Of a DNA stretch of 34,158 bases, positions 1 to 34,158 are shown in pieces. Below the pieces are notes generated by a model. The model had not been told where the DNA came from and made no database searches. It was given only the letters and a program-made list of their open reading frames with translations. The stretch is taken from positions 1-34,158 of the IMG/VR virus record IMGVR_UViG_3300032220_002257; one strand, written 5' to 3'. This DNA comes from a virus. Position 1 is the first letter of the stretch. Every line of letters starts with the position of its first letter. The position numbers and the translations under genes are program-made.

Positions 1-777
1 CTAATAACCTATAGCTTGCCAGTAAATACCTTTAAATGGCCGTCTTGATGAACTATCCAAGTTCGTGGTTTGGTTGAGCACTGTAACCCCGATATTTGTG
101 ACATTAAACACTTGTGCCCATGTATCATTGTTAATAGCAAGAACATCAATGCAAATAGTTGAGACTACAGAAATACAAGCCGTTTCAAATGGTTCTGGAA
201 AAACCACATTATAATAACGCTCATCTGTATTCGTACCTGTAATAACTGTCATATCTTCATAAGCTATAAAGCCAGTCTGTAATCTGAAACCATTCGGCAA
301 ACTTGTCACACTAGTTGTTGGATTGGCGATCTTTGAGCCAAAAGTTAAACCGCCATCAATATGTACATTGCCATTGATAGTTCCACCAGTCTTATCATAT
401 TTATTGTTGTCTGCATTAATCCGTTCTGTACGTTCATTACTAAGATTAGCTTGAACGAAATCAATATTGCCTTGTAGTACACCATCTGCTGCTTCACGTT
501 GCGTCTTTTCTGTATCCAGCTTTTGCTGTACAGCAGCAGCCAAAGCCAACACATCATCTTCAGTCGCTAACAATTGAAAAAGCTGATCGCGTTGACCAGC
601 GTTTAATATCCGCCCATTCTTTTCAAGTAAAGCACACAGCTCTTCCTGAATGTGATTGAGCCAGTCTGGTGTCAAGTATGTTGCGTCTTGTCCAGATATA
701 TCATTGTTGTCATGAAAGCCAGTCTTACCTGCTCCATTAACATTTGGACGTGCATTGATGCTATCAATTCGTTTCAT
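1..777 (-). CDS. Tail fibre protein (short, gp53-like C-terminus)
   Basis: A 258-residue receptor-binding or fibre protein at the distal end of the tail operon. Residues about 1-60 resemble the baseplate-attachment head of Mu-type fibres. Residues about 75-130 are a charged helical stretch (repeated Glu-Arg-Asn/Thr pattern) likely to trimerise. The last 90 or so residues, ending in FKGIYWQAIGY, match the compact beta-rich gp53-like tip found at the C-terminus of many phage fibres. Its ATG abuts the stop of the gp48-like gene. At 258 residues it is short for a fibre. No fibre-assembly chaperone is visible, but the window ends at its stop codon. The fibre role is well supported by position and C-terminus; receptor specificity cannot be read. 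Confidence 0.75.
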   Translation of the reverse strand: MKRIDSINARPNVNGAGKTGFHDNNDISGQDATYLTPDWLNHIQEELCALLEKNGRILNAGQRDQLFQLLATEDDVLALAAAVQQKLDTEKTQREAADGVLQGNIDFVQANLSNERTERINADNNKYDKTGGTINGNVHIDGGLTFGSKIANPTTSVTSLPNGFRLQTGFIAYEDMTVITGTNTDERYYNVVFPEPFETACISVVSTICIDVLAINNDTWAQVFNVTNIGVTVLNQTTNLDSSSRRPFKGIYWQAIGY

Positions 778-1310
778 TAGATCACCTCGATGTCATAGCG
801 AATGTACGCTGGTAAATAGTTTTCGATAATGCAGTTGATGTCAACTTGGATAGGTGCTTTAAGCTTGAGTTTGACTTTGTAGCGAAGCACGTCGGTATTG
901 ACTGGAGAGGTGCAAGGTGCAGTACATTGCATCGGTTTGTAGTTCACTAATTCAAGCAAAGTGATGCCGAATTGCGCCAAAAGCTCTTTGACATACAAAC
1001 GATTTAAGACGTTTTTCTTATCAATTACCCACTTCAGGGTCTGCATACGTTCTTGCACAGACTTAACAGCATTTACAGTACATTTAAGCGGCAAGCCGTA
1101 GTCACGTTCATATTCGGGCAACAGTTCAACAGGAATATCATTAATGACATTGAGTAAACGTTTTGCATCTAGATCAGCTTGAGCAAATGCCAGTGCGTGC
1201 GCGTATATGTCCTTTGCTAATGTTGTCTTAGCTGAAGTGTCATAAACGCCAGCTGGCAACAGTTGACGTAAAACCAAGGCATATAAGTTTGCAGACTCTT
1301 GTAAATTCAT
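777..1310 (-). CDS. Mu gp48-like baseplate protein (DUF2313)
   Basis: A 177-residue protein of the Mu gp48/YmfQ (DUF2313) family, which joins the baseplate wedge to the fibres. It starts MNLQESANLYALVLRQLLP, and the segment LPEYERDYGLPL is typical of the family. The frame stays open upstream to 1352, but an SD-like GAGG lies six bases before the ATG at 1310, which overlaps the stop of the gp47-like gene. This translational coupling decides the start. A late pair of cysteines (QCTAPC) is unusual but not diagnostic. Confidence 0.85.
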   Translation of the reverse strand: MNLQESANLYALVLRQLLPAGVYDTSAKTTLAKDIYAHALAFAQADLDAKRLLNVINDIPVELLPEYERDYGLPLKCTVNAVKSVQERMQTLKWVIDKKNVLNRLYVKELLAQFGITLLELVNYKPMQCTAPCTSPVNTDVLRYKVKLKLKAPIQVDINCIIENYLPAYIRYDIEVI

Positions 1311-2356
1311 CATGCGCCTCGCGTAACATTTAATGAGCCGAGTCTTAGCCAACCTGTATGAAATACATCAAGCGTCGGTGCGACGTTATGACTTGGCGTT
1401 AATACAAGATCAGTTACACCAGCTAAACTCAAAATACGTGCAAATAATTGACTATATGAATACTCAGCCACAGGCTTTAATTCAGCCATGTAGTTTTTAA
1501 TTGTTGTCTTAACTAATTCAATATCTACATTACCAGTCACCACCGCAGATATATCAATGAACTCTTTGTCTGGCATGTAAGCCACTGAATCAAAGTAGTG
1601 ATCAGAAATACTGTTCAAAAGTGCTTGCACCTCGGCAACCTGAGTTGTGGTCGGTAGCATTGGCGGATTGCCTTTAACTGTAAATGCAACATCTACAGAA
1701 CCAAGACCACGACGCTTTTTATAGATATAAATGTCTTTGACGTATGAAAAGTTTTTAACAGCTTCTTCCAAGTCGGCAGAACGGTCACGGAAATATCCTA
1801 AGCGTTTACGCTCAAGCATACGAGTACGCCAATCCTCTAGCTCTTCACCATCGACACCGCCATTTATAGAGACTTCAGTTGCAACACCGCTCAGACCAGC
1901 TTGTGGACTCACCCATAATAATGAGCCTGTGAAGTTCCAACTTGCACCGATCTGCTCAGCTACAATCTCGATGGTTTTTGGTGTATTTGCTGATAACTCT
2001 GTTGTTGCTACAACTAACCAGAAATGACCTTTACCATCTGTCAACTTACTGCCAGCAGCAACGGTTAAAGTGATATTAGATGAAGCTGTTACTTGTCCTG
2101 AAGCTTGCGAACCGCCCAAACGTGGTACGCCTAGTACCTCAGCATGGATATAAAGATACGGCTCATCTGCTGTTTCAACGAAAAGCTGCTTTTGTATATA
2201 ACTTTGATGATGATACAAGCCTTCAACCACAGCGGCTTCACCATCTGCGCGGATCGCAGCATCAGAGTCATCTGGTGCTGTGATACCCGTTGAATTTCTA
2301 ATTTCTTGGATGATCAGATTACGAATCTGATCAAAGTCTTTAATTTGATAAGCCAT
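1310..2356 (-). CDS. Mu gp47-like baseplate J protein
   Basis: A 348-residue baseplate wedge protein of the Baseplate_J/Mu gp47 family. It has the usual N-terminal helical region followed by a beta-rich core and the conserved segment DGEELEDWRTRMLERKR (around residues 170-185), which is the family hallmark. In contractile tails this protein forms the wedge ring around the hub and spike. Length is normal for Mu gp47. It lies between gp46-like and gp48-like genes, in the order found in Mu, and its stop codon overlaps the next start. Confidence 0.9.
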   Translation of the reverse strand: MAYQIKDFDQIRNLIIQEIRNSTGITAPDDSDAAIRADGEAAVVEGLYHHQSYIQKQLFVETADEPYLYIHAEVLGVPRLGGSQASGQVTASSNITLTVAAGSKLTDGKGHFWLVVATTELSANTPKTIEIVAEQIGASWNFTGSLLWVSPQAGLSGVATEVSINGGVDGEELEDWRTRMLERKRLGYFRDRSADLEEAVKNFSYVKDIYIYKKRRGLGSVDVAFTVKGNPPMLPTTTQVAEVQALLNSISDHYFDSVAYMPDKEFIDISAVVTGNVDIELVKTTIKNYMAELKPVAEYSYSQLFARILSLAGVTDLVLTPSHNVAPTLDVFHTGWLRLGSLNVTRGA

Positions 2357-2357
2357 T

Positions 2358-2720
2358 TCAACCGCCTACAGGTACAAAATAAGGAATCGTCTGCTTTTCA
2401 CCAGTTAAACGCGTAATTTCAATATTTAAATCAACTCGGCTTTTAACTGTTTGAGTTGCTGAAACAACAAGCGATTGCAGACGCTCAGGGACTAAGTCTT
2501 CCAAAGCTTCTTCAGCGTACTGTCGCACTGTTTGCAGCATCCGAGGCACATCTTTAGAGCGACGCAAAATAAAAAAACGACTACCTTTATTAGGATTTGC
2601 CCAATAGCGATGTCGGCGCATATTCAAACGAAAATAAACGGATTGAACGACATCATCACCAAAAGCCTCATTGAGACTACTAAGGACATAGTCTTTTGTT
2701 TCTAAATTAATATTGCCCAT
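2358..2720 (-). CDS. Mu gp46-like baseplate protein (gp25-type wedge)
   Basis: A 120-residue protein of the phage GP46 family, the small wedge component equivalent to T4 gp25 that nucleates sheath assembly on the baseplate. The region with NMRRHRYWANPNKGSRFF (about residues 33-52) and the acidic and Arg residues after it fit the family. Three candidate starts lie within ten bases. GGAG is eight bases from the ATG at 2720 but only two from the ATG at 2726, so 2720 is preferred. The gene overlaps or abuts its neighbours, as in a coupled operon. Confidence 0.85.
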   Translation of the reverse strand: MGNINLETKDYVLSSLNEAFGDDVVQSVYFRLNMRRHRYWANPNKGSRFFILRRSKDVPRMLQTVRQYAEEALEDLVPERLQSLVVSATQTVKSRVDLNIEITRLTGEKQTIPYFVPVGG

Positions 2721-2725
2721 GTTCA

Positions 2726-3220
2726 TCACTCCATTGGTTCAGATGGCGGTGGACTGCTGCCATGTGTATGTGGGTTATATGCATCACGCATTGCTTGCAT
2801 TGAGCTTGTTTTGTCTGTGATCTCAGCTTTTGATTTGATGTCCTTCTCAACAGTCAAACCGCCTTCAACGATTTCAACGTCGCCAACCATTTTTATGCCG
2901 TTTTCATGTAGCAAGACTTGGTGGCCAAACTGGTCATAGACACAAGTTTCGCCTTCAGACACGTTGACAACCACTGCACCTCCAGTGGTTGCAATAACGA
3001 CTGATTTAGCGGTTTTTCCCTGAAGCGGAATCACAACAACTTTTGCATCTTTAGGGATGTACGAGCTGAAGCCGACCTGTTGAATGAGTTCAACTTCATT
3101 TAAGGTTTCATCAGTTAAGCCTTTGACTTGCAGTAACTTAGAGCTGCCACGAGCAATAATTCCCAAGATTGGGAAGCGCAATTGACCAATGGCTTTTCTA
3201 ATTGAGGCAGCTGTAATCAT
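2726..3220 (-). CDS. Mu gp45-like baseplate spike
   Basis: A 164-residue central spike protein, the membrane-piercing needle of contractile tails. The N-terminal two-thirds is an OB-fold-like beta region. The segment at about residues 103-135 (ENGIKMVGDVEIVEGGLTVE) has the alternating pattern of a beta-helical spike. The C-terminus carries NPHTHG with His151 and His153, the HxH motif that binds iron at the spike tip in P2 gpV and Mu gp45. Length is close to Mu gp45. It overlaps the preceding P-like gene by four bases. Confidence 0.9.
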   Translation of the reverse strand: MITAASIRKAIGQLRFPILGIIARGSSKLLQVKGLTDETLNEVELIQQVGFSSYIPKDAKVVVIPLQGKTAKSVVIATTGGAVVVNVSEGETCVYDQFGHQVLLHENGIKMVGDVEIVEGGLTVEKDIKSKAEITDKTSSMQAMRDAYNPHTHGSSPPPSEPME

Positions 3221-4323
3221 TGCTGTTCTCCCTGAGTTGTTGCCTTGGCTTTCTTACTGCGTTTTTTCTTGGGTTGTTGTTCTTTGTAGATTAGTGGTTG
3301 TGCCCAATCGCCTTGGCGTTTAAGGTTTAAGCGCGTGGTTTTCCCTTCAGCACGTGACAGCTTCAAAGTACGGCCATGAACTGCCCATTTTGCTGTGGCA
3401 CGGCTTAAAGCGTTGGTCTCAAGATTCACGTACCAGCCAGCACGCCAAACCTTGCCATCGATAACCCAATCATTCACTGTTGCCGTGAGGCTATAAGCTT
3501 CCAGATCGTTGTCTTTTTTGATTTTTAACAGTGCAGCTTCAGCTTCAGCTTGTGTTTCAACATCGCCTAAAGTAATGATTTTAAGTCGATTAAATTGGTA
3601 TTGAGTTTGAGCTTTTGTTTGAGCAAGCAGACTTTGCGCTTCAGAGTCTTGGCTTAAAATTTTTAGGTCAGTAAAAACATTAGACACATCATTGTCATAC
3701 TGAAGACTAAGCACGTTATTTTCGTTATTGAGTGGCTTAATCAAGCGCAATGACTCTTGTACTTGGTAGGGGTTTGCAAACGGATCACCAATACTGAGAG
3801 TCCCATTTGGCTCAAACCAAACATGCTGGCCAGTCACTTGAGCTGCTTTAATAATCGCATCCCAAAGCGCCTCGCTTGGCTCGACAGAGACTTTATTCTT
3901 CAGCCAGCTGTTATCTTGAATACTTACATCATGGATGACTGATCCAAAGTCACCAGCCAACACATAACGTTGAAGTAATTCTTCTAACGTGACTTGACGG
4001 CCATTAAAGATCGGTACAGAGCAATCGATTAACTGTCCAGCCAAGTCACGGCCAGAAATTTCAAGACCATAGCCATCTCGATTGACCGCTTCAGAAATAC
4101 GGTCTGCAATGCCTGTTAAAACAACCTCATCACCATAGTAAAGCTGGACTTTTGCAGCACCTTGTACGCTGTCGGGTAATGCCTGACCACCTTGGCGAAA
4201 TAAAGTTAAATTCCAGCTGTCGGCTGGCGTATCGATCTGACTGTCACAGCTAACATTGTCCCAAGTATTGATTTCTATATCACCAATGACTAGCCGAATC
4301 GCTTTGCCCGAATTATCTTGCAT
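3217..4323 (-). CDS. Mu gpP-like baseplate hub protein
   Basis: A 368-residue protein of the Mu P (gp44) family, which forms the trimeric baseplate hub that carries the spike. The N-terminal part (IGDIEINTWDNVSCDSQID, then YYGDEVVLTGIADRI) and the segment YGLEISGRDLAGQLIDCSVP are typical of this family and of gpD/gp27-type hubs. The last 20 or so residues are a Lys-rich tail (PKKKRSKKAKATTQ) that looks disordered. Its ATG lies inside the end of the N-like gene, giving translational coupling. Confidence 0.88.
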   Translation of the reverse strand: MQDNSGKAIRLVIGDIEINTWDNVSCDSQIDTPADSWNLTLFRQGGQALPDSVQGAAKVQLYYGDEVVLTGIADRISEAVNRDGYGLEISGRDLAGQLIDCSVPIFNGRQVTLEELLQRYVLAGDFGSVIHDVSIQDNSWLKNKVSVEPSEALWDAIIKAAQVTGQHVWFEPNGTLSIGDPFANPYQVQESLRLIKPLNNENNVLSLQYDNDVSNVFTDLKILSQDSEAQSLLAQTKAQTQYQFNRLKIITLGDVETQAEAEAALLKIKKDNDLEAYSLTATVNDWVIDGKVWRAGWYVNLETNALSRATAKWAVHGRTLKLSRAEGKTTRLNLKRQGDWAQPLIYKEQQPKKKRSKKAKATTQGEQQ

Positions 4324-5518
4324 AGACGGTCAACTCCATGCCGATCTGAAGTACTGCTGGATTAATCAAATCAGGATTTAAACGACGGATTTCTTCAGCA
4401 CGATCCATGTCGCCATAAAGCGAATGAGCCAAATAATGCAAAGTGCAAGGTACTAGAATTGTGGTTTTAGTTATTGGTGGACGTACTTCAATCAGTTCTT
4501 GAATCTGCAAATGAATCTGGTCAGCGACATCTTTAAAAATCTCAATTTGATGTACTGCTTCAAAGCCAAGTCCCATACCGGTATTTGTAGATTCTGCGGC
4601 TAGTTTTCGCTCTAAATTGATTGCTTGTTGAATCTTGATGCGGTTTTGCTGACGAACAATCGCAAGGTCAACTGGTGTAAAGCTGACTTGCTTATTTTCA
4701 GACATTTCCTTGCGTACTGAAGCCACAACTTGCTGTGTGATTGCAACTGTGCTGGCAATTTGAGTTGCTCGCCATGTTTGTTTTAGCTCAGGCAAATCAT
4801 CATCATTTTGAAAAAGCATTTCAAAACGCTGAACGCGCTTAAACAGATCTCGCCATTTAGAAATGGCGGAAATTCTGGTGTCAAAGGTTGCCAAGCGTGT
4901 AACGTCATCAACCAGACCAACAATCGCATCAACAGGCGATAAAGCCGACTCGATTGCACTTTTAAACATGCCAAGGTACTGACGCGCTGCATCTACACCA
5001 TTGCGAATATTGTTGACGACACTAAAAAACTTGTTTGGATCAGCTTTTTCTAGCTTTTCAAGTGCGGCTTCCAATGTTGACGCTGGTGTATCTGAAATTG
5101 CATTGGTATCAATTGCGGTGGGCGTCGCAACGGGAATAAATAAAGGACGCTCTTTGTCTTCAGCTTGAATAAAATCAATCGAGATTTTGCAACTATCAAC
5201 GTCTTCAGCACCATGCACAATATTGTAAGTTTCAGCATTGACTTGCATCACCCCATGAATCGGATGAATTAGCTCACCTGATCCAGTCGCTACAAGTGCT
5301 GCCCAAAGCGCATCCATCTCTGTTTTATAGTTTTCGCCAGCAAAAACCGCCTCAATGCTAATTTTTAGCGGATTGTTGCCCATGTCTTCGACTGAAGCTT
5401 TATTGGAGTAAGGGGCTTGTTTGATCGCTAGAGATTTAGAGCCAGCTTCATTAGTCGTCGTACATTCAAAATGTACACCACGAAAACTTGCATCTTGCAG
5501 ATCATCTTTCCAGCCCAT
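4313..5518 (-). CDS. Mu gpN-like DNA-circulation/tail protein with LysM-like end
   Basis: A 401-residue protein of the phage DNA-circulation N-terminal family (Mu gpN). It begins MGWKDDLQDASFRGVHFEC, a clear match to that domain, and probably connects tape measure and hub at the baseplate. The last 50 or so residues, including YGDMDRAEEIRRLNP and LQIGMELTV, read as a LysM-like module as in tail protein X. The frame extends upstream to a GTG at 5533, but that codon lies in a hairpin. The ATG at 5518 has GAGG nine bases upstream and matches the family start. The SD itself is in the 3-prime arm of the 5521-5550 hairpin. Confidence 0.88.
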   Translation of the reverse strand: MGWKDDLQDASFRGVHFECTTTNEAGSKSLAIKQAPYSNKASVEDMGNNPLKISIEAVFAGENYKTEMDALWAALVATGSGELIHPIHGVMQVNAETYNIVHGAEDVDSCKISIDFIQAEDKERPLFIPVATPTAIDTNAISDTPASTLEAALEKLEKADPNKFFSVVNNIRNGVDAARQYLGMFKSAIESALSPVDAIVGLVDDVTRLATFDTRISAISKWRDLFKRVQRFEMLFQNDDDLPELKQTWRATQIASTVAITQQVVASVRKEMSENKQVSFTPVDLAIVRQQNRIKIQQAINLERKLAAESTNTGMGLGFEAVHQIEIFKDVADQIHLQIQELIEVRPPITKTTILVPCTLHYLAHSLYGDMDRAEEIRRLNPDLINPAVLQIGMELTVYAR

Positions 5519-5520
5519 AA

Positions 5521-5550
5521 CAATAAACCTCACTTTAGTGAGGTTTATTG
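5521..5550 (-). promoter_or_regulatory. Perfect 13-bp hairpin covering the RBS of the gpN-like gene
   Basis: The 13-base arm at 5521-5533 is exactly complementary to 5538-5550, with a four-base loop. Read in the minus (sense) direction, the second arm contains GTGAGG, the SD of the ATG at 5518. Folded RNA would hide the ribosome site. No T-run immediately follows in either direction, so a pure terminator role is less likely, though partial termination is possible. Confidence 0.7.
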
Positions 5551-5571
5551 TGCAAAAACAGACTGCGCTAT

Positions 5572-5590
5572 ATTAGGCGGAAAGGCTTCC
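5572..5590 (-). repeat. Late-module repeat, copy 1 (upstream of gpN-like gene)
   Basis: This copy reads ATTAGGCGGAAAGGCTTCC on the plus strand. It overlaps the last codons of the tape-measure gene on its upstream side and lies 53 bases before the gpN-like start. In the sense (minus) direction the palindromic core GGAAGCCTTTCC is followed three bases later by TAATAT, a possible -10 box. Confidence 0.8.
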
Positions 5591-5592
5591 AT

Positions 5593-7725
5593 TTATTTTT
5601 GGCCGTAGCTAAGTAAATCTACACCATGTCGCTTTTGTTCGGTCTGAGCATGTTGTGTGATTTGTTCCATCAAACCGCCACCGCCCATATTAATCACAGG
5701 TTTGTTTTGCTGGGTGACCGTAATCAATGTGCTCAGTTTATTGCTCAAGTCTTTACTGAGTTGATTTTGTTCATCCATTTTTTTGTTTTGCTCCTCCAAA
5801 GCGGCTTGCTGTTCTTTGCTTTTTTCCATTGCCATCTCAAAAAAGTCTGGGCGGTCTTCAGATGCACCAAAGAAGCTTGCGATTTTTCCATAAATTGAAT
5901 CATCCATCGGCTTAAAAGCTTCAAAACCTAGATAACCAACGGCAGCTACTCCAGCAGTTTTTAATACATTGGATGCAACAGAACCTCCATTAGGAGCAGG
6001 CGGTAAAGGTGGAATATTACGCCCGTTACGCATTGCCAAAGCAGCAATGCCACCAGCAGCACCGACAGCAGTCAATCCAACCACAGCAGCTGATGCGGCT
6101 GCTGCAATGTCCACATTCGAGGCTGCATAATCTGCCAAACCTTGCTTTAGATCACCCAGCCAGCCTGAGATACCATTATAGTTTTCAACACGGGCATTAA
6201 AACGTGCTGTATCAAATGAGCTGTCTTTCCCGTATTCCTGAGCTGCTTGACGCTCATGCGACATTTGAATGGCACCTTCAGAATTATCAATTCCTTTTTC
6301 AACATATTCTTTGAAGCCGCCTTTTTCCATATTCATTGTAATACCCATGAAAGCCATCAATGCTTGTTTATTATGGAAAATCTTACCAATTTCAGACTGT
6401 GCTGCAATCTGAGTTGCCGCCTGTACATTTTCTAAATACTCAGCATTATTGCCAGAATTCATGGCTTTCTGTGCCTTGTCTCGATATTCCCGATACAAAG
6501 GACTCTTTTCCATTTGACGATTCATAAGTATCGCCGCAGCATCCACTTCACCAATACCTTTCTCTCGCATATTTGCCGCATAAGTCGTCCAATCAAAGCC
6601 TTTACGTTTTTTACTGACACCATAAGCAGCAATTGGATCACCATCATCAACCTTAATATGCTTGGCGAAAGATAAACCTAAGTGATATTGACTAAAGGAA
6701 CCCAGCAAATCAGATAAATTAACCGCAGCGCCATCAGCAGTACCCGCAGTTTTTTTACTGAGTTGCATCATGACAAGTAAGTCTTTATAACCTTTCTCGC
6801 CAATGTAACCTGCTCCTTTGCCTTGTGTAAGAAGGTCTGGCATATAACGCGCCATGTCTCTTAATTCAAATGAACCTAATTGTCCAGCTTTCATAGCCTG
6901 ATCATTTGCTTTATTTAAATCAGTAAGACCGAAGTTACGCTGGGCAACAGTCATTAAAGCTATGTGATCAGAATCTGCACCACTGGCGAAAGCTGTACGG
7001 CTAACTAACATCATGACATCTTTTAATTCTTTAAAGTCATAAACGTTTGAAGCAGTAAGTGTATTTAACGCTTGCACCATTTGCTGCGGAGTAGCACCAC
7101 CAACGACAGTGGAATTACGAACAAAACCCTCCATTTCTGCGACTTTACTATTAAACTCACTAATCGGCATTTTTTGACCAGCAAGCACAGTGTCTGTCGC
7201 CAATGAAATTTGCTTCATGTATTCGCGAGGGTCTTTTAAATAATTAGAACCAATCATTCCAGCAGCATAACCACCTCCAGCAACAGCCGCAGCAGCACCA
7301 AAGGCATTTCCTCCAACTCCTCTGGTTGCATCTCTTTGAGCATTACCAGCTTGCTGTAACTGTTGTCGTAAACGTTCAGCTTCACGTACTTGTTGACGTA
7401 ATGAATTGATTTGTACTTGATAAGAGCGCTCTTGCTGTCTTAGCTGTTGGCTAATTAAGCTTGATGAGCGTTGCTGTTGCTGTAGCAACTGTGCAAGCAA
7501 ACGATTGGTTTGCACCATGCTTTGCCCAGTCCGAAGCTGTTGTTGTCCGTAACGACCGCCTTGCTGGACTGAGGCATTAATGTTGTTTTGAGTGCGTAAA
7601 ATCTGATTAAGATTATTCTTTTGCTGCTGTTGACCTTGATTGATATTCAAGTTCAGACGTTGCATCTGTTGCTGAGCTTGTTGACCAACAATCTGTAATC
7701 GCAGTTGAACTGTACTGGCTGTCAT
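5593..7725 (-). CDS. Tail tape measure protein
   Basis: A 710-residue tail-length ruler. The first 130 or so residues are extremely Gln-rich with heptad spacing (coiled coil). Glycine/alanine-rich hydrophobic stretches follow near residues 140-165 and 545-610, as is usual for tape measures that insert in the membrane. A second coiled coil (KEQQAALEEQNKKMDEQNQ) precedes the C-terminus. The ATG at 7725 overlaps the stop of the frameshifted chaperone frame (ATGA), so it is preferred over a GTG at 7731. The position after tube and chaperone genes and before N confirms the role. Confidence 0.9.
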   Translation of the reverse strand: MTASTVQLRLQIVGQQAQQQMQRLNLNINQGQQQQKNNLNQILRTQNNINASVQQGGRYGQQQLRTGQSMVQTNRLLAQLLQQQQRSSSLISQQLRQQERSYQVQINSLRQQVREAERLRQQLQQAGNAQRDATRGVGGNAFGAAAAVAGGGYAAGMIGSNYLKDPREYMKQISLATDTVLAGQKMPISEFNSKVAEMEGFVRNSTVVGGATPQQMVQALNTLTASNVYDFKELKDVMMLVSRTAFASGADSDHIALMTVAQRNFGLTDLNKANDQAMKAGQLGSFELRDMARYMPDLLTQGKGAGYIGEKGYKDLLVMMQLSKKTAGTADGAAVNLSDLLGSFSQYHLGLSFAKHIKVDDGDPIAAYGVSKKRKGFDWTTYAANMREKGIGEVDAAAILMNRQMEKSPLYREYRDKAQKAMNSGNNAEYLENVQAATQIAAQSEIGKIFHNKQALMAFMGITMNMEKGGFKEYVEKGIDNSEGAIQMSHERQAAQEYGKDSSFDTARFNARVENYNGISGWLGDLKQGLADYAASNVDIAAAASAAVVGLTAVGAAGGIAALAMRNGRNIPPLPPAPNGGSVASNVLKTAGVAAVGYLGFEAFKPMDDSIYGKIASFFGASEDRPDFFEMAMEKSKEQQAALEEQNKKMDEQNQLSKDLSNKLSTLITVTQQNKPVINMGGGGLMEQITQHAQTEQKRHGVDLLSYGQK

Positions 7726-7976
7726 TGGCACACTCGCTTAGTTGAAACATACGTTTTTGAGGTGGTGGATGGTGATGCTGCATGAGTTTGCTGTGGCCGC
7801 TCATGTTCGAGTCTAGCTTTTACTTTCTGCAAAGCATTCATTTTCTCTGACAAAAATGCCAATGCGTAGTGCATTGGCATTTGTTCCGCAGTCTCTAAAT
7901 CAATGCCTGCATTATGTAATAGTGCAATCAGCTGGATTGGTTCTCTAAACTCTCGGCATTGAGCTTTGCTTGCAGA
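7722..7976 (-). CDS. Second-frame extension of the tail assembly chaperone (gp42-like, probable -1 frameshift)
   Basis: After the chaperone gene ends at 7928 the minus strand stays open in the -1 frame from 7976 to a TGA at 7722-7724, which overlaps the tape-measure ATG. It encodes about 84 residues, including REPIQLIALLHNAGIDLE and then a Lys/Glu-rich helix. It has no good start codon or SD of its own near the overlap, so translation by ribosomal frameshifting from the upstream gene is likely, as in most long-tailed phages. A possible slip point is A-AAG at 7964-7967. The overlap and context are seen in the sequence; the frameshift itself is inferred. Confidence 0.65.
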   Translation of the reverse strand, partial: SASKAQCREFREPIQLIALLHNAGIDLETAEQMPMHYALAFLSEKMNALQKVKARLEHERPQQTHAASPSTTSKTYVSTKRVCQ

Positions 7977-8254
7977 TCATAGTCCAGCTCTTCCATTTTT
8001 TTAAAATTGGCTGATGAAGTATCACGCACCATTTCATAAGTTAAAGCGTGCTTATTGCCTTTTTCGTCCACAAGCTTTGCTTTGGCAACGAACTCAGAGA
8101 TCGCGATAAATTCACCTTCTTTGGTCAGTTTACGCGCCTCAAATAACTCACCAGTGGTTAAGTCAGACAGCTCAATACTTTTACATTTCACCGACTTATT
8201 TGCAACTAATACTGTCATTGCAACAGGGAGCAAACCAATAACACTTAATCTCAT
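7928..8254 (-). CDS. Tail assembly chaperone (Mu gp41-like)
   Basis: A 108-residue acidic protein in the position of Mu gp41, between tail tube and tape measure. It chaperones the tape measure while the tube polymerises and is not expected in the virion. The segment IELSDLTTGELFEARKL is the type of N-terminal motif seen in phage tail-assembly chaperones. The start at 8254 has AAGGTG eight bases upstream. The first 18 residues are rather hydrophobic, an odd start for a cytoplasmic chaperone, so a later start cannot be excluded. It overlaps the -1 open frame described separately. Confidence 0.75.
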   Translation of the reverse strand: MRLSVIGLLPVAMTVLVANKSVKCKSIELSDLTTGELFEARKLTKEGEFIAISEFVAKAKLVDEKGNKHALTYEMVRDTSSANFKKMEELDYDLQAKLNAESLENQSS

Positions 8255-8266
8255 TTTTATTTCACC

Positions 8267-8644
8267 TTAAAAAGTTTCGTTTAAATAATCCATTGCAAAT
8301 ATCGTGAGATCACGCAGGGTTTCACCATCCACTGCATAAGCTTCAGAAACCTGCGTAACATTACAATCAATATATGTTTCTCGGAATCCACCCGTAGGCG
8401 ACTCAATCGAAATCCGTGCATCTTCTACATCAAGCCAGCTAACAGTGTCTTTCCCATCAGGGATCACTACTGAGCATGTGATGTCATAAAGCTGAATACC
8501 TTTAGATTTGTATTTCGCTTTAAGTTTGCGGTTCATTGTTACGATTCGTTTTGCCCCATTTATTTTGGTGGGGTTAAACCGTGCACAGTCATATTCAAGA
8601 CCATCAACACTCATCACAATCGTGCTTACTGCTTCTTCAGCCAT
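8267..8644 (-). CDS. Tail tube protein (Mu gpM-like)
   Basis: A 125-residue protein immediately before the tail chaperone, where Mu-like phages encode the tube. Sequence features fit: MSVDGLEYDCARFNPTKING followed by beta-rich segments such as IQLYDITCSVVIPDG and ISIESPTGG. This is the inner tube through which DNA passes. The ATG has GAGG at good spacing. It is the first gene after repeat copy 2 and a strong terminator hairpin, so it appears to head its own transcription unit, which would suit a protein needed in many copies. Confidence 0.8.
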   Translation of the reverse strand: MAEEAVSTIVMSVDGLEYDCARFNPTKINGAKRIVTMNRKLKAKYKSKGIQLYDITCSVVIPDGKDTVSWLDVEDARISIESPTGGFRETYIDCNVTQVSEAYAVDGETLRDLTIFAMDYLNETF

Positions 8645-8697
8645 TTCATAGACCTCAATAAATCATGAGACTATTTTGCAAAGAACAATTTCTTTTT

Positions 8698-8716
8698 ATT
8701 AGGCGGAAAGACTTCC
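8698..8716 (-). repeat. Late-module repeat, copy 2 (upstream of tail tube gene)
   Basis: This copy reads ATTAGGCGGAAAGACTTCC on the plus strand and lies 53 bases upstream of the tube start at 8644. In the sense direction the palindromic core is followed by TAATAA and an A-rich stretch. Its outer flank differs from the AAATAAA seen at the other copies, which suggests the 19-bp core is what is maintained. Confidence 0.8.
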
Positions 8717-8723
8717 ATAAATA

Positions 8724-8750
8724 TTAAAGGCCGCTATTTGCGGCCTTTAA
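8724..8750. terminator. Bidirectional terminator-like hairpin between sheath and tube
   Basis: An 11-bp perfect stem (TTAAAGGCCGC and its complement) with a five-base loop lies just after the sheath C-terminal gene and just before repeat copy 2. The GC-rich stem base is flanked by A/T on both sides, so it could stop transcription in either direction. In the late direction it would end the I-to-sheath unit. Confidence 0.7.
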
Positions 8751-8765
8751 CTTAGAGTTTATGTG

Positions 8766-9575
8766 TTAGTACACATCAAGCGTTCCAGCAATGACATGCA
8801 TCCCACGCACCCAATTGGCAGGAATTTTTGCATTGGCACGATAGCGATCATTGGCATCTTCAGTGACCAATAATTGTGAAGCACTTTCACGAACGTTCTG
8901 TAAAATCTCAGCATCATCAAGTTGTACCAAACGCTTCAAAATAATTGAACGAACATTACGACGCTGCGGAGCTGTATTTTTGCGTCGACGTTCCTTTGAT
9001 AGATCGGCACGTACAACTTTACGGGTGTAATCAATGACCAGTGCACCGTTGATGTCCAGCATTAAGTCATCATCTGCACCCGAATCAGGATTGACACGGT
9101 AACTCGATACAGCGCGAACAATTTCAGGAAAACCATCAGCACCTGTATCGATCATGCAGACACCGCGATTTAATGCCATTTCAATACGTTCAGATTTAAG
9201 CTTGTACTGGTCAGCCACTGGTGTGATGCCACCAAGGTTAACGCCATTAAACGGCAATGCTGGATCATTCGAATCAGCCAAAGCCGCAGCAATTGCGCCA
9301 GCAAGCTCAGCTTCTTGACCAATTGCACCGTGATAGCAAACACATAAAACGCGATAAGAGCTTTTTATAGGCGCTTGCTCTGCAAAGGCTTCAGCAGCTT
9401 CAATGTCAGAAAATGGCACAATCAAAATTGCTGGTTTGTGATTGATGGCATCACTCACCGAGTTTAAGTGAGTGATCCAAGCGAGTGTATCAGCGCCAGC
9501 CGCTGGAGGCGCTGACACTGCGATGATTGTATGTCCCAAAGGGGCGATTTTGTCCAAAGTTGCTTGTAAAGTCAT
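8766..9575 (-). CDS. Tail sheath, C-terminal part (separate gene)
   Basis: A 269-residue protein corresponding to the conserved C-terminal region of Mu gpL-like contractile sheaths. Recognisable segments are DPALPFNGVNLGGI, the IVRAVSSYRV stretch, DINGALVIDYTRKVVRADL and the final ANWVRGMHVIAGTLDVY. It begins MTLQATLDKIAPLGHTIIAV, which in intact sheaths is internal. It has its own ATG with GAGG eight bases upstream, so it is translated independently. The matching N-terminal part lies at 11702-12046, separated by a 703-codon gene. Whether the two parts co-assemble or the sheath is broken cannot be decided here. Confidence 0.85.
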   Translation of the reverse strand: MTLQATLDKIAPLGHTIIAVSAPPAAGADTLAWITHLNSVSDAINHKPAILIVPFSDIEAAEAFAEQAPIKSSYRVLCVCYHGAIGQEAELAGAIAAALADSNDPALPFNGVNLGGITPVADQYKLKSERIEMALNRGVCMIDTGADGFPEIVRAVSSYRVNPDSGADDDLMLDINGALVIDYTRKVVRADLSKERRRKNTAPQRRNVRSIILKRLVQLDDAEILQNVRESASQLLVTEDANDRYRANAKIPANWVRGMHVIAGTLDVY

Positions 9576-9585
9576 ATTTATTACC

Positions 9586-11697
9586 TCAAACAGTGTTTAG
9601 GAATGCACTAATTTTCTTAGTCCATAATTGAATGCCGTTTTCTTTCGGATGAACACCATCACTCAAATAGTGCGACCATGTTCGAATGTTCAGTCCACTG
9701 GTTCTATAAAAATCAAATACTGGAATGTGGTAGATATCACGCATTTTTAATAGCGCATCGATATAAGCAATATATGGCTTGCCCTCTGGGTCTGGCAGCG
9801 TATCACTGTTTTGCTCAGGTCGATCAGGATTAGGGGTTTGAAACCAACGCGTGCGGAAAGTTGGCGTAACAAACATAATTTGAATGTGCGGGTATTTCTC
9901 CTGAATTTGCTCAATGACATAACAGGTCGCACCTATAAAAGTTGAGCCAGTTGCATCTGCTACATAAGAATCCCCAAGTGGCGTCGATGAGTAAATGTCA
10001 TTTGTGCCGAATGCGATAATCAAGTAATCCACTGTGCTGTAATCTAATGAAGACATTGCATTGATTTGAGGCATATTGTCATCATTTAGATTGTCGCGTA
10101 CCCATTCGCCTCCAGCCACCACGTCTGTCCAGTCACCAGTATTAATTGCATGGGCAAATCTATACATTGAGCCTTTATCACGACCTAAAGGACTATTTGG
10201 ATATTTAGACATGGTGTGACTTGCAAAACCAAACTTGTAAACAGTAGCCCCAAGCATTGTTGCAATTCTGTCTGGATGGTTATTACCTTCAACAATTGAG
10301 TCACCAAACCAAGCAATTTTTTTCACTTTATAAGGTGAGTTAATTGATGCGACTGTTGCGACTTCTTGCCATTTTTGAAAAGGGTAAGTGCCATACTTAG
10401 TTCGCCAAAAAAATCTGCCGTACCAAGTCATGTAGTATTGAGTCACTAAACCTGAATGATTTACAACACTTACAATCCCTGCGCCATTGGTGCTGGTTGG
10501 ATAGTTTCTAGCAGTTGTTGCATTGCCATCTTGCTGTTGACGATGATAACCAGTTGTTAAAACGTCATCTAAATTCTCAGTTGTCAACAATGATGTTTTG
10601 ATCATCATTGCAAGATCAATTTGAGCTTGTGTTGCAACTTTCCGCCAAGGTTGAAAAGCATAATTTGCGTACTTAACACGCCAATACTTTTCATTGTACC
10701 AAGTTGTATATTCTTGAATTACCATGTTGCCACGATTCAGCACTTCAAGAATACCAGCACCATTTGTACCTGTTGGATAGTTTTTGGCTAAGGTTGCTTT
10801 TGCATCATTGTCCTGACGATAAACACCGCCATCTGTAACATTATCTAGATTTTCATCACCTAGATTTGGCTTAAATACCCATGCAATATCAGCAGCATTT
10901 GGTGTTTCTCTCCATGCTGTAAAATCATAGGTGCCATATTTAGTTCGTCTGAATTTACGGTTGTACCAAGTTGTGTATTCTTGAATGACTAGACCATTTA
11001 ACGGAATTACCTCAAGAATACCAGCGCCATTTGTACCTATTGGATAGTTTCTGGCTGTTGTCGCATTACCATCTTGAGTTTGTCGGTAATACCCCTCTGC
11101 TAAGACAGTGTTGAGATTTTCTGTTGTTAGGTCTGGTTTAAAAGAAACAGTGAGTTTGAAAAGTCCAGTAGCATAATCTTTGGCTTCATTACCCATTTGC
11201 ATTGTTAATGATTTAACCAATAACAAAAGATCATCAGGTAACTTAAAAAAGTCTATGCCGTTGTAATGATATTGACCATTAATATCATTGGTTTGACTAT
11301 TATTTGCTGGATCACTAACAACATTGACAACACAATCTTTTGGTAAATTAGCGGCATCAGCAAGCATCAAGGCTTTGGTTCGATATGCTTTTGATATGCC
11401 ATTATTTCTAATCAAATACACGGCATATTCAATACGATCTATACGCTGATTTTGCTCATTAGCTTTATCTTCGATCTGTGCTGAAAGTTCTCCAATCGCT
11501 TCAAAAGGAGCAAAGTGATCTACAGGGTAAAGAGCTGCTGTACCCAAAGCGGCAACGACTGATAGTGCTAAAACAGACTTCTTAATCTTTTTGGTAGCAC
11601 CATCTTGTACTACAGGTAATAAATCATTATCACCAACTTGGTTAGCCTCACTTAACTCACTAATTTTAACAGTGAGGTCTGTGTTTGTTTCACTCAT
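9586..11697 (-). CDS. Fibre-like protein with three knob repeats and SGNH hydrolase domain
   Basis: A 703-residue protein. Residues 8-38 (KISELSEANQVGDNDLLPVV) resemble the attachment head of phage fibres. Residues 41-58 are hydrophobic. Three tandem repeats of about 89 residues (187-275, 276-366, 367-452), each with ENL...GYxRQ...NYP..TNGAGI...TWY, are pyocin-knob-like. Residues 458-703 are an SGNH/GDSL esterase with GDS (Ser467), GTND (Asn566) and DGVHP (Asp680, His683), all catalytic blocks present. It probably deacetylates host capsule or O-antigen sugars at the virion surface. It lies between the two pieces of the sheath gene, with GAGG nine bases upstream of the ATG. Confidence 0.85.
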   Translation of the reverse strand: MSETNTDLTVKISELSEANQVGDNDLLPVVQDGATKKIKKSVLALSVVAALGTAALYPVDHFAPFEAIGELSAQIEDKANEQNQRIDRIEYAVYLIRNNGISKAYRTKALMLADAANLPKDCVVNVVSDPANNSQTNDINGQYHYNGIDFFKLPDDLLLLVKSLTMQMGNEAKDYATGLFKLTVSFKPDLTTENLNTVLAEGYYRQTQDGNATTARNYPIGTNGAGILEVIPLNGLVIQEYTTWYNRKFRRTKYGTYDFTAWRETPNAADIAWVFKPNLGDENLDNVTDGGVYRQDNDAKATLAKNYPTGTNGAGILEVLNRGNMVIQEYTTWYNEKYWRVKYANYAFQPWRKVATQAQIDLAMMIKTSLLTTENLDDVLTTGYHRQQQDGNATTARNYPTSTNGAGIVSVVNHSGLVTQYYMTWYGRFFWRTKYGTYPFQKWQEVATVASINSPYKVKKIAWFGDSIVEGNNHPDRIATMLGATVYKFGFASHTMSKYPNSPLGRDKGSMYRFAHAINTGDWTDVVAGGEWVRDNLNDDNMPQINAMSSLDYSTVDYLIIAFGTNDIYSSTPLGDSYVADATGSTFIGATCYVIEQIQEKYPHIQIMFVTPTFRTRWFQTPNPDRPEQNSDTLPDPEGKPYIAYIDALLKMRDIYHIPVFDFYRTSGLNIRTWSHYLSDGVHPKENGIQLWTKKISAFLNTV
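10342..11139 (-). repeat. Three tandem ~270-bp coding repeats (knob domains)
   Basis: Codons 187-452 of the fibre/SGNH gene consist of three successive copies of one domain. Shared blocks include ARNYP or AKNYP, TNGAGI, TTWYN or MTWYG, and a final W(R/Q) segment. The copies diverge in detail, so this is an old duplication. Such repeats can be gained or lost by recombination, changing fibre length. Confidence 0.85.
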
Positions 11698-11701
11698 AAG
11701 C

Positions 11702-12046
11702 TCAACCCTCAGTCGTTAGAGTTTTCTTATTCTCAGTGCTTAAACTCGTTCCAGCTTCAGTTGTAATCTTCATAACAGTTGCTGATTGATTCAGAGATAA
11801 ACCTTGCACATCGACAAAACGATTGGTTTTGATAGCAGCCGAAATCATGCGCCCAGCTTGACTGTTTTGACCATAGATGGTGTCAGCTTGAGCTTTGTCA
11901 TAAAGATTGACAGGCATGGCATCAGTTGAGTTAGGGTCAGTTGTAATAAACAACACTCGATGATCGTTTGGAGGCAAGCCCAAGCGAACGGTATTGATAT
12001 TTACTTCCAGATAATTCCCTGGTGTTTTGATCTGAGGAATAGTCAT
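11702..12046 (-). CDS. Tail sheath, N-terminal part (separate gene)
   Basis: A 114-residue protein equal to the N-terminus of Mu gpL-like sheaths: MTIPQIKTPGNYLEVN, then GLPPNDHRVLFITTD and a domain ending about residue 85. The last 22 residues (ITTEAGTSLSTENKKTLTTE) are three short TE-containing repeats, not sheath-like, and read as a self-contained end. The ATG overlaps the stop of the gp37-like gene and has AAGGA upstream. Together the two sheath pieces total 383 residues, against about 495 for Mu gpL, so a middle segment seems missing as well as separated. Family assignment is firm; function of the fragment is unknown. Confidence 0.8.
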   Translation of the reverse strand: MTIPQIKTPGNYLEVNINTVRLGLPPNDHRVLFITTDPNSTDAMPVNLYDKAQADTIYGQNSQAGRMISAAIKTNRFVDVQGLSLNQSATVMKITTEAGTSLSTENKKTLTTEG

Positions 12047-12660
12047 TAAGTATTTTCCTTTAATTCAATTAAATCAGACTCATCCTTGAAGCCATCATCA
12101 GGCTCAAAGTGATAGTCGACATTAATTCTGATCAAATCAGCATCTGTTTCTTCTTCTTCGCGCACGCGATCTGAAGCAGTGATAGTGAATTGAGTATGAA
12201 ATTCTTGAGAGAGAACGCTGATTGATTGACTTTGAGTCTTGCCGTTAAAGATAGTCTTTGTACGACCAAGGCTGAGTGGTGCAAGTCCTTTAACATCAGC
12301 TGATGACAAGTCATTTCCAATCAAAAGTTTTTGAACATGCTTCAACATCAGGAATGTGCCGATATCGTGAATCGTGCCATGACGCTGAGTTTCTTCATTA
12401 CGCATGGAACGAGCACCAACCAGCACAACAAAAGTGATTGGATACTTGGTCTTGTCATGACCATTTTTTTCGGGTGTACCTGAGCTTTGAAACGTTACCC
12501 AAATTGCAGGGAATGTCTTTGCTAAAGACAGCAAACCATCATCGAACTCACCACCATAGGTTTTGATTTCTCGAATCCAGTTCCACTTCTTGTCTTTGAT
12601 TTGCTGAGCCAAGACATCTTTGATGCCTTGCTCGACAATGGAAAGGTCTAGGTCTACCAT
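12046..12660 (-). CDS. Mu gp37-like protein (DUF1834)
   Basis: A 204-residue protein of the DUF1834/Mu gp37 family, found between the head-completion gene and the sheath gene in Mu-like phages and thought to act in head-tail joining or tail-terminus formation. Matching features are the FPAIWVTFQSSGTPE segment and the C-terminal INVDYHFEPDDG. A very good SD (GGAGGTG) precedes the ATG at 12660, inside the end of the upstream gene. The length is normal for the family. Confidence 0.82.
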   Translation of the reverse strand: MVDLDLSIVEQGIKDVLAQQIKDKKWNWIREIKTYGGEFDDGLLSLAKTFPAIWVTFQSSGTPEKNGHDKTKYPITFVVLVGARSMRNEETQRHGTIHDIGTFLMLKHVQKLLIGNDLSSADVKGLAPLSLGRTKTIFNGKTQSQSISVLSQEFHTQFTITASDRVREEEETDADLIRINVDYHFEPDDGFKDESDLIELKENT

Positions 12661-13085
12661 CTATCACCTCCAAAATCACGACGACCAACGCCAAAAATGA
12701 CATTGTTCGTTGAAGTCTCTAGAGGTTCTGACTCACCAGCTGGTGAACCACCAAGACCCATTTCACCTTTTGAAATCATCTTGAGTTTTTTTAATGCATC
12801 ATCATAACGAACCTTGATTGGATCATTTTCCGCAATTGCTAATGTGCAAAGATGATATCGAGCAATATGACAACCAATATTCTTAAGAAATGGTGGAATG
12901 ACTTGTAACGGCTGTGGGTAACGACCTAGTACAAAACCATCAATTTCACTTACAGCTTCTTCAATAGCCGAATCTAGCTTTTCATGATTGATAACATATT
13001 GATAAGGTTCTTCATTATCAGTGAGCTGAATAATTTCAGCTTCACCGAATTTTTTAATCATTTCAGCAGCCGTTACATAAGACAT
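12654..13085 (-). CDS. Mu gp36-like protein (DUF1320)
   Basis: A 143-residue protein of the DUF1320/Mu gp36 family, a head-tail connector component. It begins MSYVTAAEMIKKFGEAEI, typical of the family, and has the helical segment LDSAIEEAVSEIDGFVLGRY. The frame is open further upstream, but the first 17 codons do not fit the family. The ATG at 13085 with a nearby AGGTAGGTG is chosen. It lies directly after the major capsid gene, in Mu order. Confidence 0.87.
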   Translation of the reverse strand: MSYVTAAEMIKKFGEAEIIQLTDNEEPYQYVINHEKLDSAIEEAVSEIDGFVLGRYPQPLQVIPPFLKNIGCHIARYHLCTLAIAENDPIKVRYDDALKKLKMISKGEMGLGGSPAGESEPLETSTNNVIFGVGRRDFGGDRW

Positions 13086-13099
13086 TTCAGCACCTACCT

Positions 13100-14029
13100 T
13101 TAAGCTGTACCAGTAGAGCCAACAGCCATTTGCCACAGGCCATATCCAGCATTACCACGAGCTTCAGAACCGTATTTGAACTTTTTGCGCATGAAAACAG
13201 CATCACTGGAAGTGTCGGTTTGCTTAACAAACACAGGCATTTTGCGAGGCTGAAAAATAATCGCTTTGACTGGTTTACTTGCATCATGAAGATGCCATTC
13301 GGTATCAGTTTTTAACCAGCCGACCACAAGAACTTTAGCCGTACCTTTGTATGGATTAGGTTTACCATCTTCAAAGCGATCATTTGTCATTAATGCATTT
13401 GCAGTGTCTTCAAGTGCTGGAGGCACAATGAGCAGAGTTGGTTTAAGATTTAAAGGGCGACCTTCTTCATCTTTGACACTGCGAATCATGGTACGAGCTT
13501 TACCATAAGAGGCTTGGGCATTTGCCAAGGTGTCAGCTTTTAAAGCGACTTCAAGTTTATTAGATACAACTTTGGCCGTTTTACCATCGCCGACTTGATG
13601 ATTAGTGGCATAGAACGTTTTACCGTCATAACATTTTTCTTCAAAGCCACTGGTCAAAACGGTATAAACCATCTCGTCAGGCCATTGCTTTGAAGATTCA
13701 CCAGCCATTTCAGTCTGTGGCTTGTAAATACCTAGATTGTCGTCTTCAATATGATTTCGATCAATTTCAACAGTTGCTTCAAAATCATCATTAATGAGTG
13801 TGTAACCATGACCTTTGAGCTGGCTGACAACTTTATCGCCAATCCATTTACGCATCTTTGGGAAGTTTTCAATCCAAGCATACGTATTTGATGCGCCATT
13901 ACTTGGCACACTCATGGCAACTTGATCCCAAGTGCTTTCAGCTGCTTCAAAAGCTTTATCAAAAACTTTCTTCAGGTTGGTTGAAATCGTGTCGATCACA
14001 CGCTGTGCATTTTGTTCATTAAAAATCAT
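13100..14029 (-). CDS. Major capsid protein (Mu gpT-like)
   Basis: A 309-residue major head protein of the Mu gpT family, with an HK97-type fold expected. Typical segments are the N-terminal MIFNEQNAQRVIDTISTNLKK and YAWIENFPKMRKWIGDK, followed by DGKTFYATNHQVGDG. The start at 14029 has GGAG eight bases upstream and overlaps the stop of the decoration gene; upstream codons are not family-like. It lies in the usual position after the protease/scaffold and decoration genes. As the most abundant head protein it should dominate virion mass. Confidence 0.92.
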   Translation of the reverse strand: MIFNEQNAQRVIDTISTNLKKVFDKAFEAAESTWDQVAMSVPSNGASNTYAWIENFPKMRKWIGDKVVSQLKGHGYTLINDDFEATVEIDRNHIEDDNLGIYKPQTEMAGESSKQWPDEMVYTVLTSGFEEKCYDGKTFYATNHQVGDGKTAKVVSNKLEVALKADTLANAQASYGKARTMIRSVKDEEGRPLNLKPTLLIVPPALEDTANALMTNDRFEDGKPNPYKGTAKVLVVGWLKTDTEWHLHDASKPVKAIIFQPRKMPVFVKQTDTSSDAVFMRKKFKYGSEARGNAGYGLWQMAVGSTGTA

Positions 14030-14454
14030 TATTGAATCTCCACCCAAACATGGCCTTCGTATTGGGTATCAAAACCCATAAATTTTCCTGCAACTGGACG
14101 AGCATTTGTATTACTCGACTTAGCAACAGTTTGATTGTCTGCAACATATACAGTTGCACCAATGTCAGCTTGGCTAAGAGCATCAGCCGTCAGATTGGCA
14201 AATAAAAACTGTTTGTTGCGACGCACACATGCGATTCGATCCGCATCTGCACCGCCTGTGTTATCTGCGCTGTTATCCCAGACACCTAAGCATTTTTGTG
14301 TCCCTGCAACAGCAGTTGATGAACTGATTGCAAAACCTGTTGCATCAACGAGAGCAAAAGTACCCTGCAAGACAATTGCATTTGCTTTCAAAGGAACAGG
14401 GATTAACTCTCCATCTCGAAACTCAGTCACGATTGGAATTAGAGTTGCTGTCAT
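14029..14454 (-). CDS. Probable capsid decoration protein
   Basis: A 141-residue beta-rich protein between the protease/scaffold and the major capsid genes, the usual place for a small head-decoration protein in this phage group. Alternating segments such as AIVLQGTFALVDATG and IGATVYVADNQTVAKS suggest a beta-tulip or similar fold. AGGAG lies six bases before the ATG. The call rests mainly on position and composition; no catalytic motif is visible. A role in capsid stabilisation is inferred. Confidence 0.6.
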   Translation of the reverse strand: MTATLIPIVTEFRDGELIPVPLKANAIVLQGTFALVDATGFAISSSTAVAGTQKCLGVWDNSADNTGGADADRIACVRRNKQFLFANLTADALSQADIGATVYVADNQTVAKSSNTNARPVAGKFMGFDTQYEGHVWVEIQ

Positions 14455-14463
14455 GGTTTTCTC

Positions 14464-15522
14464 CTAAAGCCCTAATTGCGACTTAATTTGCTGATCAATC
14501 TCATCTGTTTGTTGCTGTGGCTTTTGATCACCCAGATTTAATTGCTCAGTTTGGCGTTGGGACAAAGCCGCAATTTTTGGCAGGCTTTCAATATGTTTTT
14601 TAATAAATTCAGGATTGGTCTTCGCCTGATCTTTTGCCCAATTAACAGTTGCATCACCTGTTAATCGGCCATCACTACAGGCAGCAACAATCAAGTCGTC
14701 AATTTCTTTTGCTAAAATTGCGGCTTCAGAAGTGGTGGCTTTGTTGATTGCTTCTTGATAAACAGCAAGAGGGACAAATTGTGTGAGATCAGGTGTAGCC
14801 TGACTGTTAGCAGCAATTTTGAGTTGCTCAATTGCAGCAACAGCATCAAAAAGGTTTTGACTATTTGCTGCGAGAGCCACACCTGTTTTTTCTTTGATTT
14901 GTTGCTGAAGCTTGCTTAATTCAGCCAAGATGTCTTCCGCAGTAGCAGACAATGGCAGATTGAGCATCCAGCGCAACTGTTCTAATAACTCTTCCATTTT
15001 GGAATCCTGTGTTAAATTTTGGGCAAAAAATTCCTGAGCTGCCGCAGCAAGTTTTGCTTCAGGCAACTGGTCTAATGCAGGGGTATTGGTAAGGGCGACA
15101 TTAATCAGAGTGGTGATTTCACCGACACTGTTATAAAGAAATACTGGTGAGATATATTTATATTCTTTGGCTTCAATATGAGCTTTGGCCTTATCAAGCC
15201 ATTCAAAGTTAGTGCTACATAATCCAACTCCTTCAATGTAGGTGAATCCAGCAGATTTTAACCATCCAGCAGCAGGCGCAGGTCCGCCAGTCGTTTTAGA
15301 CTTCAATGTCGCGTGCTCATAATCGATAACCATATCGATTTGACGCTGATTTAAAGCAGCAACAATCTGACGTCCACGTTCAGGGGTTAAAACCCAGTGT
15401 GGAGCGTCATAAGGGCGTCCATCAAGTTCACTACGAAAGACACCTTCAGGAATCAATACAAAGTGATCTGATATTGCTGATAAGTCGAATGAGCACGAAG
15501 CTGCGAGTAATGTCTTTTTCAT
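14464..15522 (-). CDS. Mu gpI-like head protease/scaffold
   Basis: A 352-residue protein of the Mu I (protease/scaffold) family. The N-terminal half (FVLIPEGVFRSELDGRPYDAP, then a segment with DMVIDYEHAT) matches the protease domain, including the DYEH motif expected near the active site. Around residue 180 begins a Gln/Glu/Ala-rich helical region with an internal Met (MEELLEQLRWMLNLP). In Mu, the scaffold Z is made from an internal start in the I gene, and the ATG at this Met could do the same. The ATG at 15522 directly follows a hairpin and has no visible SD; a TTG at 15543 is the alternative start. Confidence 0.85.
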   Translation of the reverse strand: MKKTLLAASCSFDLSAISDHFVLIPEGVFRSELDGRPYDAPHWVLTPERGRQIVAALNQRQIDMVIDYEHATLKSKTTGGPAPAAGWLKSAGFTYIEGVGLCSTNFEWLDKAKAHIEAKEYKYISPVFLYNSVGEITTLINVALTNTPALDQLPEAKLAAAAQEFFAQNLTQDSKMEELLEQLRWMLNLPLSATAEDILAELSKLQQQIKEKTGVALAANSQNLFDAVAAIEQLKIAANSQATPDLTQFVPLAVYQEAINKATTSEAAILAKEIDDLIVAACSDGRLTGDATVNWAKDQAKTNPEFIKKHIESLPKIAALSQRQTEQLNLGDQKPQQQTDEIDQQIKSQLGL

Positions 15523-15553
15523 GCTTGCAGTTTGATGCTGCAAGCTTTTTTTT
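15523..15553 (+). terminator. Plus-strand terminator-like hairpin abutting the gpI start codon
   Basis: GCTTGCAG (15523-15530) pairs perfectly with CTGCAAGC (15538-15545) around a seven-base loop, followed by eight T on the plus strand. That is a textbook terminator for plus-strand (antisense) transcripts. In the late direction the same hairpin ends one base before the gpI ATG and is preceded by A8, so it could instead act as a 5-prime stabilising or translation-control hairpin. Confidence 0.7.
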
Positions 15554-15572
15554 ATTAGGCGGAAAGACTTCC
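15554..15572 (-). repeat. Late-module repeat, copy 3 (upstream of gpI-like gene)
   Basis: Identical in its 19 bases to copies 2 and 4. It lies directly beside the T-run of the 15523-15553 hairpin and only 31 bases from the gpI start, closer than the other copies. If TAATAA just downstream in the sense direction is a -10 box, the transcript would begin at or near the base of the hairpin. Confidence 0.8.
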
Positions 15573-15582
15573 GTTTATTTTT

Positions 15583-16077
15583 CTATGGATTGAAAATCTT
15601 TTGCCAGTAATGGTCTACATCAAAAAAAATCTCATCTTCAGCTTCTTTTTGTAGATTACCGTTCGTGTCCATCCCCATAAAAGGACGTGCTGGTATATCA
15701 CCAAAAGGTATTGGCCCACCGCGCTTGGTACGTCCTGATTCACCTTGCTTTATTCCAAAGTGCATAGCAGCGGCATAAGGCAAATTATTGCTTACGATGG
15801 CTTCATCTTTTGTATGGCTTGTTACCACTCTAGCTCGCAGTTCACCAGAACATTGCAAAACACCTTTAAAACTAATTCCTTTGCTAGCATAGATTTTAAG
15901 TGTGGTAACTGAACGACCAGCCCATTCTGGTCGTCCACCTTTATCAAAGTTGTCATCAACGACAGTTCCCAACGTTGCAGCGATTGCCGCAGTAAGCGCA
16001 CTTGGATTTGCTAATCGTTGACCAACTTGTATCAGCCGATCAGCAAGCAACTGATCATTAATTTTGATTGCTGTCAT
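15583..16077 (-). CDS. Mu gpG-like virion morphogenesis protein
   Basis: A 164-residue protein of the phage virion-morphogenesis family (Mu gpG, P2 gpS-related), needed for head-tail completion. The segments GRPEWAGRSVTTLKIYAS and ELRARVVTSHTKDEAIVSNNLPYAAAMHFG (shown in part) are the conserved centre, followed by PARPFMGM near the end, which is the family hallmark. Its ATG overlaps the TGA of the F-like gene (ATGA). It is the last gene of the portal block before repeat copy 3. Confidence 0.88.
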   Translation of the reverse strand: MTAIKINDQLLADRLIQVGQRLANPSALTAAIAATLGTVVDDNFDKGGRPEWAGRSVTTLKIYASKGISFKGVLQCSGELRARVVTSHTKDEAIVSNNLPYAAAMHFGIKQGESGRTKRGGPIPFGDIPARPFMGMDTNGNLQKEAEDEIFFDVDHYWQKIFNP

Positions 16078-17381
16078 TGCTTACCTCTAATTAATTCAAA
16101 ATTAGCCACCGCAGACTTATCTGATATTTTAGTGATGCCAACAACTTCCATCACACCGCCTTTTGACTGTATGGCAATACGAATGACTTTTTGTGATGCA
16201 TCCTGACCGAGCACAGGCAATATAAACATCATCTGTTGCTTATTTTTGTCCCACAAAACTTTTTGAATCTGCTGAAGCAATTGAGGCAATGCCAACCATT
16301 CTTCAGTATTTAGCACATTGGCTTTTTGCCCAATAAGTAAATCATCTGAAATGGTCACAATAGGACTATCAACTGCAATATTTTTTGCAGTTAAAACCTG
16401 AATATCTTGCATATCAAGCACACCAATGGTGCTGGTCAAATTTTGTGGTTTAGCGTAATTCAATGCATTTTTAACAAAAGCTTCATGTGCTTTAACCCTT
16501 GGTGGACTAATTAACATCTGTTGAATTTGCTGAAGTGCACGCGGAGCACCTAACAGATCGGCTGCTCGTTTAGTCATTTCAGCATCAAATAAATAACTTG
16601 ACGCAGGGTGACTATTAAAACCAGCCGCAGGTGTGAAATAAGTTGATTGACTAGCACCATGTCTTAAACGGATTCGAGTCTGGGTTGCTACAGCATCCTG
16701 TCCAGTGAAACTACTTTTACCGACTACAACTTGCTGCTGCTCAATGTCTTCAGGTTTAGTTTCCATCCGTCTTAAGTCTAGAGTTTCAACATCACTTTCA
16801 CGACGTGCAACCACCTTACATTTACACCCCCATTCAGTTGGAGGGTAAGCGTATTGCCAAAATGGATCATCAAAACGACGAACTTCACCATTTCGCGCTA
16901 AATGTTGCTTACGTGGATTGCTAATTGATACATGCACCCATTGCCACAGGGGGCGAGTTTCAGTTGCTGCCATCATTGCTTTATAACGGCCAGCTGCCAA
17001 ACTCTTATGCACGTTGGTATCAAAGATTGTTTTTAACCGTCGCGGACTGCCAAGCTGAACGGTTTGCTCTATACCAGCTGGATTTTTTAAAGTTTGTTTT
17101 CCCCACCAGCCTTTTTCCTGAAGTGTTGGGATAATTGAAGCTTTCCACTGTTCCAGCGTTTGGCCTTTTTCCAATGCGGTAATCAATGAGCTTCTAATGT
17201 CTTGAAGCAAATCAACACGCGCAACCTTAGCCACAGTAAATGCACGACTATGTGCATGATCCAGTGTTTCATGCCAATCCCACCCAACTTTAAAACCTTT
17301 GCTCTCTAAATATGCAATTGCATCTTTTGGAGGAAGTTTAAAAAGTGCATTCAATTCTGGTCGCTGAGGTACTTTAGCCAT
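16074..17381 (-). CDS. Mu gpF-like head morphogenesis protein with extra C-terminal domain
   Basis: A 435-residue minor head protein of the Mu F/SPP1 gp7 family. The N-terminal 270 residues contain the family segment RPLWQWVHVSISNPRKQHLARNG (shown here as its core HVSISNPRKQHLARNG) and the YPPTEWGCKCKV motif. The last 115 or so residues (from about 320) form a separate domain with LPVLGQDASQKVIRIAIQ, similar in placement to the PBECR-type nuclease-fold domains found on some F-like proteins. The ATG at 17381 with GAGG six bases upstream is preferred over an upstream start. Confidence 0.85.
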   Translation of the reverse strand: MAKVPQRPELNALFKLPPKDAIAYLESKGFKVGWDWHETLDHAHSRAFTVAKVARVDLLQDIRSSLITALEKGQTLEQWKASIIPTLQEKGWWGKQTLKNPAGIEQTVQLGSPRRLKTIFDTNVHKSLAAGRYKAMMAATETRPLWQWVHVSISNPRKQHLARNGEVRRFDDPFWQYAYPPTEWGCKCKVVARRESDVETLDLRRMETKPEDIEQQQVVVGKSSFTGQDAVATQTRIRLRHGASQSTYFTPAAGFNSHPASSYLFDAEMTKRAADLLGAPRALQQIQQMLISPPRVKAHEAFVKNALNYAKPQNLTSTIGVLDMQDIQVLTAKNIAVDSPIVTISDDLLIGQKANVLNTEEWLALPQLLQQIQKVLWDKNKQQMMFILPVLGQDASQKVIRIAIQSKGGVMEVVGITKISDKSAVANFELIRGKQ

Positions 17382-19038
17382 TTTCAGCCTCAACTGTTAA
17401 ACGCCCAAAAACTTCAGCGGCGAATAATAACTTCGTTAATTTATCTTGTAGTGCTGGCTCATTATCAGAAGGATATAACTCTGACAAGGTCGCTAAAATT
17501 TCTTCATCACTTTGACCAGCTTGTAATTTACCAATCAATTCTTGTGTCCATGCTTCAGTCGTTTGTTGTGCTTGTTGTGCTTGATCATTCAGCAAAGACT
17601 GAATTGCTTGTTCATCGGGGGGAAGATTATTGGCAGCAATCATTTGCTCCAGTGCTGCAAACAACTGTCTTTGCTGGTGGGTGAATGTCAAGTGCGCTTG
17701 TTGAGCCGAACTTAAAGGACGCTGATTTAACTCAGCAAAATAATGAGCAGGTAAAGCAAAACTATTTGCAGCAATTTGAGCTTGCTGCTGTGCTTTCTCA
17801 AGCACTGCCTCTTTTTCATCGGCAGGTTCTGGAATACCTAATTTCTCATGTGCCCAAGTGCGAGGGATTTTAAAGCCAATTTCTACCAATTTAGGTAAAG
17901 CATCACTAAAGACCTCAATATCTTCAGTTTCAGTAGTATCAAAGTAAAACTCTGGATAACGGTCAGGTGTAATATTCGGATAGTTAATCCGCATCAAATT
18001 ACAAACTAAGCTATCAGTGATTGATCGTGCCAATTGCTTGGCATCAGATTTAACCAATTTAGCAAATTGAATTTCATGAGTTTGGCTTTGTGCATTTGTG
18101 CTTGTTTTGCCGTCGGCTTGAGAAAGCAAAGTGCCCCCAACAATCACTTTTGATTGTGTTTGTTCACACCATTTCACTAGATCAAAATGGTTTTTGGTGT
18201 CTCCATCGGTTGCAGCTTGAAAATCAATGCTCATCCCTTGGGGAATGATGCCTCCAGCATTACGCCCAATACTCATAATTGCACGGAGTAAAGTTAGCTT
18301 TTCTTTTTCAGTCGCTCCAGTTGGATATTTACCAATTTTACTCGGCAATCCATAGGTTTCTAAAAACTCCATAACATCACGGATGCCATAGTTTTTAAAT
18401 AAGAAAGGCCAAGAAAGTACACGATGCAAACCTGACCGAGCGATATAACCTGACTTAGCTTTGTGACGATGTATGAACCAACCAAAATCCAAGAAATCCA
18501 CACCATCAGGCGATCCATCATTAATGCGAAGTACGTTAGGTTGGTCATATGGCGTCATGAAATTACGAGCATTAATATGTTCAAAACTTTTCGGCAACCA
18601 TAAGTTACCTAATTGATGCCACTGAATTTCTTGGCAGGAATAACCATGCCCCACGCCATCCATCGCATCAAATAGAAACATCTCAAAATCTTTGATGTCA
18701 TCAATCCATTCTCGGACTTCTTCAGCAATCTTGCGTTCAGCTTCACTTGCATTCTTGGGCGGATTGACTCCCCAAGAAAGACCATTCACGCCTTTTTTTC
18801 GTTTATCCATCTCACTAAAGATGTGACCGTCACGCTCTTCCATGTCACTGAAAAGATCAGCCTGAGCTTGCAAATTACCTTGTTCAGCTTCAGTCAAAAG
18901 TTGATGTAACCGCAATGGAGTCAAACCTACAACAGGGTGGTCTTGCCATTGATTCGCCAGCCAAGCAATCTCAGCAGTCTGACTTTGCTCCAGTGCAGTA
19001 CGATCTTGAGTTTTGGATTTTTGGGTTTTCTTAGCCAT
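17374..19038 (-). CDS. Portal protein (DUF935, Mu gp29-like)
   Basis: A 554-residue portal protein of the DUF935/Mu gp29 family, forming the dodecameric DNA gateway. Typical parts are PLRLHQLLTEAEQGNLQAQ, the acidic DMEERDGHIFSEMDKRK segment, and SKVIVGGTLLSQADGKTSTN. The first 20 residues are Lys/Thr-rich. No SD is visible before the ATG at 19038. It is the first gene after repeat copy 4 and overlaps the F-like gene at its end. Confidence 0.92.
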   Translation of the reverse strand: MAKKTQKSKTQDRTALEQSQTAEIAWLANQWQDHPVVGLTPLRLHQLLTEAEQGNLQAQADLFSDMEERDGHIFSEMDKRKKGVNGLSWGVNPPKNASEAERKIAEEVREWIDDIKDFEMFLFDAMDGVGHGYSCQEIQWHQLGNLWLPKSFEHINARNFMTPYDQPNVLRINDGSPDGVDFLDFGWFIHRHKAKSGYIARSGLHRVLSWPFLFKNYGIRDVMEFLETYGLPSKIGKYPTGATEKEKLTLLRAIMSIGRNAGGIIPQGMSIDFQAATDGDTKNHFDLVKWCEQTQSKVIVGGTLLSQADGKTSTNAQSQTHEIQFAKLVKSDAKQLARSITDSLVCNLMRINYPNITPDRYPEFYFDTTETEDIEVFSDALPKLVEIGFKIPRTWAHEKLGIPEPADEKEAVLEKAQQQAQIAANSFALPAHYFAELNQRPLSSAQQAHLTFTHQQRQLFAALEQMIAANNLPPDEQAIQSLLNDQAQQAQQTTEAWTQELIGKLQAGQSDEEILATLSELYPSDNEPALQDKLTKLLFAAEVFGRLTVEAENG

Positions 19039-19096
19039 GATGAATGCAGGTACACAAGTGGATTCTGCACCATTATTGGTTTTTGACTTATTTTAA

Positions 19097-19115
19097 ATTA
19101 GGCGGAAAGACTTCC
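19097..19115 (-). repeat. Late-module repeat, copy 4 (upstream of portal gene)
   Basis: This copy reads ATTAGGCGGAAAGACTTCC on the plus strand and lies 58 bases upstream of the portal ATG. In the sense direction the core is followed by TAATTT. It lies on the portal-side edge of the 285-base gap shared with the opposite-strand gene at 19324. Confidence 0.8.
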
Positions 19116-19155
19116 ATTTATTTCTAATTTTCTGTTTTGCACAGAATGGGCGATT

Positions 19156-19212
19156 TTAGCGATCTAAAAGCAAATACGGCTCATTGTTGCAGAATTGGTT
19201 TTAAATCGCTAA
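19156..19212. repeat. 14-bp inverted repeat, 29-base spacer
   Basis: TTAGCGATCTAAAA at 19156-19169 is matched in inverted orientation at 19199-19212 with one mismatch. Paired arms 43 bp apart (four helical turns) suit two sites for one regulator, possibly looping, in the divergent region between the portal gene and the 19324 gene. Confidence 0.6.
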
Positions 19213-19218
19213 AAACGC

Positions 19219-19238
19219 ATTTATAAACGTTTATAAAT
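19219..19238. promoter_or_regulatory. Perfect 20-bp palindrome, candidate operator
   Basis: ATTTATAAAC at 19219-19228 is followed by its exact complement at 19229-19238. A TATACT hexamer at 19262-19267 lies where a -10 box would place its -35 position (19239-19244) directly beside the palindrome. That arrangement suits a dimeric regulator of the 19324 gene. The -35 sequence itself is poor. Confidence 0.6.
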
Positions 19239-19323
19239 CTATTTTCTTATAACATTTTAAATATACTATCTGCATAATTATAAAATTTGAAAAATTACCC
19301 CATTAATTTTTAAGGAGAGCGCC

Positions 19324-19635
19324 ATGGACCATACTCAAACGAAAGTAGCTTACCTTGCTCATAAACCCAAAATTGCAAAAAATGTTACCACTGCAACAGA
19401 TGATAAAAACCTTTCATTTGAACGGATGCTGGATATTTCTCTTTATGAAGCCTTTGCTGTTGGCTATGAGGTCAATCAAGAAAAAATAAATGAGATGCTG
19501 TATTTTATTGAAGAACTGTTGCCAAGCCTTGCTGAAGAACCAAAACTACAAATGGCCTATGGCTTGGCATTAGAATTTCTACGCAAATTTAAAAAATTAA
19601 AATCTGAGAATTATAAACAACCAGAATCTGAGTAA
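19324..19635 (+). CDS. Opposite-strand accessory gene between terminase and portal
   Basis: A 103-residue protein that I do not recognise. It is mostly helical, with an acidic middle (INEMLYFIEELLPSLAEEPK) and a basic C-terminal helix (LEFLRKFKKLKSENYK); there is no membrane segment or signal peptide. It is the only plus-strand gene in the late half. It has a strong SD (AAGGAG, six bases from ATG), its own AT-rich upstream region with a 20-bp palindrome, and converges on the terminase gene with a 25-bp overlap. This is the pattern of a moron, expressed apart from the late genes. Anti-defence or regulatory roles are possible but not shown. Confidence 0.7.
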   Translation: MDHTQTKVAYLAHKPKIAKNVTTATDDKNLSFERMLDISLYEAFAVGYEVNQEKINEMLYFIEELLPSLAEEPKLQMAYGLALEFLRKFKKLKSENYKQPESE

Positions 19636-21167
19636 AATCCATCCCAAGCATCCATATTCATTTCCAGTTCGGCACGTGTTGGCAATGCTGTAAATTCAAT
19701 AGGTGCACTTGGATTTTTAGCGGCATAATCTGCCAATAAATGTGCAATAGCGCTATCACCATGTCGATCTTTATTGTTTGAGTTAGATTTCCCCATTGCT
19801 GGAATACGAGCTACACCATTGATTAAGACAAATGCTCGATGATCTTCCATGACGTCCTGATCGGCTGGCATATTCTCAATATCACCATCTTCCAAAGATG
19901 CTTTGAAATGTGGTGTATGTTCTCGATACCATGCTTCAGTCAGCATAACTGCTTCAATTCGATCACCATACAGCACTTGCATTGCTTCAGCTAAGAAACC
20001 ACCGTTACCCCCAGCATCGTGTGCACCTTTGCTGAAGTTTGGAAGCTTAGCAATTATGAGTCGTAAAAATTCCTCTTGTTGCTTGTAAGGCACTTTAAAC
20101 ATCTCAAAAAGAAATGGTATTTTCTTCTTGGTATTTTGTTGTTCAATCAACGGCCAGAATGAACATGCATTTTTCTTACGAGCGAAATCCAGTCCATAAA
20201 AACTATTTGCTTTTGCAGGCAGTTCTTCCAAAATTGGCAATATGCATTCATCAAAAAATTCTTTAACCTCAGCATTCCGTGTCTCTTCACTGACACGATT
20301 AAAGTCATCCCAACCTTTTGGGGCATCAAACCGGATAACTGGAACTGAAGAATCCTTTTTGCCCTCAAGTAAAGACAATGGCAACCAACGTCCACCGCCT
20401 TTACTTGGAATAACATCCAGCTCTTCATCAGCTGCATCACCATAGAACTTGTATGTATCTTCAACCCAAAGTTGTTCTTCAGATTTTTTATATTTAATTT
20501 TCTTACGCAAGCAAACACGCTTATATAGACCTTGTTCAACAGCCTCACGGAAAGTTGTACGATGTACTGTACCTTTACGCTTTCCAGAACGAATTTCTTT
20601 AATCAGGTCATTAAACTCATTGTCTTCGCCATCATGTGTACTGATCACACGAACGCATCCACCCCAGATTAGTAATGCAATAGCTGCCTTCAAAAGCTCA
20701 GATTTCTTTTCATGGAAACCATACTCATCAAGAATCACACGACCTTGGCGACCACGTAAGTTTGATGGACGTGAAGTTAAAGCTTCAATACGTCGACCAG
20801 ACTTTGGAAAGCGAATGGTATATGTTTGGATATGCTTATCGCCATCCTCCCAAAGACCTTCTTCAACATCGCTGCAAGCCGCATCAAAGGCTTTTGCCCA
20901 CATCGCACAAGCCTGAATAAATTCAACAGTCATATCCTTGTTATAACCAAGGTAATAACAATTTTGACCAGCATCACTTGCCGCATCTAATACTGAATCC
21001 GCAGCTTCAGCCCAAGTCAGACCAATACGCCGAGATTTTTCAGCCACTTTCAATGGACTCTTATCAGCAATCCATTCTTGTTGATATGGCAATAAAACAG
21101 CAGGCACATCTTCATAGCCAGCGGAGTTAAGAATCTCTCTTGGATCAATGACAGTTTGTTCACTCAT
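19611..21167 (-). CDS. Terminase large subunit (Mu gp28-like)
   Basis: A 518-residue packaging motor. The ATPase domain has a Walker A-like EKSRRIGLTW at 43-52 and Walker B RVILDE at 143-148 followed by YGFHEKK, then a coupling Thr/His segment VISTHDGEDNEF. The nuclease domain has GLDFARKKNACSFW and later HDAGGNGGFLAEAM. This is the usual two-domain structure for Mu-like headful packaging. The ATG overlaps the TGA of the small subunit. The 3-prime end overlaps the opposite-strand gene by 25 bp. Confidence 0.93.
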   Translation of the reverse strand: MSEQTVIDPREILNSAGYEDVPAVLLPYQQEWIADKSPLKVAEKSRRIGLTWAEAADSVLDAASDAGQNCYYLGYNKDMTVEFIQACAMWAKAFDAACSDVEEGLWEDGDKHIQTYTIRFPKSGRRIEALTSRPSNLRGRQGRVILDEYGFHEKKSELLKAAIALLIWGGCVRVISTHDGEDNEFNDLIKEIRSGKRKGTVHRTTFREAVEQGLYKRVCLRKKIKYKKSEEQLWVEDTYKFYGDAADEELDVIPSKGGGRWLPLSLLEGKKDSSVPVIRFDAPKGWDDFNRVSEETRNAEVKEFFDECILPILEELPAKANSFYGLDFARKKNACSFWPLIEQQNTKKKIPFLFEMFKVPYKQQEEFLRLIIAKLPNFSKGAHDAGGNGGFLAEAMQVLYGDRIEAVMLTEAWYREHTPHFKASLEDGDIENMPADQDVMEDHRAFVLINGVARIPAMGKSNSNNKDRHGDSAIAHLLADYAAKNPSAPIEFTALPTRAELEMNMDAWDGFYSDSGCL

Positions 21168-21712
21168 AATCCAATAATTCCTAAAATTTCTTTTTTCACT
21201 TCGTCAACTGTATCTTTAGACATGCCACCTTTTTTAACGATTTTTTCAACTGCTTTGGCAGCAGCTTGAACACGCTCTTTAACTTCAGACTCCCACTTTT
21301 TCTGATTGACTGAAGCCTTAGCAATTTCTGCAATTCCTTTGCCTGCTTTAGCCATGAGCATGATTCGATCTGCTGGGTCTGCATCTTCATTATCAGCTTC
21401 TTGCAGGGCAACCAATGCATTGAACAACTCGGTCTGTACTAATGACAAAACAGCAGAGCTTCGCATATCACTATCATCTGGAGCAGCATCTGCAATCATC
21501 ATTGCAGCTTGTGTACTAGCCTGAACAGCAGCAAGCTTTTGTTCAACTTTTTGACCATAGCGGTGCACACTCGACTTGCTGACGTTATAACCACGCTCTT
21601 GCAGAATTGCGGCGATTTCCTCATAGCCACAAAAACCCTTATCAATAAAGCGCTTATCTAGCCAAGTCTTATCTTCTGTACTTAACTGATCAATAGATGA
21701 CTCTCGTGCCAT
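21164..21712 (-). CDS. Terminase small subunit (DUF3486, Mu gp27-like)
   Basis: A 182-residue DNA-recognition subunit of the packaging terminase. The N-terminal 60 residues (SIDQLSTEDKTWLDKRFIDK, then YEEIAAILQERGYNVSKSSV) contain the HTH typical of DUF3486. The rest is helical and should oligomerise. GAGG lies six bases before the ATG. It is directly coupled to the large subunit. Confidence 0.9.
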   Translation of the reverse strand: MARESSIDQLSTEDKTWLDKRFIDKGFCGYEEIAAILQERGYNVSKSSVHRYGQKVEQKLAAVQASTQAAMMIADAAPDDSDMRSSAVLSLVQTELFNALVALQEADNEDADPADRIMLMAKAGKGIAEIAKASVNQKKWESEVKERVQAAAKAVEKIVKKGGMSKDTVDEVKKEILGIIGL

Positions 21713-21720
21713 GCATCACC

Positions 21721-22032
21721 TCAATTCCAATACTTTTGTGGACGCGCAATACCAGCTTGGCAATCAATGGTGTACTCGACAATATCAATCCCTAACCGAT
21801 CAAGTTTGCTATGCCAGTGACCGTCTGGTTGCTTTGTAATTTCAACCAGTTTTCGCTCTTCTAAATAATCCAACTGAACATGCAATTCTTGTGGTGTTGT
21901 ATCAGGGTACAAAGCACGCATTACGTCTAAAAGCAATGTATCCATCGCACCTAATGGACGAGCTTTATCCAAAGCATTCAACAGATGCCAGCGCATACCT
22001 TCACGACGGATTTTTTGAACATCAAAACTCAT
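21721..22032 (-). CDS. Mu gp26-like winged-helix-type protein
   Basis: A 103-residue protein in the Mu gp26 position, between the membrane-anchored coiled-coil protein and the terminase small subunit. The sequence RWHLLNALDKARPLGAMDTL, then LDYLEERKLVEITKQPDGHW, is the pattern of a winged helix with a beta hairpin (wing). In Mu relatives the protein is conserved but its task in packaging or regulation is not known to me. Start and stop overlap the neighbours. Confidence 0.65.
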   Translation of the reverse strand: MSFDVQKIRREGMRWHLLNALDKARPLGAMDTLLLDVMRALYPDTTPQELHVQLDYLEERKLVEITKQPDGHWHSKLDRLGIDIVEYTIDCQAGIARPQKYWN

Positions 22033-22373
22033 GGTTTAATTCCTTGCTTAATCTGAACTTTCTCAAGCTTGTCAGCCAAGGCATCAAGCTTTGCTTCAAT
22101 TACGGTTTGGCCGCGAATATAGTCATCACGGGCAATATATCGAAAAGGCATATCAGCTTTAAATTCCAAAAATTCACGTTCCAGTTCACGGACTTCTTCT
22201 TGCCCCTTAATCGCTTGACGAGAAACTTCTTCAATTTTTTGATTGGTAGATTCAAAGTTTTGTTGAATGTTTTTATTAATCTGACTACCCATCATTTTGA
22301 TCATGCCAGCGACTGCGCTAAGCACAGCCGACAGAATGAGAAAAACTTGATAGGCTTCAAGCTGGAAGGTCAT
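22029..22373 (-). CDS. Membrane-anchored coiled-coil protein (gp25/DUF2730-like)
   Basis: A 114-residue protein with one N-terminal transmembrane helix (about residues 7-26, VFLILSAVLSAVAGMIKMMG) and a long charged coiled coil (residues 30-75 and 90-110). The topology is that of an inner-membrane spanin or of the Mu gp25 (DUF2730) family. The conserved-looking segment DDYIRGQTVIEAKLDAL recurs in phage proteins at this position. Its location directly after the holin favours a lysis role, but no outer-membrane spanin partner was found, so that is inference. Confidence 0.6.
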   Translation of the reverse strand: MTFQLEAYQVFLILSAVLSAVAGMIKMMGSQINKNIQQNFESTNQKIEEVSRQAIKGQEEVRELEREFLEFKADMPFRYIARDDYIRGQTVIEAKLDALADKLEKVQIKQGIKP

Positions 22374-22753
22374 GTGTGCTCCTTATTTTCATCAGAAGCA
22401 GATGGTAATGGCTTAGGCTTACTCTGATTAATAAAGCGTCCAAGCAGCCCTAACACAGCTAAACCTAAAGTGATTTTTGATTGGGTGTCTGCTGGTAGGG
22501 TCATAACCAATTCAGGCGGCAATGTGTCATAAAAAGCTTGAACTGCAACAATTCCAGCAAATGCAACATTGCTAAACCATTTCCAACCTGTCTGCCAGTT
22601 ATTTACCCAAAAACCAAGCTTCATATTTGAACCACGCAATAATTGCATTGATGATTCAACTGGCTTTATTTGATTATCAGCAAGCAACGCTTTTTTTTGC
22701 TGACTTAATCGACGCTCTAATTCTTGCTTTGAAACACCATATTTTTTACTCAT
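22370..22753 (-). CDS. Holin (DUF7940-like)
   Basis: A 127-residue protein with two hydrophobic segments (about residues 60-76 and 94-108) between the endolysin and the gp25-like gene, as expected for a holin. The central part NNWQTGWKWFSNVAFAG and the TLPADTQSKITLGLAVLGL stretch fit the Mu-like holin family. The first 43 residues are a charged soluble extension. An internal ATG at 22624 would give an 84-residue form lacking it, which could be a dual-start holin/antiholin pair, though no SD precedes it. Confidence 0.75.
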   Translation of the reverse strand: MSKKYGVSKQELERRLSQQKKALLADNQIKPVESSMQLLRGSNMKLGFWVNNWQTGWKWFSNVAFAGIVAVQAFYDTLPPELVMTLPADTQSKITLGLAVLGLLGRFINQSKPKPLPSASDENKEHT

Positions 22754-23250
22754 CGCATATCATCCGCAGCATGTTTAAGGTTTTCAGAGACACGACTCAT
22801 CCAACCCTTACCAAATGTGTTAAAGGTTTTGATGCGTGTATAAAATTGAATGCGCTCAGCATTGAAAAGATTGATTAGTGCAAACTGAGGTTGTTTACGA
22901 ATTTCATTGAGTGTAATTGCACCAACAATGCCATCATCTTTTACACCCAATGCACGTTGTAGAATCTTTCGAGCATTGATTAGGCCATGATTAACACCAG
23001 CATCGAAATATTGGAACGCGAAAGAGTATGGGAAGCTATCGCAACTTAAAGCATCCCAAAATTGATTTTTATAAATACGCTCAACCATATCCATTGGGAT
23101 ATTTTTCATTGAGCCTTTGTACCCATAATTTTGCGCTGTTGCCTTGGTGATACCATAATTGGTTTCGCCACCAGGATCGGAAGGATGATTGACGTATCCA
23201 CCCTCATGTTGAAGCACTCGTTTTAGAGCGTCTTGAAATGTTTTAGCCAC
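22750..23250 (-). CDS. Endolysin, glycosyl hydrolase 108 muramidase
   Basis: A 166-residue N-acetylmuramidase that cuts cell-wall glycan at lysis. The start of the GH108 domain is clear: LQHEGGYVNHPSDPGGETN, with catalytic Glu16 in HEGGY. A C-terminal peptidoglycan-binding region follows (GVKDDGIVGAITLNEIRKQ). There is no signal peptide, so export depends on the holin. It uses a GTG start at 23250. The SD (GAGG) is in the 3-prime arm of the hairpin at 23261-23278, so translation may be limited. It is the first gene of the late unit after repeat copy 5. Confidence 0.92.
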   Translation of the reverse strand: MAKTFQDALKRVLQHEGGYVNHPSDPGGETNYGITKATAQNYGYKGSMKNIPMDMVERIYKNQFWDALSCDSFPYSFAFQYFDAGVNHGLINARKILQRALGVKDDGIVGAITLNEIRKQPQFALINLFNAERIQFYTRIKTFNTFGKGWMSRVSENLKHAADDMR

Positions 23251-23278
23251 AATAAAAAAACCTCATCAAATGATGAGG
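23251..23278 (-). terminator. Terminator-like hairpin overlapping the endolysin RBS
   Basis: In the minus direction CCTCATC and GATGAGG form a seven-bp stem with a four-base loop, followed by seven T, a good intrinsic terminator for transcripts from the repressor and lipoprotein genes. The same GAGG is the only SD for the endolysin GTG ten bases on. The element could both stop lysogenic transcription and hide the lysis RBS. Confidence 0.75.
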
Positions 23279-23305
23279 CTAGTTTGTCTAGTTGGTACTT
23301 TTTAT

Positions 23306-23324
23306 ATTAGGCGGAAAGGTTTCC
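23306..23324 (-). repeat. Late-module repeat, copy 5 (upstream of endolysin)
   Basis: This copy reads ATTAGGCGGAAAGGTTTCC on the plus strand and lies 55 bases upstream of the endolysin GTG. It lies just past the TAA of the lipoprotein gene, whose stop codon is in the AT-rich flank of the repeat. TAATAT follows in the sense direction. It would be the promoter-side element of the lysis and packaging block. Confidence 0.8.
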
Positions 23325-23326
23325 GT

Positions 23327-23920
23327 TTATTTTTTATCATAGGCAATCTGACATACTACTGGATAGCCTTCTTTGTAGTGACTTGCATTTAGATGCACCC
23401 AATAACCAAATCTTACCTGTGTTGTTTCTGGTGAAGAACCTGAGTCTTCATAATTTTTAATCTTATTTGATAATTCATCAATCACTTCTGGCATACGATT
23501 ATCAATATTTTTCCAAACCTCTTTACAAGCATTAAATGCAGCATCTTTAGATTGCTCATAACCTTTACTATCATATACTTCAACAAGAAAACTACCCCAA
23601 TTTTCTGAATCTGCATTTCTTAAAACTTTAACACTATACCAATCATTAAATGTCTCAAACCTACTATCAGAAGGTGTCCCTTTGGGTAATAATTTAACTT
23701 CAGTAGCGTCTGAATTATAACTAGCCTGTGCATTTGATAAAGTATTAATAACAACCTGAGCAAATTGAATAAAATCAAGATGTGCAACAGGATCGGAATT
23801 AGTGTAATGCTTATTAGCATAAGGAACAATTTTTGTATTATCAGCTGTTTCAGGCTTAGGCAACTCTTGCTTAGTGCACGCAATTAAAAAAACAACGCTC
23901 AATAATAAAAACTTTTTCAT
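23327..23920 (-). CDS. Putative lipoprotein downstream of the repressor
   Basis: A 197-residue protein of no family I recognise. The start MKKFLLLSVVFLIACTKQ is a clear lipoprotein signal with lipobox L-I-A-C (Cys15); the frame runs further upstream but that would bury the signal. Residue +2 after Cys is Thr, not Asp, so outer-membrane sorting is expected. The mature part is soluble and aromatic-rich near the end (FGYWVHLNASHY). It starts 14 bases after the repressor stop with a terminator beyond, so it is probably expressed with the repressor in the lysogen. That fits a conversion or superinfection-exclusion gene, by inference only. Confidence 0.75.
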   Translation of the reverse strand: MKKFLLLSVVFLIACTKQELPKPETADNTKIVPYANKHYTNSDPVAHLDFIQFAQVVINTLSNAQASYNSDATEVKLLPKGTPSDSRFETFNDWYSVKVLRNADSENWGSFLVEVYDSKGYEQSKDAAFNACKEVWKNIDNRMPEVIDELSNKIKNYEDSGSSPETTQVRFGYWVHLNASHYKEGYPVVCQIAYDKK

Positions 23921-23934
23921 TTCTTTAGCCTTAA

Positions 23935-24591
23935 TTAATAAAAAGTACCACGACTTGGTGGCACCCATTTACCCATAATCTCAACATCTGAAGCTTCATT
24001 CAAATCTAATGGCATAGGCGGATAGGTTTTATTATCAGAAATTAATAGCAATGATCCATCCAGCTGACGCTGTATACGCTTAACCCAAAAATTCTCACCA
24101 TTACGAATCACATAAATAAAGCCATCAGTTAAAGATTTATCGCCCGTATTGATTAGTAAAGGCTCTTTATCTTGGATTGTTGGAAACATAGAGTCCCCAG
24201 TTGCATAAACGATTATTAAATCTTTCGCATAAAATCCATGTCTACTAAGCCAATCCTTTCTGAATGCTAGACGGCTTACAGGTGTTGCATCTCCACCACA
24301 AATTGATCCATGACCAGCCGAGATATCAACATCATAAACATTTACTAAATCAAACTCATCGATAAACGAAGACGAATTAGCTGCTTCCCTAGCATCATTT
24401 CCCAAAAGAATAAAAACAATATCAAAACCATGCTGTGCACAAAGTGTCAGCTTATCACTAGGAATAGCTGCACCACTTTCCCAACGTTTTATCGTTGATT
24501 CACTCACATCAATAAGATTAGCCAAGCCTTCTTGGCTCAGATTTAACCTCTTTCGCTCAGATTTAAATCTTTCAGAAGTTAAATTAGGCAT
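23935..24591 (-). CDS. CI/LexA-type phage repressor with S24 peptidase domain
   Basis: A 218-residue lysogeny repressor. Residues 5-60 form a Cro/CI-type HTH (LSQEGLANLIDVSESTIKRW). The C-terminal part is a self-cleaving S24 domain with Ser134 in GDSMFPT and Lys171 in FWVKRI. A plausible cleavage bond is Ala92-Gly93 (ISAGHGS). The repressor should therefore be inactivated by RecA during the SOS response. This differs from Mu c, which is not of this type. It is transcribed away from the early genes, with shared operators between. Confidence 0.93.
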   Translation of the reverse strand: MPNLTSERFKSERKRLNLSQEGLANLIDVSESTIKRWESGAAIPSDKLTLCAQHGFDIVFILLGNDAREAANSSSFIDEFDLVNVYDVDISAGHGSICGGDATPVSRLAFRKDWLSRHGFYAKDLIIVYATGDSMFPTIQDKEPLLINTGDKSLTDGFIYVIRNGENFWVKRIQRQLDGSLLLISDNKTYPPMPLDLNEASDVEIMGKWVPPSRGTFY

Positions 24592-24597
24592 AAATAG

Positions 24598-24621
24598 ACC
24601 TTAAATAAGTTGAAATAAGGT
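24598..24621. promoter_or_regulatory. Dyad at the early promoter -35, candidate repressor operator
   Basis: ACCTTA at 24598 and TAAGGT ending at 24621 are exact inverted arms 12 bases apart. They enclose the -35 box of the early promoter and lie just before the repressor start, where an autoregulating repressor would bind. Confidence 0.45.
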
Positions 24622-24638
24622 TATATATGGACTAATAT
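24610..24638 (+). promoter_or_regulatory. Early promoter (sigma-70 type)
   Basis: TTGAAA at 24610-24615 and TAATAT at 24633-24638 are separated by exactly 17 bases, a strong vegetative promoter pointing to the early genes. Transcription would begin near 24645. It needs no activator, so its control must come from the flanking operators. Confidence 0.75.
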
Positions 24639-24642
24639 CGGA

Positions 24643-24672
24643 TTAATAGGGTGCATATATGCACCAGTTTAA
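24643..24672 (-). promoter_or_regulatory. Candidate repressor promoter with 16-bp palindromic operator
   Basis: GGTGCATA followed by TATGCACC (24650-24665) is a perfect 16-bp palindrome. On the minus strand it lies in the spacer between TTAAAC (24667-24672) and TATTAA (24643-24648), 18 bases apart. On the plus strand it covers the first transcribed bases of the early promoter. Binding here could block both directions. The small Ner/Cro-like protein or the repressor is the likely ligand. Confidence 0.6.
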
Positions 24673-24692
24673 CCCCTATAGGAGTCCACAAA

Positions 24693-24908
24693 ATGACTAG
24701 TGAAGTTGCACTTACAAAAGCACAGGTCAAAAAGAACCTCAACGCTCAAGGCAAAACACTTAAACAGTTCGCGCTCGAAAACAACTTTGATCCGAATGAT
24801 GTCTATCGAGTAATGACGGGTGCTCGAAAAGGCTTTTACGGTAAAGGTCACGAGATCGCGGTTGCTTTAGGCTTAAAAGTTATTCCTAAACCAACAGAAA
24901 TAGATTAA
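24693..24908 (+). CDS. Small Ner/Cro-like DNA-binding protein
   Basis: A 71-residue basic protein, first gene of the early transcript. The centre KTLKQFALENNFDPNDVYRV is an HTH-like pair of helices, followed by a basic loop (GARKGFYGKGHE). It holds the place of Ner in Mu, a Cro-like protein that shuts off the repressor and later the early promoter. The frame is open from 24651, but that codon lies in the operator palindrome. The ATG at 24693 with GGAG eight bases upstream is the start. Confidence 0.75.
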   Translation: MTSEVALTKAQVKKNLNAQGKTLKQFALENNFDPNDVYRVMTGARKGFYGKGHEIAVALGLKVIPKPTEID

Positions 24909-24962
24909 CCGCTTTTTATCCTTTTTTTAACCCCTTTTTTAATAAATTTAGGAAAAAGTGTC

Positions 24963-25109
24963 ATGAATACTTTAACAGGGATCATATTTGCACTGATGGT
25001 TTTTGCATTTATGGGCTGGTGCCTCGCTGAAAACGACAACGAGATATTGCTACAAGAAAACAAAATTTTGTCCATTCAACTTGAGGGCATGAAGAATGAG
25101 CACCGTTAA
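24963..25109 (+). CDS. Small membrane protein, 48 residues
   Basis: A short gene with one transmembrane helix (TLTGIIFALMVFAFMGWCLA) and a charged tail ending NEHR. An AGGAAAAAG stretch lies a few bases upstream of the ATG. Its stop lies inside the next gene, whose ATG overlaps it by 14 bases, giving an operon-like arrangement. No family is recognised. Confidence 0.6.
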   Translation: MNTLTGIIFALMVFAFMGWCLAENDNEILLQENKILSIQLEGMKNEHR

Positions 25110-25386
25110 ATCAGCAGAAAAAGTTCTCAAAGTTTTAAAAGCTTTACGTGGGCATAGCTTACGAGGTCTAACGAATCAAGAACTAGCAAATCAACTTGGT
25201 GAATCACCAGCACAGATTCACCGTCAATTACAAACTCTTGTTGCTGAAGGCTTAGCCAAGCAAGAAGAAGACGGTTCATACACATTAGGCACAGCAGTAG
25301 TGCAGATTGCTAAAGCGCATGACAGCGAAATGGAACGTGCAAAGGCACGTATTGCTGAAATTGAACAACGCACTAGAGTTTTTTAA
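25096..25386 (+). CDS. IclR-type HTH protein without effector domain
   Basis: A 96-residue winged-helix protein equal to the N-terminal domain of IclR regulators: KVLKVLKALRGHSLRGLTNQ, then the recognition helix SPAQIHRQLQTLVAEG and the wing EDGSYTLG. A short C-terminal helix replaces the effector domain, so it probably does not sense a small molecule. Proteins of this kind are common early genes of BcepMu-type phages and may regulate transposition genes. The start overlaps the preceding small gene. Confidence 0.8.
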   Translation: MSTVKSAEKVLKVLKALRGHSLRGLTNQELANQLGESPAQIHRQLQTLVAEGLAKQEEDGSYTLGTAVVQIAKAHDSEMERAKARIAEIEQRTRVF

Positions 25387-25395
25387 GAGGTGGTT

Positions 25396-26301
25396 ATGGA
25401 TTTAGAACATGCAACAGAAGTAGTTCCTTCTGATTATGCCAAAAAAGTTGGCGGTTTAGCTGCCTCCCTTGGTTATGAAGGTGCATTAACTGTTGGTGCA
25501 CTTGAGGATGAAATTCGCTTTTATCAACAACGTTCAGTCGAAGCAGTATTAGAGCTTGGTAAACGCCTTTTAATTCTAAAAGAAATTACCCCTCATGGTG
25601 AGTTTAAACAACGTACAGAAATGCTGGGTTTTAGTTCCAGAATGGCACAAAAGTTTATGTCTGCGGTTTTGAAATTCTCAAAAGCGAATTCAAGTTCGCT
25701 TTTGGCAAAAGCTGGTAGTCAGACAAAAATTCTCGAATTAGTAATTTTAGATGATGATGAAATCGATGTCATTGAGCAAGGTGGAAGTGTTGGTGATGTC
25801 AATTTAGATAGCATTGAAACCATGTCTGTACGTGAGCTAAAAAAGGCTTTACGTGATGCAAAACAAAATGAAGAAAAAACAGCAGCAGACAAGGCTGCAA
25901 TTGAAGAAGTTGTCCGCAAAAAAGACGCAAAAATTAGCTCTATGGATGTCGAGCTAACCAAGCTCAAAAGCCCACCTGAAATCCAAAAACGTGAAGCAAC
26001 TGAAGCTGAGCAACTACGCCAACAGGCGTTGCAACTCATGCAAAAAGCTGTGCTTACATTTTTAGATGCAGCCAATCAATTCAATGCAGACATGAATGCT
26101 GCTGTTGAATCATGCATGGATTCGCTCGTAGTTGAACAATACGAAGCCAATATCCGTATGACCTACCAAAGCATGGCGCAACGTTGCAACGAAGCTGGAC
26201 TACCTATCGACTTTGCACAAATGGTCACACCAGACTGGCTGACTGAAGTGTTATTGGAAAATGAAACTCTAAACACTGAGCTTCAAGGAAGTGAGGCTTA
26301 A
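25396..26301 (+). CDS. DUF3102-family protein
   Basis: A 301-residue protein. Residues about 35-85 (VEAVLELGKRLLILKEITPHGEF) are a DUF3102 domain, also found in plasmid and phage proteins of unknown function. A long charged coiled coil follows at about residues 150-205 (MSVRELKKALRDAKQNEEKT), and the C-terminus is helical. It lies directly ahead of the transposase in a coupled operon, so a part in transposition complex assembly or replication is possible but not shown. The ATG at 25396 with AAGAGG five bases upstream is preferred to a GTG at 25390. Confidence 0.8.
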   Translation: MDLEHATEVVPSDYAKKVGGLAASLGYEGALTVGALEDEIRFYQQRSVEAVLELGKRLLILKEITPHGEFKQRTEMLGFSSRMAQKFMSAVLKFSKANSSSLLAKAGSQTKILELVILDDDEIDVIEQGGSVGDVNLDSIETMSVRELKKALRDAKQNEEKTAADKAAIEEVVRKKDAKISSMDVELTKLKSPPEIQKREATEAEQLRQQALQLMQKAVLTFLDAANQFNADMNAAVESCMDSLVVEQYEANIRMTYQSMAQRCNEAGLPIDFAQMVTPDWLTEVLLENETLNTELQGSEA

Positions 26302-26304
26302 ATC

Positions 26305-28071
26305 ATGGCTGCCAAAATAGATACTGTTGAATTGGCGCAAGCCGAATATTTAAAGGAAGTTAAGCAAAAACTGGAGACTTCAGGTTTTGGCAGCAAGGAT
26401 GAAATTGTTTCTGAAGCAGCGGCATTTTTGTCGATTGGACGCAATGAGCTATATCGCCGACTAAAAGCGATTGGTTACACCACTGGTCGCAAAACTCGAA
26501 GCGATAAAGGTAAAAGTGTAGTCGATGCTGATACAGCAAAGCTCATTGGAGGTTTGGTCTATGAGGCAACCCGTGCAAACGGTAAGCGTACAACCAGCAT
26601 CAAAGGTGCTTTGAAAATTGCACAGGCAAATGGCGTTGCACCCGATGTGAGTGCAGCAACCATTGGCAGACGCATGAAGCAAGAGCTATGTCATCCGACC
26701 ATGCTTGAAGCGCCAACACCGCATCAAAATCAACGCAGCTTACACCCAAACCATGTATGGCAGTTGGACGCATCAACTTGCATTTTGTTCTACCTTCCGA
26801 AAGAAGGTGGTGTGCGTGATATGCACCCTAGCGAGTTTAATAAGAACAAGCCAGAAAACATGAAACGTATTGAGAAAGACATGGTGACTCGCTATGTGAT
26901 CACGGATCACTACAGTGGCAATGTCTATCTTGAATATGTTCGCGGAAGTGAGTCAGCTCAAAACCTGATCAACATTATGCTGAATGCTATGCAGCGTCGG
27001 AACAATAACAATCCTATGCATGGCGTACCAATGATCATCTACACCGACAAAGGTAGTGCGATGACCAGTGGCTTATTTACGAATTTGCTTGATCGTTTGG
27101 ATATCCAAATTATTGACCACGCTAAAGGCAATGCACGCGCTAAAGGTCAGGTTGAGAAGCACCAAGACATTATCGAATGCGAGTTTGAAGGCCGTATTAA
27201 ATACATGAAAGACAAGATTACAACCTTGTCTCAGCTCAATGCCTTCGCATCAAAATGGACTGCTCATTTTAATGAGACCAGCATCCATTCTCGTACAGGT
27301 AAAACTCGTAATGCTGTGTGGCAAACAATCAAGCCTGAGCAATTGCGAATCGCTCCACCTATCGACCTATGTAAAGAACTGGTAACAACGAAACCTGAAT
27401 CTAAAACGGTTACAGGCAATTTACGTGTGAAGCACACAATCAACGGATATGGCTCTTATGAATATGATGTAAGTCATGTATGGGGCGTGCATGTCAAAGC
27501 AAAATTTGATGTGGTAGTGAATCCATTCCGCGCACCTTGCATTGACCTAATAGGTACAGATGAACATGGCAATCCAATGGTCTACACCATTGAACCTGAT
27601 CAAATGGATTTAATCGGTGGTTGGAATGAATCAGCAACAATCATTGGTGAAACACCACGCGCCAAGGCTGACAGCCAACTGGATAAGGTGCGTAAAGAAA
27701 TTCGCCAAAAAGCATACAACGTCAACACAGATGAAGAAGTTGAAAAAGCCATCAAACAACGTAAAGGCGCTTTCTCTCACATCATTGACCCGATGGCAGA
27801 TGTAAATCAAACGGTAGTACCTGATTACTTGCCACGAGCTGGTGAGCAAATGACCACGCCTGATCAACGTCGTCAAGTTGCACCAGTCAATTTAATCCAA
27901 GCAGCAAAACAAATTCGAGGCGTTGTCGGTGATCTATGGACACACGACCACTATAAAGCACTTCAAAAATCATTCCCTACGGGTGAAGTGCCTCAAGAAG
28001 TCATTCCAGAAATCATTGCTGGCATCCAAAACGAATCCACGAAACCTAAATTACGTGTGGTTGGAGAGTAA
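26305..28071 (+). CDS. DDE transposase A (Mu/Tn552-type integrase core)
   Basis: A 588-residue transposase that cuts and joins the phage ends. Residues about 30-65 and 75-130 are HTH segments for end binding. The rve catalytic core has Asp155 (VWQLDAST), Asp248 (IIYTDKGSA) and Glu284 (GQVEKHQ), with exactly 35 residues between the second Asp and Glu, so the catalytic triad is complete. A beta-barrel-like domain follows, then a C-terminal region likely to contact the B ATPase. Length and partner match the BcepMu TnpA group, related to Tn552 and IS1604, and not Mu A itself. It lies directly upstream of the B ATPase. Confidence 0.93.
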   Translation: MAAKIDTVELAQAEYLKEVKQKLETSGFGSKDEIVSEAAAFLSIGRNELYRRLKAIGYTTGRKTRSDKGKSVVDADTAKLIGGLVYEATRANGKRTTSIKGALKIAQANGVAPDVSAATIGRRMKQELCHPTMLEAPTPHQNQRSLHPNHVWQLDASTCILFYLPKEGGVRDMHPSEFNKNKPENMKRIEKDMVTRYVITDHYSGNVYLEYVRGSESAQNLINIMLNAMQRRNNNNPMHGVPMIIYTDKGSAMTSGLFTNLLDRLDIQIIDHAKGNARAKGQVEKHQDIIECEFEGRIKYMKDKITTLSQLNAFASKWTAHFNETSIHSRTGKTRNAVWQTIKPEQLRIAPPIDLCKELVTTKPESKTVTGNLRVKHTINGYGSYEYDVSHVWGVHVKAKFDVVVNPFRAPCIDLIGTDEHGNPMVYTIEPDQMDLIGGWNESATIIGETPRAKADSQLDKVRKEIRQKAYNVNTDEEVEKAIKQRKGAFSHIIDPMADVNQTVVPDYLPRAGEQMTTPDQRRQVAPVNLIQAAKQIRGVVGDLWTHDHYKALQKSFPTGEVPQEVIPEIIAGIQNESTKPKLRVVGE

Positions 28072-28073
28072 TC

Positions 28074-29258
28074 ATGAGCGCATTAAAACAACTGCTTAAA
28101 CAACACAACGTTGCACAAAGCTCACTCTGTAAACCACTAGGAGTCAGCACAGCAACGGTCAATATTTTTGTCAATCACGGTCAACGACCAAAAAAGAACC
28201 CTGACCAATTCCAGTCAAAGTTCATTGAACTTTTGGAAGCTAAAGGAATTGCCTCAGATCATATTTCACAAGCATTAACTGCTGCACAGACTCACACCAA
28301 TAACGACCAAGCCTTGGACAGTGAGTGTGCAGCAGACCCATCAGAGGACGAGCAACTTATGCTACTACGTAAACAGACCCTAACACCAGCAGCCAAGAAA
28401 CACTTCAAGCTGTTCAAGAACCCATTCACTGAAAACATCCGTAGTTCAGATGAATTATTTATCAATGCCGACATTAATTATGTCAGCGAATCAATGTGGC
28501 AAGTCATTAAAGGAAACTCTTCCTTTATTGCGGTTGTCGGTCAGTCAGGATCAGGTAAGTCAACTCTACGTCGTGGGCAAATTGACCGCATTGAACGTGA
28601 GCGTGAACCAGTCATCGTGATTGAGCCTTATGTGCTTGCAACTGAAGAGAACGATATTAAAGGTAAAACCCTTAAATCACTTCATATTGCTGAAGCGATA
28701 TTGGCCGCTTTAGCACCAAGTACCAATGCAAAACGTTCACCTGAAGCACGCTTTCGTCAAATCCATGAATTACTCAAAGAGAGCATGCGTGCTGGACATC
28801 GTCATGTATTGATCATCGAAGAAGCGCAAAGCCTACCAATCCCTACACTGAAGCATCTCAAGCGATTCCTTGAGCTTGAAAATGGCTTCACACCTTTAAT
28901 CAACATCATTTTGATTGGACAAGACGAACTCAAAATCAAGCTTGCTGAGAACAATCCAGAAGTACGTGAAGTCGTACAGCGTTGTGAAATTGTCACGCTT
29001 GAACCGTTCACACAAACCAGCCTTGTTGATTACCTCAAACACCGCTGTAAGTCGGTAGATCGCAAGCTTGAGGACTTTATTGATGAATCTGGACTTGATG
29101 CTATCTGCACCAAACTCACTCGCAACGTAGGCCGCAAAAATCAGCATGAAAGTCTTTTATACCCTCTAGCTGTAGGCAACTTGATCACAGGTGCAATGAA
29201 TGTTGCAGCTGAGTTAGGTGCACCAGTAATCACTGGTGATTTAGTGATGGAGGTGTAA
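28074..29258 (+). CDS. AAA+ ATPase transposition protein B (MuB/TnsC-like)
   Basis: A 394-residue target-selection ATPase. Residues 1-60 are an HTH (NVAQSSLCKPLGVSTATVN), as in MuB. Walker A is GQSGSGKS at 156-163 and Walker B VLIIEEAQ at 245-252. Sensor-type residues follow in INIILIGQDEL. It would form filaments on target DNA, attract the A transposase and give target immunity. It sits two bases after the transposase gene, with an SD at GGAG. Confidence 0.92.
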   Translation: MSALKQLLKQHNVAQSSLCKPLGVSTATVNIFVNHGQRPKKNPDQFQSKFIELLEAKGIASDHISQALTAAQTHTNNDQALDSECAADPSEDEQLMLLRKQTLTPAAKKHFKLFKNPFTENIRSSDELFINADINYVSESMWQVIKGNSSFIAVVGQSGSGKSTLRRGQIDRIEREREPVIVIEPYVLATEENDIKGKTLKSLHIAEAILAALAPSTNAKRSPEARFRQIHELLKESMRAGHRHVLIIEEAQSLPIPTLKHLKRFLELENGFTPLINIILIGQDELKIKLAENNPEVREVVQRCEIVTLEPFTQTSLVDYLKHRCKSVDRKLEDFIDESGLDAICTKLTRNVGRKNQHESLLYPLAVGNLITGAMNVAAELGAPVITGDLVMEV

Positions 29259-29261
29259 CTG

Positions 29262-29474
29262 ATGGCTGATTTTGCAGACGTAGCAGCAGACATTGCTCAA
29301 ACCGATTTAGACCACGCTTTGCACAATGCAAAGCGAGTGGAATTTACAAGCTACTTCGATTGCGAAGAATGCGGTACAGAAATTCCAGAACAACGACGCA
29401 GACTTGGCAGCGTGACTTTGTGCATTGGTTGCCAGACTGCTTTTGAAGCAAAACAAAAACATTTCAGAGGCTAA
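29262..29474 (+). CDS. TraR/DksA-type zinc finger protein
   Basis: A 70-residue protein with a C4 zinc finger at Cys34, Cys37, Cys54 and Cys57 (DCEECG then LCIGC), preceded by a short acidic helix containing DxxxD-like acidic residues. Small TraR/DksA proteins bind RNA polymerase through the secondary channel and alter promoter use without ppGpp, so this could shift host transcription early in infection. Length is close to F-plasmid TraR. A strong GGAGG precedes the ATG. Confidence 0.85.
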   Translation: MADFADVAADIAQTDLDHALHNAKRVEFTSYFDCEECGTEIPEQRRRLGSVTLCIGCQTAFEAKQKHFRG

Positions 29475-29478
29475 CACG

Positions 29479-29676
29479 ATGAAAAAGAATAATTCTCAAA
29501 ATGAAAAACGAGCACAGTTTTCCAAAGATTTGGACAAGTTGATTAGTGGTGACTATGTCCTTGTGCCGAAAGAGCCAACGGCTGAAATGGAACGAGCTGG
29601 AATTGGAATTGTCGGATTTAGAGCCAGATCAGCTTATAAGGCAATGATTTCTGCTGCTGAAGGAGCAAATGCATGA
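29479..29676 (+). CDS. Small hypothetical protein, 65 residues
   Basis: Starts at the ATG at 29479, after an upstream open stretch that overlaps the zinc-finger gene and is not needed. The segment DYVLVPKEPTAEMERAG is a motif found in many small phage proteins of unknown function. The protein is basic and probably helical at both ends. It ends inside the start of the next gene. Confidence 0.6.
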   Translation: MKKNNSQNEKRAQFSKDLDKLISGDYVLVPKEPTAEMERAGIGIVGFRARSAYKAMISAAEGANA

Positions 29677-30368
29677 AAACTAGATGCCCAGCTTGCGGAG
29701 CAACTTGCAGTCTTGATGCATTGCTTGGTCATAGTGATGCAAGTAAAGCATTTGTTTCAGCACTCAGCGTTACTGGTGATTTACAACACCCATTGATCAA
29801 GTACTTGGCAATGTTTCGTTCTGAAAGCCGCGACCTGACTTTTGAACGTACAGCCAAACTAATCAGCGAAATTGCGCCTGATATTACGGCAAAGGAAATC
29901 AAACGAGGTCATCACACCTATCCAGCGCCACGCGCTGCGTGGGTGTGGGCAATCGCAACAATGCTAGAACGTCGAGATCAAGGCAAGCTTCAACTGCCAC
30001 TCAAAAATCACGGCTATCTATATGAAGTCATCACTTCATTTAAACCTGAATATGTACCAGCTCAAGATGCTACTCCACGCCACGGATTATCACGCACAAA
30101 AACCGAATCTGAGCGTGCTGCGGATCAAGCTGAGCACGAACGCCAGAAGCATGAGCGTCCAGCTTTCTCTCTTTCGGAACTGATCAATAAAACCAATGCC
30201 GAACGCAAAGAGATCGAACAAAGCTCACTTAAAAACATCCCACCAGAGCAATTGTTTGCGCATGTCGTTCAGAACAAACGTGATGGTGAAACCCACAAAC
30301 AATGCTTTGACCGCTTAAAAGCGGCTGAACTTGCACAAGAACCAACAACTCAAGGAGCTACACAATGA
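29673..30368 (+). CDS. Early protein with N-terminal zinc-ribbon-like motif
   Basis: A 231-residue protein. It begins with CPACGATC (Cys5, Cys8, Cys12), a half zinc ribbon, and has a central helical domain (SRDLTFERTAKLISEIAPDI, APRAAWVWAIATMLERRDQG) and a charged C-terminal part rich in Glu and Arg. Similar proteins occur in the early operons of Mu-like phages, but I know of no assigned function. DNA or RNA binding is possible. It overlaps both neighbours by four bases. Confidence 0.65.
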   Translation: MKTRCPACGATCSLDALLGHSDASKAFVSALSVTGDLQHPLIKYLAMFRSESRDLTFERTAKLISEIAPDITAKEIKRGHHTYPAPRAAWVWAIATMLERRDQGKLQLPLKNHGYLYEVITSFKPEYVPAQDATPRHGLSRTKTESERAADQAEHERQKHERPAFSLSELINKTNAERKEIEQSSLKNIPPEQLFAHVVQNKRDGETHKQCFDRLKAAELAQEPTTQGATQ

Positions 30369-30982
30369 CAACTCACACCAAACCAGAAGGTTTTTGGGAA
30401 AACGCACAAGGTGCATTTGTTCCTGAAGCGAATGTCAAAGAAATTGACAAATTACGTGATCAAACCGTTCGCAAGCTTTTTGAAAAAGTATATGAAATCC
30501 ATGAACTTTTGAAGGATTTCAAAATTCAAGGCTTCGAAGAGGTAGCAAGCTTTTGCGCCATTTCAGCAGATCAATATGGCGTAACCGTTGGAGGCGGTAA
30601 AGGCAATGTCACCCTTCATAGCTACGACGGACGTTTAAAAATCCAGCGCAATATCGCGCAGACCATCAACTTTGATGAACGTCTTCAGGCTGCCAAAGAA
30701 CTGATTGATCAGTGTCTTGAAGAATGGACTGAAGGCAGCCGTGACGAAATCAAAGTAATCATCAATAACGCTTTTAACGTAGACAAAAAAGGAGAAATCA
30801 GCACTACCAAAGTACTCGGACTCAAAAAAATTGAAATCAATCACCCGAAATGGAAGCAAGCAATGCAAGCCATTTCGGACAGCATCAACATTATCGGCAG
30901 CAAAGCTTACTTGCGCTTTTACAACCGTGATGACGCAACTGGTGGCTACTTACCACTATCACTCGACATCGCATCCATTTAA
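30365..30982 (+). CDS. DUF3164-family protein
   Basis: A 205-residue protein of the DUF3164 family (often mislabelled as sulfate transporter). Typical segments are a FWENAQGAFVPEANVKEIDK start and LIDQCLEEWTEGSRDEIKVI followed by NNAFNVDKKGEIS. It has no transmembrane segment. The family is common in early operons of Mu-like phages; a nucleic-acid role is suspected but not proved. An SD GGAG lies seven bases before the ATG. Confidence 0.82.
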   Translation: MTTHTKPEGFWENAQGAFVPEANVKEIDKLRDQTVRKLFEKVYEIHELLKDFKIQGFEEVASFCAISADQYGVTVGGGKGNVTLHSYDGRLKIQRNIAQTINFDERLQAAKELIDQCLEEWTEGSRDEIKVIINNAFNVDKKGEISTTKVLGLKKIEINHPKWKQAMQAISDSINIIGSKAYLRFYNRDDATGGYLPLSLDIASI

Positions 30983-30992
30983 AGGCTTAGCA

Positions 30993-31124
30993 ATGAAAGA
31001 ACTTTCTATTGCAATTGTTACCTGTGGATTTATCGCAGGAAGTTTACACACAACAGGCTGGCCAGAATTTTTATATGTGCTTTTTGCAATTCTGACAGCT
31101 AGTTCAACTCACTTAAAAGGTTAA
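30993..31124 (+). CDS. Small hydrophobic protein, 43 residues
   Basis: A short gene with two hydrophobic stretches (LSIAIVTCGFIAGSL and FLYVLFAILTAS), so probably a small membrane protein. It lies in the gap between the DUF3164 and HU genes, ten bases after the former's stop and six before the latter's start. A weak AAAGG is upstream of the ATG. A longer frame from 30831 overlaps DUF3164 and is unlikely to be used. Confidence 0.5.
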   Translation: MKELSIAIVTCGFIAGSLHTTGWPEFLYVLFAILTASSTHLKG

Positions 31125-31130
31125 TACACC

Positions 31131-31403
31131 ATGAATAAATCAGAACTTATCAACCACATCGCGGCTTCAGCGGGCATTTCAAAAACTCAAGCAACAGCTG
31201 CTCTTCAGGCAGTTGAAACAGGTGTCATTGATACCTTGGCAAGTGGCGGTCAAGTCACACTCACAGGCTTTGGAACATTCAAAGTAAATGAACGCGCAGC
31301 GCGAATTGGCCGTAACCCGAAAACGGGTGAAGAACTTCAAATTGCAGCCTCAAAAGTACCGACGTTCAAAGCTGGCAAAGCACTTAAAGAGGCTGTGAAT
31401 TAA
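31131..31403 (+). CDS. HU-family DNA-bending protein
   Basis: A 90-residue histone-like protein with all HU features: [20 protein letters not shown], the conserved LTGFGTFKV, and the arm RNPKTGEEL followed by [15 protein letters not shown]. In Mu, host HU is needed to build the transpososome. A phage-encoded copy in the transposition operon could supply that need or organise phage DNA. Its last base is the first base of the next ATG (overlap TAATG). Confidence 0.92.
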
Positions 31404-31687
31404 TGGAAAATCAACACCAAAAAATCAAAGGCTACCGTGACCTTTCTCAGCTAGAAATTGACTTGATGAATGAAATCAAAACTCATGGGACTGCATTAGA
31501 AAGTCTTATTGGAAAAATCGACCATCACCTTTTGAGTTTAGCGAAAGCTGCTCATGACGGAGATGATCAATTACAGCAACATCTTTGGAAAACAGAACCT
31601 AACCAATGGTCAGCTATTGCTAAAGCTCATTTACAGCAAGGCTTGATGGCATTAACTCGTGCTGTAGCTCAACCAACCAATTTCTAA
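31403..31687 (+). CDS. acb2: Acb2/Tad1-domain anti-CBASS protein
   Basis: A 94-residue protein of the family formerly DUF7681 and now named for Acb2/Tad1. Family members bind cyclic oligonucleotide signals and so block CBASS (and related) abortive immunity. The family pattern is clear: IKGYRDLSQLEIDLMNEIK at 8-26 and, at the end, IAKAHLQQGLMALTRAVAQP. From memory, Tyr11 and Lys26 are ligand residues in Acb2 of Pseudomonas phage PaMx33; here Tyr11 and Lys26 occur at the same positions. It is expressed with early genes, as an antidefence protein should be. The family call is strong; activity is not tested. Confidence 0.85.
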   Translation: MENQHQKIKGYRDLSQLEIDLMNEIKTHGTALESLIGKIDHHLLSLAKAAHDGDDQLQQHLWKTEPNQWSAIAKAHLQQGLMALTRAVAQPTNF

Positions 31688-31692
31688 GCGAA

Positions 31693-31735
31693 ACACAGGC
31701 ATCCGTGCCTGTGTCTGCCAGTCGTCGTGGACTGG
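31693..31735 (+). promoter_or_regulatory. Two adjacent hairpins after the acb2-like gene
   Basis: ACACAGGCA and TGCCTGTGT (31693-31714) form a 9-bp perfect stem with loop TCCG. CCAGTC and GACTGG (31718-31735) form a second 6-bp stem. There is no T-run, so this is not a standard terminator. It may stabilise the upstream mRNA, pause RNA polymerase, or be part of a small structured RNA in the 75-base gap before the next gene. Confidence 0.6.
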
Positions 31736-31762
31736 TACTGACGAGCAGCGAGGATTTAAAAA

Positions 31763-31996
31763 TTGAAAAAATCAGATTTAGACATGGCACATGAATACAT
31801 TATTGCAAATACACAGGTAGGTACATTTATTAGCGTCGCAACAGCATTTGATTATGTTGATGCTATGAAAGCAGAATTTGTAAAACGTGGACAGGAAAAA
31901 CTAAAAACAACATTGACAGCTCATCTTGAACTACATCCGAACCTTAATCCCAACTTATCTGAAACTGTTAAGGAAAGTCTTGGGGAAATCCCATGA
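31763..31996 (+). CDS. Hypothetical protein, 77 residues, TTG start
   Basis: A small protein with no recognised family. MKKSDLDMAHEYIIANTQVG at the N-terminus and a helical middle (AFDYVDAMKAEFVKRG). The TTG at 31763 has AGGA eight bases upstream; the first ATG (31784) has no SD. It follows the paired hairpins and overlaps the next small gene by four bases. Confidence 0.6.
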   Translation: MKKSDLDMAHEYIIANTQVGTFISVATAFDYVDAMKAEFVKRGQEKLKTTLTAHLELHPNLNPNLSETVKESLGEIP

Positions 31997-32106
31997 AAGA
32001 AAGACCAATTAGCAGACGAAGAAAACGCAAGTTAAGCAAAAAAGGTAAATGCGTTTACTGGTCAAAAAAACTCGAAACTTATGTATATGTTATGGAGCAA
32101 AAATAA
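31993..32106 (+). CDS. Very basic 37-residue peptide
   Basis: Encodes MKERPISRRRKRKLSKKGKC and then a short aromatic segment (VYWSKKLETYVYVMEQK). About a third of the residues are Lys or Arg, so nucleic-acid binding is likely. Its ATG overlaps the preceding TGA and its TAA directly abuts the next ATG, so it fills the gap exactly and is probably a real gene. No family is recognised. Confidence 0.6.
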   Translation: MKERPISRRRKRKLSKKGKCVYWSKKLETYVYVMEQK

Positions 32107-32820
32107 ATGGGTATGTCACGCGAAGATGCAATTCTTAAAATCAAAAAGTGCTTAGCACTTTCAAAATCCAGTAATGAAAATGAAGCTGCTACTGCATTAC
32201 GCATGGCACAGTCATTAATGAAAGAGTTTCAGATTGATCCTGATTTACTAGATATTGTTGAGGCTAGTTGTGAGAGTAAAGCTACTAAAACTCCACAAGC
32301 TTGGGAAGCCAGTTTAGTAATGACTATTGCACGTGCTATGCAATGCAAACCTATTTTTAGCACTGGCAGTAGTTCTTGGGGGATAAAAGCATCATGGACA
32401 TTTATCGGTGTCGATCCAGCACCTGAAGTTGCCTCTTATACTTTTGACGTTCTTTATCGCCAAGTGATTCGTGCGCGAAAAGCCTTTATTGAAACAACAT
32501 TAAAACGTGTAACAGTCAAAAAAAATAAGGTGGCGCGTGCTGATTTATTTTGTGAAGGCTGGGTAGCTTCTGTAAAGCACTTAATAACTGATTTAAATAT
32601 TGAAGTGCCTACAAATACCAATGAGCGAATTAAAAAACATATGGATCAGTCACGTGGAGAACTTGGTTCATTCACTCCCAAAGATCGCAACAAAGGTAAA
32701 GCTTTTAATGATAGAGCTGCAAATGACTACCATGCAGGCAGGCAATCAGGTAAAGCAGCCAAGCTTAATCAAGCCATGAATGGTGGTGAACAATATGCCA
32801 GATTGGAGAATAAAGCATGA
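32107..32820 (+). CDS. DUF2786-family protein
   Basis: A 237-residue protein. The N-terminal 45 residues (AILKIKKCLALSKSSNENEA, then ALRMAQSLMKEFQID) are the DUF2786 domain, found in many phage and bacterial proteins of unknown function. The middle has a possible beta region, and the end is basic with the segment NDYHAGRQSGKAAKLNQ. GGAG is nine bases upstream of the ATG. Possible nucleic-acid metabolism; not established. Confidence 0.82.
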   Translation: MGMSREDAILKIKKCLALSKSSNENEAATALRMAQSLMKEFQIDPDLLDIVEASCESKATKTPQAWEASLVMTIARAMQCKPIFSTGSSSWGIKASWTFIGVDPAPEVASYTFDVLYRQVIRARKAFIETTLKRVTVKKNKVARADLFCEGWVASVKHLITDLNIEVPTNTNERIKKHMDQSRGELGSFTPKDRNKGKAFNDRAANDYHAGRQSGKAAKLNQAMNGGEQYARLENKA

Positions 32821-33044
32821 ATGAATTAATGAATTGCTTAAGTGTATTAGCTCTTTTTGCTGTTTTTGGCATTGGGCTGGTGACTTGCTGTTCTCAAGCA
32901 AAAAAAGCTTGGTCAGCACGAAAAATTACTGGTCAAACTGTTTTTGAACGCAAAGCCTATGGTCTTAAAGCTGGATCATCTTTGTGTCTTGCAGCACTGG
33001 CTTTGATTGGACTTGCTGATGCAGCTAAAGGAGTGTTCTGGTAA
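32817..33044 (+). CDS. Small two-helix membrane protein
   Basis: A 75-residue protein with two transmembrane helices (about residues 5-25, LMNCLSVLALFAVFGIGLV; and 50-70, AGSSLCLAALALIGLAD) joined by a basic loop (KKAWSARKI). It overlaps both neighbours. The basic loop predicts both ends outside. Function unknown; superinfection control or membrane signalling are possibilities. Confidence 0.6.
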   Translation: MNELMNCLSVLALFAVFGIGLVTCCSQAKKAWSARKITGQTVFERKAYGLKAGSSLCLAALALIGLADAAKGVFW

Positions 33045-33256
33045 TGAGTAAATTAATCCATAAAACAACAACAGTCGCTTTGGAAGAAATTCAAGAAGCA
33101 CTAGCTGAGTTACGTAATTGTCAGGATGAAATCCGCAAAGGTCTAACTTGTAAAACATATGTTGATATTGCAAATCAGAAATTATCTACAGCAATTCGCC
33201 ATATGCTGAACGCTCAGGACTGGATTGATGCCTTAAATAAGGAGAATGGCCAGTGA
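33044..33256 (+). CDS. Hypothetical helical protein, 70 residues
   Basis: A small, almost wholly helical protein (VALEEIQEALAELRNCQDEI, then LSTAIRHMLNAQDWIDALNK), probably a helical hairpin or dimer. No family recognised. It lies between the membrane protein and gemA genes in the early or middle operon; starts overlap. GGAG lies ten bases before the ATG. Confidence 0.6.
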   Translation: MSKLIHKTTTVALEEIQEALAELRNCQDEIRKGLTCKTYVDIANQKLSTAIRHMLNAQDWIDALNKENGQ

Positions 33257-33696
33257 AATACAATAAAAAGTTGAATTTGATCAAGCTCATTCACGTAGCA
33301 AAAAATAAGCTTGGTCTTGATGATGACGTATATCGTGACATTCTAAAAAGTACGACTGGTAAAGATAGTTCGAAACTATTAACACCAGCACAGCTTGAAG
33401 CAGTGCTGGATCGTTTAAAACAACTTGGCTTTACTATTGAATCAAAAAATAAGGATGACTTCAAAAACTTAGCAAATGACGCACAAAGCAAACTAATTCG
33501 ACACTTATGGCTTCAGCTTCATGCAGCTGGTGCAGTAAAAAATGGCAGTGAAATTGCCTTGGCTAAATTTGTTGAAAATCGTGTTGATGTGAGCGCTTTG
33601 CAATTTTTGAGCAGCAAACATGCAGATATGATCATCAATCATTTACGACAATGGTGCAAACGTTGCGGTATTGAACGTATCACTCTGGAAGCATAG
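33253..33696 (+). CDS. gemA: GemA-like regulator (Mu gp16 family)
   Basis: A 147-residue protein of the GemA/DUF1018 family. The N-terminal segment LIKLIHVAKNKLGLDDDVYR and the following LTPAQLEAVLDRLKQLGF are the family signature. In Mu, GemA alters host gene expression and DNA supercoiling. The start is GTG with GGAG eight bases upstream, overlapping the preceding stop. It directly precedes the Mor-type gene, as in Mu. Confidence 0.9.
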   Translation: MKYNKKLNLIKLIHVAKNKLGLDDDVYRDILKSTTGKDSSKLLTPAQLEAVLDRLKQLGFTIESKNKDDFKNLANDAQSKLIRHLWLQLHAAGAVKNGSEIALAKFVENRVDVSALQFLSSKHADMIINHLRQWCKRCGIERITLEA

Positions 33697-33708
33697 GAGG
33701 TCTACATT

Positions 33709-34158
33709 ATGGCTTATCGTCCGCATATCACCGATGCACAGCAAGTTTTCACAGACGATGAGATCATTAACTTGATGCCAAAAAATTTTATTTTCATTGC
33801 ACGCTTGATCAAGGTCGAAAATGCATTGAATCTAATTGATGCTTTCGGTGGTACAAAAATCTATATTCCAATTCGTCAGGCATTAAATGTTAATTCTGAG
33901 CTTGCACAGGTGATAGGCTTGAGTAAGCTCCAATTGCTTGCAGATCAGCTTGGTAATGATCACATTGAAATTCCAATGGGCACACCAATCACAGTTGCTA
34001 TGCGCAACAGAGCGATCCGTAAAGAAGCGCCAACAATGTCAAAAGAAAAGCTCGCTCGTAAATTCAGCGTGACACTGCGGACAATTCGCAGTATCGTAAA
34101 CTCTGAAGAGAAGCTTATTGTTCAGGAAGACCCCAATCTTGACTTATTCGATGAATAA
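33709..34158 (+). CDS. mor: Mor/C-type transcription activator
   Basis: A 149-residue protein of the Mor family. The central dimerisation region (GGTKIYIPIRQALNVNSELA) and the C-terminal HTH (KLARKFSVTLRTIRSIVNSE) are typical. Mor and C switch on middle and late genes in Mu by binding dyads upstream of weak promoters. A strong AGGAGG precedes the ATG. No second C-like gene is in the window, so this protein may itself control the late half, perhaps through the repeats described above. The stop codon is the last codon of the window. Confidence 0.92.
   Translation: MAYRPHITDAQQVFTDDEIINLMPKNFIFIARLIKVENALNLIDAFGGTKIYIPIRQALNVNSELAQVIGLSKLQLLADQLGNDHIEIPMGTPITVAMRNRAIRKEAPTMSKEKLARKFSVTLRTIRSIVNSEEKLIVQEDPNLDLFDE

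Follow-up and report, generated by a model that had tools for sequence, protein, structure and literature searches.

A tail sheath gene in two pieces, with a fibre gene between them

The window analysed here is the 34,158-nt IMG/VR virus record IMGVR_UViG_3300032220_002257 (positions 1–34,158). Its sheath slot lies between the genes for the gp37-like terminator and the tail tube, the placement expected of a Mu-type tail, and holds three genes: a sheath N-chain, a fibre and a sheath C-chain (Table 1). The intergenic gaps are 4 nt (N-chain/fibre) and 10 nt (fibre/C-chain), and a Shine-Dalgarno-like sequence is present before all three genes. The sheath is not the single polypeptide expected of the Mu type, there being two open reading frames and no one-piece copy in the record, where matches to phrog_165 are confined to these two pieces. 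The other Mu-type tail genes in the window are all open (terminator gp37, tube, tape measure, hubs and wedges), and a separate tail fibre is encoded at 1–777, beside a baseplate wedge gene.

A preliminary description had given the coordinates, strands and frames of the three genes, had taken 11702–12046 and 8766–9575 for the N- and C-terminal parts of a sheath and the middle gene for a fibre-like SGNH hydrolase, and had noted own starts and Shine-Dalgarno sequences, a common strand, short gaps and no decay. All of this held, the sheath assignments by profile matches and the hydrolase by the domain match and intact motifs in Table 1.

Table 1. Features of the split sheath locus, in order of transcription.
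Feature	Position	Strand	Description
Mu gp37-like tail terminator	12046..12660	(-)	Phage_Mu_Gp37 E=8e-33; directly upstream of sheath
Sheath N-chain	11702..12046	(-)	114 aa; N-arm, first strands and inner-wall-domain helix, then 33-aa tail
N-chain most conserved stretch, SQAGRMISAAIKTNR	11819..11863	(-)	Aligns with tube-contacting Mu gpL helix 72–86
N-chain C-terminal tail, GLSLNQSATVMKITTEAGTSLSTENKKTLTTEG	11705..11803	(-)	Class A type; proposed fibre-docking tail
Fibre gene	9586..11697	(-)	703 aa; own start, 4 nt past N-chain stop
Fibre N-terminal module (KISEL...LLPVVQ...)	11368..11697	(-)	Proposed anchor
Three ~90-aa fibre repeats	10333..11145	(-)	PHROG tail-fibre/minor tail repeat; approximate boundaries
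SGNH/GDSL hydrolase domain	9586..10317	(-)	Lipase_GDSL_2 E=2e-11; GDS (465), GTND (564), DGVH (680) intact
GAGG Shine-Dalgarno-like sequence of C-chain	9584..9587	(-)	Overlaps fibre stop codon; from sequence
Sheath C-chain	8766..9575	(-)	269 aa; remainder of core and C-arm
Tail tube protein	8267..8644	(-)	phrog_185 E=6e-21; directly downstream of sheath, as in Mu

The two chains together correspond to a complete one-piece sheath

The N-chain matches phrog_5292 ('tail sheath'; E=2e-30) and covers positions 7–100 of phrog_165, a full-length sheath family of 493 positions, of which the C-chain covers 214–491 (E=3e-48). The C-chain also matches Pfam Phage_sheath_1C (E=3e-6), and its AF2 model has the Mu sheath (9khy) as top structural match (E=1e-10). 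Residues 9–95 of Mu gpL align with the N-chain and about 212–491 with the C-chain. Helix 72–86 of gpL touches the tail tube (PMC11915804), and since the N-chain aligns with gpL 9–95 it contains this tube-contact helix. Seven residues are invariant within the corresponding SQAGRMISAAIKTNR stretch (S62, R66, M67, I68, A70, A71 and K73). Alignment columns average 81% identity in the C-chain and 55% in the N-chain. As a side observation, the split would explain the short proteins annotated 'tail sheath' (phrog_5292).

One clade of relatives encodes a one-piece sheath of 365–367 aa which, in an alignment of a balanced set of sequences, is collinear with the N-chain, a loop of ~20 aa and the C-chain. 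The two chains of the window sum to 383 aa, which is less than Mu gpL (495 aa) but slightly more than these one-piece sheaths, so the earlier statement that the pieces add up to less than a normal sheath failed. A missing middle third is ruled out, as the one-piece relatives likewise lack that third. The cut is placed where Mu gpL has about 115 extra residues, and domain III of the Mu protein extends outward (PMC11915804). In the AF2 model of a one-piece relative, the loop (87–110) lies between two strands and is among the lowest-confidence segments; the best fold match of this model is the Mu sheath, although its Foldseek superposition fits loosely (rmsd high, about 18 Å). Because the cut falls at a loop where other sheaths hold an outward additional domain, the new chain ends should face off the tube. 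The AF2 models of the C-chain and the one-piece relative are only moderate (pLDDT 71 and 63), and folding was of single chains only, without prediction of the N-chain/C-chain or tail/fibre interfaces.

The split is conserved across two Moraxellaceae lineages

One-piece sheaths apart, all close relatives fetched with enough sequence for a judgement have the order N-chain, cut-site gene (X), C-chain, which recurs in dozens of divergent loci fetched from Acinetobacter and from another lineage of Moraxellaceae. A second similar sheath was absent from the 13 whole records or genomes checked, and the INPHARED phages yielded solely distant sheath relatives. Two observations had been named in advance as refuting the split: intact sheaths in all close relatives with an insertion unique to one genome, and a second full-length sheath gene in the phage. 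Both checks were run; nearly all relatives are split, and the window record has no such second gene. The split, its conservation and the collinearity with one-piece sheaths are shown at the level of sequence.

On a tree of the sheaths the one-piece forms fall in one clade (support 98) within the split forms, with a weak root and weak inner branches, and two changes between the split and one-piece states are required. The slip site described below is common to both lineages.

Class A loci carry a separate fibre behind a tailed N-chain

The window belongs to class A, in which a separate fibre gene follows an N-chain with a C-terminal tail (33 aa in the window). This tail is limited to class A, with none in classes B and C. 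The TTE/STE/TTE repeats remarked on at the end of the N-piece are indeed present, but they belong to this class-specific tail and are not a decayed end. Class A tails are short low-complexity sequences that share only 19–55% identity with that of the window, and they had no match in INPHARED phages.

The C-terminus of the window's fibre meets the criteria of the SGNH/GDSL family in both homology and its catalytic Ser, Asn and Asp/His blocks, and three stretches of its repeat region each match phrog_6614, phrog_8239 and phrog_5207. Other class A fibres bear carbohydrate esterase (SASA) or BNR domains. The N-module of one of them (L010) is 36% identical to that of the window over 107 aa; searched against 176 Acinetobacter genomes, it was found in five places, all class A split-sheath loci, and the class A N-module had no match among 50,697 phage records (INPHARED). 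The body of the window's N-chain is closer to class B bodies (65–75%) than to most class A ones (58–63%), whereas its tail and fibre are of class A type. Tail and fibre thus look as if they move as a cassette, an inference from sequence alone.

Class A fibres have their own starts, in all three frames relative to the N-chain and after variable gaps, and none is fused; readthrough or a +1 fusion is ruled out on these grounds. A frameshift in the window itself is likewise ruled out, as the N-chain has no in-phase slippery heptamer, the fibre is in a different frame and the other frames are closed.

A predicted frameshift and in-frame fusions join the cut-site protein to the N-chain

In class B (23 loci, including 18 from Acinetobacter) an in-phase G_GGA_AAG heptamer predicts a −1 frameshift that would fuse a surface protein to the N-chain. 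This heptamer, which is that of lambda G/GT, is found in phase, with an open −1 frame at the junction, in 23/23 class B N-chains; the background is 9 in-phase occurrences in 292,397 codons (ORFs >=100 aa). Start-codon and codon-variation checks were made on the 18 Acinetobacter loci, in which the GGA and AAG codons (usual usage 0.19 and 0.30) are invariant while adjacent synonymous codons vary. The −1 frame is under purifying selection in closer pairs (dN/dS about 0.17–0.23). No consistent downstream RNA stimulator was found past the heptamer (mean z −0.4), strong folds being seen in L061 and L100 only. Pfam searches of the class B modules returned nothing but BspA leucine-rich repeats in L048, and an Ig-like fold, being without Pfam support, is not claimed. 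One further candidate, L124, was set aside from class B because its −1 frame closes after 4 codons.

Class D comprises three loci (L119, L121 and L125) in which the N-chain is in frame with X and the C-chain is separate; in L119 the fusion runs through a GSD-repeat linker. These fusions come from a neighbouring lineage, and the one-piece, split and frameshifted forms from one genus. Both the heptamer with its open −1 frame and the three in-frame fusions are plain from the sequences. The frameshift itself has strong comparative support but remains an inference by comparison, without data on a trans-frame protein, and its efficiency is also inferred.

Comparison with known systems

Mu gpL (gp39; phrog_165) occupies the same position before the tube, aligns with both chains and is the best match among solved structures and folds. 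It differs in being one 495-aa chain with its extra residues at the cut point, where the window has two chains and a separate gene. The two-chain sheath of the type VI secretion system (T6SS), TssB/TssC (VipA/VipB), has a small chain comprising the N-arm and two strands of a shared sheet, with the new termini located in the outer layer (PMC5807055). It is a homologous kind of sheath, and its two-chain subunit with the small chain N-terminal is matched in the window. No TssB/TssC was found among the PDB sequence matches of the N-chain or C-chain alignments, so the likeness of the split is one of topology only. Moreover, the T6SS termini build a helical domain that is connected with recycling by ClpV, whereas those of the phage would carry surface modules.

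Additional-domain (type 2 and larger) sheaths have extra, often Ig-like domains off the tube that are thought to aid adhesion (PMC9230969), but there the extra domain sits within one chain, whereas the phages studied here encode it separately or fuse it to the short chain only. In T3, A2 and PSA, a fraction of a capsid or tail protein gains a C-terminal surface domain by frameshifting (PMC5009743). Class B resembles these cases and lambda G/GT in that programmed frameshifting would add a C-terminal surface domain to a proportion of a structural protein. The described cases concern major capsid and tail-tube proteins, however, and the window itself has no frameshift site; no frameshifted sheath protein was found in the literature searched. 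Phage CBB also has fibres ('whiskers') spread along the length of a contractile tail, their genes being unidentified (PMC5259590), but this jumbo phage has a sheath gene of the gp18 type. No published description of a two-chain phage sheath with such modules was found in the literature searched.

A proposed two-chain sheath with a swappable surface module

Our reading, which we regard as likely, is that the two genes yield one working contractile sheath built from two chains, with a swappable surface module attached at the cut. The N-chain would contribute the N-arm together with a portion of the inner-wall domain, in which lies the counterpart of Mu's tube-contacting helix; the remaining core and the C-arm would come from the C-chain. 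The cut loop would serve as the attachment point for the module. Some relatives join it to the N-chain by direct in-frame fusion; others would do so through a −1 frameshift at G_GGA_AAG, presumably in small amounts. In class A the separate fibre (an SGNH esterase in the window) would most likely dock by its N-terminal module on the N-chain tail. The arrangement probably lets the phage bind surface polysaccharide, or trim it, along the length of the tail.

These parts are not equally secure. The two-chain sheath is strongly supported by comparison, although its polymerisation round the tube and contraction are inferred. Display of surface proteins on the sheath is an inference too, weakest for the window's own fibre, as docking between tail and fibre rests on co-occurrence alone. 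In the absence of virion, proteomic or structural data, joint assembly of the two chains into particles, the efficiency of the frameshift, fibre docking and a role in adsorption are all inferred. Of the two alternatives first put forward for the locus, a genuine two-chain sheath with a decorating enzyme is supported, carriage of the enzyme on the sheath being inferred; a defective sheath or reduced tail is not.

Alternative explanations

It remains possible that the two-chain sheath is genuine but that the class A fibre is of an ordinary kind, sited at the baseplate or neck and never on the sheath, the cut being no more than the location of its gene. Class A fibres do start independently in any of three frames, unfused; fibre genes often have N-terminal anchors for other sites; and the slot supplies expression from the tail operon. 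Against this, the window already has a separate tail fibre by the baseplate wedge gene, the fibre N-module is seen only beside split-sheath N-chains, the N-chain tail occurs only together with the class A fibre type, and in classes B (by predicted frameshift) and D the gene in this slot is joined to the N-chain.

A second possibility concerns history only: an intact 365-aa sheath may be ancestral, with repeated insertions into a permissive loop giving rise to the split forms, instead of a single split followed by one re-fusion. Additional domains generally enter phage sheaths off the tube side (PMC9230969), which favours this view. The well-supported one-piece clade sits among split forms, with two changes on the tree, and the slip site is found in both lineages, which count against it; yet the weak root and inner branches leave the history undecided.

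We consider it unlikely that X in class B arises by internal or coupled re-initiation at an overlapping start, so that it would be separate there too, without frameshifting. At 13/18 Acinetobacter class B loci the −1 frame has an ATG, GTG or TTG 6 nt ahead of the heptamer, from which X could be made partly by internal initiation. However, 5/18 have no upstream start in that frame, and L013 also lacks one within 25 codons downstream. Re-initiation is further opposed by the heptamer being in phase throughout class B with its two codons invariant, by a frame relation that is always −1 in class B compared with all frames in class A, and by the in-frame fusions of class D.

Finally, the possibility that recent insertion of the fibre gene disrupted the sheath gene, so that the prophage is now defective and its tail reduced or unable to contract, might be suggested by the single-chain subunits of described phage sheaths and by pieces shorter than Mu gpL, but it is all but excluded by conservation of the split across dozens of divergent loci in two lineages, by starts and Shine-Dalgarno-like sequences on all pieces, and by intact remaining tail genes with nothing lost relative to one-piece relatives.

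Implications

We infer that a large set of Mu-like phages from Acinetobacter and its relatives has an interchangeable surface protein gene at the cut, its product probably on the sheath. On a bolder reading, towards which the balance tips only slightly, this is the first viral contractile sheath of two chains, with the short chain as a plug-in carrier, frameshifting setting the number of decorated subunits out of ~180, and adhesins and sugar-modifying enzymes swapped among phages; a lambda-like efficiency of 30:1 and Mu's 180 subunits would give about six decorated subunits per tail. With one-piece, split and frameshifted versions inside one genus, the evolution of a two-chain sheath becomes testable there. 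If the two-chain reading with its surface module is true, an outer loop is a place where a phage sheath tolerates division into two chains, much as in the T6SS; programmed frameshifting extends to sheath proteins, and there is a natural way for a contractile tail to bear cargo and still contract. Receptor binding and capsule processing may then be distributed over the length of the tail in Acinetobacter prophages of this common group.

Results

The window, a 34,158-bp IMG/VR virus record of a Mu-like phage, carries transposase and transposition protein genes on one strand and a head-tail operon on the opposite strand. Three open genes, all on the same strand, lie between the tail terminator and tail tube genes and encode a 114-aa N-chain, a 703-aa fibre and a 269-aa C-chain, the two chains being separate pieces of a sheath. 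The N-chain covers positions 7-100 and the C-chain positions 214-491 of the 493-position sheath profile phrog_165, and an SGNH hydrolase with complete motifs forms the C-terminal end of the fibre. The preliminary description had recognised two sheath pieces separated by a fibre-like SGNH hydrolase, and both parts of that reading held. It had also allowed that a second full-length sheath gene would refute the split; none was found in the window record or in any of twelve further records and genomes examined in the same way.

Coordinates of features in the window and in relative loci (L-numbers)
Locus	Feature	Positions	Remark
Window	Tail terminator, gp37-type	12046-12660	One flank of sheath position
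Window	N-chain	11702-12046	
Window	Fibre	9586-11697	
Window	C-chain	8766-9575	
Window	Tail tube	8267-8644	Other flank of sheath position
L100	Surface module	6622-7038	Oriented with sheath on +
L104	Surface module	6391-6810	Oriented with sheath on +
L120	Glycosyltransferase-like ORF	6309-6878	Judged by eye; between class B surface gene and C-chain
L121	N-chain fusion	6491-7294	
L125	First tandem N-chain fusion	3708-4988	426 aa
L125	Second tandem N-chain fusion	5025-5834	269 aa

The split sheath is a conserved arrangement, not damage. All four relatives retrieved from IMG/VR with the N-chain are split. Searching with the C-chain yielded 49 IMG/VR and 8 genome loci, assigned to Acinetobacter wherever named, and every locus long enough to judge has the order N-chain, other gene or genes, C-chain (in four, the contig stops short of the N-chain). 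C-chain relatives are present in 20 of 176 Acinetobacter genomes at 59-96% identity. A family-wide search added three more split genomes from a different lineage, plus a single genome whose sheath is one piece of 481 aa; six additional IMG/VR loci belong to the second lineage, another of the Moraxellaceae. Removal of identical C-chains left 67 distinct rows: 32 with a separate fibre in the cut (class A, the window type), 22 with a predicted -1 frameshift fusion (class B), 7 one-piece sheaths (class C), 3 in-frame fusions (class D), 1 long one-piece sheath and 2 unclear. A few rows with truncated N-chains were assigned to class A from C-chain similarity alone. Intact sheaths in close relatives, with the insertion unique to one genome, would have refuted the preliminary description; the relatives are mostly split.

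No part of the sheath is absent from the split forms when compared with their class C relatives, in which a loop of about 20 residues connects the N-part directly to the C-part; the N- and C-chains align to the two ends of this protein. That the pieces sum to less than a normal sheath had been remarked upon, and this failed as a sign of loss, since class C sheaths are themselves just 365-367 aa. Aligned to Mu gpL, the N-chain corresponds to residues 9-95 and the C-chain to about 212 to 491, and the cut is therefore the site of about 115 additional Mu residues. The Mu sheath consists of an N-arm, domains I-III and a C-arm, with domain III projecting outward and α-helix 72-86 touching the tube (PMC11915804). 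The position equivalent to this helix falls within the most conserved part of the N-chain, from which we infer that a working sheath probably requires the N-chain. The Mu sheath is the best match of the AF2 models made for the C-chain (pLDDT 71) and for a one-piece relative (pLDDT 63); in the one-piece model, the loop at the cut is flanked by two strands and is among the segments of lowest confidence. These are single-chain models of moderate confidence, and the rmsd of the one-piece superposition was high.

The class A N-chain ends in a tail of about 33 residues. The fibres (560-1228 aa) have their own start, which lies between 4 nt upstream and 11 nt downstream of the N-chain stop and occurs in all three frames, so they are translated separately; in the window, a frameshift is not possible at the N-chain/fibre junction. 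Among the cargo domains of these fibres are an SGNH hydrolase (window, L014), a SASA carbohydrate esterase (L022) and BNR repeats (L025, L031). The window N-chain body is 65-75% identical to class B bodies versus 58-63% to class A (near twin L002 excepted), and the nearest relatives of its C-chain are L002 (class A) and L004 and L003 (class B). Both the tail and the fibre of the window are nevertheless of class A type, so the two appear to travel as a pair. The fibre N-module of L010, a class A locus, is 36% identical to that of the window; in the 176 Acinetobacter genomes it matched just five places, each a class A sheath locus, and it had no match among 50,697 phage records. From this co-occurrence alone we infer that the N-chain tail and fibre N-module form a docking pair. 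In many class A loci (L009, L010, L012, L018, L022, L024) the fibre and C-chain genes are separated by a further gene of 220-450 aa, which the window lacks.

In class B the N-chain is short, with an in-phase G_GGA_AAG 0-12 codons before its stop, and the -1 frame is open for 122-628 codons (18 Acinetobacter loci) or 129-322 codons (five second-lineage loci). The GGA and AAG codons, with usual codon shares of 0.19 and 0.30, are invariant in the 18 Acinetobacter loci, where conserved residues nearby are encoded by a variety of codons; outside these sites the in-phase heptamer was counted 9 times among 292,397 codons. An upstream -1-frame start codon is missing in 5 of these 18 loci, and L013 has none upstream or within 25 codons downstream. 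The -1-frame dN/dS is about 0.17-0.23 in two closer pairs; values for saturated pairs are higher but unreliable. The -1-frame modules are shuffled among phages. The L100 and L104 surface modules are 93% identical on clearly diverged sheath chains, indicating recent exchange. Valine five codons before the slip site is GTG in 16/16 cases (GTGGAT...), conceivably a weak Shine-Dalgarno-like stimulator. Four class B loci (L094, L095, L106, L107) carry an extra 174-261 aa gene between gp37 and N-chain, and these genes share a TVRI[TS]-type motif close to their start.

In the class D loci (L119, L121, L125) the N-chain is joined in frame to a class B-like surface protein, through GSD repeats in L119, and a separate C-chain follows; the sequence implies that the fused protein is made by ordinary translation. 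The tandem L125 fusions differ in their surface parts beside a single C-chain gene and could conceivably produce a mixed sheath. In-phase GGGAAAG is retained in the L121 and second L125 fusions despite the surface part lying in frame 0; because the -1 frame closes immediately, a ribosome slipping there would produce the short chain.

Discussion

In the C-chain tree, the class C sheaths form a single clade within the split forms (support 98), and the class B loci L003 and L004 form the sister group of the window plus L002 (support 95). Two changes between split and one-piece states are needed. These results favour a split that came early and was reversed once by re-fusion, although the direction of change remains open because this is a quick tree in which inner branches are poorly supported and outgroup rows are long.

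The T6SS sheath is also two-chain: TssB provides the N-arm and two strands, and the two new termini are found in the outer layer (PMC5807055). The resemblance is topological only, since no match of the split sheath chains to TssB/TssC was found in the PDB sequence search. Precedents exist for extra sheath domains placed away from the tube (PMC9230969) and for surface extensions that frameshifting adds to capsid and tail-tube proteins of phages (PMC5009743). In the open-access literature searched, no example was found of a split phage sheath or of frameshifting in a sheath gene.

The chief rival, which is less likely but remains possible, is that class A fibres are not attached to the sheath: they are translated separately, and only co-occurrence supports docking. 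The class B frameshift is predicted from sequence only. The most likely picture, inferred from sequence comparison and single-chain models without particle data, is a sheath subunit of two chains, which would hold a surface module at the outward-facing cut. Purely as an illustration, the 30 hexameric rings of the Mu tail (PMC11915804) and the 30:1 frameshift ratio of lambda (PMC5009743) would together give about six decorated subunits per tail.
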